From the NCBI RefSeq assembly GCF_003957295.1, contig NZ_RQPJ01000003.1:503135-567134 (forward strand): a DNA stretch of 64,000 nt. The letters run 5' to 3'. This stretch comes from Arenibacter aquaticus (GTDB lineage: Bacteria; Bacteroidota; Bacteroidia; Flavobacteriales; Flavobacteriaceae). A program made the position numbers and the translations under genes. This document shows positions 1-64,000 of this stretch, piece after piece; position 1 is the first letter of the stretch; each line of letters starts with the position of its first letter. A model generated the notes under the pieces. It searched no databases. It was not told where the DNA came from and saw nothing but the letters and a program-made list of their open reading frames with translations.

Positions 1-1066
1 TATCCGAACTAAATACCACTAGGGTATTATCATCTATATCCAGATCGGCCAAGAGTTGCATAATATCCCCTACTTGATTGTCCAACCTTCTAGTTGTGGT
101 GGCATAACGCTTATAAACATTGGGCCAAGATACCTCGGGAGATGATGGATCATTATCATTGTCATAAGTGGCCACATTGTAATCTGGATGTACCCAAGAA
201 TCAATTTCTCCAGAAGCGGTATTGATCATTTCACCGGGTTTACCTATCCATTGCAGTCCTCCGTTAAGGCCTCTGCCCTCAGGATAAGCTTGGGTGGGCA
301 ATTCCAATACCGCATGCGGGGTATCAAAAGCCAGGTACAAAAAGAATGGCTGCCCCGCCTCTTGCCCTTGAGTTTGCTCTACGATCCACTTCTTGGCAAC
401 CGCTGTCCAAAGATCACCTGTATAACATTTGTCCAACCCCTTGCTTACTTCATTTTTATTTTCATAAACTTCCTTGGCTCCCCTATAAAGTCCTTCTTTG
501 GGGTAATGTTCATGACCATCCACATGGCGCATATAACCGTAATAATAATCGAACCCACGGTTTAGGGGATGGGCAGGCCAGCTATCTCCATTCTCCGACC
601 ACCTATTAGAACCCATTAAGCCCCATTTTCCTATGGCAGCCGTATTATACCCCACTTTTTTTAGGACATTGGCCATGGTATGATTATCTGTCAAGGCCTT
701 ATCAAATTGACCATTTCTAACGTTTGCATGTCCTTGGCTCAGACCGGTGAGCAGGGAAGCACGTGATGGGGCACAGACTGGTGCTGCTGCATAATGCTGG
801 GTCAAAACGGCCCCATCTGCGGCCATTTTGTCCAAATTTGGGGTCAATACCCAGGGTTCACTACGGTCATTTATGTTCTGTCTTTGATTTTGAAAAAACA
901 CTCCCACATCCCCGTAACCCAAATCATCGGTAAGAATAAATATGATATTGGGCTTTTGGATATGTTGGGCTAATGCTGCATCCTGGCCGTATGTGACCGG
1001 GAAAGCACCAACTAGCATCAACAATGTAAAAAATATGCGTCCGATATATTTGCTGCAGTTGGCCAT
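1..1066 (-). CDS. S1-family sulfatase, C-terminus cut by window edge
   Basis: This is the N-terminal 355 codons of a type I (formylglycine) sulfatase; the gene runs off the left edge. The start at 1066 gives a Sec signal peptide (MANCSKYIGRIFF...) followed by the metal-binding strand KPNIIFILTDDLGYGDVG. The maturation motif CAPSR is at residue 98, where Cys would become the catalytic formylglycine, followed by ASLLTG. The second signature, AAIGKWGLMG, lies about 40 residues later. The product should cleave a sulfate ester from a galactan oligosaccharide in the periplasm. It sits 27 bp downstream of a GH110 gene and is probably in the same operon. The SulfAtlas subfamily and the sulfate position attacked cannot be read from this fragment. 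Confidence 0.9.
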   Translation of the reverse strand, partial: MANCSKYIGRIFFTLLMLVGAFPVTYGQDAALAQHIQKPNIIFILTDDLGYGDVGVFFQNQRQNINDRSEPWVLTPNLDKMAADGAVLTQHYAAAPVCAPSRASLLTGLSQGHANVRNGQFDKALTDNHTMANVLKKVGYNTAAIGKWGLMGSNRWSENGDSWPAHPLNRGFDYYYGYMRHVDGHEHYPKEGLYRGAKEVYENKNEVSKGLDKCYTGDLWTAVAKKWIVEQTQGQEAGQPFFLYLAFDTPHAVLELPTQAYPEGRGLNGGLQWIGKPGEMINTASGEIDSWVHPDYNVATYDNDNDPSSPEVSWPNVYKRYATTTRRLDNQVGDIMQLLADLDIDDNTLVVFSSD

Positions 1067-1093
1067 AGATTTTAATAAAATTAGTTTAAACAC

Positions 1094-3010
1094 TTATTTA
1101 AATTTTAATTTAGGTTGGGAAGCATCCTTAATAAGAATTTGTTCTGCTTTGCCAGTATATGTATTTTTCTTGAAAATTATATTTTTTGATGCGTTTACCG
1201 TGATGGCCGGATTATCTGGATAGAGCATAGGGAAAGTACCGGAATTGGTAATCGTATTATCTTGAAACAACAAACCATCAACATTGGAAATCTCAAGGAT
1301 TAGATTATCAAATTGACTGAATTGATTATTGGTTATTTCAATATTCTTAAAGGCAATATTGTGATTTTCTTCATCTGTAACAAAACGGATTACCCCCCTA
1401 TTAAAACCGCTATGCTGGTTATCTTGAAAGGTATTGTTCCTAACAATGAGGTTGGCGGCATTGCCAGATTCAAACCAATGACTGCTTTCCACAGGTATTA
1501 GAATAGCTTCCATTTCAGTACTGAAGAAGTTGTTTTCTATCAGGGTGTTTTTAGGGTTTGATATTAATAACCCCCTGGCCCTGTTCCTGCTTATATTGCA
1601 ATTTTGTACCAATAGGTCTGGATACCCCTTTATATTCTCTATTAAATCGCCAACTTTTAAGGTTGCAGGAAGGTCTTCGTTAAAGGTTATTACTTGGTAC
1701 CTGCCATTAATATATTCGGCACTTTTTAGGGTAAGATGCCCATAGGGAAAAAAGGAAGTTTCCAAACGCACCAACCCAATGCTGTCATTAGTTTTTCCAA
1801 TAGTAAAGCCTTGTTGCTGTGCATGTCCCATACGCACCCCAATGCTATTTTTACCCAAGATATCTATGACCTCTTGGTAAGTGCCATGGACATTGGTAGC
1901 ATCGTCCAACTGATTGTTGAAAGTGCAATTTTTTAGAACCACTTTACCCCTACAACCAACAAAATGGGTAGCATCGGCAGTGGTTGAGACCAATCGTCCC
2001 TGAGATGGCGTTACATTAAAATTATCCAAAATAAGGTCTGATGAATTTTCTGCTATCAATCCCATACCGCCTGCGTGGTGAACGTTTACATTTTTCGCAT
2101 TAAATCCTTCCGTTTCAGTAACTCGAAATCCCGGAGCCAAACGATTAAGACTTTGATCCCCCTTACAAACCAACACCATTCCCACTGGGGGCAACTTTTG
2201 TTTGTGATTAAAAATACGGACCGTACCCGGCTTAATTTCCTCCACCCTCAAAATATCTTCTTTTCCACGCACCTTCTCCACCTTGGAACGGGGATCGACT
2301 TTATACTTGTATTTAATTTTTTCAAGGTTATGCTGTACACCGGATTTACGGGTGGCGGAAATAGGTGTATAGACTTCGGTATTAAAGGCAATGGCATTCC
2401 GTTTAGGGTCGAAAAGAATAGATTGTCCAAGGGTATGCTCGTAATACTCTTTTACGAAAATTAATTGTCCGTTTCTTATTTCATAGGGGTAGGCATCTGA
2501 TAGCTGTAGATCAAAACTGTTGTTAATGGAATCATTGCCCACTATTAGTCCTTCACTATGAAATGGCACAGACCAATCTATAGTTAGGTTAGCAATTGTA
2601 ATATTAACAGAATTTTCAATTAGGAATGGTATCATTCTACCATGAAAAATAAAGGTGGAGCCTTGACCGTCAATTGTTAAATTCTGCATTCCTGATATAG
2701 GCATTGCAGTTTTGGCCAATACATCGTCATGGTTAGATATACGTGTAAATTTCTCATAGGCCTTATCTGGGTAAAAATGATAGGTGCCCTTTTCAAATTT
2801 TATTACGGAGATGGGATGTTCATTTGCTTTACGAATTCTGGCCAAAACCGCTGGGGTAGCATCTTCTGCTATATCTACTTTAAACAGAACGTTGTCCGAG
2901 GTTAAATCGCCCGACTGGGAAAAAGCTTTTAGACCGGTTAATAAAAGGCAAATGGCTCCTATGATCTTAAACATTTTTAATATACTACTTTGGATTTCCT
3001 GATTTTTCAT
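1094..3010 (-). CDS. GH110 alpha-galactosidase-like, parallel beta-helix protein (copy 1)
   Basis: A 638-residue secreted protein built of right-handed parallel beta-helix repeats, matching the GH110 pattern. GH110 members are inverting exo-alpha-1,3-galactosidases, and marine ones have been linked to carrageenan galactose. The segments seen are HHAGGMG around residue 310, TADATHF, and LDDATNVHGTY with the acidic pair D369-D370, likely catalytic by family analogy. The N-terminus holds a signal peptide; an internal Met (MFKIIGAICLLL) is an alternative start that leaves a cleaner signal. Its ATG overlaps the stop of the upstream GH110 by one base (TAATG), so translation is probably coupled. The two copies are clearly paralogous but diverged, which suggests different sulfation or linkage preferences rather than simple dosage. 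Confidence 0.82.
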   Translation of the reverse strand: MKNQEIQSSILKMFKIIGAICLLLTGLKAFSQSGDLTSDNVLFKVDIAEDATPAVLARIRKANEHPISVIKFEKGTYHFYPDKAYEKFTRISNHDDVLAKTAMPISGMQNLTIDGQGSTFIFHGRMIPFLIENSVNITIANLTIDWSVPFHSEGLIVGNDSINNSFDLQLSDAYPYEIRNGQLIFVKEYYEHTLGQSILFDPKRNAIAFNTEVYTPISATRKSGVQHNLEKIKYKYKVDPRSKVEKVRGKEDILRVEEIKPGTVRIFNHKQKLPPVGMVLVCKGDQSLNRLAPGFRVTETEGFNAKNVNVHHAGGMGLIAENSSDLILDNFNVTPSQGRLVSTTADATHFVGCRGKVVLKNCTFNNQLDDATNVHGTYQEVIDILGKNSIGVRMGHAQQQGFTIGKTNDSIGLVRLETSFFPYGHLTLKSAEYINGRYQVITFNEDLPATLKVGDLIENIKGYPDLLVQNCNISRNRARGLLISNPKNTLIENNFFSTEMEAILIPVESSHWFESGNAANLIVRNNTFQDNQHSGFNRGVIRFVTDEENHNIAFKNIEITNNQFSQFDNLILEISNVDGLLFQDNTITNSGTFPMLYPDNPAITVNASKNIIFKKNTYTGKAEQILIKDASQPKLKFK

Positions 3011-4827
3011 TATTTGTATTTAAACCCTTTATTTCCTTTAAAGATCAATGTCTTTTGGGATTGGTTGTCATTTTGAATAAAATTTGTATTGGGGCCTTCA
3101 TATGAATTTTCTGTGACCTCTACATTGGTGCAATTAATAAAGTGCATCATTGGAGCCATTGGATAAATACGCGTTGCGCTTGGCACCTGTTTTATGGTAT
3201 TCCCTGAAATAGTTAAACCATCTACCCTATCGGCCCAAATAATTCTATTGTCAAAGGTTTGTATGGTATTGTCCTTAAAACGAATATTACGGTCATAGGT
3301 CTCTGTGGCATCAAAATCTTTCCCTAGGCGGGGACTGATTTTAAGCACGGCATGCTCCATACCGCTATAGGCACAGTATTCAAAATTGTTGTTCCGGATC
3401 AATACATCCTCAACCGCACCGGATTCGAACCAATAAAAAGTTTCTCCACGAAAAAATATGGAGGACATCATAGACGAAAAGTTATTGTTTTCAATAAGGA
3501 TTTTCTGGGGTGTCTTTAATACAATATTCCTTGCTCTATGGTCTTTTATTGTACATCCACGCATAATAAATGTTGGGTTCCAAGTTTTGTTTTCCAAAAT
3601 ATCGCCAGCGGCCAAATTTGTAGGCAGTTTGTTCTTAAAGGTTATGTCAATATACCTATCATTGATTTGGACCAACGTTACTACCTCATTTTCTAAAGTT
3701 CTAGTGGGATTCGGCTTTTGTATAAACCAAAGTACATCTCCCTTATCTGCAAATTGAAATCCCATTTGCTCAAAATGTTTCAAAGCAACACGCACTGTCT
3801 TGTCGTTTAAAATGCGGTCTACCTCAACGTATGTCCCATGTACATTGGTACCATCATCCAACATGTGCATAAAAGTACAGTCTTCAATGAGTATATCGCC
3901 TTTACAATTCGCAAAATGCGTAGCATCCGCGATCGTAGAGACTACTCTGTCCGATCCCTTACGCACGTAGATACCAGATTGCTTAATGGTAATATCCTGA
4001 GTTCTTTCAAACAAAAACCCCATACCTAAAGCGTGATGGATAACAATATCATCAAAAAGAACATCATTGGATTGCACTACTTGAAAGGCAGGGGCGTATC
4101 GGTTCTTTTCCTTCTCTCCTTTGGAATTTAGAATAGCACCTATTGGTGGGTAATGCTTTAAGAATTCGTGGAATCTTAGAATTCCGTTTGAACGTTTTTC
4201 AACCCATCTAGGGTTGCTATTTACATCCCAAGCTCCGTGTGAAACTCGTTTAAGATCCGGATCAAAAGCCAGGGTACTCCCCAACTCGTTAAATGAAAAG
4301 CCATGTATATTGGGGAAATGTAATTGGTCATTCTTTACTTCCCATGAATACCCATCAGAAAAAGGTTTAATGTCCCTCCATCCCTGAACCGAGTCAATGG
4401 CAACTACTTCACCCTGAAAAAGAAAAGGAATGTCCCAATCCAGTGTGAGGTCTTTGACTCTTATCTTTTTACAATTTTTGAATTGGAAAGGAGCAACTTG
4501 CCCTTGAAAAATAAATTCGGCACCATTGCCCTCTATCACTACAGAATCAAAATCTTCCATGAGGAAAATAATATTCTTAAGGCCGTTGCCATGGTTGGTT
4601 ATATAGGAATATTGTTGCCTGGCATAATCTGGCTTAAAGACATAGGTACCTTCCGAAAAAACTAGTTTTACGTCCTTTTGATTTACTTTCTCCAAAGCCT
4701 CCCTTACAACAAGGGTCATGTCCCCTAGCTGTGGTTCGATCTTAATGAGCTGTTGCCCTTTTACGGACGTGCTTACCCCTAGCACTAGGAAACAGAGGCC
4801 GACCAAAAATTTTAAATTATTCAACAT
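3010..4827 (-). CDS. GH110 alpha-galactosidase-like, parallel beta-helix protein (copy 2)
   Basis: A 605-residue paralogue of the downstream gene. It has a Sec signal peptide (MLNNLKFLVGLCFLVLG..., cleavage near SVKGQ), then beta-helix repeats. The family blocks are HHALGMG, IADATHF and LDDGTNVHGTY with the acidic pair D324-D325. GH110 removes non-reducing alpha-1,3-linked galactose. In a carrageenan locus this would be galactose exposed after the anhydro-sugar and sulfates are removed, which is inference. The gene begins 13 bp after the stop of a sulfatase and ends inside the start codon of the other GH110, so the sulfatase and both GH110 genes form one tight transcription unit. A polysaccharide lyase-type beta-helix is the main alternative, but the DATHF and DDxTNVHGTY blocks favour GH110. 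Confidence 0.82.
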   Translation of the reverse strand: MLNNLKFLVGLCFLVLGVSTSVKGQQLIKIEPQLGDMTLVVREALEKVNQKDVKLVFSEGTYVFKPDYARQQYSYITNHGNGLKNIIFLMEDFDSVVIEGNGAEFIFQGQVAPFQFKNCKKIRVKDLTLDWDIPFLFQGEVVAIDSVQGWRDIKPFSDGYSWEVKNDQLHFPNIHGFSFNELGSTLAFDPDLKRVSHGAWDVNSNPRWVEKRSNGILRFHEFLKHYPPIGAILNSKGEKEKNRYAPAFQVVQSNDVLFDDIVIHHALGMGFLFERTQDITIKQSGIYVRKGSDRVVSTIADATHFANCKGDILIEDCTFMHMLDDGTNVHGTYVEVDRILNDKTVRVALKHFEQMGFQFADKGDVLWFIQKPNPTRTLENEVVTLVQINDRYIDITFKNKLPTNLAAGDILENKTWNPTFIMRGCTIKDHRARNIVLKTPQKILIENNNFSSMMSSIFFRGETFYWFESGAVEDVLIRNNNFEYCAYSGMEHAVLKISPRLGKDFDATETYDRNIRFKDNTIQTFDNRIIWADRVDGLTISGNTIKQVPSATRIYPMAPMMHFINCTNVEVTENSYEGPNTNFIQNDNQSQKTLIFKGNKGFKYK

Positions 4828-4840
4828 TATATTTTTGCCT

Positions 4841-6307
4841 TTATAAATTAACTCCTGTTCCTTGTAAGGTGTTATCGTGATCCCAAGTAATTAGCCAGGG
4901 ATCACGGGTTTTAATTTGAAAGGCTTTCATTTTTTTGATCATTTCATCCATTACTTCCTTATAATCCGGGTCGTAGGCCAGGTTCACTATTTCATCTGGA
5001 TCATTTTCCAAATCGAACAATTCAAATTCAGGGCGAAATAAGTAATCTTGAACCTTTCTTTTTCCGTAAAACTCCTTTTGGTTCCTATATATTTCCTGCC
5101 AAGTTGATGAGGCCCATAGATCCGAGGCAAACGGATATTCTGACCGCCATGCAATATTTCTTATCAGTTTATAATTTTTGTCACGTACCACCCGCATGGG
5201 ATAGTACATGGTAATTTCATGGAAGGTATGGGAGGCATAAATTTGATCCCATGCATTAGGTTCCTTCACATTCAGCACCTCTTTAAATGAACGTCCATGG
5301 AATGATGTTTCCTTAGGTTTTGCTTGGGCCATATCCAAAATGGTAGGTGTTAGGTCTACCCACGAAATCATTGCATTGGTAGTTGTATTCTTTAATTTTG
5401 AAAAGGGATCTTTGATAATACAAGGCAATTTCATACCTGGTTCGTACAATGTTGTCTTTGCCCCAGGAAATGCCATCCCATTGTCTGATATATAAATAAC
5501 TATAGTATTATCTTCCTTTCCGGAATCTTTCAACATCTGCATTAATTTCCCGAATCCTTGATCTATTCTTGAAATACTCTGATAGTACTGGGCAATTTCT
5601 TCCCTACTCTCTTGGGTATCCGGTAAAAAATCTGGCACCAGTACTTCTGCAGGATCGTAAGTAATGGTTGTTACCCCTGGATATCCTTCCTCCTTGTTCC
5701 CAAAGCTGTTTGGAGCGTCCCAGCGGTCCGGATTAGTTGAATTTCCCCTATGTGGATCATCCGTACAGAAATACAAAAAGAACGGCCTGTTGGATTCCAA
5801 TATATTTCTACATTCTTTAGCCATGGCCACTGTGCTTCTGGGATCTGCCTTTAAAACTTCCTGAAAATGATAAACCGATTCCGGAGCCAAATGATATTTC
5901 CCAATCCTAGCGGTAGCATATCCTTCACGCTCCAAAAGAACGGGCAAGGATGTTATGGTATCATATGTGCTAAAATGGTGGTAGTCGTGCACATGTCCAT
6001 AGGATCCAGTTGCATGTCCGTATAAGCCCGTTAGGATTACAGATCTACTGGCAGCACAGCTTGCGCTGGTACAATAAGCATTATTAAAACGTACTCCTTC
6101 AGATGCCAATTTATCCAAGTGAGGTGTTTTAATAATCTTGTTTCCATATGCTCCTATGGCATCAGTTCCATGATCATCGGCCACAAATAAAATAATATTG
6201 GGTTTCTCTGTATCTTGGGAAGTTGGTAAAGGGGTTTCTTCTTTTTCTTCACAGGATGTCGAGCACAATCCCCAAAGAGCGGCTATAATGATAATCTTAT
6301 AATTCAT
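4841..6307 (-). CDS. S1-family sulfatase, lipoprotein, CAASR motif
   Basis: A 488-residue type I sulfatase. The N-terminus MNYKIIIIAALWGLCSTSCEE is a signal ending in Cys followed by acidic residues, consistent with a Sec lipoprotein. The metal site is PNIILFVADDHGTDAIG; the formylglycine motif is CAASR at C84, which is the CxA variant rather than the commoner CxPSR; the second signature is TARIGKYHLAP. A late block SDNGMAFPGAK carries the conserved Asp-Asn pair, and the C-terminal FELFDLENDPDEIVNLA is typical of S1 enzymes. It leads the GH110 pair and should desulfate their substrate. A 254-bp spacer separates it from the upstream FG-GAP gene, so a separate promoter is possible, but no clear TAnnTTTG box was found there. 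Confidence 0.92.
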   Translation of the reverse strand: MNYKIIIIAALWGLCSTSCEEKEETPLPTSQDTEKPNIILFVADDHGTDAIGAYGNKIIKTPHLDKLASEGVRFNNAYCTSASCAASRSVILTGLYGHATGSYGHVHDYHHFSTYDTITSLPVLLEREGYATARIGKYHLAPESVYHFQEVLKADPRSTVAMAKECRNILESNRPFFLYFCTDDPHRGNSTNPDRWDAPNSFGNKEEGYPGVTTITYDPAEVLVPDFLPDTQESREEIAQYYQSISRIDQGFGKLMQMLKDSGKEDNTIVIYISDNGMAFPGAKTTLYEPGMKLPCIIKDPFSKLKNTTTNAMISWVDLTPTILDMAQAKPKETSFHGRSFKEVLNVKEPNAWDQIYASHTFHEITMYYPMRVVRDKNYKLIRNIAWRSEYPFASDLWASSTWQEIYRNQKEFYGKRKVQDYLFRPEFELFDLENDPDEIVNLAYDPDYKEVMDEMIKKMKAFQIKTRDPWLITWDHDNTLQGTGVNL

Positions 6308-6561
6308 GTGATTTTATTTTATGGGCAACTATTCAGCGTTAAGATTTTATCGATTCCTAAAGAATGTCGAAATAATAAAAATTATACTGTAGCTATGTCT
6401 CTATGTGTACAACAAATGTCTTTCCATGTATAATTCAATGTAAAACCTTGACAATCAAGCATATTTTAAGTTCTTTAATAATTAAGCTATGACCGTATTA
6501 TTTGTAGAATATCTACTGTTGTGTGGCCGTCATTACTTATGACTTAAAAATGTATACTCCT

Positions 6562-9500
6562 TTAAAAATCCCTACCATCTGTTACTCTATAAAAGTCCAG
6601 ACCGGTGTTATTATTGGAAATAATAAGCATGTCTCCGTATTTTTTATTGTGAATTTTTTCTATTTCCCGAACCTGATTATCCAGTTTTAATCCTGAATTT
6701 CCTAGTGGGATGGGGTGGAAGATATCATTTCCCATGTTCTTCAATAAGGAGCCATAACCCGCGTCGTACCTGCCCAATTCTGTATTTACATCATGTAAAT
6801 TTTGTCCCAATAGTAAATCGATATGTCCATCTTGGTCAAAATCCAATTTAAAAATATCGTTTACTAAGGAAAACTGTGCTTCTTGCGGTAATGGAACTAT
6901 ATTAAACTCATTGTTCCCTACATTTTCAAAATAGCAACTTCTAAACTCGTAAGCCTCTAATATTAATGAATTATTTAACTGTTCTTTTGTAAAAATCTCA
7001 TTGAAGTCGGCGTTCGAAAAAGCCGCATAGGTGGTAAACTTTTTGCGTAAATACAACAACTGCTTTTCAAGTAGGCTTTTGGAAGAAAACACATGTTCTT
7101 GTCCATCTATATAATGGGTGGTTATGCCTTCTGGCCAACCATTTTTGTCAAAATCGTTGTGATACATTCTTACCGGGTTTAATGACGAGGCTCTTAACTT
7201 GGCATTCAACCCCAAGTTCCCGGCTACCAGATCCACATCACCATCTTTGTCAAAATCACCATATTCCAAGGAATTCCACCATCCATTGGATAATTCCAAT
7301 TTGTTTGCTTTCGGTTCCGCATTCTGTAATTCACCTTTTTTATTGTTGTATATTTTTATAGGCATCCATTCTCCAGCCAGTACAAGTTCCTCCCAACTAT
7401 CCCCATTAAGATCAACCCAATTGGCAGCAGTGACCATTCCACATTTATCAAATAATTTCTTGGAATTGGCCGATAAAGAAAAATTACCCTTCCCGTCATT
7501 TACCAAGAGATATGAATTTGCTGGAGATCCATATTTTCCGGGGACGGTCCTGCAGCCAATGAAAATATCTTTATCGGCGTCCTTATCAAAATCGGTCAAG
7601 GCTAAACAGGAGACCGTGCCATATATTTTCGGAAAATTAATCTGTTTTGTAAAAGTCCCCATTCCATTATTTAGATAAAGTCGGGTTAAACTTTTGACCT
7701 CTGGTCTTATCTCTTGATTACTCCCGCTACCTACCAAAAGATCCATATCGCCATCCTTATCTGCATCAAAAAAATGGGCGGCCGTGTCTTCGGAGATGGC
7801 GTCCGCCTCAAATGCAGCCTGAGCCTTTTCAATGAATTTACCAGAGGTATTTTGCAAGTAGACCTTGGCTATCTGGTTTTGTGCCCCCCCAACAAAGAAA
7901 TCGTCCAGACCATCTTGGTTAATATCAGCTACCGCCAATGGGGCACCCCAAGTAGAGTTTATATGGGGAATAAGGTGCTCTCTATTAAATTCATAAAACC
8001 TATTTTCCTTGTGTTGGAATGATACGCCCATCAATTCACTTTCAACTTTTGCAAAGATGGTATTCGCAATTTGGTTAGGAGGAACTAGGCTTCTACTGGT
8101 ATTTAATTGATTTATGGTAACTGTCCTACCAGGTTTAACATTGGTCATTACTTGATGGGTCTGGTTTGGCCACTCTATTAAAATTGTATCTATCATACTA
8201 TTATCAGGAATTCCGAAATTGAGATAAGGAGGGACGGAAGAGAGGTAGCCCCTGGAGGTCAACAATTCCTGATACAAGGTTTTACCTGAATATTTAAGGG
8301 TTACTTTGGTACCAATACCGAATGGATTATTTTCTAGGCCCTTTAGACTTACCCTAAGAAAATTTGCTTTCCCAACACTTTGCTCTATACTAGTATTTTT
8401 GAGTATGGAAGCACGTTCATTAAGGTTATTTACTACTAGGTCCATATCCCCGTCATTATCCAGATCGGTATAGGTGGCCCCGTTGGAAAATCCTTTTTTT
8501 GAACCGCCCCAGGCAGTGGACACATTACTAAAAGTAAGGTCCTTATTGTTTTTATAAAAGAAATTTTGGAGGGGATAGCTAGGCATTTTATCTACCAATG
8601 CTTTACTATAATCATAGTTACCCGCACGTAATTGTTGTTGTATTGCCTCACCAGATAGGAATTGCATATAATCCATATCATTGCTTCTCTTATATATACC
8701 ATTGGTAATGAAGATATCCTTAAATCCGTCCAGGTCAAAATCGTTTCCTAATACGGACCAGCTCCAATCTGTTGCTTCTATACCCGCCAATCTGGCTATT
8801 TCACTAAAGTGTTTCCCATCTCGATTCAGTTGAAAGGTATTGTGTGCATATTGATGTTTGTATCCAAAAGACAATTTATAGTTATAAATAGGATATGAAT
8901 CTTCCCCATGTGATGCCTTGATAATTTTAGGATCATAGGGTTGCATGTCCAAAGACAAAATATCAGGTAGGCCGTCATTGTTCATATCCACAATATCATT
9001 GCCCATGGAGAAGCGACTGGTATGTTTTATGAAATTGGAAAGTTTTTCGGAAAAGGTACCATCACCGTTATTAATGTAAAGATAGTCGTCCTCGTAAAAA
9101 TCATTGCCCACATAAATGTCCGGGTATCCATCCTTATTCACATCAGCAGTATTGATACCCAGACCAAAACCTAGGGTACTACTGTAAATACCTGCTTGTT
9201 TGGTTACATCAGTAAAGCTGTTACCATCATTTCTGAATAATTTGTCTCCTTTGGGGGAATATAGAAGGCGTTGTTCCGCCTTAGGGAGTACCCCATCGTT
9301 AAAATTGGAATGGGTCATGACGTAAACGTCTAAATCACCGTCCAGGTCATAGTCAAAAAAGGCACTATGGGTGGTGGCTCCATCAACTATTAAACCCATT
9401 TCTTGAGCCGATTCTTTAAATTGCGGATAGCCATCAGCATCATTACCTAGGTTGATAAAAAGTAGATTGTGATCATTTGATCCAAGAATATCCCCAATTT

Positions 9501-9969
9501 GTCCTACATAGATATCCAAGCGGCCATCTCCATTTACATCCGCAAAAATTACCCCGGTATACCAAGAATTCTCTTTTCCTCCCGTATTGGTAATAGCGGT
9601 GATATCCTTGAAATGGAACTCGCCTTGGTTTAGATATAATTTATTCTGAACTTGATTACCAGTGAAGTAAAGATCATCCAAACCGTCGCCATTTAAATCC
9701 CCGGCGGCCACTCCCCCACCATTGTAGAAATACATATATGCAAACAGATTAAAATCATTTGTAGCCTTGACATTATTAGCAAAGGTGATTGCGGTTGACT
9801 TGGGGGGTATTGACTGAAACAGGCCCTGATCAACTCCAACTTTTGGTGTTTTCCCCTTTTCTTCACAGGCCATTATAAAAATAGCCATAAGGATGACAAC
9901 TAAAACCATCGATAATTTATATGACTTTGATGGTGATCGAAAACCAGATGTAATTACCTTCTTTTTCAT
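6562..9969 (-). CDS. CRTAC1-like FG-GAP/VCBS repeat lipoprotein with UnbV (ASPIC) domain
   Basis: An 1135-residue putative surface lipoprotein (MAIFIMACEEKG, lipobox IMAC). Most of it consists of FG-GAP/VCBS beta-propeller repeats with calcium-binding loops such as DLNGDGLDDLYF, DVNGDGRLDIYVG, DYDLDGDLDVYV and DFDKDGDVDLVAG. These come in two blocks around an ASPIC/UnbV domain near residues 540-620 (GIGTKVTLKYSG, ILIEWPNQ). Proteins of this type are common next to SusCD and sulfatase genes in Bacteroidetes. Their biochemical role is not established; glycan or protein binding at the cell surface is plausible. It lies 16 bp after the frameshifted sulfatase, so it is likely co-transcribed from the SusCD-1 side. 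Confidence 0.85.
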   Translation of the reverse strand: MKKKVITSGFRSPSKSYKLSMVLVVILMAIFIMACEEKGKTPKVGVDQGLFQSIPPKSTAITFANNVKATNDFNLFAYMYFYNGGGVAAGDLNGDGLDDLYFTGNQVQNKLYLNQGEFHFKDITAITNTGGKENSWYTGVIFADVNGDGRLDIYVGQIGDILGSNDHNLLFINLGNDADGYPQFKESAQEMGLIVDGATTHSAFFDYDLDGDLDVYVMTHSNFNDGVLPKAEQRLLYSPKGDKLFRNDGNSFTDVTKQAGIYSSTLGFGLGINTADVNKDGYPDIYVGNDFYEDDYLYINNGDGTFSEKLSNFIKHTSRFSMGNDIVDMNNDGLPDILSLDMQPYDPKIIKASHGEDSYPIYNYKLSFGYKHQYAHNTFQLNRDGKHFSEIARLAGIEATDWSWSVLGNDFDLDGFKDIFITNGIYKRSNDMDYMQFLSGEAIQQQLRAGNYDYSKALVDKMPSYPLQNFFYKNNKDLTFSNVSTAWGGSKKGFSNGATYTDLDNDGDMDLVVNNLNERASILKNTSIEQSVGKANFLRVSLKGLENNPFGIGTKVTLKYSGKTLYQELLTSRGYLSSVPPYLNFGIPDNSMIDTILIEWPNQTHQVMTNVKPGRTVTINQLNTSRSLVPPNQIANTIFAKVESELMGVSFQHKENRFYEFNREHLIPHINSTWGAPLAVADINQDGLDDFFVGGAQNQIAKVYLQNTSGKFIEKAQAAFEADAISEDTAAHFFDADKDGDMDLLVGSGSNQEIRPEVKSLTRLYLNNGMGTFTKQINFPKIYGTVSCLALTDFDKDADKDIFIGCRTVPGKYGSPANSYLLVNDGKGNFSLSANSKKLFDKCGMVTAANWVDLNGDSWEELVLAGEWMPIKIYNNKKGELQNAEPKANKLELSNGWWNSLEYGDFDKDGDVDLVAGNLGLNAKLRASSLNPVRMYHNDFDKNGWPEGITTHYIDGQEHVFSSKSLLEKQLLYLRKKFTTYAAFSNADFNEIFTKEQLNNSLILEAYEFRSCYFENVGNNEFNIVPLPQEAQFSLVNDIFKLDFDQDGHIDLLLGQNLHDVNTELGRYDAGYGSLLKNMGNDIFHPIPLGNSGLKLDNQVREIEKIHNKKYGDMLIISNNNTGLDFYRVTDGRDF

Positions 9970-9985
9970 TCTTTTGTTTTTCGGA

Positions 9986-11514
9986 TCAAAGACGTTGTAC
10001 TGAATACCCCTGCACTCTATACCGCTCCAGAGTCCCTTGTAAATCTTCTATGATTCCAGGGTTTTCATTATAGAGATTATTTCGCTGTTCAGCATCCTTT
10101 TCCATGTTAAATAGCAAGCCAGGAGTTGTAAAATCTGTATACCCCTTTAGATCTTTAAAAGATTGGGGCATTTTAGAATGTTCTCCAGAGGAGGCATTAA
10201 TATAAAGCCATTTCCCTTTTCTGAGACCCCAGACATTCTTGTAGGTGTTGTGTACCGTAGCTTCCCGAAAAGGGGAGTTATATGTTCTGCCCATAAGTAT
10301 GGGTGTTAGGTCGTAGCTGTCCGGTGCTGCATTGTGGGGTACTATTATGTTGGTTATGGATGCAATTGTAGACATAATATCTACTTGGGATATAACTTCA
10401 TCGGACACCGATCCTGGAGCGATGTGGTTTGGCCATTTAATAATAAAAGGCACATGGTGACCACCTTCCCAAACATCGCGTTTTAGTCCCCTAAAATTTC
10501 CCATGCTAAAGTGGCCGTATTTTTCAGCCCGGTCAAAGGCATATCGTTCCGGACCGTTATCTGCAGTAAAAATCACAAGGGTATTCTCTTCCAACCCTTT
10601 TTCCTTAAGGGCTTTAAGTACCTGTCCTGCCACCCAATCCGTTTGATAAACAAAATCCCCATAAGGTCCTGCTGAGGATTTTCCTTTGAATTCCTCGTTC
10701 GGAATAATGGGAGCATGCGGAGAGGGTAAGGCGAAGTATAAAAAGAACGGCTTTTTACTATCCTGCTTCCCTATCCAATCTACCGTTTTTTTTGTAAGTG
10801 TAGGCAAAACTTCATAAGGGTTCCACCCTTCTACTTTGGGACCAGGTCTAAATTCCCACTCCCCCTCGTCTATATCAAAACCTATATTATGGGGATCCAT
10901 TGTAGCTGTTGGCAGTTCTACAAATCGGTCATTTTCCATCCAAGCATAGGGCGGAAAATTAATGGTTCCATCTCCAAAATAATAATCAAACCCCCTGTCC
11001 AAGGGACCTCCAGTAATAGGTTGGCTCCAATCTACATCCTCAGGGCGATAATATTGACGCATTTTTCCCCATTGCTTTACTTCACCTGAGGGATCATTTT
11101 TAAATTCCAGTTCCATCCCAAATGCCACTTCCCTATACAAGCGGTTTGATATCCATTATTCTTAAGAACTTGTGGAAGGGTAACGTCAGTCTGGTCAAAA
11201 AAAGGTCCTCCAAAAGAATCTATAATACCGTGTTGTCTACGCCAGTGATAGGTGCCGGTCAGCAGGGCGTACCTACTAGGGGAACATATTCCCGAGGAAC
11301 TATGTGCATCACTAAACCGCATTCCTTCTGCAGCCAAGCGATCCAAATTAGGGGTTAAAATTTTGGAATCTGGATTTTGGGCATTAAGATCACCATAGCC
11401 CATATCATCGGCATAAATAATAACAATATTGGGCTGTTGACCTTGAATTTTGGAAAATAATCCCAAAAATAAAATAATTACAAATACTGAAAATCTGTTC
11501 AGGTAATAAATCAT
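9986..11514 (-). pseudogene. S1-family sulfatase broken by a single-base frameshift
   Basis: Two minus-strand reading frames together encode one complete sulfatase. The 5' part (from 11514; signal [20 protein letters not shown]) holds the metal site [15 protein letters not shown], the motif CSPSR at C77 and the signature [10 protein letters not shown]. It then runs out of frame after W-N-L-K and stops at 11077. The 3' part continues the same protein in another frame with [14 protein letters not shown], then [12 protein letters not shown], and ends at 9986. The two join if the A5 run (T5 on the plus strand, 11097-11101) had six bases. A longer upstream Met at 11544 exists, but the one at 11514 starts a clean signal peptide. 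It is either a recent inactivation or a homopolymer sequencing error. It lies between SusD-1 and the CRTAC1-like gene. Confidence 0.88.
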
Positions 11515-11572
11515 TGGGTAAAGAATTAAGTAATATAAATCCATTTAAGGAAAACTACATAAGAAATTTAAT

Positions 11573-11607
11573 AAAAAAAGCCAGAAAACCCTGAGGCTTC
11601 CTGGCTT
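11573..11607 (-). terminator. Rho-independent terminator after susD-1
   Basis: On the minus strand the arms AAGCCAG (11607-11601) and CTGGCTT (11584-11578) form a 7-bp stem that runs into a T tract (11579-11573). It lies 37 bp past the stop of the SusD gene and 59 bp before the next sulfatase start. It probably ends most SusCD transcripts, with read-through or a weak promoter feeding the genes beyond it. Confidence 0.75.
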
Positions 11608-11643
11608 ACAACTAACAACTTAACTAAAACTCATAATAAAATA

Positions 11644-13182
11644 CTAATAATCCGGGTTTTGGTCCAAGGCATTGTTCTTGTCTATAGCACTTTGTGGCAA
11701 TGGCCATTTATAGTGTTTAGGTAAGAAAACCCTATTGGAAGCCACTTGTGGATCATAAAACCCGTTGAGGACTTCTTCTGCTATACCCCAGCGCTTTAAA
11801 TCAAAGTAACGTAAACCTTCAAAGCTCAATTCATATCGTCTCTCGTTGCGGACTATTTCCCTAAGTTCGTTTGCGCTGGTGGTGGTAATTTCAGGATAAT
11901 TATCGGTATCACTTACTGCCACACCATAGGCTCTTGCCCTTACTTGATTAATGGCGTCCAGCACGGAACTATCTATATCCCCATCCTCTATTTTCCCTTC
12001 GGCATACATTAACAGTACGTCCGCATAGCGAATATGAACATAATCTGTGGCTTCGGTGGAATTCTGAACCAAGGAAGCCCTTGTTTCGGGAGTGGTCCAT
12101 TTTAGGAGGCCATAACCAGAAAGGGTTTTTTGCTCTATTTCGGGGTTCCATTCCCCTTCTTGTACGATCTGCGTTAATCTAGGATCCCTATTTTCCAGAG
12201 GGTTTTCCGGATCGTATTCCGGAGATTCGTCAATAGGAAGTCCGTCAATGGCCTCAAATGAATCAACGAATTGTTCGGTTGGCTTTAAGGTTCCCCAAAA
12301 ACCAAGCATCACCTCGGTGCCCCACGGCTGAACCTCTCCAGGAGCATTGGTATAAATGGTAGAAAAGATTATCTCCGGGTTACCTGCCTGACCACTATCT
12401 ACAAACAGACTGGAATAATCATCGGCCAGTTGAAAGTTTCCTTCGTCCATTACTTCTTTCGCTGCAGCCGCTGCCTGTCCGTATTTATTTTGATACAAAT
12501 ACGTCCTTGCCAATAGGGCATTTGCGGAACCTTTTACTACACGGCCATTGGTATAGGGCGCTTCTGGCAAATTGGAAGCAGCGAAGATCAAATCGGCTTC
12601 AATTTGAGCAAAAACTTCTTCCGCTGTGCTTTTTGGTAATTCCTGATTGTCTAAAGTGGTAGACTCCAACCTTAACGGCACATCACCATAAGTAGTCGCC
12701 AGATAATAGTAAAAGAATGCTCTAATAAAAGAGGCTTCTGCCTTCCATTGATTTAACTTGGAAGTCTCTACGTTCTCCACTTGATCTATATTGGCCAAGA
12801 AAAAATTACAGGTCTGAATTCCTTTGTAACAGATACGGTATAATTGCAAAATTGCACCGTTATTACCTCCTGTAGTAGGAGAAAAAGTACCATCTATTAT
12901 TTCCCGGAAACCATAATTAAATGTTTGGTAGGCATCATCGGTCAGGGCATCCCAATTGGGTTTGATGGAAGGGGGCCAGGCTCTTTCTCCTTTAATGGCT
13001 ATTAAATTGGATTGGAGGTTACTATAAACCCCGGTTAGGGCCAATTGTGCATCTTGTTCCGTAGTCCAGAACCCCTCTGATGAGAGCTGGGAAGAAGGTT
13101 GTTTATCTAAAAAATCAGAATCACAGGAGCTGATTGCCAGCCCAAGGATCAGTAAACTAAATATTTTTATACTTTTTTTCAT
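11644..13182 (-). CDS. susD-like: SusD/RagB-family glycan-binding outer-membrane lipoprotein (pair 1)
   Basis: A 512-residue SusD homologue that caps the SusC channel at the cell surface and binds oligosaccharide. The signal ends in a lipobox (LGLAISSCDSDFLDKQPSS), and the first residues after the lipid Cys are the classic SusD start, FLDKQP. Several TPR-like helices follow (ANALLARTYLYQNKYGQAA) with a C-terminal RagB block containing RNERRYELSFEGLRYFDLKRWG. It begins 19 bp after the SusC stop and is followed by a strong terminator. The ligand cannot be read from sequence; context points to carrageenan-type oligosaccharides. Confidence 0.95.
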   Translation of the reverse strand: MKKSIKIFSLLILGLAISSCDSDFLDKQPSSQLSSEGFWTTEQDAQLALTGVYSNLQSNLIAIKGERAWPPSIKPNWDALTDDAYQTFNYGFREIIDGTFSPTTGGNNGAILQLYRICYKGIQTCNFFLANIDQVENVETSKLNQWKAEASFIRAFFYYYLATTYGDVPLRLESTTLDNQELPKSTAEEVFAQIEADLIFAASNLPEAPYTNGRVVKGSANALLARTYLYQNKYGQAAAAAKEVMDEGNFQLADDYSSLFVDSGQAGNPEIIFSTIYTNAPGEVQPWGTEVMLGFWGTLKPTEQFVDSFEAIDGLPIDESPEYDPENPLENRDPRLTQIVQEGEWNPEIEQKTLSGYGLLKWTTPETRASLVQNSTEATDYVHIRYADVLLMYAEGKIEDGDIDSSVLDAINQVRARAYGVAVSDTDNYPEITTTSANELREIVRNERRYELSFEGLRYFDLKRWGIAEEVLNGFYDPQVASNRVFLPKHYKWPLPQSAIDKNNALDQNPDY

Positions 13183-13201
13183 CTTGCTATTTTTAAACTA
13201 T

Positions 13202-16200
13202 TTAGAAGGACATGTTTATACCTAAGGTTAGGGTTTTTCTAAATGGATATGCATCCACCCCATTAGCTTCAGGATCTACTTTGATTGGATAATCTTTCTG
13301 AAAAGTTAGATAGTTCTCGGCAGCGACATAGAATCGTAACTTATTAAATGGGGTCTTATCTATGAGTTCACTAGGGAATGTATATCCCAAGGTTACGTTT
13401 CTAAGTCGTAGGTAAGAGGTGTCCCATAACCAAAAAGAGTTTGTATAAGCAATGGACCTGCGTTCTTCAGCTGTCTCGTAATAAACAGCTGGCAACCTGG
13501 AATTTGTATTCTCTGGGGTCCAGGCTTCGGTTAACCAAGCAACATCGGCTCCACCGTCTTGTCTAAAGGGATCTCTTGCGATGTAATTTTTGGTACCTTC
13601 AACACCTTCCCAGAACATTCTAAAATCAAAATTCTTATAGTTGGCTGAAAGATTTAGCCCATACACAAAAGCTGGGTAACGACCATCAATATGAATACGA
13701 TCTTCTCCGTTGACCGTGCCATCTCCATTTTGGTCTTTTAATTTAATAAAGCCAACCTTTCCGGGTTGTGGCTGTGAGGGTGAGTTGTCTATTTCTTCCT
13801 GACTCTGGAAGTACCCATCTGCTTCCCACATATACCAATCCTGGAAAGCGTAGCCTTCCTCATTTATATTTCGATTTTGTATCTCGGGCTCGCCAAAAGT
13901 TTTAAGCCTATTTTTAAACCAGGATACATTTCCATTGATACTATATCTAAAATCATCTCCCACCATATTGTCATGTCCAAGTACTATATCCCAACCTTTA
14001 TTGGTCATGGCCCCCTGGTTCACTACTGGAGGGTTAAGTCCACTACTCTCATCTACTTGTAATTGACGTAGAATATCTACAGTTTCCTTTACATAATAGT
14101 CAATGGATCCGTGTATTTTTCTGTTGAGTAAGTTAAAATCGACCCCAAAATCGGTTACGGTAGTGGTCTCCCATGTGATATCAGGGTCCACCAAACTAGC
14201 CAGGCCAACCCCGGATAGGACACTGCTACCGAATGGATATCCAAAATTGGTAAAGGATAATGTAGATTGATAAGGGTATATTCCAGAATTCAATTCATCA
14301 TCACTTAAGTTGATCCCGATATTCTGGTTGCCCAATTGTCCCCATGAACCTCTAAGTTTTAACTCGTTGATGGCATCTACTTCTTCTACGAAGCTTTCCT
14401 TATCCAATCTCCATCCTGCGGATACCGAAGGAAAAATCCCCAGCCTATTACCTTTGGCAAACCGAGAACTGATGTCTCCCCTTAGGTTTGCTTCCAATAA
14501 ATATTTTTCTTTATAGTTGTAATTGGCCCTACCGAAAAAACTTTGGATCGCCCAACTTTCCGAAAAACCTGTTGTAAATTGATTTTCCGAATTGGCTCCC
14601 TCCAAGTCGGTTATCTTTCTACTGGGAAGACCAGTTCGTTGAGATCTGGTAAAATTGCGATCAAAACTCTCCTGGCTATAACCTCCAAGAATTTTAAAAT
14701 CGTGATCCCCGATGAGTTTTGAGTAAGTAAGGGTAGAGAACAAGGTAATTTGTTTGCTCCATACATTATCCACTGTTAATTGAGAAGGGTCTCTAGTACT
14801 TCTTAGGTATTCTCCAGTTCTATAATTATACTCATCGTATTGGATGCGTTGGTTCTTATAAAAATCGTAATCAAATTTATAAGCACCTTTTGTACTCCAA
14901 ACGAGATCATCGGTAAATTTTACGTCAAAATAGGCATTGCCATTAAAGTTATATTCATTTAGCACTTCTCCGTCTTGAACTTCCAATTCGGCAATAGGGT
15001 TATTTCTGGTGAAACCCTCATCGAAACCAGGAAATTGTGGGTCGTTACCAGAAAAGGCCTTTCCTGAATAATGACCTGTACCATCAAGGGTATACACACC
15101 CCAGGTAGGTCTAACCCTAAAAAGGTTAAATAATATGGAGCCATCTCCTCTTGCCCCAGTGGTCTTTGAGGTTACCCCAGAGGCAGTACCTCCAATAGTT
15201 AATTTTTCACCTATATCCGACTTCACGCTTAAAAAGAAATTGTTCTTTTCAAACCCAGTAGACCTAATTATACCTGGCTGATCCCAATTGCCCAATGAAA
15301 GGTTATAACTGGTTCCATCAATAGCACCGCTTGCCGTAACAACATGGCGTTGAACAATGGGATTTCTGGAAGCCTCATTGAACCAATTGGTATTTGGAAA
15401 AGCAGGATCCCCATTGGCATTCCTGTAAGCGTCTATGACTTCCTGAGGATATGGATTGGCTGATGCGCCAGGAGTATTTATTACCGCTTGGTTCAAAAGG
15501 GTCATAAAATCGGCAGAATTGGAAATCATTTCAGGTACCCTGGTAAAGGTTTCTGTAGTGACACTGCCGTTGTAATCTATTTTAAAGTTGTTACTGCCAC
15601 CAGTTTTAGTGGTCACCAAAATAACACCGTTGGCTGCCCTTGATCCGTAGATTGCAGCTGAAGAAGCATCCTTAAGTACAGAAATGGAGCTGATCACGGT
15701 TGGGTCCAAGTCCTGTAGGTTTCCCTCTACCCCATCAATAAGGACCAAAGGGCTGTTGTTACTACCAAATGAGTTGAGACCCCTTATCTTAATATTAAGC
15801 CCTTCATTACCAGGAGCACCACTGTTCTGTGAAATTTGAAGTCCTGCGGCCTGTCCCTGAAGCGCTTGGAATGCATTTTGCACATTTCTATCCTCCAAAG
15901 CCTCACTATCCACAGCAGTTACGGAACCAGTTAGGTTGACCCTCTTTTGTTGACCGTAACCCACAACTACCACTTCATCCAATTGACTGGCATCTTCGGC
16001 TAGGGTAACATTGATAGTTTCTTTTCCTTCAACTGGAACCTCCTGGGCAATAAAACCGATATAGCTAAATACCAATGTGGCACTACCTTCGGCGCTTATG
16101 GAATAATTTCCGTCAAAATCGGTTTGTGTTCCAGTAGTAGTACCCTTTACCAAAACATTGGCTCCAGGCAATGGCATTCCACTTTCATCTACTACAGTTC

Positions 16201-16315
16201 CACTGATGTTTTGATTCTGGCCATAGGTCTGTAATGTTGCAAAAAACAACACCAAGATCCATACGCTTTTGCGAAACAGAATCGGTTTGTTGGTTACTAG
16301 TTTTTTTTGTTTCAT
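13202..16315 (-). CDS. susC-like: SusC/RagA-family TonB-dependent outer-membrane transporter (pair 1)
   Basis: A 1037-residue TonB-dependent receptor. In order it has a signal peptide (ends ATLQTYGQ), a carboxypeptidase-regulatory-like domain (ISGTVVDESGMPLPGANV), a TonB-box region (LDEVVVVGYGQQKR), a plug with the SusC signature LKDASSAAIYGSRAANGVI, and a large beta-barrel that ends in Phe (LGINMSF). It imports oligosaccharides with the downstream SusD, using proton-motive energy through TonB. No FecR/sigma interaction domain is present, so control is probably by a regulator acting on the promoter. A possible promoter box lies about 200 bp upstream. Confidence 0.96.
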   Translation of the reverse strand: MKQKKLVTNKPILFRKSVWILVLFFATLQTYGQNQNISGTVVDESGMPLPGANVLVKGTTTGTQTDFDGNYSISAEGSATLVFSYIGFIAQEVPVEGKETINVTLAEDASQLDEVVVVGYGQQKRVNLTGSVTAVDSEALEDRNVQNAFQALQGQAAGLQISQNSGAPGNEGLNIKIRGLNSFGSNNSPLVLIDGVEGNLQDLDPTVISSISVLKDASSAAIYGSRAANGVILVTTKTGGSNNFKIDYNGSVTTETFTRVPEMISNSADFMTLLNQAVINTPGASANPYPQEVIDAYRNANGDPAFPNTNWFNEASRNPIVQRHVVTASGAIDGTSYNLSLGNWDQPGIIRSTGFEKNNFFLSVKSDIGEKLTIGGTASGVTSKTTGARGDGSILFNLFRVRPTWGVYTLDGTGHYSGKAFSGNDPQFPGFDEGFTRNNPIAELEVQDGEVLNEYNFNGNAYFDVKFTDDLVWSTKGAYKFDYDFYKNQRIQYDEYNYRTGEYLRSTRDPSQLTVDNVWSKQITLFSTLTYSKLIGDHDFKILGGYSQESFDRNFTRSQRTGLPSRKITDLEGANSENQFTTGFSESWAIQSFFGRANYNYKEKYLLEANLRGDISSRFAKGNRLGIFPSVSAGWRLDKESFVEEVDAINELKLRGSWGQLGNQNIGINLSDDELNSGIYPYQSTLSFTNFGYPFGSSVLSGVGLASLVDPDITWETTTVTDFGVDFNLLNRKIHGSIDYYVKETVDILRQLQVDESSGLNPPVVNQGAMTNKGWDIVLGHDNMVGDDFRYSINGNVSWFKNRLKTFGEPEIQNRNINEEGYAFQDWYMWEADGYFQSQEEIDNSPSQPQPGKVGFIKLKDQNGDGTVNGEDRIHIDGRYPAFVYGLNLSANYKNFDFRMFWEGVEGTKNYIARDPFRQDGGADVAWLTEAWTPENTNSRLPAVYYETAEERRSIAYTNSFWLWDTSYLRLRNVTLGYTFPSELIDKTPFNKLRFYVAAENYLTFQKDYPIKVDPEANGVDAYPFRKTLTLGINMSF

Positions 16316-16672
16316 AAAATGAATTCTGAAAATTTAGTTAGTAATTAATAATTGAGTTAAAATTATTGTAGCTGATCGTCAGCGGCTATCACAAATGATT
16401 TTAAATAGGTAACATATATTTAAACTGCTTTAATGCTTTAAAAATAGTTGTGGCCTATATTTGATTTATATGTTTGTCTTGAATGGCGGATTATTATATG
16501 TTAACTTATTATTAACATTACAAAGCTAAAACCAGAAGAATATTTAGTGTATCTCTCTATACATTTCTTGTATCCTTGCATTCAATAGCCTTATAATCAT
16601 TACATTAGAAACCAAAGAGTAATACTCTAAGACGTTTGATAAGACCATTATCTAAAAGTCATACGGGATAAA
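16316..16672. other. Intergenic leader of SusCD-1
   Basis: 357 AT-rich bases with no convincing gene on either strand. It separates the GMC/isomerase operon (ending at 16673) from susC-1 and must contain the susC-1 promoter and 5' leader. One match to the Bacteroidetes minus-7 box is described separately; no strong terminator hairpin for the upstream operon was found. Confidence 0.6.
16521..16528 (-). promoter_or_regulatory. Possible Bacteroidetes minus-7 box for susC-1
   Basis: The plus strand reads CAAAGCTA, so the minus strand has TAGCTTTG, a perfect match to the Bacteroidetes minus-7 consensus TAnnTTTG. Transcription would start near 16514, giving a leader of about 200 bases before the susC ATG at 16315. 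No good TTTG minus-33 box is seen at the usual spacing, so this is tentative. Confidence 0.35.
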
Positions 16673-17602
16673 TTATACAATACTACCAGCCTTTAACAAT
16701 AAGTCTCTTGTTAGGATCACCCCTTCTTTTTCCGAATGGGTACTTCCTTCATATTCGATACCAATATAACCGGTATAGCCAGATGCCTTTACCGTACGCA
16801 GCATTCTATAATAATCAATGGCAGTTTCGTCTCCTTTATCGTTAAATTGGTACGATTTGGCACTAACACCTTTGGCAAATGGAAGCAATTCTTTTATTCC
16901 CTGGTATTTATTGTATTCCTCAAGACATAGCTTGTCCTCTCCTTTTTCTATACAGAAATTGCCAAAATCTGGTAAAGTACCACAATTGTTGCGATCTACT
17001 TTTTTCATAATGCTCGCCAGCCATGATCCATCTGATGAAAATCCGCCATGATTTTCTACTAGGATATTAATATTCGCCTTTTGTGCAAACTCAGCTAACC
17101 TATTCAAGGAATCAAGACTTGCCATAGCCGCTTCGGTTTTCTTTATCCCACCGCGCAGATCTACCCTTATGGAATGGCACCCTAAAAACTGGGCTGCCTC
17201 TACCCATTTATAATGGTTGGTGATGGCTTTGGAACGCTCGGCCTTATCTGGGCTGGCCAGATTGCCTTCCCTGCCTACCATAATCAGAAGGTTTTTAACC
17301 CCTTCATCCTCTGCCCTAGCGTTCATTTGCCGTAGGTAGGAGTTGTCCTTTGCTTTGGTTGAAAAGAACCGGTTAACATATTCCAAGCCCTCACAACCAA
17401 GACTTCTGGCCTTTGCGGCAAACTCCAGGTGGTCCATACTCCCATCAAACAATGCCCTGTGAAAGGACCATTGGGCCAAGGATATTTTAAAAAAGGGTTT
17501 TGTATATGGGGTATTTGCCAATAACTCCAAGGGAATTGCCCCAGCAAGGGAGGCCAAAGCCCCCATTTTCAGGGATTGGTTTATAAAATTTCTTCGTTTC
17601 AT
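16673..17602 (-). CDS. Exported sugar phosphate isomerase/epimerase-like TIM-barrel protein
   Basis: A 309-residue xylose isomerase-like (AP endonuclease 2 superfamily) TIM barrel with a twin-arginine-type leader (MKRRNFINQSLKMGALASLAG). Recognisable pieces are ISLAQWSFHRALFDG, LGCEGLEYVNRFF, LLIMVGREG, a metal-site strand ILVENHGGFSSDG, LPDFGNFC and YIGIEYEGS. Glu and His residues in the last blocks fit divalent metal binding. Export is unusual for a phosphate-sugar enzyme and argues for a free or oxidised sugar substrate in the periplasm. It is the third gene of a unit with a GMC oxidoreductase and its small subunit (41 bp gap). Related family members in gut Bacteroides act on 3-keto-glycosides, so isomerisation or lyase cleavage of an oxidised glycoside is possible but unproven. 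Confidence 0.8.
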   Translation of the reverse strand: MKRRNFINQSLKMGALASLAGAIPLELLANTPYTKPFFKISLAQWSFHRALFDGSMDHLEFAAKARSLGCEGLEYVNRFFSTKAKDNSYLRQMNARAEDEGVKNLLIMVGREGNLASPDKAERSKAITNHYKWVEAAQFLGCHSIRVDLRGGIKKTEAAMASLDSLNRLAEFAQKANINILVENHGGFSSDGSWLASIMKKVDRNNCGTLPDFGNFCIEKGEDKLCLEEYNKYQGIKELLPFAKGVSAKSYQFNDKGDETAIDYYRMLRTVKASGYTGYIGIEYEGSTHSEKEGVILTRDLLLKAGSIV

Positions 17603-17643
17603 TTGGTCTGTTATTTATGAAGTCTACTAAGGTTTAGGGATGT

Positions 17644-18207
17644 TTAAATGGACCACGCTTTACCATCTGTTAATTCATCCAGGTCGCCGCAGGGTATGTA
17701 TTCTCCAGGGACTGGTAAATAGGCCAAGACTTCCTCTGCTATATATTCATTACACTTATATGCCCATACCGTTAAATCCCTGATTTTTTTGGCGTACCTA
17801 AACTCCGTACCGCTTTGTGGCTGTAGGGCGCTAAGCATTACCGGGCCAAGATCTTCCGTAGTGAGTTGTTCTGCTTGTTCTTTATTGGAATTGTTTAAGG
17901 CAAGTTCTGCTAATTGATCCAAGGTGGACCTGAAATTTAATTGTTCCTTTGTATCCATTACCTCTTTGACAAAGCTGTCCAAAAAAATGTGGGCATTGAC
18001 TTCTGATGCTGAAGGAGTGTCTGTTTTTGGCAATATGGCATCAACCAATGTCCTTAGTACCGAACCCTGTTCCTGCGTAAGGAATTCAGGTGTCCAAGCC
18101 TGTTTTCCCTCGTTCTTACAACTTTGCATAAGTCCTAAAAGTGTTGGTGTTGCCACAACATACCCCAAGGACTTACCCATTTGTATCAGTGCTTTTCTTC
18201 TATCCAT
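17644..18207 (-). CDS. Gluconate 2-dehydrogenase subunit 3-like protein (GMC partner)
   Basis: A 187-residue small subunit of the gluconate_2-dh3 family. The leader has twin arginines (MDRRKALIQMGKSLGY) and then a lipobox-like LMQSC, suggesting a Tat-exported lipoprotein. The family block QGSVLRTLVDAILPKTDTPSA is visible near residues 47-68. Such subunits accompany FAD-dependent GMC dehydrogenases and are needed for their export or activity, since the large subunit here has no leader of its own. Its ATG shares one base with the GMC stop codon, which is strong evidence that they are made as a pair. No cytochrome c subunit gene lies in the cluster, so the electron acceptor is unknown. Confidence 0.85.
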   Translation of the reverse strand: MDRRKALIQMGKSLGYVVATPTLLGLMQSCKNEGKQAWTPEFLTQEQGSVLRTLVDAILPKTDTPSASEVNAHIFLDSFVKEVMDTKEQLNFRSTLDQLAELALNNSNKEQAEQLTTEDLGPVMLSALQPQSGTEFRYAKKIRDLTVWAYKCNEYIAEEVLAYLPVPGEYIPCGDLDELTDGKAWSI

Positions 18208-19919
18208 TATATATTTCCTTTTTTAAGTTCTTGTGCTGCATGATTTGCTGCCCTTGCTGAAAAGGCCATGTATGTAAGTGATGGGTTAACACAACTTGAG
18301 GAAGCCATGAAGGCTCCGTCAGTAATATATACATTGGGTACGGCATGTACCTGGTTATGTCCGTTTAGGACAGAAGTTTTGGGGCTACGGCCCATTCTGG
18401 CCGTGCCCATTTCGTGGATACCATGCCCTATGGTGTATTTGCTATTACGGGTAGTGATATCCCGGAATCCCGCTTTTTTCAACATTTCTGCAGCGTTTTC
18501 CACGATATCTTCGCGCATCTTTAGTTCATTGTCCCTTATATCCGCATTGAAATTTACGGTGGGCAAACCCCATCCGTCAAGTTTGTCATAGTCCAGTGTC
18601 ATTCGGTTGTCCCCATAGGGTAGAATCTCGCCAAAACCACCAACACCCATGGTCCATCCACCTGGTTTTAGTATGGCTTCCTTTAAGTCTTTTCCCATAG
18701 ATAGTTCGGCCACGGCGTCCTGCCAATTTTTGCGACTTGCGCCTCCTTGATATCCAAATCCCCGGAGGTAATCCTTACTTTTTGATCTGTTATCCAAATT
18801 TTTAAATCTAGGAATGTAAATGCCACCCGGTCTTCTACCTTTATAGTATTTGTCCTCAAAACCATCGAATTTACCACTGGCCCCGGCGCCCAAATGGTGA
18901 TCCATTATGTTTCGACCTACTTGGTCCGAATCATTGCCCAACCCATTAGGGAAACGATCAGATTTTGATTGCAATAAAATAGAAGCCGATGCTATGGCGG
19001 AAGCACATAAAAAGATCACCTTGGCTTTAAAGACCAATTCTTCCTTGGTAAGTCTGTCTATTACTTTAACACCAGTCGCTTTTTTGGTATCGGGATCATA
19101 GATAACCTCTGTAACGATAGAATCTACCCTTAGGGTTAGGTTACCAGTACGCTCCGCAGCAGGCAGTGTTGATGAATTACTGCTAAAATATCCTCCAAAA
19201 GGGCACCCTCTAACACAACGATTTCTAAATTGGCATTTGGTTCTACCTTCAAATTGCTTGTCGCCCGTAATATGGGCAATTCTACCCGCGGTAACAGGGC
19301 GACCTTTGAAATTTTCGGCCACCTTTTCCTTAAAATGTTGTTCTACACAATTGAGTTCCAACATAGGTAAAAATTGTCCGTCCGGTAGTTGTGGAAGACC
19401 CATTTTTTCTCCAGAAACCCCAATAAAGGTCTCTACCTTGTCGTACCAAGGGGCAATATCCTTATAACGTATTGGCCAATCAACACCGTGACCATCCTGT
19501 TTATTGGCTTCAAAATCCCATTCGTTCCATCGATAGCTGTGTCTGCCCCATTGTAGGGAACGCCCTCCAACGTGATAGCCACGCATCCAATTAAAGGGTT
19601 TGGTCTCCTGGTAGGGATGTTCCAAATCGTTGACAAACCACATATGCGATTCGGCCCTTGTCAAACGAGGTGTCCTTCCTTGTTTTAATTGTTTGGCCTT
19701 TTCGGCCTTGGGCAATTCCCCTCCATGTGGAAAGTCCCAATCATCTTTATTGGCAGTCACATAATCCGTTATGTGGTTGATCATTCTACCTCTCTCAAGT
19801 ACTAAGGTCTTTAGGCCATTTTCGCAAAGTTCCTTTGCTGCCCAGCCGCCACTTACCCCTGTGCCAACCACAATGGCATCATAGGAATCCTGTTCCTCAT
19901 TATAATAAAATTTACTCAT
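18207..19919 (-). CDS. GMC-family FAD-dependent sugar dehydrogenase, large subunit
   Basis: A 570-residue GMC oxidoreductase. The N-terminal dinucleotide fold is AIVVGTGVSGGWAAKEL with G19-x-G21-x-x-G24, followed by the flavin region GGRSLQWGRHSYRW. The middle has a cysteine cluster (KCQFRNRCVRGCPFGG) typical of the gluconate-dehydrogenase branch. The C-terminal catalytic block contains HEMGTARMG and SSCVNPSLTYMAF with the expected His/Asn pair. It lacks a signal peptide and probably hitchhikes through Tat on the small subunit encoded next. Relatives oxidise sugar hydroxyls, including C3 of disaccharides. Here a galactoside or sulfated sugar from algal galactan is the likely substrate, which is inference from context. 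Confidence 0.88.
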   Translation of the reverse strand: MSKFYYNEEQDSYDAIVVGTGVSGGWAAKELCENGLKTLVLERGRMINHITDYVTANKDDWDFPHGGELPKAEKAKQLKQGRTPRLTRAESHMWFVNDLEHPYQETKPFNWMRGYHVGGRSLQWGRHSYRWNEWDFEANKQDGHGVDWPIRYKDIAPWYDKVETFIGVSGEKMGLPQLPDGQFLPMLELNCVEQHFKEKVAENFKGRPVTAGRIAHITGDKQFEGRTKCQFRNRCVRGCPFGGYFSSNSSTLPAAERTGNLTLRVDSIVTEVIYDPDTKKATGVKVIDRLTKEELVFKAKVIFLCASAIASASILLQSKSDRFPNGLGNDSDQVGRNIMDHHLGAGASGKFDGFEDKYYKGRRPGGIYIPRFKNLDNRSKSKDYLRGFGYQGGASRKNWQDAVAELSMGKDLKEAILKPGGWTMGVGGFGEILPYGDNRMTLDYDKLDGWGLPTVNFNADIRDNELKMREDIVENAAEMLKKAGFRDITTRNSKYTIGHGIHEMGTARMGRSPKTSVLNGHNQVHAVPNVYITDGAFMASSSCVNPSLTYMAFSARAANHAAQELKKGNI

Positions 19920-19959
19920 AATTTTGGTTATGTTTTTATGGATGTTTTAAAGATTGTTG

Positions 19960-21462
19960 TTATCTGTTCGTAAATGCTATTCTAAAAGAGTAGGCAGCCT
20001 CACAGGGTTTATCCCCTTCGATCTTGAGACGAAGCCCCTTTTCGGTTTGTTTCCAATCAATAGTATTATCCCCACTGATCATTTCAACCATCTTTATCTT
20101 GCGAGCTTCCAACGCGTTGTTCTTGGCCAAGGATTTAATCAAAATAACTCCATTGTCTGGCCATGCCAAGGCAGTTGCGTATAGCTTTCCATCTCTGGTG
20201 GTAAAACGAATATCCTCGGCCCCCGATTGCTTGTTATTCTTTTCTGAATGATGGCCCGTACTCACTTGGGTAGGCCCCTCTCCAAATATTTTCCATGGTC
20301 TGGTGTCATAGATGGCCTCTCCGTTCAATTGTAGCCAATTGCCCATTTCGACCAATATTTTCTTGGCCTCATCTGGAATAGTACCATCCGCTTTAGGACC
20401 TACATTCAATAACAGACATCCATTTTTACTTACAATATCAATTAATTCGTCCAAAAGATAGTCGGAGGATTTATATTCCTCATTTTCCACATAACCCCAA
20501 GAAACTTTACCTATTGATGTATCGGTTTGCCATGGATATTTGTAAATACCATCCATTCTGCCGCGTTCTATATCCAGTACAATAAGATCCTCTGGAAAGG
20601 ATTTGTTACGCATATTCTTATCTTGGAACACCACGCCTTTATCCCATTCCAAGCCTTTATTATAGTAATAAGAGAGTATTTTTTTATGCATCGGTTCAAA
20701 ACCAGGTTTGTCCAGCCCAAAGTCAAACCAAAGCAGATCGGGTTGGTATTGGTCTATTATATCGGTAGTCCGATTCCACCATAGATTGAGGAATTTTTGG
20801 GTCGGTAGTTCGTTTCCATCCACAGGTTCGCCATATAAGTCATAGAATTCTGGGTCATTGGTATCCCAAGAAGGGTCGTCCTTTCTATAGTATATGCGGT
20901 GTAGGGCGAAGTGAGAGGATACTCCAAATTTCATACCTTGTGCATAACATGCCTCTTGGAGCATGCGCATCACATCTTTTTTGGGGCCTGTATCCAGCAC
21001 ATTCCATCGGGTATAATTGGATGCATACATGGCGTAACCATCATGGTGTTCAGCAACGGGGACCACATATCGTGCCCCAGCTTTTTTAAAAAGTGTGGCC
21101 CATTCTTGGGCATCAAAATTTTCAGCTTTGAATTGTGGAATAAAATCCTTATAACCAAATTTTGAAGGTTCCCCATATTTTTCCCTGTGATAGGTATATG
21201 GCTTTAATCCTCCTTTCTGCCATTTTGGGTCATAGATCCCTTTCGGATACTTTTCACTGCTGTAGGCAGGAACAGCGTAGGGTCCCCAATGTAGAAAAAT
21301 TCCGAACTTGGCATCATGGAACCAATCTGGAATTTCATATCCATTCCTGATAGATTCCCAGTCCGCTTTGTACTTTTTGGCTACCTTGACTTGGGCAAAT
21401 GCCAATAGCGAAAAGAATAAAAGAGCAGTACTAAGGATAATTTTTAATTTCTTTAAATTCAT
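19960..21462 (-). CDS. GH29-like alpha-L-fucosidase family protein
   Basis: A 500-residue secreted GH29 homologue with a Sec signal peptide (ending LLAFAQ). Family blocks are AKFGIFLHWGPYAVPAY, AEHHDGYAMY, and LLWFDFGLD with the likely catalytic nucleophile D247. These are followed by the conserved NGCLLLNVGPKADGTIPDEA and a C-terminal beta-sandwich. GH29 enzymes are retaining alpha-L-fucosidases, and some act on alpha-L-galactose-type residues, which differ only by a 6-hydroxyl. In a red-algal locus the true target may not be fucose. It overlaps the upstream sulfatase by four bases (ATGA), so the two are translationally coupled, suggesting that the sulfatase unmasks its substrate. Confidence 0.9.
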   Translation of the reverse strand: MNLKKLKIILSTALLFFSLLAFAQVKVAKKYKADWESIRNGYEIPDWFHDAKFGIFLHWGPYAVPAYSSEKYPKGIYDPKWQKGGLKPYTYHREKYGEPSKFGYKDFIPQFKAENFDAQEWATLFKKAGARYVVPVAEHHDGYAMYASNYTRWNVLDTGPKKDVMRMLQEACYAQGMKFGVSSHFALHRIYYRKDDPSWDTNDPEFYDLYGEPVDGNELPTQKFLNLWWNRTTDIIDQYQPDLLWFDFGLDKPGFEPMHKKILSYYYNKGLEWDKGVVFQDKNMRNKSFPEDLIVLDIERGRMDGIYKYPWQTDTSIGKVSWGYVENEEYKSSDYLLDELIDIVSKNGCLLLNVGPKADGTIPDEAKKILVEMGNWLQLNGEAIYDTRPWKIFGEGPTQVSTGHHSEKNNKQSGAEDIRFTTRDGKLYATALAWPDNGVILIKSLAKNNALEARKIKMVEMISGDNTIDWKQTEKGLRLKIEGDKPCEAAYSFRIAFTNR

Positions 21463-23063
21463 AATTTTTTAGCCAACTTGTTTTTTTTGTTCTTTTTCTT
21501 TCTTGCCATAAGGCCAATTGTAGGTCTCGGAATTTTATCAGTGGGGCCACGCATTACATAAGGTTCCCATTGCTCCCTTACCTTTTCCCATTCATCTAGA
21601 CTACGGGTAGGATACCAAGCAGGCCATCCAACGGTATTAAAATCATAATTCTTATGATTTTTTGTTATCCATTCATCTACTGTAGAAAACGGATTCTGGT
21701 CGGGAAAAACACCGGTAGCCCTAAACTTTTCTGAAACACCTTGATCATTTATGACATATTTTCGCCAGTATTCCAGTTGGTTTATCAATTCCTTTTTTAC
21801 TACTGCATATTCGGGATTTTCAGCTATGTTATGTACCTCAAATGGGTCATTTTGTATATCAAATAGTTCTATTTGGGGTTTGGTTTCGGCAAAAAACAAT
21901 GACTGTTCTGGAGTAAGTAATCCCTTCATATACAGTATGTTCATCTCTGCTAAAACAGGGTATGCCCCTTCTTTATATTCGTTATACTGACAATAGGGCC
22001 GTTCTGGCATTAGGTTTAGGATTAGTTTAAATTCCTTGGTTCTAATAGCACGCATGGCATCATGCGTTTCATCCATTTTGTCACGGGCAGAAAATATGTA
22101 TTTTCTATTCTTGATTTCATCCCCTAAAAGGTTTTTTCCATGCAAGGGAACTGGAGGGGCAATACCTGCGGCTTCAAGAATAGTTGCGCCAATATCAATA
22201 GACATGACAAGGTCATCACTTACCTGCTTGGGTTCAACTTTGCCAGGCCATCGCATGATCATAGGTATTCGCGTTCCACCATCGTACAAAAATTGTTTGC
22301 CACGTATGTGGCAACGACCGTGATCTGCTATAAAAAACACAATGGTATTATCGGCCAGGCCTTCGTCATCCAGCCGTTTTAACAAACTACCTACTTCTCT
22401 GTCTACCAATTGCATTTGTTCCAATCCATTGGCCCAATCACGACGAATAAAAGGGGTGTCCGCATAATAAGGGGGAAGCTCAATGTCCCCAATGTCAATG
22501 GGCCTTTCATGGTCCCGTTTCCAAGAACGGTGGGTACCTGCAAAGGTAATTCTGGCAAAGAAGGGTTGATCTGGCTCACGTTCCGTCCAATCATTCGTAT
22601 TCATAAAGAGCTCCTCCTTAGTGTCCGGAAGAAAATTCATATCTGTTTTCCAGCTCATCAGGGTGGTGAAATATCCTGCTTCCTCAAATAATTTTGGAAT
22701 AGGTTTTACGCCATGTGGCAAAGGCTTCTTATGATGCTCTCGGTGTTGGTGGGCACCAATGTAGTTTTGATGGAAACCGGTCATCATTGCAGAGCGCGAG
22801 GTGGAACAAACGGGAGAGGTAGTAAATGCAAGATTATATCGAATGCCTTCTTCGGCCAATTTATCCACGTTAGGGGTATAGATTCCTTTTGTTCCATAGC
22901 ATGAAAGGTCTGGACTCCAATCTTCAATAGTGATCCATAAAATATTGGGGCGATTATCCGTCATTTCTTTTTTCGTCTTTTTGGATTCATCGGCACAGGA
23001 GGCTAGCAATAATAAGTTCAAGAACATAAAAACACCCACAAGCGGTTTAACGGAAGAAAACAT
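21459..23063 (-). CDS. S1-family sulfatase, lipoprotein, unusual CSTSR motif
   Basis: A 534-residue sulfatase of the heparan-N-sulfatase-like branch. The leader ends LLLLASCADESKK (lipobox LASC). The metal site is ILWITIEDWSPDLSCYG, a form with Glu-Asp in place of the usual Asp-Asp. The formylglycine motif reads CSTSR (C86), with Thr where the FGE consensus has Pro or Ala. Other conserved parts are FFIADHGRCHIRGKQ and FDIQNDPFEVHNIA. It ends with a lysine-rich tail (ARKKKNKKNKLAKKL), which is odd for a secreted enzyme. Its stop overlaps the GH29 start by four bases. Confidence 0.9.
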   Translation of the reverse strand: MFSSVKPLVGVFMFLNLLLLASCADESKKTKKEMTDNRPNILWITIEDWSPDLSCYGTKGIYTPNVDKLAEEGIRYNLAFTTSPVCSTSRSAMMTGFHQNYIGAHQHREHHKKPLPHGVKPIPKLFEEAGYFTTLMSWKTDMNFLPDTKEELFMNTNDWTEREPDQPFFARITFAGTHRSWKRDHERPIDIGDIELPPYYADTPFIRRDWANGLEQMQLVDREVGSLLKRLDDEGLADNTIVFFIADHGRCHIRGKQFLYDGGTRIPMIMRWPGKVEPKQVSDDLVMSIDIGATILEAAGIAPPVPLHGKNLLGDEIKNRKYIFSARDKMDETHDAMRAIRTKEFKLILNLMPERPYCQYNEYKEGAYPVLAEMNILYMKGLLTPEQSLFFAETKPQIELFDIQNDPFEVHNIAENPEYAVVKKELINQLEYWRKYVINDQGVSEKFRATGVFPDQNPFSTVDEWITKNHKNYDFNTVGWPAWYPTRSLDEWEKVREQWEPYVMRGPTDKIPRPTIGLMARKKKNKKNKLAKKL

Positions 23064-23167
23064 AAGAAGAACTGATTTAGTTTATTTTCAAAAGAAATAG
23101 AAATGCGCCAAACCGGTGTATCCAAGCATCAATCCAATGTATCTATGAGTACAACTGACCCTTAGGC

Positions 23168-24610
23168 TTATAAATAAAAGTCAGAAATGATATTGCGAGG
23201 TCCTTTTTCATAATCCCATAGGTAGTCTCCGGTGGCTTCGACACATTTTTGACTGATATGCTGAGGTAGTACGGAAACCAAAGGATAGCCTGTTTTGGAT
23301 TTGAACATTGCCAAGTGTTGTAAGTATTTTTCTTCCGTGATATCCTTTTCGGCATTTCCACCAATATGGTCAAGGTTGATACCACGTCCGGGAGAGGATT
23401 TGCAGGAAATTTCATAATGTGTTTTTACACGGGCGGGCCAATCGTATTTATCGTTCAGCCACACATCATTGGTACGGGTTACATCGGTAAACTTGGTAAA
23501 GAAAATATCGGGAACGTGAAATTCCATTTCAATAGTTTCGTCTATACCTTTTGCTGCTTTATAAAGTTCTTTGTGTATGTGCAGCATGTCCGATTTTGTA
23601 TTGTAAGACATATCGATCTTAAACTTGCGTACCCCCATTTTATGAAAGCGGTGAATGGTCTCCGTAGCGTACTCAAAAATATCCGCTTTCGGGTTTAGCC
23701 ATCGTACCCCCTTGTCGTATTCCGTTTTGCCTTGTACCCTATAGGCACCCAAAAGATTCGGATTGTTCTGGGCCGCTATACTGGAGCCGTGAATTTTTGG
23801 AAATGCTATCCATAGGCCGGGAGTGAATCCTTTTTCATTAATGAGGTCCATGGTTTTTCTAAAATCGGGAAATTTTTTAGGGTCCGGATGCCATGAGCCG
23901 TAACCAGAATTTAGGCTACCGTCCGGAAATTGGCCCCAGCCATGGTCCAAAGTCATTTTTCCCTTAGGATATCCGAATTCGATAATTTTATCCAAATACT
24001 TTGCTACAAAGTCGTGATTCAATAAATCAAAGTGCCCTTTAGGAACATTGGATTGTATTTTCTGCTCTACCCAAGTGCAATACTCCACATCGGCCCAGAA
24101 ATGCGGATATAGCTTGTAGGGTTGAATGTTCAACCGTTGCATCATTTGAGTATTGTATGCCTTCCATGCTTGGTCGCCATCTCCGTTTTCATCAATAAAA
24201 AGCTCCTGTCCTTCGGGAACGTTTATGGTCAATGTTTCTTTTCCATCAAAACTGAAAGTTGAATTTTCAAAACCGAAAGTAGTCATAAAGCCAACGAATT
24301 TACCGGCGGTGTCACGGATAATAGGCGAACCGCTCATGCCACTGGCAGGAGTGGTAAATGGGTTATGGGTAAAGGCATCACTTAGAAAATAATAGGCATC
24401 ACCACCTTTTTGAGCAGGGGTGCCATTACTATTGTACGGGCAGAATAAGGGTTTTGTAACTTTTATTTTTATTTGCTCACTTTTATTTATGCCTTTTAGG
24501 TCAAAAACCTCAAAATGAGAGCTAGCGACCTTTGCTGCCAAGGGAGCAGAAACACCTGCTAAAGCAGCACCCATACCAGCCTTTTTTATAAAGTTTCTTC
24601 TGTTGTTCAT
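23168..24610 (-). CDS. Tat-exported TIM-barrel glycoside hydrolase, clan GH-D/GH31-like
   Basis: A 480-residue putative glycosidase. The leader NNRRNFIKKAGMGAALAG has twin arginines and suggests Tat export of a folded protein. An N-terminal beta-domain (about residues 40-160) precedes a TIM barrel with blocks seen in alpha-galactosidase-type families: EYCTWVEQK, GKMTLDHGWGQFPDG, GFTPGLWIAFPKI and KFKIDMSYN. In the last of these, D333 sits where GH31 and GH36 have the nucleophile. It has none of the long C-terminal domains of GH36 or GH31 and may be an undescribed subfamily. It lies 7 bp after the beta-propeller gene stop, implying a joint role. Exact family assignment is uncertain. Confidence 0.6.
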   Translation of the reverse strand: MNNRRNFIKKAGMGAALAGVSAPLAAKVASSHFEVFDLKGINKSEQIKIKVTKPLFCPYNSNGTPAQKGGDAYYFLSDAFTHNPFTTPASGMSGSPIIRDTAGKFVGFMTTFGFENSTFSFDGKETLTINVPEGQELFIDENGDGDQAWKAYNTQMMQRLNIQPYKLYPHFWADVEYCTWVEQKIQSNVPKGHFDLLNHDFVAKYLDKIIEFGYPKGKMTLDHGWGQFPDGSLNSGYGSWHPDPKKFPDFRKTMDLINEKGFTPGLWIAFPKIHGSSIAAQNNPNLLGAYRVQGKTEYDKGVRWLNPKADIFEYATETIHRFHKMGVRKFKIDMSYNTKSDMLHIHKELYKAAKGIDETIEMEFHVPDIFFTKFTDVTRTNDVWLNDKYDWPARVKTHYEISCKSSPGRGINLDHIGGNAEKDITEEKYLQHLAMFKSKTGYPLVSVLPQHISQKCVEATGDYLWDYEKGPRNIISDFYL

Positions 24611-24617
24611 ATTGATG

Positions 24618-26330
24618 TTATTCTTTTAAGGTTATGGTTTTGGTGAAGTTTACGGTATGGCTCCCATCTAGAATAATGGTACTTTTTATGCTATAGCTTG
24701 TCCCTTTTTTCAATTTAGCTTTACTACTAAGGGAAACTGTAGACTCCTCAAACGGTTGAATTGGTTCCAACTTTCCGGCAGCTATTTCTATTTCCTTTCC
24801 ATCTATTGGAAGTGTGAGTCTAATTTCTGCATCAGAGGAAGCTACTTGTCCAAAATTCTCTACTATCACTTCTATATCATATCCTTTAACAGTCTTTTTA
24901 AAAACTGGTGACCTAGCAGATAGAATGGGTTCTATATATTTCACCTCTGGTAATCGGGTGTATCCAAAAAGCAATTTTCCATTTTTTTCTTTGCCCAACA
25001 ATTTCCCTGCAAAGTTGTCGTTGGTAAGGCCGTTACCTTTGCCATCAAAAATTAGAATAAGGTCATCACCTGATTTTTCTGTCCGCTTTATTTTACTTCC
25101 CTGTCCGTAGTTTACTTGTTCCGAAGCACCAAAGCGTAGGGAGTTTAAGTCAATATCCGCTTGCGGATTAAAATCCCTCTCTGCCTCTATTTTAACCCGA
25201 ATCTCTTTTGTCTTTGATGTGATTTTCTTCTTGTTTAATACAGAGAGTAATTTGTCTTTTACCAGAGGAACAACAATTAGTTTGGAACTGTGGTTATCAT
25301 TGGGCAAATCTTCATATTTTAAAGTATCTATAACGGCAAAATTTGCAGCAATGGCCCGTCCTTTATCATCTTGCAGCATGCGAATACGTTCGTATTTATG
25401 CCAGTCTTCCTTTAACCCGTTTTCATGAACCGATATTCCCGGCATATAAGCTTCACCTGGTTCTACTTTCCAATTCACGCCATTTTTAGAGCGCAGGTAC
25501 CAGGCGATCCTGCCGAGCCAGTCGTTCACAATGAGATGGTATTGTACGCTGTCTTTCCAGATTACTGGGTCTTCATATTTTCCTTCTACCGGCGGATATA
25601 CCGATTTCTCGCCAACCATATTCCAAGTGGACAAACCATCTTTGCTGAACCATGTGTAGCCATGGCGGTTTACCATTAAGAATGAGCCGTCTTCACGTTG
25701 CGCAAAGGTGCAGTTGTGCATAAAATTGGAGGCATTTGAGGTTTTACGGTCACGTTTGTCGAATTCAAATTGACCTTCTTGCCAGGGGCCATTAATATGC
25801 CGGGCCACATAATATTTATCTATGACGTAGAGTACATATCTTCCTTCTTTTGTCCTGTACCATGTGGGGTTGTGTCCATGCCCCACTTCCGATTGTATTT
25901 TGAAAGGCCCAAAAGGGGATTCGCTCACCCCATGAACTACGCGGCTATTATGATATGCCATGTGACCCTTTTCGGCAGTTTCTGGCCATCGACAAACAAA
26001 GAGATGATATTTACCATCTTCCTTTTCCTGCAAGGTATTGCCTCCCCAATACGACCACCGCGGACTTTCCACGCCATTGTTGCTGTCTCTGGGGATCACA
26101 TTGGGTGCTCCCCAAGTATTTGAAGTAATTCCCCCGAGATCGGGCATGGGCAGAAATCGATCCATAAAACGGCCGCCTAGAACAAGTTTGCTCCACTCAA
26201 CTGGACGCTCTCTCTCTACGACCATTTCATGGGCTTCTTTTTTTTGTTTCTTCGGTATCACCTTTTGTTGAGCATGCGAAATTGTAAAGGTCATTAAGAG
26301 AAAAAGAATGGTAATATATTGTTTTGACAT
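24618..26330 (-). CDS. Secreted five-bladed beta-propeller hydrolase-like protein (GH43/GH117-like fold)
   Basis: A 570-residue secreted protein (signal MSKQYITILFLLMTFTISHAQ). Residues about 40-360 look like a five-bladed beta-propeller with blade motifs such as SPRWSYWGGN, YHLFVCRWPE, GHGHNPTWY and KYEDPVIWKDSVQYHLIVND. These resemble the acidic-residue blades of GH43/GH117-type enzymes. After a linker, residues about 370-570 form beta-sandwich domains, the last like a CARDB/APHP module (EVIVENFGQVASSDAEIRL). GH117 enzymes release anhydro-galactose from agar oligosaccharides, so an exo role on galactan ends is attractive, but the family was not confirmed. It precedes the Tat-exported hydrolase by 7 bp. 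Confidence 0.6.
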   Translation of the reverse strand: MSKQYITILFLLMTFTISHAQQKVIPKKQKKEAHEMVVERERPVEWSKLVLGGRFMDRFLPMPDLGGITSNTWGAPNVIPRDSNNGVESPRWSYWGGNTLQEKEDGKYHLFVCRWPETAEKGHMAYHNSRVVHGVSESPFGPFKIQSEVGHGHNPTWYRTKEGRYVLYVIDKYYVARHINGPWQEGQFEFDKRDRKTSNASNFMHNCTFAQREDGSFLMVNRHGYTWFSKDGLSTWNMVGEKSVYPPVEGKYEDPVIWKDSVQYHLIVNDWLGRIAWYLRSKNGVNWKVEPGEAYMPGISVHENGLKEDWHKYERIRMLQDDKGRAIAANFAVIDTLKYEDLPNDNHSSKLIVVPLVKDKLLSVLNKKKITSKTKEIRVKIEAERDFNPQADIDLNSLRFGASEQVNYGQGSKIKRTEKSGDDLILIFDGKGNGLTNDNFAGKLLGKEKNGKLLFGYTRLPEVKYIEPILSARSPVFKKTVKGYDIEVIVENFGQVASSDAEIRLTLPIDGKEIEIAAGKLEPIQPFEESTVSLSSKAKLKKGTSYSIKSTIILDGSHTVNFTKTITLKE

Positions 26331-26409
26331 TGGTTAAGAAGTATTTAGTTATAGGTGTTTACTATATAGGGTTCGGTGCCTAGTATTTAGAAAACTCGCA
26401 GGGAGTGAG

Positions 26410-27978
26410 TCAAACTCTTTTTTGAATAGGCCCTATGCCATTTCTCCAGTTTTGATTACATTCTCTATAAAGAATAGCCTTTAATTTTTCTGTTTTTTGC
26501 GGATGGTCTTTGGCTAAATCTTTCACTTCTTCATAATCATCTGGTAGGTAATACAGTTGAAAAACATCTTCTTTAAGATAATACCGGAGTTTCCAGCCAT
26601 CTTGGGTGACCAAAGCGGGGCCCATTTTTGAAGAGTAAACGGTGTAATCCCGTAATTTGGGTTTCCCTCCAAAAAGAGCTTTTGCATAAGAAACTCCATC
26701 TTTTTCTCTTCTTTGCGGGGTACCTACAATTTCGGCAAGTGTATTCAGAAAGTCATAATTGCTCACCATTTGATCAGAAACGCCGCCGGCTTCAATTTTA
26801 CCTTTCCAATACCAAAACAAGGGAACTCTTACGCCACCTTCCCAATTGTCACGCTTTTTTCCGGACATACCATCATTACCGTCAAAAATATCTCCAGCAA
26901 CCAGACTGTTAAAGCGCGTAATAATATTATCAAATTCTTCCCCTTTTACATTTACGTTGTTTTTTGAGGTACGTCCTTCTTCGGGATAATAGATTTCATG
27001 ACCGTTGTCCGATGTAAAGACGATAATAGTATTGTCTATAATTTTCATTTCTTCCAGTTTGGAATAAATTCGGCCCACATCGTCATCCAGCATTTTAACC
27101 ATAGAAGCATACTCTTTTTCCCATTGGGTCAAGCTGGGGTTGTTTACCAATTCCGGATGCACCTGGGGAACCATAGTAGGCCCGTGGGGCAATTGTGTGG
27201 GGAAGTATAAAAAGAAGGGCTTGTTCGTTTTTTTTGGATGATTGTCATCCATAAAGTCCAGCATTTTTTCCATGATAATATGCTCGGAATAGACCGCTTT
27301 CCCTTCCATATTCCAGCGGTCCTTAAAATTTGTGGGAGAGTCATATTCAGTGGTTTTGGCACAATCTATATGTGTATTTCCAGGGATGTCTATTTTTTTA
27401 CCATTCTCAAAAAGAAAGGAAGGGTAAAACCCGTGGCATCGCACATGGTCATAATATCCAAAGTGATAATCCCAACCATGGCGTTCCAAACGTTCTGGAG
27501 TGGTAGCGAAACCCCATTCCAATTTCCCGAACTGCCCCGTGGTATAACCTGCTTTCTGGGCAATTTCGCCCAAGAAAACTTCGTCTTTTTCTGCTGGAAG
27601 TGCTACTTGATGGATTTTAGTCTTTATGTCGTCTAGGGTCAAACTCTTATCCAGTTCCTTATAAATACCTGCTTTCACAATGGTCATGGCATCACCTCCA
27701 TGACAGTCGTGCATTCCGGTCAGTAGACTGGCCCTTGCAGGGGCACAGTATATGGCGCCATAGGCTCTTTCAAATTGCATACCTTCTAAAGCCAGTTTGT
27801 CAATATTGGGCGTAGTCAGCATCTTTTGTCCGTAAGTACCCACCATACCACGGCCAAGGTCATCGGCATAAATAAGTACTATGTTGGGTTTTTGAACTTC
27901 TTTTTTTTGGGTCCAACATGAGGAAACAGTAAAAAGAATTAAAAAAATATGAATTGAAAACTTCTTGGTAAGGTTCAT
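26410..27978 (-). CDS. S1-family sulfatase, CAPAR motif
   Basis: A 522-residue secreted sulfatase (signal MNLTKKFSIHIFLILFTVSSCW). The metal site is NIVLIYADDLGRGMVG. The formylglycine motif is CAPAR (C78): the Pro and Arg are kept but Ser is replaced by Ala. Downstream blocks are TTGQFGKLEWG in place of the more usual GKWHLG, FTSDNGHEIY with the Asp-Asn pair, and WEGGVRVPLFWYW. The Trp-Glu variation in the second signature marks a distinct subfamily. It is 19 bp downstream of the Cys-less sulfatase homologue and likely shares its transcript. Confidence 0.9.
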   Translation of the reverse strand: MNLTKKFSIHIFLILFTVSSCWTQKKEVQKPNIVLIYADDLGRGMVGTYGQKMLTTPNIDKLALEGMQFERAYGAIYCAPARASLLTGMHDCHGGDAMTIVKAGIYKELDKSLTLDDIKTKIHQVALPAEKDEVFLGEIAQKAGYTTGQFGKLEWGFATTPERLERHGWDYHFGYYDHVRCHGFYPSFLFENGKKIDIPGNTHIDCAKTTEYDSPTNFKDRWNMEGKAVYSEHIIMEKMLDFMDDNHPKKTNKPFFLYFPTQLPHGPTMVPQVHPELVNNPSLTQWEKEYASMVKMLDDDVGRIYSKLEEMKIIDNTIIVFTSDNGHEIYYPEEGRTSKNNVNVKGEEFDNIITRFNSLVAGDIFDGNDGMSGKKRDNWEGGVRVPLFWYWKGKIEAGGVSDQMVSNYDFLNTLAEIVGTPQRREKDGVSYAKALFGGKPKLRDYTVYSSKMGPALVTQDGWKLRYYLKEDVFQLYYLPDDYEEVKDLAKDHPQKTEKLKAILYRECNQNWRNGIGPIQKRV

Positions 27979-27997
27979 TGGTTAGAACAGTTTTAAG

Positions 27998-29518
27998 TTA
28001 TTTGGAGAGAATGGAATTTGGAGATAGTGGCACTTTGTTTGAAGCTCGCCATGCAACCAGCTCATCCAGTAATTTTTGTGTTGTTTTGGCGTGGTCCTGG
28101 GCCAAGTTCTTGGTTTCTTTGGGGTCTGTCTTTAGATTATAAAGTTCTAGTTTTCCATCTTTCAAGAATTGGATCAGTTTGTAATCTCCTTTTCGGATTA
28201 CGAAACACGTGCCATGTTTGTACTGGCTAGCCAAGTGCCAGAACAAGGGGCGTTGCTTAAAATTACGATTGTCCTTTTTAAATAGGGTGGAAAGGGATTT
28301 TCCATCTAATTGTCCTTTGTGGGCTACATGGGCCACATCCATTAGGGTGGGGAAATAATCTATTACTGCAATAGGAATTTCAGTTCTTCGGGCTCTTACC
28401 TTGCCGGGCCAGTGAATTAACGCAGGTACTTTTATTCCGCCTTCATAAATTTCACCTTTGGCTCCTCTCAACTTTAGATTCTCTGAGGCTATGGGGTGGT
28501 AGCCGTTATCTGAGGTAATAATTAAAACAGTATTCTCTTCTAGCTTATTTTTTTTGAGGTACGCCATGATTCTACCAATGTTCTCATCCATAGATTCTAC
28601 CATGGTGGCGTAACTGGCCATCCGTTCTTTATTTTTCCCTATTCCTTGCCCTGTTATGGGGTCCCCTGGTTTGTTCATGTATTTATTAAAAAGTACGTCA
28701 TTTCTATTCTTTATTGGACGATGAACCGCATAGAAATGGAGGTTGACCAAAAACGGAGTGTTTTTATTATTGTCCATAAATTCAATAGCGTCGTCAGCTA
28801 ATCTATCCGTAAGCCATTCATCATTGGGTTTTGGAGCTATGAACGGATTGCTGAACGGAGCGCGATACCCTCCTCGTTCACTTTTGTAGCCTCCTTTTTC
28901 TAAGGCAGGATCACCTCTAAAGGTGCCACCAACATTTTTAATAAAGCCCCTGCCTTCTGGATAAAATTGTTTTACAGCTTGGGTCTTATGGTTTTCTACC
29001 CAAGTGAAATCCCCCGCTTGGGGTTGGTCCAGTCGTTGCTGTATAGGCCAGTTCATTGCCAATTCTTTTTCGGGATAGGGCCCCACAATGTGCCATTTAC
29101 CCAAATGAATGGACTTATATCCCGCTTCAGCAAGGGGTTCGGCGTAAATGGGGTGTTCCTTTTCAACCGTCCATCTAGAAAATATATTCTCTTGAGCATC
29201 TCCTTTCTCTAATACGGGAACCGTGTAAACTCCAGTCCGGAAGGATTGTTTCCCGGTGAAAAGTGCGGACCTGGAAGGCGAAAAAGTAGGATACATATAG
29301 GCATTGTCAAATACCAAGCTTTCTTTGGCCAAAGCATCCAAGGCAGGGGTCTCAAAATAGGTTGATCCATTAAAGCCAACATCGGCATAACCCAGGTCGT
29401 CAACAAGTACAAAAATGATATTGGGTTGCTTTTCTTGGGCCCTGTTGACCCCAAAAGACATTAGGAATATCAGAAAAAAATAATACGAACCCTTTTTTAA
29501 ATACGTAGTGTCAAACAT
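27998..29518 (-). CDS. Sulfatase homologue lacking the formylglycine cysteine (FSPSR)
   Basis: A 506-residue S1-fold protein with a signal peptide (FFLIFLMSFGVNRAQ). The general sulfatase frame is intact: metal strand NIIFVLVDDLGYADVGFNG, second signature SIHLGKWHIVGPYP, Asp-Asn block IITSDNGYHPI and a normal C-terminus (ELYNLKTDPKETKNLA). However, the maturation motif reads TFSPSR, with Phe at residue 79 (codon TTT, 29282-29284) exactly where Cys or Ser is needed to make formylglycine. It therefore should not act as a classical sulfatase. It could be a binding pseudoenzyme, a recently dead gene, or an enzyme with other chemistry. The reading frame is otherwise undamaged. The stop of a decayed gene touches its start codon (TAAATG). 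Confidence 0.88.
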   Translation of the reverse strand: MFDTTYLKKGSYYFFLIFLMSFGVNRAQEKQPNIIFVLVDDLGYADVGFNGSTYFETPALDALAKESLVFDNAYMYPTFSPSRSALFTGKQSFRTGVYTVPVLEKGDAQENIFSRWTVEKEHPIYAEPLAEAGYKSIHLGKWHIVGPYPEKELAMNWPIQQRLDQPQAGDFTWVENHKTQAVKQFYPEGRGFIKNVGGTFRGDPALEKGGYKSERGGYRAPFSNPFIAPKPNDEWLTDRLADDAIEFMDNNKNTPFLVNLHFYAVHRPIKNRNDVLFNKYMNKPGDPITGQGIGKNKERMASYATMVESMDENIGRIMAYLKKNKLEENTVLIITSDNGYHPIASENLKLRGAKGEIYEGGIKVPALIHWPGKVRARRTEIPIAVIDYFPTLMDVAHVAHKGQLDGKSLSTLFKKDNRNFKQRPLFWHLASQYKHGTCFVIRKGDYKLIQFLKDGKLELYNLKTDPKETKNLAQDHAKTTQKLLDELVAWRASNKVPLSPNSILSK

Positions 29519-29641
29519 TTATTCAATTTTTTTAGTGTACTTGAGAGGAGGTAATCGTTTTCCCGTTTTATAGTCCAATCGCTTGCCGTAATAGATATAA
29601 TTATCAAATATATCTCCCTTACCCTGTGTCCTGGGATCACC
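29519..29641 (-). pseudogene. Remnant: C-terminal tail of a lost gene, sulfatase-like
   Basis: About 40 in-frame codons ending in TAA directly before the next ATG. They read like the end of a real protein (GDPRTQGKGDIFDNYIYYG, then KTGKRLPPLKY). The DPR...GKGDIFD pattern resembles the C-terminus of heparan-N-sulfatase-like S1 proteins. There is no start codon, and the frame is closed by a stop at 29642, where it meets the SusC remnant. It looks like the last piece of a gene deleted on its 5' side. Confidence 0.5.
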
Positions 29642-29912
29642 CTAGATTATACCCCCTATACAAGGCATCGATATTCTGGTTAACGGCCCGCCAAACACCA
29701 TACATGCCAGCAAAGGGCTCTTCATAATTTTCGATGCTGGAATTGAGGTTTATACCAACTTCCAAACCAATTTTATCGAATTTCGTAGAAACATTGCTTC
29801 GTACGTTAAAACGCTCGTAGTTTACAACGTCTTTTTTTTAGATACTGCCTTCATCTACATAACCCAGCGATACAAAATAGTTGGTTTTTTCACTGCCCCC
29901 GCCAAAAGCATT
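29637..29912 (-). pseudogene. Remnant of a SusC TonB-dependent transporter
   Basis: About 90 codons of SusC barrel sequence in one frame: GGGSEKTNYFVSLGYVDEGSI, then an in-frame stop (TAA at 29838-29840), then KKDVVNYERFNVRSNVSTKF and GLEVGINLNSSIENYEEP. This is the stretch just after the plug in SusC proteins. The piece ends in TGA at 29637, overlapping the tail of another lost gene. It lies just downstream of the hybrid regulator on the same strand. From here to 30177 (about 265 bases) nothing else recognisable is seen. Confidence 0.75.
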
Positions 29913-30177
29913 TCAGTTCATTTTTTTAAGGATTATGTTGAGTTGATTAATACATTATTTCTGCCAAACAGTAAAGTGTTCAGCTTCTTGATTCTTTGTT
30001 GCTTCAAAGGTATTTTTTACAAATTAAGAGATGTATTTGCAAGTAAATTTTATGTATTTACCAATCAATACGCGAAAGTAGATAGGGAGAAAAAAGGCAA
30101 TGGAGAATTAAACAAAAGCGACTTATTAGACTTTACCGATCGCTAGATTTTATTAGGAAAAGGATGTGTTTTATACT

Positions 30178-33100
30178 TTATTGATCTAGAGAATCTACAT
30201 ACTTACCAGGTGACACCCCATAAGTTTCTTTAAACAGTTTACTAAAATGGGTTCTACTTTTAAAACCGGTCATAGTATAAACATCGTTTACCGAAACGTC
30301 CGGCTCTTGTACTAACAATTCTGCTGCCCTTTTTAAGCGGTACATCTTAAGCATTTCAAAAGGTGTTTTGTTGGTCAATGCTTTTACTTTTTGATAGAAA
30401 TGGGTTCTATTTAAGTACAACTTCCGGGCAAATTGATCCATGTCCAAATTCTGATTGTCCAGGTTTTCCGCCATTAGATGATACAGTTTTTCCAGGAAGG
30501 CGTTGTCATTTCGGCTATTGATATTATTGTCTTTAGTAAGAGGAATACCAATTTCAAATCTTTCCCGTAAACGTTGTTTATTTGTAAGCAAAGCCTCGGT
30601 GCGGGCCACTAACTGTCTGGCATCGAAAGGCTTTTTTATATAAGCATCTGCACCGTCTTTGATGCCTTGAATTTGATTTTCTATATCTGCAAGGGCAGTA
30701 AGTAAAATTACGGGTATATGACTTGTCTTCACATCAGCCTTTATTCGCTTACATAAATCCAATCCATTCATAAGTGGCATTTGTATATCACTGATCAATA
30801 GGTCTGGCCATTGATCATCCATAGCATCTAAACACTCTTTACCGTTAGAAAATGTTTTCACCTTAAAGAACTTAGAGAGTACTTTGGAGACATACATGCG
30901 CATGTCTATATCATCTTCTGCATAAAAAATTAGGCTTTCTGAATGCTCTCCACTTGTTTTAATCGTTGAAATTTCAGTTTTTAAAACAGTGGCTTCTGAG
31001 TGGGCAACTGCATTTTCAGCATTGATAATTGCATTTTCCTTTGAAGCTTGATCTTGAAGGGATTCTTTTTTTACAATAGGCAATCGAACCTGCATAGTTG
31101 TACCAACACCCATTTTACTTGTGACCTCTAGGTATCCATAATGCATTTCAACTAACTTTTTTGAGAAGGCCAAACCTATACCAGAACCTGAAGAATGTAC
31201 GTTTTCTATTTTCTTAGATTGGTAATACCTCTCAAAAATATGGGGCAAGTCATCAGCATCTATGCCTCTACCCGTGTCTGTAACTGAAACAATAAGATCT
31301 TTGTCTTCACATTGGTATGCAATGGTTATATTATCATATATAGCCGTATATTTAAAGGCATTACTCAAAAGATTGTTGAAGATCTTTTCCAATTTATCGC
31401 GATCAGCAGACACCACAATATTATTATCTGGAGGTACTACGGTTAGTTTTTTTTCGCTATTGTAAGCGAGGTATTGGAAATCGACCAAAATTTGGTCAAG
31501 AAATTCGTTAAAATAAAATCTTGAAAATTCCATCTCCATTAAATTGGCATCTACCTTTTCAAAATCATGTATCTGATCTATCAACTGACCTATTTTTTTG
31601 GATTGACGTTCAACTATACCCAATTTCTCTCGGGAGTCGGGATCATTTAGAAGACGTGAGGACAACTCCTTTATAGGCGCCGAAATTAAATTTAACGGCG
31701 TTTTCAGCTCATGTGAAATATTGGCAAAAAATCGAAGTTTGGCCGCATTTATTTCTTTTACCTTATCTTTTTCTATTTGCTCCAATTGAATGTTATGGTG
31801 TAACGACTGAACCTTGAGTATATAGAAAAGTACAATACCAACTATCAATAAGGCCAATAAAATATAAAGGACATAAGCCAAGGGTGTTTTCCAAAAAGGA
31901 GGGTGGATAGAAATACGTATTTTCATAGGTTCAGTCCATTCTCCAATAGAATTTGAGGCAGACACCTCCAAGGTATAGTTACCTGGTTGTAGACCATTAT
32001 AATTAATAAACCGCTGGTCTGAAGTGGATTGAAACCAATTTTGGTCAATTGGTATAAGACGGTATTTTAAAAAATGATTCTCAGGAGATGTATAGTGCAA
32101 GGAAGTTGCCTCTACACTGAAAACGTTCTCATCGTATTTTAAATTTAAGGTTTGACCATTGTGCAAACGTTTATCGAGTACTACCCTACCCTGAACAGAA
32201 TCTTTAGGCTTAACAGTACGGTTGTAAATTTTAAAATCTCCAAATTCAAGATTAGGCAGTTTTTCGGACTCTTGGATTTTTGTGGGATCAAAAAAAGTGA
32301 ATCCTTCTAGACCCGACAAGACCAACTTACCATTACCTAAATGTTCTGAGGAATACCAAAAATCTTCAAATGGCAGCCCCTCTTCAGTGCCGAATATCCT
32401 AAATTTTTGCTTATCCGGGTAAAACTTGTTCAAACCTATATTGGTAGCAATCCAAAGGTTGTTCTGGTTATCAACATTAATGCTTTTAACCACGTTATTG
32501 GATAGACCATCCTTTTCGGAAAAGGGTATAAATCTTGGTGTGGCATCACTATTCTCAACCTTACAAATTCCTGCTCCTTCAGTGCCAAGCCATAATTCTC
32601 CACGGTTGTCCCTTAAAATAGCAGACACAAAATTCTTAGGCAGGTCTCCACTATTTTTTCCCGCTCTAAATTCTTCTATTTCGGCGTCTTTTAAAGGGGG
32701 ATCCCCCTTAATATTTACCCTAAAAAGCCCATCTTCAGCGGTACCTATCCACAAAAAATCATAAAGGGGGTCCAAATAAACATATCTAGCCAATGTTAGT
32801 TTAAAATCTTTAAAAAATGGATTGTCGTTTAAAGACTCTATATTTTGTATGTCGGCTTTAGAATCGAGATTTATTTTAAAAACACCATTCTTAGCCCCTA
32901 ACCACAGATTGCCGCTTTTATCCTCGGTTATTTTATAAGCCTCAAGGTCTAACAAATCAGAATCTCGCCCTGCATTAGCCAATATTGCTTCTGATGATCC
33001 GGGATCAACCCTAAAGTATCCCTTTCCAGACACTTTCAGCCAAGTGCGCTTTTTCGAATCAACGAAAACCAAAGAAATTTTGCTTTTCAGTTTTGGATCC

Positions 33101-34299
33101 ATTTTAAAGGGTAATGAATCATACCCATTCTTTTCGGTATTGAACAGCACCAGTCCACCATTGTTTCGAGTCACATAGAATCTATAGTCATCTAATGGAG
33201 CCAATTTAATGGAATGCCTATTACTGATTCCAAAATTATAAGGTGTGTCGTGTGCAAATTCCAAAAAGGGAGATTCTTGAAGGTTAAACCTATAGACCCC
33301 TTTATCAAAGCTACCTAACCAGAATCCGCTGTTTTTGGCCAAATGGAAACAACTAGTTCTAAGCTGTCGATCTTTATAAGCAAAAACGGTATGATCAACT
33401 ATGGCATTAGATCCTAAAGCATCCATATCATCAATACGAATAGCCCCGTTTGTAAGTGTCCCCAACCACAAGTTTTTATTTTGGTCCAAAATAGAACTAT
33501 TAAAATTGAGCTCTGGGAAAATAGTATGACCAGTAACGCTATACTTATAACCATTTGCACTTTTAGCTTGTGAGATTATTATAGCTCCCGCATCTAATGT
33601 GACCAAAAAGGAGGAAGCATCCAAGCTAAGTAGCGAAGTGCAGTAATCAATTTTCTCTGAAAATAATCTTGTAAAAACAAACTCTTTTAAATCTAAAGAG
33701 AGAAGACCCACTGAGGTTGCATACAAATAAGTATAAGTATCCAGTTGCAATGAACCATAAAATTCAACGGCACCATTTTGGTAAAATGCCGTAGGCGTAT
33801 ACTCCTCTTTCAGCTCATAATCTTCATTAAAGGCCAATAGGCCATATTTTTCGGTGGCACAAATTACCAGCCCCAACTCTTCATTTACCGTAATATCACG
33901 AACAACAGGACCCTTCAAGGCCTTTGTGGCCATTTGGTTTGAATACACGTCGAAAAAATTATCATATTGATAATCGTAAACGGAAATACCTTCATCGGTA
34001 CCTATCCAAATATTGCCTTTACTATCTTCTTGAATGGACCTAACCCGGTTACTCGCCAATATATTTTTATCAAGTGTGTTTTTATACGTCTCAAACGTAT
34101 AACCATCATAACGATTGAGGCCTTCATATGTGCCAATCCATATAAAACCACGAGAGTCTTCCAAAATATCAGTAGTCCCATTATGTGCCAGCCCTTCAGA
34201 AATGGAAAGGTTTTGTACGTCTTCCATATCCATTTTTTGGGAACTAAGCACCCAAAATGAAAGTAAGGCAAAAAATGTGGTGAATATATATTTAGACAT
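30178..34299 (-). CDS. Hybrid two-component system regulator (HTCS)
   Basis: A 1373-residue one-protein signalling system. In order: signal peptide; periplasmic two-component-propeller repeats to about residue 700 (repeats such as GFIWIGTYEGLNRYDG and GNIWIGTDEGISVYD); a Y_Y_Y domain to about 795; one membrane helix near 805-828 (LAYVLYILLALLIVGIVLFYIL); HisKA with the phospho-acceptor H863 in FFANISHELKTPLNLI; HATPase (NNLLSNAFKYT near 980, DTGRGID near 1010); a receiver domain with D1171 in LLISDIQMPLMNG; and a C-terminal AraC-type DNA-binding domain (about 1270-1373). HTCS proteins sense oligosaccharides in the periplasm and switch on nearby PUL genes. The adjacent downstream operon (27998 leftwards) and SusCD-2 are the likely targets. 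Confidence 0.97.
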   Translation of the reverse strand: MSKYIFTTFFALLSFWVLSSQKMDMEDVQNLSISEGLAHNGTTDILEDSRGFIWIGTYEGLNRYDGYTFETYKNTLDKNILASNRVRSIQEDSKGNIWIGTDEGISVYDYQYDNFFDVYSNQMATKALKGPVVRDITVNEELGLVICATEKYGLLAFNEDYELKEEYTPTAFYQNGAVEFYGSLQLDTYTYLYATSVGLLSLDLKEFVFTRLFSEKIDYCTSLLSLDASSFLVTLDAGAIIISQAKSANGYKYSVTGHTIFPELNFNSSILDQNKNLWLGTLTNGAIRIDDMDALGSNAIVDHTVFAYKDRQLRTSCFHLAKNSGFWLGSFDKGVYRFNLQESPFLEFAHDTPYNFGISNRHSIKLAPLDDYRFYVTRNNGGLVLFNTEKNGYDSLPFKMDPKLKSKISLVFVDSKKRTWLKVSGKGYFRVDPGSSEAILANAGRDSDLLDLEAYKITEDKSGNLWLGAKNGVFKINLDSKADIQNIESLNDNPFFKDFKLTLARYVYLDPLYDFLWIGTAEDGLFRVNIKGDPPLKDAEIEEFRAGKNSGDLPKNFVSAILRDNRGELWLGTEGAGICKVENSDATPRFIPFSEKDGLSNNVVKSINVDNQNNLWIATNIGLNKFYPDKQKFRIFGTEEGLPFEDFWYSSEHLGNGKLVLSGLEGFTFFDPTKIQESEKLPNLEFGDFKIYNRTVKPKDSVQGRVVLDKRLHNGQTLNLKYDENVFSVEATSLHYTSPENHFLKYRLIPIDQNWFQSTSDQRFINYNGLQPGNYTLEVSASNSIGEWTEPMKIRISIHPPFWKTPLAYVLYILLALLIVGIVLFYILKVQSLHHNIQLEQIEKDKVKEINAAKLRFFANISHELKTPLNLISAPIKELSSRLLNDPDSREKLGIVERQSKKIGQLIDQIHDFEKVDANLMEMEFSRFYFNEFLDQILVDFQYLAYNSEKKLTVVPPDNNIVVSADRDKLEKIFNNLLSNAFKYTAIYDNITIAYQCEDKDLIVSVTDTGRGIDADDLPHIFERYYQSKKIENVHSSGSGIGLAFSKKLVEMHYGYLEVTSKMGVGTTMQVRLPIVKKESLQDQASKENAIINAENAVAHSEATVLKTEISTIKTSGEHSESLIFYAEDDIDMRMYVSKVLSKFFKVKTFSNGKECLDAMDDQWPDLLISDIQMPLMNGLDLCKRIKADVKTSHIPVILLTALADIENQIQGIKDGADAYIKKPFDARQLVARTEALLTNKQRLRERFEIGIPLTKDNNINSRNDNAFLEKLYHLMAENLDNQNLDMDQFARKLYLNRTHFYQKVKALTNKTPFEMLKMYRLKRAAELLVQEPDVSVNDVYTMTGFKSRTHFSKLFKETYGVSPGKYVDSLDQ

Positions 34300-34398
34300 A
34301 TGTCAATTCCAACGCAAAGCAGTTTTTCTCTCTTCAAAATAAAAGAAGCTAAAAATACGAAAAGTGAATCAAAAGCTGATTCCCTTCTGGCATCTTAG

Positions 34399-34548
34399 TT
34401 AGTACCCTTTCAGAATATACGCACAATGATAGGCTTGAGGTGAAATTTTATAACATGTCCATTTCCAGTAGGCCGATCTTCCAATACTTTTAGTCTTTTC
34501 ATCCGGACCGTAGCCTTCACTAAAATATCTTAGGTTGGCTAACGGGTA
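34399..34548 (-). pseudogene. Possible decayed coding fragment, family unknown
   Basis: Fifty in-frame codons that read like the end of a protein (ANLRYFSEGYGPDEKTKSIG, then AYWKWTCYKISPQAYHC) and finish at TAA. The composition looks coding, with charged and aromatic residues, but no start codon or family could be recognised. It may be a leftover of a gene that stood upstream of the HTCS, or chance. Confidence 0.3.
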
Positions 34549-34781
34549 TTAATAGCAGCATAATAACATTGGGGTTTAGACGCATGTCTCCTAGTTTTCA
34601 TAGAATTAATACAGTTTTTCTCAGTTAATTATATTCAATTCAACAACTTTTTCGAAGCCCAAATACCCGCATTATAGTTGTAAAAAAGATACAGATATAT
34701 TATTGGGTATTTTATAGGATCTACTAAAGATTCCAGAATTGACCTTGGTTTTCAATTATCCAAAAACGAAGGGTTTTATAG

Positions 34782-34982
34782 GGAATACAAGCAAAGGTGC
34801 CAGATTTAAGTTAGGCCGATTTAAAAATTTGCGCACTCATCAAACTTAATTTTAGTGGAAAGGAAATGGCTTATTTATTGGGTATCTCATTAGGGAGCGT
34901 GCATGTGGCTCGGCACCGTTTAAGAAAAAAAATGAATATAGGACGAAAAATAAACCTCTCAAGTTACATCAATTCCATATAG
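34782..34982 (+). pseudogene. Remnant of a LuxR-type helix-turn-helix regulator C-terminus
   Basis: Plus-strand codons read GIQAKVPDLS, a stop (TAG at 34812-34814), then ADLKICALIKLNFSGKEMAY, LLGISLGSVHVARHRLRKKM and a terminal SSYINSI. This is the typical end of the LuxR-like domain found on Bacteroidetes propeller/Y_Y_Y regulators, in which 'DLKICALIKLNLS.KE' and 'S..SV...R.RLRKK' are hallmarks. The rest of the gene is missing and there is an internal stop, so it is a fossil, opposite in strand to all neighbours. Confidence 0.72.
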
Positions 34983-35133
34983 CCACCACTGCTTACTTAT
35001 GGCCAACTAGATATAAATACATACCAAATCAAATTTTTTACGCCCTGGGACAGCAAAGCAGCCCAAGCTCCACATATAGGATAACACAACCACATTAACA
35101 ATATATTCTTGAAAACCACCTCAATTTTTTACA

Positions 35134-35163
35134 ACAAAAAAGCCATCCAAATCATGGATGGCC
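35134..35163 (-). terminator. Rho-independent terminator after susD-2
   Basis: On the minus strand GCCATCC (35162-35156) pairs with GGATGGC (35148-35142) across a 7-base loop and runs into six Ts (35141-35136). It is about 93 bp past the susD-2 stop codon and closes the SusCD-2 transcript. Confidence 0.85.
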
Positions 35164-35255
35164 TTTTAACTAACTCAACTAAAACTAATTATCTATTCTA
35201 TGTTTTTCCCAAATGAAAATGAAAACCTTATTATCACTTGGGTTCTAACTATTTA

Positions 35256-36959
35256 TTAATAGCCGTCATTCTGAACCATAGAAGGCGCTTTTTCTACTTC
35301 TGAAGCGGGAATTGGCAAATAATATTGACGCTCAAACCATGGTCTAGTGACAACGGTATACTCTTCGTTGGACACCGTACCATCTGCAGCTTTGGTCCAC
35401 TTAAGTCCCTTTACATCAAAGCCTAAATGTTCTTCGTTCATCCAACGTCTTTCATCAAAGAAATTATGCCCCTCAAAAGCCAGTTCCACCCGTCTTTCTC
35501 TTTTAATATCCTCCAACAACTCGGGTCCTGAAGAAGTAATCGTAGGCTGAAGCGCCCTTGTAGATACCTTACTAACAAATTCGCGGGCAATACCCTCTTC
35601 TCCCAAATGGTACTGTGCCTCTGCATAGTTTAAATAAATTTCCGCCAATCTATAGAGAATATAGGGACGATTTGGGGAAACATCGGTCAATCCTACGCTT
35701 TCATCTTGGAATTTTCTAATATTATATCCAGTTTTAGAGGAATGCCCCGTATTGCCCAATCCTTGAGGTGAATCCAATCCATGGGGAAAGGCATCAACAT
35801 CCTCTGACAAATAATATTGGACGTCACGACCTCTAAATTGTGCACCATTAAAATTAAGATCTGCATAGTACCTAATTTCTCTATTTTCATTAGGATTGGC
35901 TGGGTCATAGCCCCCCTCTGAAGTACTTGTTCCATCGGCCATATTATACAATAGTGCGAAATTATGGTTGGGGGAAGACAATGCCCAGCCACCATATCCA
36001 CTAGGGGCCTGGGTCTGATTCCAAAGCGAATTGGCGTCCGTTCCAAAATCATAATAAGCGGCACTATATGCTCTAGCAAAAAGTATATCCTGATTAGGTG
36101 ACAAAAATAAATTATGATACTCGGTCGCATCCGCTACAGGAATAAGATCACGTGCACCTACAATATCTATAACTGCTTTGGCTGCATCGGCTGCATCTTG
36201 CCATTTTGTTGATTTGGTATAATCGTACAAAGGCCCGCTTGGCGAAGTACTTGGATCATGCAATTCACTTGCAGCATACAATAATACCCTAGATTTTACG
36301 GCCATGGCTGCCAATTTGGTGGCCCTACCAAATTCGCTATCAGGGCGGGATTCTGGCAACACCGCAATGGCTTCATCCAATTCCTTTACAATAAAGTCTA
36401 CACATTCCTCATAACTGTTACGTACCAAATCAAAATTATCATCCAGTCCCAAGGCGTTTTCCAAAATTGGAACCCCTCCATAATACTTTATAAGTTTAGC
36501 ATATATATTGGCCCGTAAAAACTTCATTTCTGCTTTGAGAAGATTCACTTTCTCCGGATCGGTTTGCATAGCCTCAGAATCATCTATTTTGTCCAAAAAC
36601 TCATTGGCCAGTCGAACGTAATCCCAGTAATTTCTCCATTTCTGTTGCAAAACACCCACATTACTGGGTGTCCAACCTGCTCTAAGCCTTAGTTGGTCCA
36701 AATCGTTGAAATTAAATCTTGCCTCAAAAGACCCCACTTCAATATTAAATCTTCTGGACCACCATTGAAATTTGTTCAACCCCCAACTCTCTGTACTATT
36801 ATAAACAGGGTAGACCAGTCTTTCAACCTGCTCAGAGTCACTATAAATTAAGTCTTCAGCGAAGGCATCGGATGCCTCCGTATCCAACACATCCTCGCAT
36901 CCGGCACCTACTACAAGGGCCAAAATTACCCATATATATGCTAATCTTAGATTTTTCAT
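35256..36959 (-). CDS. susD-like: SusD/RagB-family glycan-binding outer-membrane lipoprotein (pair 2)
   Basis: A 567-residue SusD homologue. The lipobox is VVGAGCEDVLDTEAS. Mid-protein helices (MKFLRANIYAKLIKYYGGVPI) and the C-terminal RagB block (ERRVELAFEGHNFFDERRW) are intact. It follows susC-2 by 63 bp and is followed by a strong terminator. It would present oligosaccharides to SusC-2. It differs substantially from SusD-1 in the binding region, so the two pairs probably take different sizes or sulfation forms of the galactan. Confidence 0.95.
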   Translation of the reverse strand: MKNLRLAYIWVILALVVGAGCEDVLDTEASDAFAEDLIYSDSEQVERLVYPVYNSTESWGLNKFQWWSRRFNIEVGSFEARFNFNDLDQLRLRAGWTPSNVGVLQQKWRNYWDYVRLANEFLDKIDDSEAMQTDPEKVNLLKAEMKFLRANIYAKLIKYYGGVPILENALGLDDNFDLVRNSYEECVDFIVKELDEAIAVLPESRPDSEFGRATKLAAMAVKSRVLLYAASELHDPSTSPSGPLYDYTKSTKWQDAADAAKAVIDIVGARDLIPVADATEYHNLFLSPNQDILFARAYSAAYYDFGTDANSLWNQTQAPSGYGGWALSSPNHNFALLYNMADGTSTSEGGYDPANPNENREIRYYADLNFNGAQFRGRDVQYYLSEDVDAFPHGLDSPQGLGNTGHSSKTGYNIRKFQDESVGLTDVSPNRPYILYRLAEIYLNYAEAQYHLGEEGIAREFVSKVSTRALQPTITSSGPELLEDIKRERRVELAFEGHNFFDERRWMNEEHLGFDVKGLKWTKAADGTVSNEEYTVVTRPWFERQYYLPIPASEVEKAPSMVQNDGY

Positions 36960-37022
36960 ATCCTTATATTTTTTATTATCTTCTTACTATTCATTTCCAT
37001 AAATTATTAATACAATACTTTC

Positions 37023-40000
37023 TTAAAAGCTAAAGTTAAGCCCCAAGGTATAGGTCTGTAACGATGGATAGGTACTCTGTCTAAAGTCATAATATCCATT
37101 GGCTTCTGGATCTAGACCTAAATCGGCAACCTCCGAGAACATCGTAAGAATATTGTAACCTCTTAAAAACACTTTTAAATCTCCAAGTTTAATATCTTCC
37201 TTGTGAAAGGTATATCCCAATTCCACTTGTTTCAATCTCACAAAGGAAGCATCGTGAAGCCAAAGATCTGCTCCTTCAAAATTGGCAACATTACCACTCT
37301 GGTTAGTACTATAATTATCTCCTGTATTGTAGGCTCTAGGATATCTGGCATTTCTGTTCTCCGGGGTCCACCTTTCATTAAAAAGAAAATCGGGACGGGC
37401 ACCTGGGCGTTCAAAGAAAATCAACATTTCAGCCTCGGCCTGTCCTTGGAAAAGGAAACTAAAGTCGAAATTCTTGTAATTAAAGCCTCCGAAAACACCA
37501 AACTGAATTTCAGGAACATTGGAAGAATAAGCCCTGACCCTATCATTGGCATCTATTGAACCATTTCCATCGGTATCCAAATAAATAGGTTCTCCTTCAA
37601 TGGTTCCATCCAGTTTAACGGGAGTAGCATCAACCTGTGCCTGGTCACGAAATATTCCTGCAGTTGGATACGTAACGTAAGAATCCATGGAATGCCCTTC
37701 TCTTTTTCTCCATTCAGGAACATCGGCCGCCTCAGCCAAATAGACCACTTCGTTCTTCGCTTGGGTGAAATTGGCTCCAAAATTATAACTAAAATTGTCA
37801 TTGATCTGGTCTCTCCATCCCAACTCCAGTTCAAGACCAAAATTATCTACTTTTCCAATGTTCTCGGCAGGCAAGGTAATACCTGCAGCATCTGGAATAG
37901 CAGCTGCACGAGTCACTAAAATATCCTCTCTGTTTTGATAGAAGTAATTGATGTCACCTGACAACTTATTGTTGAACAAAGTAAAATTAAGTCCGATATT
38001 CTTCATATAGGCCGTTTCCCAAGTAATATCAGGGTTTGGCACATTGGCACTTGTATAACCATTATAACTAACCCCTGGCGAACCAAAAACAGCATAATTA
38101 GGTTGTGCATTATTGGTTGGCCCTCCATAATTGTAACGGGTCAGGTACTGGAATGGCGCTATACGATCATTACCCATTTTGGCCCAAGAAGCTCTTAATT
38201 TAAGTGCATTTAACCATTCAACATTCTCCATAAACGACTCTTGATGTATTGCCCAAGAACCGGCAACACTGGGAAAAGTACCAAATCTTTTACCTGGCCC
38301 GAAATTACTGGAACCATCGTGTCTAAGTGTGAAGTCGATAAAATATTTTTTCTTGAAATCGTAAGAAAAGGAACCAAAATAATTTAGGCGACCCCATTCT
38401 TGTGATTCGCCGTAGGATTGTTGCCCATCATCACTCCCCGCAAATAATTCGGGATGATCATCTGTTGGAAAACCTCTTCGTTCTGCCCAGAAATTACGCT
38501 GGTTGGAAGTAGATTGTTCTATCCCCACAAAACTACTTATGGAATGATTATCCCCTAAGACTTTGGAATAATACAATGTAGCGTTTAGCAACAGTTCATC
38601 ATATTTCCAAAAACTTTCACGTAAGGTTCGTTGTCTACCTTGACCCTGTGCAAAGCCTTGGGATGGAATATACTCTCCAGAGCCTTCTTGAAAGGTGTAC
38701 ACGGTCCATGGGGTATACCATGATTTAATATCATTGTTCATTCTAGTAACACCCGCAAAACCTTTGGCCCTTAAACCATCTATTAAATTGTCCAACCTCC
38801 AATCGAAAGAAAATTTACCGCGAAGCTCATTGTCAATTCGCTTAGTAAAACCAGACTCATTCGTAGACATAACATAAGGATTCGCTCCATTTTCACCACC
38901 CCATCCAGGCAAACCATTGGGATAAATACCTACTTCGGTAGGCTGATTGGTATTAATTCTACCATATATTTCACTCTCGCTTACCCCTGGCTGATTTCTA
39001 TCTCCGAATCTACCGGATAGATCTACTCCAATTGTAAAATTATCAGTTAAATCAATATCGATATTGGAACGCACCTGTTTTTGCCTAAAATTCAAATCTC
39101 CTGAATGGTACATCCCCACTTGATCCACTATGTCTCCACTTACAAAATAGTTTACGTGTTCACTACCACCCGAAATAGAAAGTGAATTTCTGGACTCCGG
39201 TGAAGTTTTGGCAAAAGTAAGATCGGCCCAATCCGTATTTGGGTAATTGATAGGATCAGTGCCGGAAGCATAATTGTTAATATCCTCCTGGGTGTAAGGC
39301 AGAGGGGTCCCGTTTCTTTCCGCTATTTCATTGTTATAAATTGCATATTCCTCAGATGACATTAAATCTGGTGTGGCAGAAAAACTAGATACGTTATAGG
39401 ATGAACTAAAATTAATACTAGGCTTACCTGATTTACCCCTTTTAGTTGTTATCAATATAACTCCGTTAGCTGCCCTTGCTCCGTATATGGCCGCGGCCCC
39501 ATCTTTTAAGACCGTCAAGGATTCTATATCCTGTGGTGCCAAATGTGAAAAACTGCTAGCGGTAATACCATCTATAAGGATTAAGGGGGAGTTATTGTTT
39601 AGGGTAGACTTACCTCTAATCAAAAGCGTAATATCATTACCATCAGTGGATCCGGGCAATCCTCCCCTATCCGAGATAATTAAACCTGGTACTCTACCAG
39701 AAAGAGATTTGGCCAGATCCTTATTCCCAGCCTTTTCTATTTCCTTAGAACTTACTGTGCTTACCGAACCCGTTAGTTCTCCCTTCTTTCTTGTGGTATA
39801 CCCCAATACAACCACCTCATCCAACTCCGATGTATCCTCGGTTAAAATTACATTCAATACAGTATTGGAACCTACAGGAATTTCTTGTGTTTTATAACCT
39901 AAATAAGAAAACACCAAAACTGCAGAATTATCGGCTACTTCTATGCTATAATTGCCATCGAAATCGGTAGTAGTTCCTTCTGCAGTACCTTTTATAACAA

Positions 40001-40229
40001 TACTGACACCAGGTAATGGTCCCATAGCATCCGATACGCTACCAGTAATTGTTTGTTGTGTTTCTAGGGAAGAATAATTTCCTTCAACCTCGTTAAACCC
40101 TACCGTATTTGTAGAATGGTTCGCGTTTGCCGTAATTGTCAATAAAATAACAGCCGTTAAATTTAAAAAGTAAAACTTTTTAATTGGTGAGCCTTTGCTC
40201 CCTACATTGGTTAACCATTTAATTTTCAT
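37023..40229 (-). CDS. susC-like: SusC/RagA-family TonB-dependent outer-membrane transporter (pair 2)
   Basis: A 1068-residue TonB-dependent receptor. The leader is long (transmembrane part FLNLTAVILLTITANA) and is followed by about 35 extra residues before the carboxypeptidase-regulatory-like domain (TITGSVSDAMGPLPGVSIV). Next come the TonB-box region LDEVVVLGYTTRKKG, a plug with LKDGAAAIYGARAANGVI, and the barrel ending LGLNFSF. It imports glycan fragments together with SusD-2. The 5' leader contains several hairpins. Confidence 0.96.
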   Translation of the reverse strand: MKIKWLTNVGSKGSPIKKFYFLNLTAVILLTITANANHSTNTVGFNEVEGNYSSLETQQTITGSVSDAMGPLPGVSIVIKGTAEGTTTDFDGNYSIEVADNSAVLVFSYLGYKTQEIPVGSNTVLNVILTEDTSELDEVVVLGYTTRKKGELTGSVSTVSSKEIEKAGNKDLAKSLSGRVPGLIISDRGGLPGSTDGNDITLLIRGKSTLNNNSPLILIDGITASSFSHLAPQDIESLTVLKDGAAAIYGARAANGVILITTKRGKSGKPSINFSSSYNVSSFSATPDLMSSEEYAIYNNEIAERNGTPLPYTQEDINNYASGTDPINYPNTDWADLTFAKTSPESRNSLSISGGSEHVNYFVSGDIVDQVGMYHSGDLNFRQKQVRSNIDIDLTDNFTIGVDLSGRFGDRNQPGVSESEIYGRINTNQPTEVGIYPNGLPGWGGENGANPYVMSTNESGFTKRIDNELRGKFSFDWRLDNLIDGLRAKGFAGVTRMNNDIKSWYTPWTVYTFQEGSGEYIPSQGFAQGQGRQRTLRESFWKYDELLLNATLYYSKVLGDNHSISSFVGIEQSTSNQRNFWAERRGFPTDDHPELFAGSDDGQQSYGESQEWGRLNYFGSFSYDFKKKYFIDFTLRHDGSSNFGPGKRFGTFPSVAGSWAIHQESFMENVEWLNALKLRASWAKMGNDRIAPFQYLTRYNYGGPTNNAQPNYAVFGSPGVSYNGYTSANVPNPDITWETAYMKNIGLNFTLFNNKLSGDINYFYQNREDILVTRAAAIPDAAGITLPAENIGKVDNFGLELELGWRDQINDNFSYNFGANFTQAKNEVVYLAEAADVPEWRKREGHSMDSYVTYPTAGIFRDQAQVDATPVKLDGTIEGEPIYLDTDGNGSIDANDRVRAYSSNVPEIQFGVFGGFNYKNFDFSFLFQGQAEAEMLIFFERPGARPDFLFNERWTPENRNARYPRAYNTGDNYSTNQSGNVANFEGADLWLHDASFVRLKQVELGYTFHKEDIKLGDLKVFLRGYNILTMFSEVADLGLDPEANGYYDFRQSTYPSLQTYTLGLNFSF

Positions 40230-40256
40230 AAATTTGATTTAGTTAGAGTTAAACTT

Positions 40257-40332
40257 ACCCCATACCTATGGGGTTTTACCTTTACCACATGCTGTGCATG
40301 AAATTTTAGAAGGGTGTTATAGCACTCTTCTT
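40257..40332 (-). promoter_or_regulatory. Cluster of three inverted repeats in the susC-2 leader
   Basis: Three successive hairpins lie 28-103 bp before the ATG: ACCCCAT/ATGGGGT (40257-40274, 4-base loop), CATGC/GCATG (40288-40300), and AGAAGGGTG/CACTCTTCT with one G-T wobble (40308-40331). On the minus strand they would fold in the mRNA leader. They could control susC expression or message stability. No function is known for this exact arrangement. Confidence 0.4.
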
Positions 40333-40608
40333 TTTGCTCTGCTCTATATTAGAACAGATAGGATATTCTTCCATTTACACCAGAAGACCATATACATTTA
40401 TAATTTTCTCGGCATATTGCCAATCTAACAATCTTCAATACCTTTATACAAAAGAACTGTAAAATTAAGGGGGCACATTTGCGAAATTTAACCGTAGCTA
40501 GCACTATTTTACCCATAATGTAGTTTTTAAGAAAAAATAAAATAAAAGGAATAGTCGTCTACGATTAGACATGGGATTCAAAGCAAAAAAAGAACTAAAG
40601 GAGCAATA

Positions 40609-40636
40609 CATTTAAGATGTTTACAGATCTTAAATG
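40609..40636. repeat. 10-bp inverted repeat between sulfatase and susC-2
   Basis: CATTTAAGAT and ATCTTAAATG are perfect inverted copies separated by eight bases. The dyad is AT-rich, without a T tract, and lies about 190 bp past the sulfatase stop. It could be an operator for a dimeric regulator or a weak terminator. Confidence 0.35.
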
Positions 40637-40823
40637 CTTATAAAAATTAGGGCAATCTATTTTATAAAGACCAAAAAATAAGGCGGATTGGATACTATTA
40701 ACTATTAACCCAATTGGCCTTTACTGTACTTGAGTAAATTTATGTTGAACTATATAAGCGCAATACAGTATCTCTACACCTATAGAAAATTAGCCAACCA
40801 CGTTTAACCGTTCTTAAAACCTG

Positions 40824-42308
40824 CTAGCTTTTGTTTTTATAGGGGTGTGCAACCAACTTGGAAATTTCGAAGGTCTCATTATACCGTGGCATCCTACCAT
40901 CGTTCCAATATTCTTGATCTTTAAGGGAATAAAACCATAATGGACGAACAAAGTCTTTGGTCCACCTTTCCGTTTCGGATACCATTTTCTGAAGAAGTTT
41001 AGGATATCTGCCACTTAAATTTTTCTTTTCGCCAATGTCCTCTTTTAAATTATGAAGTCTCCAGGGCTCATTGCCCATGCGGGTAATTTTCCAATCGCCT
41101 TTTCTGCCACCAACATCGGAATAGCCTTCGCGGTAGCGCAGCGCGAATATCATTTGGTCTTTATAGGCATCAGCACCGGTCAAAACATTGGCCATTATAT
41201 CTTTCCCATCCAACTTCTTGTCATCGGCAACATTGGTTTTAGCCAATTGAACAAAAGTGGGATAAAGGTCCAAAGCCGATACAGGAAAATTAAAACGCTG
41301 GTTTCTTTTTACCTTTGCCGGCCAATGGAAGAACATTGGCACCCTAAAACCACCTTCCCAGGTATCACCTTTTGTCCCTTTAAGGGGGTAATTATTGGCA
41401 CCGTGATCTGTATTGCCCCCATTATCACTCAAAAATACAATGAGTGTATTCTCATATTGATTTGTTTCTTTTAAGGTTTCTACAATTTGGCCCAATCCAC
41501 GATCTACCGCATAAACCATGGCCGCATAAGTCTGTCTATCCCTGCTTTTTATATGAACAAATTTTTTAAGATCCTCAGCTTTCGCCTGCAAGGGTACGTG
41601 GGGTGCATTATAGGCCAAATAGATAAAAAATGGTTTCTTTTTTTCTTTGGCCGTTTTAATATCACGTATTGCTTCCCTGGAAAAAGCATCAGTCAGGTAT
41701 TCTGTCTCTACCACATCCTTACCATTATGTTCCAGTGGTTTAAGATAATCCCTAATAGTTTTATTTCCCTTTTTCAATTGCTCGCGGTATGTTTTCTGAT
41801 ATTGCTCTGGAAAATATTCGTGGCCGCCTCCAAGAAAGCCATAAAAATTGTCGAAGCCCCTTCTATTGGGATGGTATTTGGGTGCTGCTCCTAAGTGCCA
41901 TTTTCCAATAGCACTTGTATAATACCCCGCTTCTTGTAATACTTTGGACATATAGGTTTCTGCTATGGGAACACCCATATTATCCTTATCTTCCTCACTA
42001 CTATTTTGAAATAAATTGTAGGCAGTCCCTGTAAAATGTGGATACCTGCCTGTCAGTATTGCAGAGCGACTTGGTCCACAAAAGGGGTGGGCCACATAGG
42101 CCGAAGTAAAAATAGTACCCCCATGGGCCAATTTATCCAATTCTGGGGTTTTAATATCAGTAGACCCGTTAAATCCTACATCATTATATCCTAAATCATC
42201 ACATAAAACGACTAAAATATTTGGTCTGCTATCTTGTGCCATTCCAAAATTTGCGAGTAGCAAGACTACCATAATGAAAAGCCACTTTATTTCATTTAAT
42301 ATAATCAT
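40824..42308 (-). CDS. S1-family sulfatase, CGPSR motif (carrageenan-sulfatase type)
   Basis: A 494-residue secreted sulfatase (signal WLFIMVVLLLANFGMAQ). The metal site is NILVVLCDDLGYNDVGFNG, the formylglycine motif CGPSR (C77), the second signature TSAIGKWHLGAAPKYHP, and the Asp-Asn block FLSDNGGNTDHG. The segment HPNRRGFDNFYGFLGGGHEYFP is shared with the other CGPSR sulfatase of this cluster. It is the last gene of the carrageenan core unit. In Zobellia galactanivorans an S1_19 enzyme in the equivalent place removes 4-sulfate from kappa/iota-carrageenan oligosaccharides; assigning this one to the same subfamily is a guess from synteny. Confidence 0.93.
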   Translation of the reverse strand: MIILNEIKWLFIMVVLLLANFGMAQDSRPNILVVLCDDLGYNDVGFNGSTDIKTPELDKLAHGGTIFTSAYVAHPFCGPSRSAILTGRYPHFTGTAYNLFQNSSEEDKDNMGVPIAETYMSKVLQEAGYYTSAIGKWHLGAAPKYHPNRRGFDNFYGFLGGGHEYFPEQYQKTYREQLKKGNKTIRDYLKPLEHNGKDVVETEYLTDAFSREAIRDIKTAKEKKKPFFIYLAYNAPHVPLQAKAEDLKKFVHIKSRDRQTYAAMVYAVDRGLGQIVETLKETNQYENTLIVFLSDNGGNTDHGANNYPLKGTKGDTWEGGFRVPMFFHWPAKVKRNQRFNFPVSALDLYPTFVQLAKTNVADDKKLDGKDIMANVLTGADAYKDQMIFALRYREGYSDVGGRKGDWKITRMGNEPWRLHNLKEDIGEKKNLSGRYPKLLQKMVSETERWTKDFVRPLWFYSLKDQEYWNDGRMPRYNETFEISKLVAHPYKNKS

Positions 42309-42361
42309 TGTAACAAGAATTATTTTTAACTATTCAATCTAAAATCCAAAGCCAAACACAA

Positions 42362-44008
42362 TTAGGGTACTATAGCCAAATTTCCCTGCCACCCTTTATT
42401 GAACTGCGTTAAAAGTTCTTTCACTAACTCTGGATTACCTTCCGCGATATTTTTGGATTCCGAAGGGTCTTTCAGGTGATCATACAATTCAAAAAATATA
42501 GGTTCCGCATCGGGGTTTGTGTAATCTTTCCATACCACAAACCTGTACTTATTGGTACGCATGGCATATCCCATAAGACGATTTTCAAACAGTTCCCGAT
42601 TCCATTTATCTCCTTGCTGGGCCTTTATACTTTCTTCCACTTCTTCTATTAAGGGACCAAATGAAGTTTCGCGCATTCCTTTTGATAAGGGATTGGCTGC
42701 CCATTCGCGTAAAGCGGGTGTTGGAAATTGACTAAAAACAGCCTTTTTCCATTCTCTACTTGGGGTGGTGAGTAAGGGAGCGAAACTCTGACCTTCTAGA
42801 TGTGCTGGCAATGCAACACCTGCCAAATCACATAATGTGGGATACATATCCACTAGCTCAACCAAAGCATCAGTCTTCTTTCCACGCACAGTGTCCGGCA
42901 TATTGGGGGTGGAAATAATCAAAGGCACACGGGTTGCAATTTCATAATTGGTAGCCTTGCCCCAAATACCCATATCTCCAAGATGCCATCCATGGTCACT
43001 CCAAAGTATAATGATGGTATTATCCCGAACACCTGCCTCATCCAAAGCTGATATCATACGACCTATCTGGGCATCTACATAACTTACACAAGCCAGATAA
43101 GCGTGCTTTAAATTAATAGCCAGTTCTTTATCTATATCTCCTTTTTTAGGAATACCGGCCCTTGCCCTTAATTCAAATGAAGCATGTAGCCCCATAGCGG
43201 CACCATCTTGGGGAGCTTCTTTATGCTCTGCCAATTTTATCTTTTCTTCATCGTATAGATCCCAATATTTCTTGGGAGCTACCCAATCCAGATGCGGTTT
43301 TTTCATTCCTAGACCCAAAAAAAATGGTTTATCCGGATTTTTTTGGAGCATATCATTCATGGTAGCAATGGCCAAGTCGGTATTATGACCGTCCTCGTAT
43401 TGATTATCTGGATAATCTGCAAACTCATAGGCTGGTCCTTTTCCCAAACCGTTTCTCAAAGCATTCTCTCCGTACTTTGCTACCATGGCAGCTGCATTTT
43501 CTTTTTGCATCTCCCTATTTTTCGGAAGCTTAAATCCAAATTGCACCCTTGGACTATCTACCTTTACCGGTAGTCTGCTCCAAGAAAGTTTGCCGTCACC
43601 AAACTTTTTGTTATGGTATATTTTGCCTGTGTACACTGTTTCGTAGCCATTTTCCCAAAAATGCTGCGGCAAGGTTTTGATGTCCGGGTTTTGCTCTCGG
43701 AAGTAAGTAAAATTCTCTATTACCTTAATAGATTCCGGTCTAGCCCCAGTCATTAAGCTAGCTCTTGATGGACTACAGATGGCCTCCTGACAATATGCAT
43801 TGTTGAACAATAAACCATTAGCGGCCAAGGCATCAATATTGGGTGATATAGCTATATCTGACCCGTAACAGCCTAATTCGGGACGCAGATCATCGATAGC
43901 TATAAACAGTATATTCGGCTTTTGTTTCAATGATTCTACGGTATCCCCTTTGGGTTTACAACCTAATACCAAAATAACAAATAAAAGTATGTATGCTTTG
44001 ATTTTCAT
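42362..44008 (-). CDS. S1-family sulfatase of the iduronate-sulfatase-like (S1_7) type
   Basis: A 548-residue lipoprotein (lipobox VILVLGCKPKG). The sequence ILFIAIDDLRPELGCYG is the hallmark metal strand of iduronate-2-sulfatase-like enzymes, followed by CSPSR (C78) in EAICSPSRASLMTGARP and the block WSDHGWHLGDMGIWGKAT with the DHGWHLG variation. Long insertions after residue 150 are normal for this branch. S1_7 sulfatases take part in carrageenan desulfation in Zobellia, and the gene order here (sulfatase, S1_7, GH127) supports the same role. It is 24 bp after the GH127 stop. Confidence 0.92.
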   Translation of the reverse strand: MKIKAYILLFVILVLGCKPKGDTVESLKQKPNILFIAIDDLRPELGCYGSDIAISPNIDALAANGLLFNNAYCQEAICSPSRASLMTGARPESIKVIENFTYFREQNPDIKTLPQHFWENGYETVYTGKIYHNKKFGDGKLSWSRLPVKVDSPRVQFGFKLPKNREMQKENAAAMVAKYGENALRNGLGKGPAYEFADYPDNQYEDGHNTDLAIATMNDMLQKNPDKPFFLGLGMKKPHLDWVAPKKYWDLYDEEKIKLAEHKEAPQDGAAMGLHASFELRARAGIPKKGDIDKELAINLKHAYLACVSYVDAQIGRMISALDEAGVRDNTIIILWSDHGWHLGDMGIWGKATNYEIATRVPLIISTPNMPDTVRGKKTDALVELVDMYPTLCDLAGVALPAHLEGQSFAPLLTTPSREWKKAVFSQFPTPALREWAANPLSKGMRETSFGPLIEEVEESIKAQQGDKWNRELFENRLMGYAMRTNKYRFVVWKDYTNPDAEPIFFELYDHLKDPSESKNIAEGNPELVKELLTQFNKGWQGNLAIVP

Positions 44009-44032
44009 GGAATTTGCGCTACTAGTTAAATA

Positions 44033-46135
44033 TTACCAAACAACTGGTAAAAACACAGTCATTTCTCCCTCTTCCCCGCCGTTTCTATTAGACCAGGCAA
44101 AATAGGGAACAAAGGTTGTTGAATAAGACTTCCATTCTGGTTTTTTAACCTTGTTATACATGCCTCCCTTCTTATCCTCCTCCTTTCGCAATAGCACCTC
44201 TCCGGTCAAGGAAGTAACCCCGCCCAGAAAATCTGGCTGATACTCCGCCTTTAGCTTTGACGGATCCCCCTTAATGTATACGTCTAAAATACTAGCTTCT
44301 TTTGGCAAATCGGCCGATTCCACGCAATACACAACCGGACCTCTTTGAATGGCGACTTGATTCCGAACTTCCTCAATGCGGTCGTTCCCCTCTACAAAAT
44401 TGACATCCATAGGCATATTCAATTGTATAACATCCCCTTTTTTCCACGCTCGATTAATTGTTGCAAATTCACCTGGCACTACGGAAACATCCGCATCCGT
44501 ACCATTTATGGTCAACGAAGCACCTTCCGCCCAATCTGGTATTCTCATCAACATGTTAAATGGGGATTCTTTAGATTCTTCAATTGTAATCTTAACAGCA
44601 CCTTCCCAAGGATATTGGGTTTCTTGCGTTAATTTAATTTTGGAACCATCCAATAATTCAGTGTCCAGTACATTGCCTCCGTAGAGATTTACAGCAACAC
44701 CATTATCGGCAAGACTATAGGCCCAACCGGAAGCCTGTGCAATGGTACGAACCAAGTTTGGAGGACAGCAGAAACAATCCAAGTAAGCTTGGCGCGTTGG
44801 GAATTCGGTATTCATTTTTTCATAATCCCTTGAGCCATGTATTACCCGTAACGGATTGGCATAGTAATATCTATCCCCTTCTATATTAATTCCTGAAAGT
44901 GCACTGTTGTACAATACCTTTTCCATGATGTCGGCATATTTGGATTCTCCATGCACACCTAACAAACGATAACTAAACATAGAATTGGTAATATTGGCAC
45001 AGGTTTCGTTATAAGCCGTCATATTAGGCATCATATATTCGTCAATAAAACCTTCTTCAATCTTATCCCTGTTGGTAGAGGCTCCATAGTGCGTTTGTCC
45101 CACAGCTCCTGTTACATACATTTTTTTAAGGGTAACATTCATCCAAAGCTTGTCCAAGGCATCAATCAAGGCTTGTTCCCCTGTTTCCGCATAAACATCT
45201 GCCGCTCCTGCATAATAATAAAGTGCCAATACAGCGTGACCAACAGCTTCATCCGATTCACGAAGCGGGGTACGTTCCTGTACCATATCGCCAATTGGGT
45301 AGCCTTTTGTTTCTGGAGTTTCCGTAACAGGGTATTTACCGCGATTGTTTATGAATTGTTCGGCCAATTCCAAATATCTTTTATCCTTAGTAGTACGATA
45401 CATTTCCACCAACCCCATAATCTGTGTCTGGTTAAATCCAAATCTACCATAGCGTTCATCATCGGTCATAAATAAGGAGTACAAAAGATCCGCATGTTTT
45501 ACCGCAATATCCAGAAAGTTTGTTTGGCCTGTAATCCTGTAATGGATACAGGCACTCGTCATTAAATGTCCAGAATTATACATTTCGTGATATTTACGAT
45601 TTTCATATCGGCTTAGATTATCCCTTAATTGGATCTGTGTTTGCAAATACCCATCCTCTTCCTGTGCTTTTCCGATGATATCGATGTATTCATCCAACTC
45701 TTTTAACAGCTTCTCATCTCCATTTTGTGCATAGACGTACATGGCCGATTCCATAAACTTGTAAAAATCCCCATCATGCCAGTGCATCCCTTTATGCTCC
45801 CCTTCTTTTAGGCCGGCGGCTATTTTGAAATTGTTTAGGGCATGACCAATTTCCCCTGTAAGCAAGCTGCGCATATAAGGAATCATTTTTTCCTCTGTTA
45901 TTTTGAACTTATCTGCCCAAAACCCTTCTGTCCATTTACAGTCGCCCATGTTGATACTCCGCAATTTTACATGTGGACTATGGGTATTGTTTAATATACC
46001 CTGACCTTTATCCAAATTGGCTGCATAATCTTTATTATTGATTATTTCCTGTTGTGCCCCGGCAGCATCCACAGCCTTATCCTTACAGGAGAAGATCATT
46101 AATATACTACAGAAGACAATAGTTAACTTTCCCAT
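44033..46135 (-). CDS. GH127-family glycosidase, probable alpha-1,3-(3,6-anhydro)-D-galactosidase
   Basis: A 700-residue lipoprotein (IFSCKDKAVD) of the DUF1680/GH127 family: an (alpha/alpha)6 barrel followed by beta-sandwich domains. The zinc/catalytic site of this family is present: Glu377 and Cys379 in AYNETCANI, and the pair Cys456-Cys457 in CFCCPPNLVRT. Founding members are beta-L-arabinofuranosidases, but carrageenan-locus GH127 proteins release 3,6-anhydro-D-galactose from the non-reducing end of neocarrabiose-type oligosaccharides. The dau genes upstream make that activity the best reading. It is flanked by sulfatases at 24 and 27 bp spacing. Confidence 0.88.
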   Translation of the reverse strand: MGKLTIVFCSILMIFSCKDKAVDAAGAQQEIINNKDYAANLDKGQGILNNTHSPHVKLRSINMGDCKWTEGFWADKFKITEEKMIPYMRSLLTGEIGHALNNFKIAAGLKEGEHKGMHWHDGDFYKFMESAMYVYAQNGDEKLLKELDEYIDIIGKAQEEDGYLQTQIQLRDNLSRYENRKYHEMYNSGHLMTSACIHYRITGQTNFLDIAVKHADLLYSLFMTDDERYGRFGFNQTQIMGLVEMYRTTKDKRYLELAEQFINNRGKYPVTETPETKGYPIGDMVQERTPLRESDEAVGHAVLALYYYAGAADVYAETGEQALIDALDKLWMNVTLKKMYVTGAVGQTHYGASTNRDKIEEGFIDEYMMPNMTAYNETCANITNSMFSYRLLGVHGESKYADIMEKVLYNSALSGINIEGDRYYYANPLRVIHGSRDYEKMNTEFPTRQAYLDCFCCPPNLVRTIAQASGWAYSLADNGVAVNLYGGNVLDTELLDGSKIKLTQETQYPWEGAVKITIEESKESPFNMLMRIPDWAEGASLTINGTDADVSVVPGEFATINRAWKKGDVIQLNMPMDVNFVEGNDRIEEVRNQVAIQRGPVVYCVESADLPKEASILDVYIKGDPSKLKAEYQPDFLGGVTSLTGEVLLRKEEDKKGGMYNKVKKPEWKSYSTTFVPYFAWSNRNGGEEGEMTVFLPVVW

Positions 46136-46162
46136 TTTACTATATTATTTTAGTTATTTTAT

Positions 46163-47557
46163 TTATTCAGATTTTTTGTTTGGCCAATAGGCATCCATAC
46201 GACCTATATCCGCTTTTTCATAGCTCTTTTTCAGCAACCATCTCGGTCGTTCCAGAGTTGCTTCCCAAGCGAACATTTCTTTATACATTTCCTTAAACCT
46301 AACTGGTTCAGAAGCCGAAAGATCATTTAATTCCTTTTCATCATCCGGAAGGTAAAATAGCTGGGCAGGACGGTCCGGGAAACGCACCAATTTCCAGTCC
46401 CCTTTCCTCATGGCAGCCCGCGCATCGCGCTTCCAAAATAGCACCTCATGGGGGCGTCCTGTTTTTTCCCCATTTACATAAGGAACTATATCTACACCAT
46501 CTATATCCTTTAACTCCTTAACTGCTCCCCCGGCCGCCGCATAAAAAGTAGGCAGAAGATCAAAGGTGCTGATTGGTAGGTCATAAGTAGTATTGGGCTT
46601 TAATTTTCCTGGCCATTTCATTAAAAAAGGAACCCGTATCCCTCCTTCCAAATGGGTAGATTTTATGCCACTAAATGGACTATTGTCCGATCCATTTTTA
46701 TCCGAGGGACCACCATTATCATTGGTAAAGACCACGATGGTATTCTCCGCTATACCCAACTCTGACAATTTATCCATTATTTTACCCGCAGCCCTGTCCA
46801 GGGCCAAGGTCATGGCCGCCACTATTTTTCTATTGCCCATTAACTCTGGGAATTGTTTTAAATCCTCCTCCGTGGCATCCATTGGTGTGTGGACTGCATT
46901 AAAGGACAGAAAGGCAAAAAATGGTGTTTTGGACTTACTATTTCGCTCTATAAAGTCTAAGGACTCTTCAGCTAACACATCGGTCAAATATCCCTTATGT
47001 TCCTCATAATGGGCAAAGCCACGTTCCATTTTATTAAGCGATTCTTTTGGATCGGACTCATAAGGAAAGTAATCGCGTGCACCTCCCCGAAAACCATAAA
47101 ACTCGTCAAAACCACGTTTAAGCGGGTGAAAGCGATCGGCTCCCCCTAAGTGCCATTTACCGTAGAAAGCCGTGGCATAGCCTTGTTTTTTAAGATAATC
47201 GGCCATGGTAATTTCTTGAACAGGAAGGCCCATTTCCGCCCCATCAGCTGCCGATACTGCGCTCATAAAACCAGGAACGTTGTTTTCTTCGTACCCAAAT
47301 CTATATTGCGACTTGCCGGTCATAAGTCCAGCTCTCGATGGTCCGCAGGTAGGGTGTGTAACATAGGCCTGAGTAAACCGGACTCCTTGTTTGGCCAATT
47401 TATCCAAATTGGGCGTTTTCATTATTTTGCTACCCTGAAAACCAAAATCGGCGTATCCAGCATCATCCGCAAACAACAGCACAATATTAGGTGGCTCTTG
47501 GGCCAGGCCAACATGCACTGAAGAAATGATACTAATAAGTAGAAAAATATATTTCAT
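46163..47557 (-). CDS. S1-family sulfatase, CGPSR motif
   Basis: A 464-residue secreted sulfatase using the start at 47557, which opens a clean signal peptide ([20 protein letters not shown]). An upstream Met at 47635 would add 26 unlikely residues. The metal site is [19 protein letters not shown], the motif CGPSR (C71 from this start) in [15 protein letters not shown], the second signature [17 protein letters not shown], and the Asp-Asn block [10 protein letters not shown]. The region [22 protein letters not shown] is close to that of the sulfatase at 40824-42308, so they are probably sister enzymes attacking different sulfate positions. It heads the GH127 unit. Confidence 0.92.
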
Positions 47558-48018
47558 ATTATCCAAGATTAAAGGAAAGGCCATTATTCTTTTGGATTCC
47601 CTGTTTTTAAAATCTATCCAAGACAAATTAATCAAAATAAAGTCTCGAGGGATTAATGAAATTTACCTTAGGATAGCATTATTTTACCCCAATAGACCTA
47701 GTAATGGGACAGACTGAAGTATTTCAGTGGAATATTTTAATCCACTAACTCCAGTAATAGATGGGTACACATGTTGCGTTAGTCCGAACGTTTAGTGTCA
47801 AATCACGTCATTTCCGGCATAGGGTTATAATTTTTGAACTTTACCCTTTCTATTTTGTACTGACCTTTTTCGAATTCTGTATAATGAATCCTTCTGGCTT
47901 CGTAAACCCCTCCCCAGTATCTTTCTTCCTATGCTGGGATGCCCATTTGCCTACAAGCGTATTACATCTACACAGTATTATTTGTTTATTATAAATATAA
48001 GTTGACCCACATTTAAAA
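47558..48018. other. Intergenic region between GH129-like gene and GH127 unit
   Basis: About 460 bases without an intact gene. It holds a minus-strand coding-like scrap (47803-47928) and small hairpins such as ACTGAA/TTCAGT at 47713-47728. A promoter for the sulfatase/GH127 unit is expected here, but no good consensus box was seen. Confidence 0.55.
47803..47928 (-). pseudogene. Possible decayed gene tail, family unknown
   Basis: Forty-one codons ending in TGA that read like a protein C-terminus (ERYWGGVYEARRIHYTEF, then QYKIERVKFKNYNPMPEM). They are closed on the 5' side by a TAG, with no start. The composition looks coding, but the family was not recognised; it may be debris from a gene once between the GH129-like and sulfatase genes. 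Confidence 0.35.
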
Positions 48019-50106
48019 TTAGTCTACAGTTAAGTTTACTTCAAAGTGGCCGCTTTTTACAGTTCCATCCTGCATAGTGATTCTATACCCATAACCCGGA
48101 ATACTGATATTCCCTTCAATTATCTGTGCCACCGGTCCCAAATTGGCCACTACCTCCGTTCCACTTGAAAATTGGCTTCGCTGCACCTTAAAATCGGCGC
48201 TTAGATACTCATGGCTCAACAACTCGGAAAAGAAAGTTTCCTTATGCACCGGACTCACTAATTTTTGGGCCATTTTGATCATTGGCCTCATGCCTTCAAA
48301 CTCATAGGGGGCAAAAAATATAGTGGTTCCCCTTCCGAACAGCATACTACGTAAGGTTTTTATCCTAAAATCACCATTAGCGGTAACCTCATTGTCCGGA
48401 TCCTGTATCTTTCCAAAATTTGCAATGGCCTCGTGATATACCAAATTGAACAAGGGAGCGGGGTGTGAAATTACAGATAGAGGCCTATTTTCCAAATAGG
48501 TCATACCTTCAAACATATCAAAATAGGGAATCCATTGTTCCTGACCGTGTTCCGTACCGTTTACCAGATTAAAACTATCTATATATTTAGCCAACTCCAA
48601 TCTGCCCTCCTTGCCATTTTCACGATAAGCCGCAAACGTTATATCTGTTATATCCGCTTCCAGGCCAAGATATGAGATTTCATTTTCAATATTTTTCTGG
48701 GCAAGGGATTTTTGAAATTTAGGATCTACACGGGCCCAGCGGCTCCCGGTATTCATGAGTTTCCCTTCCTCATCCCTCTGCATGAGCTCTGTAGTAAAAT
48801 CGGGATCATTTTCCAACATTGGGGAATAGGCATGATAGGAAGAATACAAGTAACCATATGATTTTGCCAAGTCTACTGCAGCCTTTAATTTGGCCGGACC
48901 ACCCAACTCCTCACTAATAGGGAAGTTGTGCGGCACAAAATTGGAGAAAGTTCCCCAAGCATGTATAAAAGCCTTATGGACCCCTAAATCCTCATGAATG
49001 CTTCTGATAGTCTCCTTTAATTCATCAAAAGTAAACGCCATCCCAGGCATGTTCACATAATGTGGGTATCCCCCATATATGCCAAAATAAATAGCTCCTG
49101 GCAATTTATTTACATTAGGATTTCTAGCAAGCTTATCCTTGAGTGTTACAAAATAGCCCTTTTTAACAGCTTCCTTTTTATAAATTTTCGCCATATCCAC
49201 ATAATCCCCTTCAGGAATAAAGTGGTAGTCAATGGCCATTTTCCCATCATCTACGTTTAATTTCCAAATAGGGTCCAAAAAAACGATTCGTCGATAGGGC
49301 GACATCTCCCCTTTTGGATTAAATAGATATTGCCCATTATTGTTAATATTATACATCATATCAGGCCTTGAGTTTTCTTCCAAAATACCTACAACGGCCG
49401 ATTTTTCATTATAAGTTCCCCACCAAGGCATTGTTAATCCGGTACCATTATTGAACAATTGCAATGACCCTACTGATTTATTGTTATAGGTAGCGTCATC
49501 CCATTTACAAAAACGTCCACCATTCATAGGGAAAATATAAGATGGGCAAATTACCCCTTGTTTTTGCGGAATTACTGCCGCTCCTTTATCTTCATCCGTC
49601 TTAAGACTAAACTGTCTAGCTGGATAACGCAAATCCAGTAACTTATAACTCCCCCCTTGATGCTCGGCAATCTGCACGTTTAAAATCCCCCCACTTTGAT
49701 CCAATTTCAATTGAGTCCCGATACGGACACCCTTGGCCACGGTCCCATTTTCAAGAACCGGGTCTATAAATTTTATCTTTACTGTTTCTGCATCTTTTTT
49801 GAAAACCTCTATATTTTTGCTTTTAGAAAGATTAACGGTCTGCTTTTTACCTTTCGCATCCGTCAAGTTAAGCAGGCCTGCTGCGTTTTCCCAAGGATCG
49901 GATCCCCATACTTGACCAGTTTTTTTCTCCAGCACCGAAAAACAACCACTCGCAGAATTAACGGTCACCTTAACAGCGGCGTTTTCCAACACAACTGGAT
50001 CTACCTGAGCGGTGTTAAAAGATATATTGCCATTACTGGCTAAACCCGTAAAAATTACAAACTGAAAGATTGTAAATAAGCTCCCTATTACTTTTGATCT
50101 CTTCAT
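48019..50106 (-). CDS. GH129-like glycosidase, probable alpha-1,3-(3,6-anhydro)-D-galactosidase
   Basis: A 695-residue secreted protein (signal ending IFTGLASNG). The N-terminal beta-sandwich (NAAVKVTVNSASGCFSVLEKK, about 35-300) is followed by a TIM-barrel region with GAIYFGIYGGYPHYVNMPG, HKAFIHAWGTFSNF, YSSYHAYSPM and GLEADITDITFAAY, where acidic residues suit a glycosidase centre. The layout fits GH129. In Zobellia, GH129-family members inside the carrageenan locus release 3,6-anhydro-D-galactose alongside GH127. Position directly after the dau genes (83 bp) supports this. The family call rests on overall pattern rather than a search. Confidence 0.65.
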   Translation of the reverse strand: MKRSKVIGSLFTIFQFVIFTGLASNGNISFNTAQVDPVVLENAAVKVTVNSASGCFSVLEKKTGQVWGSDPWENAAGLLNLTDAKGKKQTVNLSKSKNIEVFKKDAETVKIKFIDPVLENGTVAKGVRIGTQLKLDQSGGILNVQIAEHQGGSYKLLDLRYPARQFSLKTDEDKGAAVIPQKQGVICPSYIFPMNGGRFCKWDDATYNNKSVGSLQLFNNGTGLTMPWWGTYNEKSAVVGILEENSRPDMMYNINNNGQYLFNPKGEMSPYRRIVFLDPIWKLNVDDGKMAIDYHFIPEGDYVDMAKIYKKEAVKKGYFVTLKDKLARNPNVNKLPGAIYFGIYGGYPHYVNMPGMAFTFDELKETIRSIHEDLGVHKAFIHAWGTFSNFVPHNFPISEELGGPAKLKAAVDLAKSYGYLYSSYHAYSPMLENDPDFTTELMQRDEEGKLMNTGSRWARVDPKFQKSLAQKNIENEISYLGLEADITDITFAAYRENGKEGRLELAKYIDSFNLVNGTEHGQEQWIPYFDMFEGMTYLENRPLSVISHPAPLFNLVYHEAIANFGKIQDPDNEVTANGDFRIKTLRSMLFGRGTTIFFAPYEFEGMRPMIKMAQKLVSPVHKETFFSELLSHEYLSADFKVQRSQFSSGTEVVANLGPVAQIIEGNISIPGYGYRITMQDGTVKSGHFEVNLTVD

Positions 50107-50189
50107 AATACTATATTTTTTTGGTATTATTGCCCCTTCAAGGTATAATGCTATAACCTGGCAATTTTGTTAGACTTTTACTATCGTTT

Positions 50190-50831
50190 TTAAGATTCCT
50201 TTACTTCCATTCTTACTTTTTCAAAATGATCAGCAAGGCCTTCAAAATCCCTTTTCTCCATTAACTTTTTGTCGAAGAGCGAACTGCCCATGCCCACGCC
50301 TACTGCCCCAGCCTCAAAAAAGGACTTAATATTCTCTAAAGAAACACCCCCAGTCGGTAAAAGTTTAATATTGTTTAGCGGAGCTGATATGTCCTTTATA
50401 AATTGAACTCCAAGTTGGGTAGCAGGAAAGATCTTAACCGCTGATGCCCCTAGGTGCCAGGCTCTGTAAATTTCTGTGGGGGAATATGCTCCAGGGAAAA
50501 TTGGCACCTCTTGAGCCACAGCTGTTTTGATAACCTCTTCATCTATAATAGGAGTCACAATAAACTGGGCACCTGCTTCCACGGCCCTATTGTAATCTTC
50601 CATATTGCAGACCGTACCAGCTCCCACATTAAGGCTCTGAAATTCGTTCCTTAGATTTGAGATAATTTCAGTGGCTGCTGAGGTATTCATGGTGATTTCA
50701 ATAGTATGCAAACCTGCCTTGAGATAGGCCTTGGCTACATCCCGCATAACATCCATTGATACTCCCCGTACAATACCCACTATTGGAGACTCATTGTACA
50801 ATTCCCAGGAAAATGATTTTTTATTTAACAT
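50190..50831 (-). CDS. dauD: 2-dehydro-3-deoxy-6-phosphogalactonate aldolase
   Basis: A 213-residue class I KDPG/KDPGal aldolase, the normal length for the family. It splits 2-keto-3-deoxy-6-phospho-D-galactonate into pyruvate and glyceraldehyde-3-phosphate. Active-site pieces are PIVGIVRGVS (Arg), HTIEITMNT (Glu) and the Schiff-base Lys133 in ASAVKIFPATQLG; a glycine-rich phosphate loop LLPTGGVSLENI follows. It overlaps the kinase gene by 11 bases. With the three upstream genes it forms the complete cytoplasmic 3,6-anhydro-D-galactose pathway, so DauD is preferred over a general KDPG aldolase. Confidence 0.9.
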   Translation of the reverse strand: MLNKKSFSWELYNESPIVGIVRGVSMDVMRDVAKAYLKAGLHTIEITMNTSAATEIISNLRNEFQSLNVGAGTVCNMEDYNRAVEAGAQFIVTPIIDEEVIKTAVAQEVPIFPGAYSPTEIYRAWHLGASAVKIFPATQLGVQFIKDISAPLNNIKLLPTGGVSLENIKSFFEAGAVGVGMGSSLFDKKLMEKRDFEGLADHFEKVRMEVKES

Positions 50832-51774
50832 GTTTTTCTAAAATTTTTCTCTGACCGACCAGTAGGGCCGTTTCTATCAATTGTGGCTCTAAACAAACTA
50901 TTCGATCCAACGGGAGGAAGCATTTTAAAGCCAATTGATACAGTTGGTTTTGTATTCCAGTAACCGCCAAGTAAACCGTTTCACTTCTATACTTCAAATA
51001 GCCCAACTCTGCACCTATTAACAATCCAGATAAATAATAATAGTTTTCCTTACTTGGAGTTTTATGTATCAAACTATTTGCCCTGATTGAAAAAAACGAT
51101 GCCATCTGTTGATTTGCAACTCCTTTTTTAACTCCTTTCACAAAAACATCCTTAAATGATGGGCTCCACTCCACTTGGTCCAGAGAGGTCGATAAAATAC
51201 TGTGTTTCCCTAGCATCTCAAATAATTCCCCGGTCATATAGGTTGTGAAATCTATAAAGTGCCCCGTATCAAATTGGACATGTTTACTATGGGTTCCGGG
51301 CAACAATAGAATCCCCTTCTCCTGTTCAGGTAGGTAATCCGAAAGACCAATGGCCTGTATCTCTTCCCCTCGCATTACATCGCTATTGGTTCTGGCTCCG
51401 GAGATTAAAAGCAGATTTATACAATTGCCTATTCCAATCTTCTCGCTTTTTAGATCTTCCCCATTAAAGGCGATAGGCAATTCACAATACTCCAATTCCT
51501 GCATGCCTATGGAAGATGACAGCATTCCAGACGCCACTATATAGCCACTATCAGCTTCGTCCACATCCAGTTTTCCCAACTGTGCCAACAAATAATCTGC
51601 AAAAAAGGCCTGCTGGGACTGTTCATCCTGTTGTTTATACAACTGATAACACTTTTTAATCCCCATATTAGAACTGATTTCGGAAAGTACCGTTAATGAA
51701 TGGGAATCCACCAAACGGAGTCTAAAATTGGATGTTCCCCAATCGCAGCTAATAAATTTTTCTGGTAGTCCCAT
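50821..51774 (-). CDS. dauC: 2-dehydro-3-deoxygalactonokinase
   Basis: A 317-residue sugar-acid kinase of the DgoK type (ASKHA fold) that phosphorylates 2-keto-3-deoxy-D-galactonate at O6. The phosphate-1 motif FISCDWGTSNFRLRLVD is at the N-terminus (D11), with LLLPGTHSKHVQFD and MTGELFEMLGKHSIL further on, both typical of DgoK. It starts 5 bp after the dehydrogenase stop and overlaps the aldolase by 11 bases, so the order dauA-dauC-dauD is translationally tight. The product feeds DauD. Confidence 0.9.
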   Translation of the reverse strand: MGLPEKFISCDWGTSNFRLRLVDSHSLTVLSEISSNMGIKKCYQLYKQQDEQSQQAFFADYLLAQLGKLDVDEADSGYIVASGMLSSSIGMQELEYCELPIAFNGEDLKSEKIGIGNCINLLLISGARTNSDVMRGEEIQAIGLSDYLPEQEKGILLLPGTHSKHVQFDTGHFIDFTTYMTGELFEMLGKHSILSTSLDQVEWSPSFKDVFVKGVKKGVANQQMASFFSIRANSLIHKTPSKENYYYLSGLLIGAELGYLKYRSETVYLAVTGIQNQLYQLALKCFLPLDRIVCLEPQLIETALLVGQRKILEKHVK

Positions 51775-51779
51775 GCTTC

Positions 51780-53225
51780 TTATAACGCTTTGGTTACCCT
51801 TTTTTTAATGAGATAATCATCTAGAGCGTATGTTGAACAATCTACTCCAATACCACTATTTTTAACACCGCCATGTGGTAAATAAATGTCGTATTTTACC
51901 CCATTCAATTGTACTTCACCAAAATCCAATTTATACGAGAAATAATTAAGTATATCATTATTGGATGAAAATACATAGGACGCCAAACCTGCATTGGTAT
52001 CGTTAGCCAATGCCACAACTTCTTCTTTTGTAGAAAAAGGTACAATTATAGCTACCGGACCAAAAATCTCCTTTTGCAAAATTTTGGCATTTTGATCATT
52101 TAATTTAATGACCGTAGGTTCAAAATAATAACCAGGTCTATCAATTGGGTGTCCCCCATATAAAAGTTGTCCACCTTGAGCAACCGCCTCCTTAACAATG
52201 TTCTCAACTTTCTGTACAGATTGTTTATTGGTAAGAGGGCCCATGTCCGGGTGATTTTCCCTACCAAAACCAATAAGGGTATTTTTAAATTTGTTCACCA
52301 TACCCTCAATAAATATATCGATCACGGAGTGGTGTACAAAAAAACGGTTCGGCGCAACGCATATTTGGCCAGTGTTCCCTGTTTTCAATGCGGCACCAAT
52401 ATTTATAGCCAGCTCCATATCAGCATCATCAAAAACGATAAAGGGAGCATTTCCCCCACATTCCATACTATATCTTTTAATAGAAGTTTTACTGCTTTGG
52501 CCAATGAGTTTTTGTGCTGTTTCTGTAGAGCCTATCATGGTAATCAATCTCGGTATTTTACTTTCGCAAAGGGGGATACCAACATCTTGGACATCACCAC
52601 AAATAATATTAATTACACCTTTTGGAAAGTTAATTTCCTCACATAGTTCCCCAATAATATAGGCTGATAAAGGAGAAAACTCGGAAGGTTTCAAAATTAT
52701 ACTACATCCCGCCGCCAAAGCTGGCCCCAATTTAAAACCAAGGTTCAATAAAGGGAAATTATAGGCCAAAAAGGCAACGACCACTCCTAATGGTTGTGAA
52801 ACGATTCGGTGCTCATGTGTGCCTTCTTTATCTTCTATGGCAATATCATGGCGTTGTTTTATTTCCTCAGAATAATACTTTAGGGAATTGGTGATACTAG
52901 TCATATCTTCTTCACTGCCTTCCCAGGTCTTCCCCATCTCATACATAATACTTTCACGGAGCAAGTCGCTATTTTCAAGCAGTGTATTCCTCAATTTTTC
53001 GATCCACCTTATCCGTACTTTCAATGGCAATTGAGACCATGATTCAAAACCTTTCTGTGCAGATTCCAGAGCACGTTCCGTATCGTCCCTCTGGGCCCAT
53101 GCAATAGTGGCAATGGGTTTTTCATTTGCGGGACAAATAACTTCAAATGATTCGCCATTTGATGCTTTTATCAATTGCCCATCAATGTATAAATTTTTAT
53201 TTCCGAATTTTAAGTTTTGTTCCAT
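51780..53225 (-). CDS. dauA: 3,6-anhydro-D-galactose dehydrogenase (aldehyde dehydrogenase family)
   Basis: A 481-residue NAD(P)-dependent aldehyde dehydrogenase. The general base Glu255 lies in SMECGGNAPFIV, the catalytic Cys289 in GQICVAPNRFF, the nucleotide-binding turn in MIGSTETAQKL, and the Phe-rich EIFGPVAII block near the C-terminus. The family also includes succinate-semialdehyde dehydrogenases, so sequence alone does not fix the substrate. The adjoining cycloisomerase, KDGal kinase and aldolase make oxidation of 3,6-anhydro-D-galactose to 3,6-anhydro-D-galactonate the best assignment. Its 5' end overlaps the cycloisomerase gene by 29 bases. Confidence 0.85.
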   Translation of the reverse strand: MEQNLKFGNKNLYIDGQLIKASNGESFEVICPANEKPIATIAWAQRDDTERALESAQKGFESWSQLPLKVRIRWIEKLRNTLLENSDLLRESIMYEMGKTWEGSEEDMTSITNSLKYYSEEIKQRHDIAIEDKEGTHEHRIVSQPLGVVVAFLAYNFPLLNLGFKLGPALAAGCSIILKPSEFSPLSAYIIGELCEEINFPKGVINIICGDVQDVGIPLCESKIPRLITMIGSTETAQKLIGQSSKTSIKRYSMECGGNAPFIVFDDADMELAINIGAALKTGNTGQICVAPNRFFVHHSVIDIFIEGMVNKFKNTLIGFGRENHPDMGPLTNKQSVQKVENIVKEAVAQGGQLLYGGHPIDRPGYYFEPTVIKLNDQNAKILQKEIFGPVAIIVPFSTKEEVVALANDTNAGLASYVFSSNNDILNYFSYKLDFGEVQLNGVKYDIYLPHGGVKNSGIGVDCSTYALDDYLIKKRVTKAL

Positions 53226-54378
53226 GATCCTGCGTTTCTTTATCTAAATAATTTTCCAATGCATCCATATCCACCTCTATTCCCAATCCAGGTAAGTCTG
53301 GCACCTGCAACAGACCGTCCTTGATTTGAATCTGGTGCTTGGTAACCTCATCACGTAAGGCATTTTCCGTTCTATCCAACTCCATAGTAGGTATCTCGTT
53401 ATACATTCTTCCAGGGTTCTGATCTAGGTTCGCCACAAAATGAACTGCAGCACTAATGGCAATCCAGGTTCCCCAAGTATGGGGTACCACATCTTTATTG
53501 TACGCCTGTGCCAAAGTAGCTATCCTTTTGGCTTCGGTTAAACCACCAGCCGCACATATATCCGGCTGGGCAATATCTATACAATGGTTTTCCAGCAAGC
53601 GTTTAAAGCCAAATTTTAAATACTCACATTCCCCACCGGCTATTGGTATGGAAGTGTTTTCTCTAAGCCTTCGATACCCGTCATAGTCTTCTGGGGAAAC
53701 GGGCTCCTCAAACCAGGAAATATCATATTTTTCAACTTTTCTAGCCAATTCAATGGCTTCCTTATAGCTGTAAGCGTGGTTGGAGTCGATCATCAATTTC
53801 ATATCGGCCCCAATAGCTTTGCGGATCGCAGCCACATATTTAACATCCTCATCAATTCCTAGTCCCACCTTCATCTTAGTAGCTTTGAAACCTTGGGACT
53901 TATAAAGTAAGGCTTCTTCAATCAATTGCTCCTCCAGATTATCTACACGGGTAAAATATAGGCCAGTGGCATAAGGTTGAATAATAGGATTCTTAATACC
54001 CCCTAGCAACTTAGATACTGGTTGCTCAAATATTTTCCCTTTTAAATCCCAAAGTGCCACATCCAAAGCACTGATGGCAGCTTGGAGACAACCACTTCGG
54101 GCATAATCCATTGAACGCCGGTACATTTCTTGCCATAACACCTCATGGTCCAAAGCATTTTTGCCCATGATAAAAGGCTTAAAAAACTCTATTCCTGATT
54201 TAATAACATTTGCCGGACCATACCCCTCACCCCAACCGTAGGTACCATCCTCCAAGGTTATACGCACTAGGCAGATTTTCCTCGTGTCGTATTGCCACTG
54301 GGAGAAATAGAAGGGAGTGTCTAACTTATGGGTAATTACGAAGGGTTCTATCTTTGTTATCTTCATATCTAAATTCAT
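53197..54378 (-). CDS. dauB: 3,6-anhydro-D-galactonate cycloisomerase (enolase superfamily)
   Basis: A mandelate racemase/muconate lactonizing-type enzyme of 393 residues from the start at 54378. A Met at 54366 is equally possible; the longest frame, from 54444, would overlap the permease gene and add 22 unlikely residues. The barrel has the acid-base KxK at about residues 168-170 (ATKMKVGLG), metal ligands in MIDSNHAY, FEEPVSPED and AGGECEY, and a His in VVPHTWGTW. It converts 3,6-anhydro-D-galactonate to 2-keto-3-deoxy-D-galactonate. A galactonate dehydratase is the main alternative; context favours DauB. It begins 28 bp after the permease stop. Confidence 0.85.
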   Translation of the reverse strand: MNLDMKITKIEPFVITHKLDTPFYFSQWQYDTRKICLVRITLEDGTYGWGEGYGPANVIKSGIEFFKPFIMGKNALDHEVLWQEMYRRSMDYARSGCLQAAISALDVALWDLKGKIFEQPVSKLLGGIKNPIIQPYATGLYFTRVDNLEEQLIEEALLYKSQGFKATKMKVGLGIDEDVKYVAAIRKAIGADMKLMIDSNHAYSYKEAIELARKVEKYDISWFEEPVSPEDYDGYRRLRENTSIPIAGGECEYLKFGFKRLLENHCIDIAQPDICAAGGLTEAKRIATLAQAYNKDVVPHTWGTWIAISAAVHFVANLDQNPGRMYNEIPTMELDRTENALRDEVTKHQIQIKDGLLQVPDLPGLGIEVDMDALENYLDKETQDHGTKLKIRK

Positions 54379-54406
54379 ATATTTCTTTTTAAAAAATAAT
54401 CCAGTC

Positions 54407-55414
54407 CTAGTAATTGGCATATCCAAGTATGCAAATGGCAACAATTAACACAAACAAACCACCCAGCAATATCTTAAAAGACGTACCGGAATCCTTCCAC
54501 TCACCGGCCCTGTAACCCCAAACATTACTGATAATAAGTGCTAGACCGAGTAAAATGGGCCAACCAATTACAGGACCTAAATCACCCATCAATGCTGCTC
54601 CCTGTCCGTATACGCCCAAGGCAGCGAACCAAAAAACACCTGCCAAAATGGCCCAGCCGTAAGCTTTTTTACTACCTGTTACCTTGAAGGAGTTCCATGA
54701 ATTGTTTTGCACCAAACGAAAAATAGCATACCCTCCGTTCATCGCAAAAGCACCTAGAAGGACCACTACCCACGAAGCCAAACTGGCATTTTGTGTGCCT
54801 ACTCCAAATTCATCAACAGCAGTTTGTGCTACTGGGGCCGCGTTTGCAAAACCTACATTTAGAAAGGCAGAGAGGACTCCAGAGGCCACGGCAATCAATA
54901 CCCCCATTCCTATAGCCTTATTGTTGGATGAGTCACCTGCCCTTAGCTTGTCCCGTTTAACCCCTGCAACAGCTGTAATGGCAACCCCTACCAAAAGCAG
55001 GGCTACCCCTAAAAGAATAATTGGAAAGGAGGGTTGCGAAAAGGCGCCATCAATCTGAAATAAAGGAATTATAGACCCCATAGATGCGGCCAACCCCATA
55101 ACAATACCATAGGTAATGGAAATTCCTGTTTTTTCCACGCTGACCCCAAAAAGAATACCGCCTATTCCCCAAAGAAAACCGTAAAATGCCGCTAACCATA
55201 AGGTAGTGCTATCGGTATGGGATATTACCCCTAACAAATCGGGTATCGCGATAAAGCCCCACAATACTGGAACCAATATCATAGCCACAAAGGCATGTAC
55301 CAACCACCAGGCTTCCCATTTTAAGGGTGCCATGTATTTCATTCCCAATCCAAAAGTTCCCTGAAAAAAACTTGCAAAAATTACCAAGGTAATCGCTAAA
55401 AAATATGAGTCCAT
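54407..55414 (-). CDS. RhaT-like sugar/proton symporter
   Basis: A 335-residue inner-membrane permease with ten hydrophobic helices and no signal cleavage. It is close in size and pattern to the L-rhamnose/H+ symporter RhaT (FASFFQGTFGLGMKYM at the start, GFLWGIGGILFGVSVEKTG, then GVLSAFLNVGFANA). It is the first gene of the dau unit (28 bp before dauB). Import of 3,6-anhydro-D-galactose, the sugar released by GH127 and GH129-like enzymes, is therefore the most economical role. Rhamnose import is less likely, since no rhamnose catabolic genes are present. Confidence 0.82.
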   Translation of the reverse strand: MDSYFLAITLVIFASFFQGTFGLGMKYMAPLKWEAWWLVHAFVAMILVPVLWGFIAIPDLLGVISHTDSTTLWLAAFYGFLWGIGGILFGVSVEKTGISITYGIVMGLAASMGSIIPLFQIDGAFSQPSFPIILLGVALLLVGVAITAVAGVKRDKLRAGDSSNNKAIGMGVLIAVASGVLSAFLNVGFANAAPVAQTAVDEFGVGTQNASLASWVVVLLGAFAMNGGYAIFRLVQNNSWNSFKVTGSKKAYGWAILAGVFWFAALGVYGQGAALMGDLGPVIGWPILLGLALIISNVWGYRAGEWKDSGTSFKILLGGLFVLIVAICILGYANY

Positions 55415-55628
55415 TTATGTATTTATTTAAACTTGTAAAAGATTTTTGGACTATGCCTTGAATCTTCCACTACAAAGAAAAATTAATATGAAGCTGAGGT
55501 GTAAATGGATTTTACCTAGGACTAACATTATTTTAACATGTCTCTAGTTTGCTGCAAAATATGTGAAGGTTCAACAATATGCAGTCACATATAACAAGGC
55601 CGGTTCACTTGTATCTATAAGAATTCAT

Positions 55629-55651
55629 AAAAGCAACCAAGGTATGGTTGC
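55629..55651 (-). terminator. Terminator-like hairpin after the GntP permease gene
   Basis: On the minus strand GCAACCA (55651-55645) pairs with TGGTTGC (55639-55633) across five bases, then TTTT. It starts two bases past the permease stop codon. The stem is good but the T tract short. It implies that the dau unit has its own promoter in the 55415-55628 gap, which otherwise shows nothing clear. Confidence 0.55.
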
Positions 55652-55653
55652 AA

Positions 55654-56952
55654 TTAACCCTGTAATAAATAAATAAAAAGGATTAAAAGACCTCCACTTA
55701 GGGAAACCACAGCGCTCAACAGACTAAATGTTTTAAGGAGTTTGGTAACCGAATAATCGTGAACCTCCTTAAACAACCAGAAAAAACTACTATTTACATG
55801 AATTATGCCTAAAGAACCTGCTCCAATGGCTGCTGCGGTGAAGGCGGGATCAAGAGTGCCATTGGAAACCAAAGGAGCGATGATAGATGCCGTTGTGATC
55901 AATGATACCGTAATAGAACCCGTGACCGTAGTAAACAAAAAGCTAAGTAAGAAAGGAATAACAATACCCATAGCCTCTATACTCCCTGATTCCCCAAACA
56001 AGGAATTAACTATCTCCGTATCCTTTATAACCTGTCCAAATGCACCTCCCGTTCCAGTAATTAAAATAACAATGGCAGATTTGGCTCCGGAGGTTTGAAA
56101 ATATTTGTTCAGTGTAAGTGAAAAATTCTTGGTATCCATCAATGGCAAGGCAATAGCCACTCCGATCATCAAGGCCCAAACAGGATTTTCAACAAATTCG
56201 ATAATAGGGTTATCACTGTGAAATATAGTGCCGATAGACATTAATATTAGGGGAACCAATAATGCCGCAAAAGGTAAAACCCTTTTAAAACCCGTTAACT
56301 GTTTTTTATCCTCAGAATCTATAGCAGATACGGAACCTGAATTGATATTCAAATATTTCTTGTTGAGCCATAACCAAATCATTCCGCCTGTTATAGCCCC
56401 AATTGCCACAAGTACATTAAAAGGGATAATATCCCCCAAACTAATTCCAAGAATGGCCGCAACCGCCAAAGGTCCAGGAGTAGGTGGAATTAACGCATGA
56501 GCTACAGTTAAACTCATAGCCAGTGACAATCCCAAGGTCAAAACAGAATGACCGGATTTTCTGGATAGCACCATTATAGTAGGCAGTAATGTTAAATACG
56601 CAACATCCATAAATACAGGTATCCCTATAAGAAACCCTATTATCGCCATACTCAATGGCAAGTATTTTACCCCAAATAAATTAATGATACTATCTGCAAT
56701 AACATCGGCACCACCAGTTTCTGCCAGTATTTCGCCCAATAAGGTGCCGAATAAGATAATAAGACCTATCCATTTTAAGGTATTTCCAAAGCCGCTCAAT
56801 AAACTATCCGTTACCATTGCAACCGAACCACCTGTGGCCAAACCCAATATAAGTCCACAAATAAGTAAAGCTGGAATAGGGTGCACCTTGAATACTGTAA
56901 CCGATACAATTAACAGTATTATGCAGGAAAATAATATCAGAAGAGCGGTCAT
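55654..56952 (-). CDS. GntP-family gluconate/sugar-acid:proton permease
   Basis: A 432-residue inner-membrane permease of the gluconate permease family with about twelve hydrophobic segments. Family features include PALLICGLILGLATGG, the helix-loop VAHALIPPTPGPLAVAAILG with the conserved PPTPGP, and TGTGGAFGQVIKDT. GntP proteins take up aldonates such as gluconate. Here galactonate or 3,6-anhydrogalactonate, which DauB could use directly, is a reasonable substrate. It is followed by a hairpin terminator and preceded by a candidate promoter, so it may be its own transcription unit. Confidence 0.9.
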   Translation of the reverse strand: MTALLILFSCIILLIVSVTVFKVHPIPALLICGLILGLATGGSVAMVTDSLLSGFGNTLKWIGLIILFGTLLGEILAETGGADVIADSIINLFGVKYLPLSMAIIGFLIGIPVFMDVAYLTLLPTIMVLSRKSGHSVLTLGLSLAMSLTVAHALIPPTPGPLAVAAILGISLGDIIPFNVLVAIGAITGGMIWLWLNKKYLNINSGSVSAIDSEDKKQLTGFKRVLPFAALLVPLILMSIGTIFHSDNPIIEFVENPVWALMIGVAIALPLMDTKNFSLTLNKYFQTSGAKSAIVILITGTGGAFGQVIKDTEIVNSLFGESGSIEAMGIVIPFLLSFLFTTVTGSITVSLITTASIIAPLVSNGTLDPAFTAAAIGAGSLGIIHVNSSFFWLFKEVHDYSVTKLLKTFSLLSAVVSLSGGLLILFIYLLQG

Positions 56953-56995
56953 ATGGAAGGCATTTGGTTATAAAATTGTAAGCTTTTGGCAACTT

Positions 56996-57003
56996 CAAAG
57001 TTA
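56996..57003 (-). promoter_or_regulatory. Possible Bacteroidetes minus-7 box for the GntP gene
   Basis: The plus strand CAAAGTTA gives TAACTTTG on the minus strand, a perfect TAnnTTTG match 44 bp ahead of the ATG at 56952, implying a leader of about 35-40 bases. The spacing is good, but no TTTG minus-33 element is visible. Confidence 0.4.
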
Positions 57004-57145
57004 TGATTTAGTAAAACCCCCGGCTATCTCCCTTTTACCATTGACCAACATTATTATACCCACAAATAGACAGTGATTGAGTTTTTGCCTACATTAGGTC
57101 AAATCCCCTTAAGATAAAAAGGAACTGTAAAGACTTCAGAACTTT

Positions 57146-58030
57146 TTAAACGACCTCCTGTCTTTGGTTATATTTTTCCATATATTCAGAAGGCGTAATT
57201 TTCATAAGAGCCTTAAATTGTCTATTAAAATTGGTCAAGGTATTAAAACCTGATTGATAGCATATGGTGGCAACCTGCAATTTACCTTCAATTAAAAGCT
57301 TACAGGCATGTCTTAAGCGTATCTCATTAAGGTATTGGGTAAAAGATTTATGGGTACGTTTTTTGAAATATCTACAAAAAGCATTTGGAGTCATATAGGC
57401 AATAGCCGCTACTTGATCCAATTCTATTTTATTTTCGAAATTTTCATTAAGGTATGAGATAATCCTGGCCATACGATCCTTTTCATTTTGGTTAAAAGTA
57501 TTTGTTATAGCTTCCAAACAAAGAGTCGTGTAATTTTCGCTAATGGACAGTATATCCAAAATATTCAGAAGGCCTATAATGCTTGAGAGACCATTGTTTC
57601 CAACTAATCCCAAAATATGATTATGCACAAGATAGGTGGCCGCTTTGGAGAATTTAATACCCTTATTCGCCACTTGAAATAGAGATTGTAGCCTTTTGGC
57701 TTCCGTCAAGTCCAAAAAGCTAGCGCCCAAAAAATCAGCTTCAAATTTAATGACTATTAGATCTACCGCCTCATCCTCCAATTTATCGGCATAATACTCC
57801 CTATCATTTCTGAACAAGTGTGGAACATTGCTCCCTATCAAATATAATTCCCCCGGGCCAAAATTACCTATGGAGTTCCCTACATAGCGGGTACCGGTAC
57901 TTTTGATAAAATAAATAAGCTCCAATTCTTTATGAAAATGCCAATCCTGCCCAATGTATGGCATTCTATCCTGTCTAGCCAAGAAAGAATTCTCTGGTCT
58001 CTTTTCGGTCTGTTTGTATGTTAGTTTCAT
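57146..58030 (-). CDS. AraC-family transcriptional regulator with cupin sensor
   Basis: A 294-residue regulator. The N-terminal cupin domain (HFHKELELIYFIKSTGTRYVG, then GELYLIGSNVPHLFRN, residues about 30-85) would bind a sugar effector. The C-terminal HTH_18 domain has two helix-turn-helix units (LDQVAAIAYMTPNAFCRYFK, then ICYQSGFNTLTNFNRQFK) and ends KITPSEYMEKY. It stands at the head of the carrageenan core, upstream of the permeases and dau genes, as an AraC-type factor does in the Zobellia carrageenan regulon. A cytoplasmic inducer such as anhydrogalactose or a catabolite would suit it. Confidence 0.9.
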   Translation of the reverse strand: MKLTYKQTEKRPENSFLARQDRMPYIGQDWHFHKELELIYFIKSTGTRYVGNSIGNFGPGELYLIGSNVPHLFRNDREYYADKLEDEAVDLIVIKFEADFLGASFLDLTEAKRLQSLFQVANKGIKFSKAATYLVHNHILGLVGNNGLSSIIGLLNILDILSISENYTTLCLEAITNTFNQNEKDRMARIISYLNENFENKIELDQVAAIAYMTPNAFCRYFKKRTHKSFTQYLNEIRLRHACKLLIEGKLQVATICYQSGFNTLTNFNRQFKALMKITPSEYMEKYNQRQEVV

Positions 58031-59271
58031 CTCTTACATCTTTAATACCTACCCAAGTCTAAATGCCATGCCATATACCAATATCAAGTTTTTTTTATAT
58101 GATGGACTTATACAGCCTATCAATTCTGGTCTTTAAAGGTAGTAAATTACCCCAATTTAAAAACAAATACAACTTTAATTGATAAAATAGTTGCAGTACA
58201 AACATCTTAGTTACCTTATTTCTTCCCCCTAATTTTTAACCCTAAAAGCCATATCTATTTAAGAGAAGATTACTTCCTACACGTTTTCGGATATAGATCC
58301 TTGACCTGAATGCATATTGGTATTCGGTTGCTCACAAAGTCCCAGTGTCTTAAGGTATAGTCAACAATCCCAGTTAATGGGATAATGACTAAATTGGATA
58401 TCAATTGGCTTCATTTAGGGACAAAAACTCTTAACGCTTGGTAAATAAATTTATCATCCATAACTGTGCTTTATGGTAGTACCTACAGAAGTAATCCCTA
58501 AAGGTCTGGACCATAATTCCTTTTAGACTTCCGAAAATTATTTAAAAAGCCCTCCAACCATGTTTTGGTTAAAGCGAATGAGCTTGATGGTCCGTGTTAT
58601 TTGACAGGTATTGTTGAACAATAGAACTATAAGTACTTTTCCGCATTAAGAACATACATAATTTTATTAGCTAACATTAATCTATGGGGCCATTGTACTC
58701 TCTAGGTTAAATAGCAAATTAGATTCAAACTGTGAAAGAGGCTAGTTCATGCATCGCAAATAAACTTTCTTGGTATTTAAATTAGAATTGACTTAATTTG
58801 TATGATGTATTACATCTTTAGAGTAAAAATATGAATCCTAATAACCACTTTAGTTTTCTTAAACAACTTGAATTTGAACTGACAAAGGTTATTAGACAGA
58901 TAATTATTCACTCTGAATTAATACCACATCGAAAAAAAAAACCTTGAGATGTGTATTCTTTTTTTGGGGGACATCTAGTGAGTAGAGACATTAATACGGT
59001 AAATATTTATAAATCATAAAAGCCAAGAACCCGTACAAACATTTTAGAAATGAATATAAATAGATATTTACAACAAGGGTTGTATTGAAAATTCCTGAAT
59101 CCATCATCGATTATGAGTTATGTTCAAAGTCAAAAATTGGCATCCAGAATATAGCAACTACCTGTTTACACAATTCTAAATAATATAATTTATGAAGGCA
59201 TTCAAAAAAAGTTAAATAAACATAACTCCAAGTTTAAGGTATGTTCAAATTGATATAAATAACCAAAACCA
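58031..59271. other. 1.2-kb divergent intergenic region
   Basis: An AT-rich stretch between the minus-strand AraC gene and the plus-strand PhoD gene, so it must hold promoters in both directions. No intact gene, tRNA or clear consensus promoter was found. Only short open frames and small hairpins (for example TACAAC/GTTGTA near 59068-59083 and CACATC/GATGTG near 58925-58955) are visible. It is the longest gene-free stretch in the window. Confidence 0.6.
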
Positions 59272-61116
59272 ATGATTATGCAGATAGTATTAAAATTAAG
59301 AATTTTGTTCTTAATAATTACCTTCCCTTCCTGGTCCCAAGTGGGGAACACCATTACCCATGGTCCAATTTTAGGCCATATCACCCATAATTCGGTCCGT
59401 ATTTGGGGAAGAACGGCAAGCCCGGGCCCGTTTAACATCGTCTATCAAAAAATTGAAGACACTTACCAGACCCCCAAAAGCGTTGAAGCCAATTCATTTA
59501 GGGCCGATGACACTACCGGCTGGACCACCTTAACCAATCTGGAACCGGATACTGTCTATTCATATTACCTTCAAGTGGACGGAAACAAGAGCAAGGAAGG
59601 AAGTTTCAGAACCTTGCCAGACGCCAAGGATTATGTAAACGGAACACATAACCCAGAAGGACTTTTCAACTTTAGGTTTGAATATGGCTCCTGTGCGAGT
59701 CAGAATCCCGCGAACGGTATTGGGCCCAGCCTACCCACCTATACTACCATGCTAAACGAAGTTAAGGATAAAATAAATTTTGCGGTTATGAACGGAGATT
59801 GGCTGTACGAGGAAAAACGGGATTATCCACTGTCCGAATGGTTAAAGGCAAATGAGATAGGTGAAAACGGCAAACCAAAGGTAGTGTCCCACGCCCCAAC
59901 TGTTGTGGGGGTTTGGGAAAATTACAAATCCTACTTGGACAAGGCCGAAAATCTGGCCGAATGGCACCGACATGTGCCCTCATACTTTACTTTTGATGAC
60001 CATGAGCTGATCAATGACATTTGGGGAGCAGGTACCGCAGGACGGCGAGATCGGCGTACCGTTTTTAGGGACATTGGCACTGCCGCATGGTACGATTACC
60101 TTGGATGGGCCAATCCAATAGAATTTGATCAAGACATCCAATTTGGGAAAGGTAATTTCAAAAAGGGTTCCGATATTCTTACCGACCCAAAAACTGACTT
60201 TACCGCAATGGACCTTAAGCAAATGGGCAATCTGCACGTTCTTTGGGGCACTCCTACCGCCGGAGTGGATGAGATTGCCTTGGATTCAATAGACGATGGC
60301 AATCCCAATTCAAAGGTTTACGATATAGTGGAGGTCATCAACAAACACAAATTGCGAATTTCACCGGCTGCAGTTGCCAACGGTTCCGGTGATTACTCCA
60401 TAGCCAGAAAATCCTATTCCAAATTTACTGTTGGGAATTGCGATTTTTTCCTGTTGGATACCCGAACCCATCGCGAATGGCACGACACCCAAAACAGGGA
60501 CCAACCCGGCTTAACCATGCTTGGCAAAGACCAATTGCAATGGCTAAAAGAGGAAATGAAAAATAGCCAGGCCGATTTCTTATTCCTTTTTTCCTCGGTT
60601 CCCTTTATGATCCCACATATTGGAGCGGGAGGCTACGCCATGACAAGCAACAAGGACGAATCTTGGACCGTCTTTTTGGACGAGCGCGAAAAGCTGATCA
60701 ATTTCTGGGAAGGCCTGGAACAACCCGTATTTGTATTAACAGGTGACCTTCACAATAGTTTTGCGGTTAAAATTACCGACCATATCTGGGAATTTTGCGC
60801 AGGCCCCCATAACTCGGTAAACCACCGATTGTCCGATGAAGGCAATCGCCCTAAATCCGGTCTTTACCAATTTGACAAAAGGGAGATGGATATTCGTTGG
60901 TCCAGCTTTGTATTGGATGACATCCCCAGGCCAGAGCGTATGTACCCCCATTATTGCATTGTACAGATCAACAATGTTTTTAATAATCCCCAACAATTGG
61001 GAAAAAAACGTTGGGTAGCCTATGAGCACCCTCAAGTTATCTTCCAATTCTACGATGGAAGAACTGGCGAATTCAGATATTCAGAAACAGTATCCACCAA
61101 AAGAAAGAAAAAATGA
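59272..61116 (+). CDS. PhoD-like metallophosphatase, secreted
   Basis: A 614-residue PhoD (alkaline phosphatase D) homologue with a signal peptide (LRILFLIITFPSWSQ). The N-terminal Fn3-like domain (THGPILGHITHNSVRIWGR, then LEPDTVYSYYL) precedes the phosphatase domain. Metal-site pieces are FEYGSCASQNP, VMNGDWLYEE, FDDHELINDIWG and LTGDLHNSF. PhoD enzymes hydrolyse phosphodiesters and monoesters using Fe and Ca. The coupling by an ATGA overlap to a sulfatase is notable: either the locus also scavenges phosphate from algal material, or this branch acts on another ester such as sulfate. A second Met two codons in (59278) is an equally good start. Confidence 0.88.
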   Translation: MIMQIVLKLRILFLIITFPSWSQVGNTITHGPILGHITHNSVRIWGRTASPGPFNIVYQKIEDTYQTPKSVEANSFRADDTTGWTTLTNLEPDTVYSYYLQVDGNKSKEGSFRTLPDAKDYVNGTHNPEGLFNFRFEYGSCASQNPANGIGPSLPTYTTMLNEVKDKINFAVMNGDWLYEEKRDYPLSEWLKANEIGENGKPKVVSHAPTVVGVWENYKSYLDKAENLAEWHRHVPSYFTFDDHELINDIWGAGTAGRRDRRTVFRDIGTAAWYDYLGWANPIEFDQDIQFGKGNFKKGSDILTDPKTDFTAMDLKQMGNLHVLWGTPTAGVDEIALDSIDDGNPNSKVYDIVEVINKHKLRISPAAVANGSGDYSIARKSYSKFTVGNCDFFLLDTRTHREWHDTQNRDQPGLTMLGKDQLQWLKEEMKNSQADFLFLFSSVPFMIPHIGAGGYAMTSNKDESWTVFLDEREKLINFWEGLEQPVFVLTGDLHNSFAVKITDHIWEFCAGPHNSVNHRLSDEGNRPKSGLYQFDKREMDIRWSSFVLDDIPRPERMYPHYCIVQINNVFNNPQQLGKKRWVAYEHPQVIFQFYDGRTGEFRYSETVSTKRKKK

Positions 61117-63392
61117 CCTTCAAAATAAGCAACTCTTTGTATTTAGGGCTCCTAGCCCTTTTGTGCTCTACCTTGTCCAACGCTCAACAGCCCCAAAAAA
61201 AACGTCCGAATATTATACTTATCATGGTAGATGACTTGGGATACGAGGCACTAGAAAGCTATGGAGGAACTTCTTATAAAACTCCCAACATAAATAAATT
61301 GGCAGCGACAGGCATGCAGTTCAACCAGGCCTATGCCCAACCCTTATGTACCCCTACCCGGGTTAAATTGATGACGGGCCAATACAATTTTCGCAATTGG
61401 GAAGCTTTTGGAATCCTGAACAGCAAACAGAAAACCTTTGGTCATCTTATGAAAGGCGCGGGTTACGCCACTTGTATGGTGGGGAAATGGCAATTACAGA
61501 GCTATGACCCTCCAGAATACCCCGGCTCTGAATACCGAAGGGGAAGGGGAATGAAAGTATCTAATGCCGGCTTTGACGAATACAGTATGTTCCATGCGGC
61601 ACATACCGAGGACAAAGGTTCCCGTTATGCCGACCCTACCATTTTTCAGAACGGTAAAATCCTGACCCATACCAAGGGCCAATACGGTCCTGATATTTTT
61701 ACGGGTTATCTCAATGATTTTGTAGGCAGACAAAACAACAAGCCCTTTTTTGTGTATTACCCCATGGCCCTTACCCACAGTCCCTTTACGCCCACCCCCA
61801 ATAGCAGCGCATGGACAAAGCCTGAAAACAGATTGGTGGACAGCACCGTTCACTTTAAGGACATGGTAGAATACCTAGATAAGATAATAGGGGACATCGT
61901 CACCAATTTGGAAGAAAAAGGACTGCGGGAAGAAACGTTAATACTACTGTATTCAGATAATGGCACCCACCAAAGCATCACTTCCCAAATGGGAAATAGA
62001 ACGGTCCGTGGTGGCAAAGGACTAACAACCGAAGCAGGTATTAAAGTGCCCTTTATTGCCAATTGGCCCGGCCAAATAAAGGCTGGTAGCCACAGTGATG
62101 AGTTTGTTGATGCGATAGATTTTCTACCCACCATTATGGAAGCGGCCGAGACCCCGCTCCCCAAAGATTTTCATACTGATGGGGAGAGTTTCCTAGCTGT
62201 CCTTAAAGAACAGCCATCCAAAAGGCGCGATTGGGTTTATATGAGCTATGACCCTAAACCTGGTTGGGACAAAGATCAGTTTGCCCCTTCCGAATTTGTA
62301 CTGAACGATAATTTTAAACTATACGGGGATGGCAGGTTCTACAATATTAAAAATGATGTATTGGAAAAGGACACACTTGCTAACGCAAAAATTAGTCAAG
62401 AAGCCAAAACGATTAAAGAGCGATTTGAGATGATTTTGGATTCCCTAAAAAAGTATCCATCCTATGGTTGGATAGAACGTTTGGATCCCGCCTTTGATTC
62501 CCTGGTATCAAAACATGCGAGAATAGAATTGGTGGCCGAAGGCTTTAACTGGTCAGAAGGTCCGGTCTGGCAACCCTATGGACAAAAAATTCTCTTCTCG
62601 GATGTCCCCGAAAATAAAATCTATCAATGGAACAACTTGGACGGGTTAAGCCTATATATGGCTCCCTCCGGCTATACAGGCCGCATTACAGGCTATAAGG
62701 AAAAAGGATCCAATGGGCTAATACTTGACCCTAAAGGAAAACTAGTCCTTTGCCAGGTTGGAGATCGGGCAATAAGTAAACTTACCAGCTTAAAGGATTC
62801 TATTAACCCCAATTTTGAGCCTATTATCACCCATTACAAGGGAAAAAGATTTAATTCCCCAAATGATTTGGTTTATGACAGCCATGGCAACCTTTATTTC
62901 ACAGATCCCTCCTTTGGTCTTGGTGATAAAAAAAGCGACATCGGATTTAATGGCGTCTTCTTCTTTGGAAAGAATGGAAAACTTAAACTCCTGGACGATA
63001 GCATAAAAGCTCCGAACGGTATAGCCGTATCCAACGACAACAAAATACTGTACGTAGCGGACTCCGACACTCAGTTTCCCAAAATACTGGCCTATGACCT
63101 TGTAGGTGATGGAAAAGTAGACAATAAACGAGTGTTTTTTGACGCTACTGAACTCAGAAGCAATAGTATCAGCAAGCAGTCTCCCGATGGTATGAAAATA
63201 GATAAACACGGTAACATATTCTTGGCTGGCCCCGACGGAGTATTGGTTATCTCTCCCACAGGAAAACACTTGGGAACCATCAGAACCGATAAAAAAACGG
63301 GTAACTGTGCTTTCAGTGATGACAATCGATATCTTTTTATCACCGCCGATGATTATCTACTACGTGTTAACCTAAACCCATATTCCAAATAA
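61113..63392 (+). CDS. Fusion of S1-family sulfatase and SMP-30/gluconolactonase domain
   Basis: A 759-residue secreted two-domain protein. Residues about 1-455 are a sulfatase: signal ending STLSNAQ, metal strand NIILIMVDDLGYEALESYG, motif CTPTR (C79, Thr in place of Ser), TCMVGKWQLQSY, and Asp-Asn in LYSDNGTHQSI. Residues about 470-759 are an SMP-30/gluconolactonase beta-propeller: VAEGFNWSEGPVWQ, FSDVPENKIYQW, SPNDLVYDSHGNLYFTDPS, APNGIAVSNDNKILYVAD and SPDGMKIDKHGNIF, with the Glu/Asn/Asp metal ligands at expected places. The frame is continuous with no stop or shift. It may desulfate and then open a lactone formed by sugar oxidation. It overlaps phoD by four bases. Confidence 0.92.
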   Translation: MTFKISNSLYLGLLALLCSTLSNAQQPQKKRPNIILIMVDDLGYEALESYGGTSYKTPNINKLAATGMQFNQAYAQPLCTPTRVKLMTGQYNFRNWEAFGILNSKQKTFGHLMKGAGYATCMVGKWQLQSYDPPEYPGSEYRRGRGMKVSNAGFDEYSMFHAAHTEDKGSRYADPTIFQNGKILTHTKGQYGPDIFTGYLNDFVGRQNNKPFFVYYPMALTHSPFTPTPNSSAWTKPENRLVDSTVHFKDMVEYLDKIIGDIVTNLEEKGLREETLILLYSDNGTHQSITSQMGNRTVRGGKGLTTEAGIKVPFIANWPGQIKAGSHSDEFVDAIDFLPTIMEAAETPLPKDFHTDGESFLAVLKEQPSKRRDWVYMSYDPKPGWDKDQFAPSEFVLNDNFKLYGDGRFYNIKNDVLEKDTLANAKISQEAKTIKERFEMILDSLKKYPSYGWIERLDPAFDSLVSKHARIELVAEGFNWSEGPVWQPYGQKILFSDVPENKIYQWNNLDGLSLYMAPSGYTGRITGYKEKGSNGLILDPKGKLVLCQVGDRAISKLTSLKDSINPNFEPIITHYKGKRFNSPNDLVYDSHGNLYFTDPSFGLGDKKSDIGFNGVFFFGKNGKLKLLDDSIKAPNGIAVSNDNKILYVADSDTQFPKILAYDLVGDGKVDNKRVFFDATELRSNSISKQSPDGMKIDKHGNIFLAGPDGVLVISPTGKHLGTIRTDKKTGNCAFSDDNRYLFITADDYLLRVNLNPYSK

Positions 63393-63399
63393 AATCAAT

Positions 63400-64000
63400 A
63401 TGTATAAATACATTAAACGTTGTTTCCCATTTGTTACGGCCTTGTTCATCATTTCTTGCGCTTCTAAAAAGGAAAATAAAAACCCCCAAGTAGAGACCCC
63501 AAACATCGTATTCATCATAGCCGATGATATGGCCTGGGACGATAGCGGTGCCTATGGACACCCAAATATAAAAACCCCCAATATAGACCAACTGGCCAAG
63601 GATGGGATGCGATTTGACAATGCCTTCCTAACCGCCAGTTCCTGCAGCCCCAGTAGGACCAGTATAATAACTGGACTTTACCCGCATAACACCGACGCAG
63701 AACAACTGCACTGGCCGTTGCCTGCAAATAAGAAAACCTTTGTGGAAGAATTGAAAGCTTCGGGCTATTGGACGGCACAGGCAGGAAAATGGCATTTGGG
63801 CGAGGCCATAAAAGATCGATTTGATCTTGTCATGGATGTCGGAACCCATGGGTTTCAACTATCGCCAACAGGAGAAAAAACCAAACAAATAGGGGACGGC
63901 AGTGGATGTGAAAATTGGGTGCCAGTTTTACAACAAAGGCCCCAAGACCAACCCTTCTTTCTCTGGTTTGCTGCAGTAGACCCCCACCGCCCGTATTCAG
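63400..64000 (+). CDS. S1-family sulfatase, cut by right window edge
   Basis: The first 200 codons of a sulfatase lipoprotein (ALFIISCASKKENKN). The metal site is NIVFIIADDMAWDDSGAYG, the formylglycine motif CSPSR (C82) in SSCSPSRTSIITG, and the second signature TAQAGKWHLGEA. PFFLWFAAVDPHRPYS near the cut is the conserved mid-domain block. It starts 7 bp after the fusion gene and belongs to the phoD unit. Its end and substrate are outside the window. Confidence 0.92.
   Translation, partial: MYKYIKRCFPFVTALFIISCASKKENKNPQVETPNIVFIIADDMAWDDSGAYGHPNIKTPNIDQLAKDGMRFDNAFLTASSCSPSRTSIITGLYPHNTDAEQLHWPLPANKKTFVEELKASGYWTAQAGKWHLGEAIKDRFDLVMDVGTHGFQLSPTGEKTKQIGDGSGCENWVPVLQQRPQDQPFFLWFAAVDPHRPYS

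Follow-up and report, generated by a model that had tools for sequence, protein, structure and literature searches.

In a window of 64,000 nucleotides from Arenibacter aquaticus, which is the whole stretch of DNA that was analysed, a sulfatase gene was found that has a phenylalanine codon in place of the codon for the catalytic cysteine. Very probably, this sulfatase was inactivated recently, and the gene is at an early stage of decay within a polysaccharide locus that is eroding. The genome has about a hundred matches to sulfatases (105 to Pfam family PF00884), of which this gene would be a single one caught early in its loss. When sulfatases are counted in polysaccharide loci, the catalytic codon should be checked as well.

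The gene is a single uninterrupted open reading frame on the minus strand (27998-29518), has neither a stop nor a frameshift, encodes 506 aa and contains YMYPTFSPSRSALFTGKQS. The protein matched PF00884 (Sulfatase) over residues 32-397 with 165 bits (cut-off 25), and a match to SGSH_C was also found (74 bits). The frame is not a chance ORF. In type I sulfatases a Cys (or Ser) is converted to formylglycine, which is needed for catalysis. At the position of the Cys/Ser of the [CS]xPxR motif the protein has Phe79, encoded by TTT (29284-29282 on the minus strand), in the sequence TFSPSR, which begins at residue 78. The first position of the motif thus lacks the Cys or Ser that an active type I enzyme (SulfAtlas class S1) would have, while the Arg of the motif (R83) and the PF00884 match are those of S1 proteins. 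Nine active-site residues were checked (D40, D41, R83, K141, H143, H266, D337, N338 and K354). All of them are intact and invariant in 36/36 homologues, including R83, and thus the Ca ligands Asp-Asp (D40, D41) and Asp-Asn (D337, N338) as well as the active-site Lys and His were kept. An earlier note, made from the sequence alone, had described an intact frame with Asp-Asp, Asp-Asn and GKWH signatures and a Phe as residue 79, and the ORF and the codon read-out bore out both statements. The features of the window are compiled in Table 1.

Table 1. Features of the sulfatase gene and its surroundings in the window
Feature	Position	Strand	Evidence
S1 (formylglycine-type) sulfatase homologue, catalytic Cys replaced by Phe79	27998..29518	-	ORF, Pfam, alignment
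Codon TTT (Phe79); TGT or TGC in 36/36 distinct homologues	29282..29284	-	sequence and alignment
Remnant of the upstream sulfatase, its final 125 bp (in Z. russellii 518 aa, 158 bits to PF00884)	29519..29643	-	matches G149:C21:505460-505584
Remnant of SusC-type TonB-dependent receptor, corresponding to about residues 325-408 of the 1031-aa Z. russellii protein	29642..29890	-	stop in frame
Block like the region just upstream of Z. uliginosa SusC (80%), with TACCTTTG at 30012	30004..30073	-	sequence comparison
Hybrid two-component regulator (Reg_prop, HisKA, HATPase_c, Response_reg, HTH_18), open frame of 1373 aa	30178..34299	-	Pfam
Adjoining downstream sulfatase; Z. uliginosa has an orthologue, Z. 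russellii has no match here	26410..27978	-	Pfam and comparison
Sulfatase in two frames (11077-11544 for the N-part and 9986-11140 for the C-part)	9986..11544	-	comparison
Second SusD (11644-13182) and SusC-type receptor (13202-16315), both open frames	11644..16315	-	Pfam

The catalytic column was compared among orthologues and near paralogues from genomes of the same genus and the same family, from samples of the phylum and from GTDB contigs. The alignment had 37 distinct full-length rows including the focal protein. Cys, encoded by TGT or TGC, was present in all 36 distinct homologues, and Phe was present in 1 of the 37 rows, i.e., in the focal protein alone. This count left out the focal gene itself (L031), L032 (same place as L046), the identical copies L048, L051, L121 and L122, and in addition L044 (31% identical), L050 (broken) and L052 (matches residues 29-77 only); L044 and L050 both carry Cys. 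The nearest homologue, that of Zobellia russellii (L045), is 91% identical and has TGT at the catalytic codon, from which TTT differs by one base. Among the homologues examined this change was private to the A. aquaticus genome. Across all 37 rows 122 columns were invariant, and two otherwise invariant columns were altered in the focal protein alone, namely C79F and P499S near the C-terminus. The earlier note had set Cys in all relatives as the outcome that supports recent inactivation. This outcome was found, and it speaks against a conserved pseudoenzyme, in which the inactivating residue would be conserved among relatives.

The host genome was analyzed in the same way, and 107 distinct sulfatase-like ORF pieces were aligned. 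Cys was found in 98 of them, which may count a few truncated second copies from overlapping fetched stretches, and Phe in one, the focal gene. Thr was present in one distant member that reads PGTNQS, and seven pieces, which are fragments and distant members, had no aligned residue. One Cys-bearing paralogue elsewhere in the genome (G000:C4:673219-674649) is 57-58% identical to the focal protein.

The region directly upstream of the gene carries a deletion scar. Z. russellii and Z. uliginosa share the gene order regulator, SusC, SusD, sulfatase and orthologue of the focal gene. For Z. russellii, Plug, SusD, PF00884 and a small DUF5018-related gene that sits between SusD and the sulfatase were confirmed with Pfam; Z. 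uliginosa has a 170-codon open stretch in the gap that matches the place of this gene. In the window a 249-bp SusC piece comes after the regulator; at 29642/29643 it abuts the final 125 bp of the sulfatase, and the ATG of the focal gene follows. Relative to Z. russellii, about 5.7 kb are missing at the joint (499771-505459), and about 1 kb more is missing between the regulator and the SusC piece. The comparison with Zobellia revealed that the SusC/SusD pair and the adjoining upstream sulfatase are absent beside the focal gene, and scraps only are present.

The nucleotide identity of the SusC remnant is 75.5% to Z. russellii and 72.7% to Z. uliginosa. A Pfam search with the 64-aa piece after the stop retrieved no family, and the C-part of the Z. 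russellii SusC likewise retrieved none; the remnant is named SusC because it matches the Z. russellii SusC, which has Plug and CarbopepD_reg_2 in its N-part. Across the joint the identity changes from 75% to 87%, and, therefore, the joint may also mark the border of a recombined segment. Further upstream, the block at 30004-30073 contains TACCTTTG, which we take to be a Bacteroidota promoter element. The block is possibly a surviving promoter, from which the focal gene may still be transcribed.

A second lesion was found in the same cluster: a frameshift splits the sulfatase at 9986-11544 into two parts, and its counterparts are single ORFs of 508 aa in Z. russellii and 504 aa in Z. uliginosa. 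The split gene retains the catalytic CSPSR. The second SusC/SusD pair and the regulator are open, and, therefore, the locus is not dead. The orthologue in Pricia antarctica (L050, 6874-8059) is independently broken, as about 100 codons (about residues 202-302) are lost, and in this species the regulator lies about 85 bases from the upstream sulfatase, and SusC/SusD are absent from the interval. Two further sulfatase fragments of the host genome, G000:C9:17072-17467 (L053) and G000:C9:30620-30949 (L054), each have an in-frame TAG, and thus the decay of sulfatases may not be confined to the focal cluster. No Pfam match was obtained for two proteins of the cluster. The first (480 aa, 23168-24610) is conserved in the window and two species of Zobellia with a dN/dS of 0.03-0.05. 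The second (570 aa, 24618-26330) has a counterpart of equal length in Z. uliginosa, and Z. russellii has no match at the corresponding place.

A sequencing or assembly error, with TGT as the true codon, is an unlikely explanation. TTT is one base from TGT and is seen in one genome only, and the frameshift at 9986-11544 could be an error as well. However, a chance hit on the single most critical codon would be improbable beforehand, and the missing 5.7 kb next to the gene could hardly stem from a miscalled base.

The focal cluster (1094-34299) contains two GLAA-B genes, which are presumably GH110-like, a fucosidase and several sulfatases, and therefore its original substrate was likely a sulfated red-algal galactan. 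The adjacent region at 35256-55414 encodes a GH127 protein, a KDPG-type aldolase, a 2-keto-3-deoxy-galactonokinase, an aldehyde dehydrogenase and an enzyme of the mandelate-racemase type. It also encodes a 695-aa protein that matches DUF5696 and that reached GH129 only below the cut-off of this family (23.1 versus 25.6 bits). This content resembles that given for the carrageenan locus of Z. galactanivorans in the accessible text of PMC5698469.

The phylogenetic tree placed the focal gene within a Zobellia clade of nine rows (support 100/100) as the sister of Z. russellii (100/99). The other genes of this clade, from Z. russellii KMM 3677 and seven further ones, are 80-91% identical to it. Within the genus Zobellia the gene was present in 8 of 9 genomes with 81-90% identity; these genomes were assigned to Zobellia because the coordinates in G018 and G1144 coincide with those in Z. 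uliginosa (L046) and Z. russellii (L045), respectively. In the host genus 7 of 18 genomes had a match at E <= 1e-120, six of them only via a 56-59% identical paralogue, which together with the host's own second copy forms a separate clade in the tree. Thus, the focal gene itself is present in only 1 of the 18 genomes, and, together with its nesting in the Zobellia clade, this indicates that it was probably gained horizontally. The dS between the focal gene and that of Z. russellii was 0.60. For 12 other cluster genes compared with Z. russellii, dS was saturated in ten, 4.17 for 21459-23063 and 1.06 for 23168-24610, and dS of the sulfatase at 26410-27978 to Z. uliginosa was 1.10. The regulator was found in 2 of the 18 genus genomes at E <= 1e-200, and the other copy is 56% identical. 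These values would fit a horizontal gain of the locus with a more recent gain or replacement of the focal segment.

Selection on the focal branch was analyzed with three outgroup choices. The counts of nonsynonymous and synonymous substitutions are partial, as many differences could not be polarised. With one outgroup they were 18:46 on the focal branch versus 30:55 on the Z. russellii branch (p 0.38; 42 differences unpolarised), with four Zobellia outgroup rows 17:21 versus 24:26 (p 0.83; 101 unpolarised), and with all seven other Zobellia rows 14:9 versus 7:11 (p 0.21; 145 unpolarised). The pairwise dN/dS was 0.082 between the focal gene and Z. russellii versus 0.058 and 0.062 for the other two pairs. 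None of the three comparisons differed significantly, and the loss may be too recent to have raised the nonsynonymous rate. The 14:9 versus 7:11 counts and the value of 0.082 lean weakly to relaxation, or they are noise. The end branches of the tree were alike (0.058 and 0.064). A simple Poisson model (one-outgroup counts, background omega of 0.03-0.1) rejected at 5% any neutral phase that exceeds about 8-15% of the branch. For most of the branch the gene thus evolved under purifying selection, and, therefore, the loss of the Cys looks young. Alternatively, the protein is still constrained. The substitution data fit both alternatives, and a young loss is favoured because the change is private and the scar adjoins the gene.

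The recent inactivation might have proceeded as follows. A working type I sulfatase would have arrived from a Zobellia-like donor as part of a locus for a sulfated seaweed galactan, as suggested by the tree, the gene distribution and the neighbours. The SusC/SusD import pair and the neighbouring upstream sulfatase are missing, as the comparison revealed, with scraps joined at 29642/29643, and would have been lost during the transfer or later. A single G-to-T exchange from TGT to TTT, a direction to which the relatives point, would have eliminated the Cys, the residue to be oxidised by a formylglycine-generating enzyme. An S1 protein without formylglycine may still fold and bind Ca and sulfate and should not hydrolyse sulfate esters. 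Either the deletion or the loss of the Cys may have come first. As the import partner is gone and the genome contains the 57-58% identical Cys-bearing paralogue, the loss was perhaps tolerated, and the gene would now either be in the first stage of decay or represent an allele that has just been inactivated. It has what is typical for a decaying gene, i.e., a loss that is private to one lineage and neighbours that have decayed or were lost. Against decay, the frame is fully open without any stop or frameshift, the low nonsynonymous rate is equally expected of a constrained pseudoenzyme, and the second SusC/SusD pair and the regulator are still open frames.

The earlier note had offered three alternatives, a pseudoenzyme kept for binding or regulation, an enzyme with other chemistry, and a very recent loss one base away from TGT. 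The third one was supported by Cys in all 36 homologues, TGT in the sister, the scar directly upstream and the frameshifted sulfatase in the cluster. For the first two no positive support was obtained: Phe is common to none of the relatives examined, and the sole other private change of an invariant column is P499S.

It is quite improbable that the protein has been retained as a pseudoenzyme that binds a sulfated glycan, or holds a substrate or partners, without hydrolysis. The open frame, the intact metal and substrate residues, the lack of a significant excess of amino-acid changes on the branch and the possible promoter upstream would be compatible with this. However, the Phe is confined to one row of 37, for which reason a conserved pseudoenzyme was rejected as the leading reading. 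Furthermore, the gene adjoins the scar at which the SusC/SusD pair and the neighbouring sulfatase were removed, a second gene of the cluster is broken, and the observed constraint can all predate the loss of the Cys. The more specific version, in which a surface or periplasmic binder of sulfated galactan feeds the remaining SusC/SusD pair and is driven by the surviving regulator and promoter, is very improbable. If it were true, the protein would be a sulfatase pseudoenzyme worth study; nothing that was found argues for a binder.

Thr and Ser serve as nucleophiles in other members of the alkaline phosphatase superfamily, and an enzyme with other chemistry, e.g., with Thr78 or Ser80 as nucleophile or precursor, has next to no probability here, as no [CS]xPxR motif is left at the site, and both residues were rejected as alternative precursors since neither is new or specific to the focal protein (Ser80 is common to the Cys-bearing homologues aligned, Thr78 to most). 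A profile search of the host genome with TIGR03942, which we take to represent the anaerobic-type maturases whose members can act on Ser, gave no match at E <= 0.001, and a Ser-type maturation was rejected. PF03781 (FGE family) had eight matches in six genes, with two pairs in one frame each, and this is weak evidence because the family also covers non-FGE proteins.

The closest known counterparts of the recently inactivated sulfatase are the genes of Z. russellii KMM 3677 and the seven others of the Zobellia clade. They are the same gene, and theirs have the Cys (TGT or TGC). In the two gene orders that were compared, Z. russellii and Z. uliginosa share the regulator and several downstream genes with the window; beside their orthologues SusC, SusD and the upstream sulfatase are present, whereas the window has scraps. 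A literature search found no paper on sulfatase pseudoenzymes, on sulfatase pseudogenes in PULs or on mutated catalytic Cys in Bacteroidetes, and no claim is made that such reports are absent from print.

The best sequence match in the PDB was 9fo1 (245 bits), taken to be AMOR_S1_16A, which the available parts of PMC11760155 describe as a kappa-carrageenan sulfatase of SulfAtlas subfamily S1_16. Judged from the same parts, the fold family, the Ca ligands and the active-site Lys and His are the same, but AMOR_S1_16A has Cys58 where the focal protein has Phe79. Its Trp79 is called conserved in S1_16 there (PMC11760155). In the pairwise alignment the Trp of 9fo1 (LTDWIPG) is aligned to a Thr of the focal protein (VY.TVPV), and an S1_16 assignment based on the best PDB match was thus rejected.

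In the SulfAtlas paper, as far as its accessible text goes, Cys and Ser account for 78.9% and 21.1% of 4058 aligned sulfatases (PMC5066984); every member of that set has Cys or Ser, and thus the frequency of other residues is not shown by it. The same text mentions some PF00884 proteins that have Thr with TxNxE, and no mention of Phe in place of Cys was found in it. Like the focal gene, predicted S1 sulfatases were judged there to be possibly inactive due to a lost catalytic residue (Barbeyron et al. 2016; PMC5066984, accessible text). Nine of those sequences had lost the Arg of CxPxR, whereas the A. aquaticus protein has kept the Arg and lost the Cys instead.
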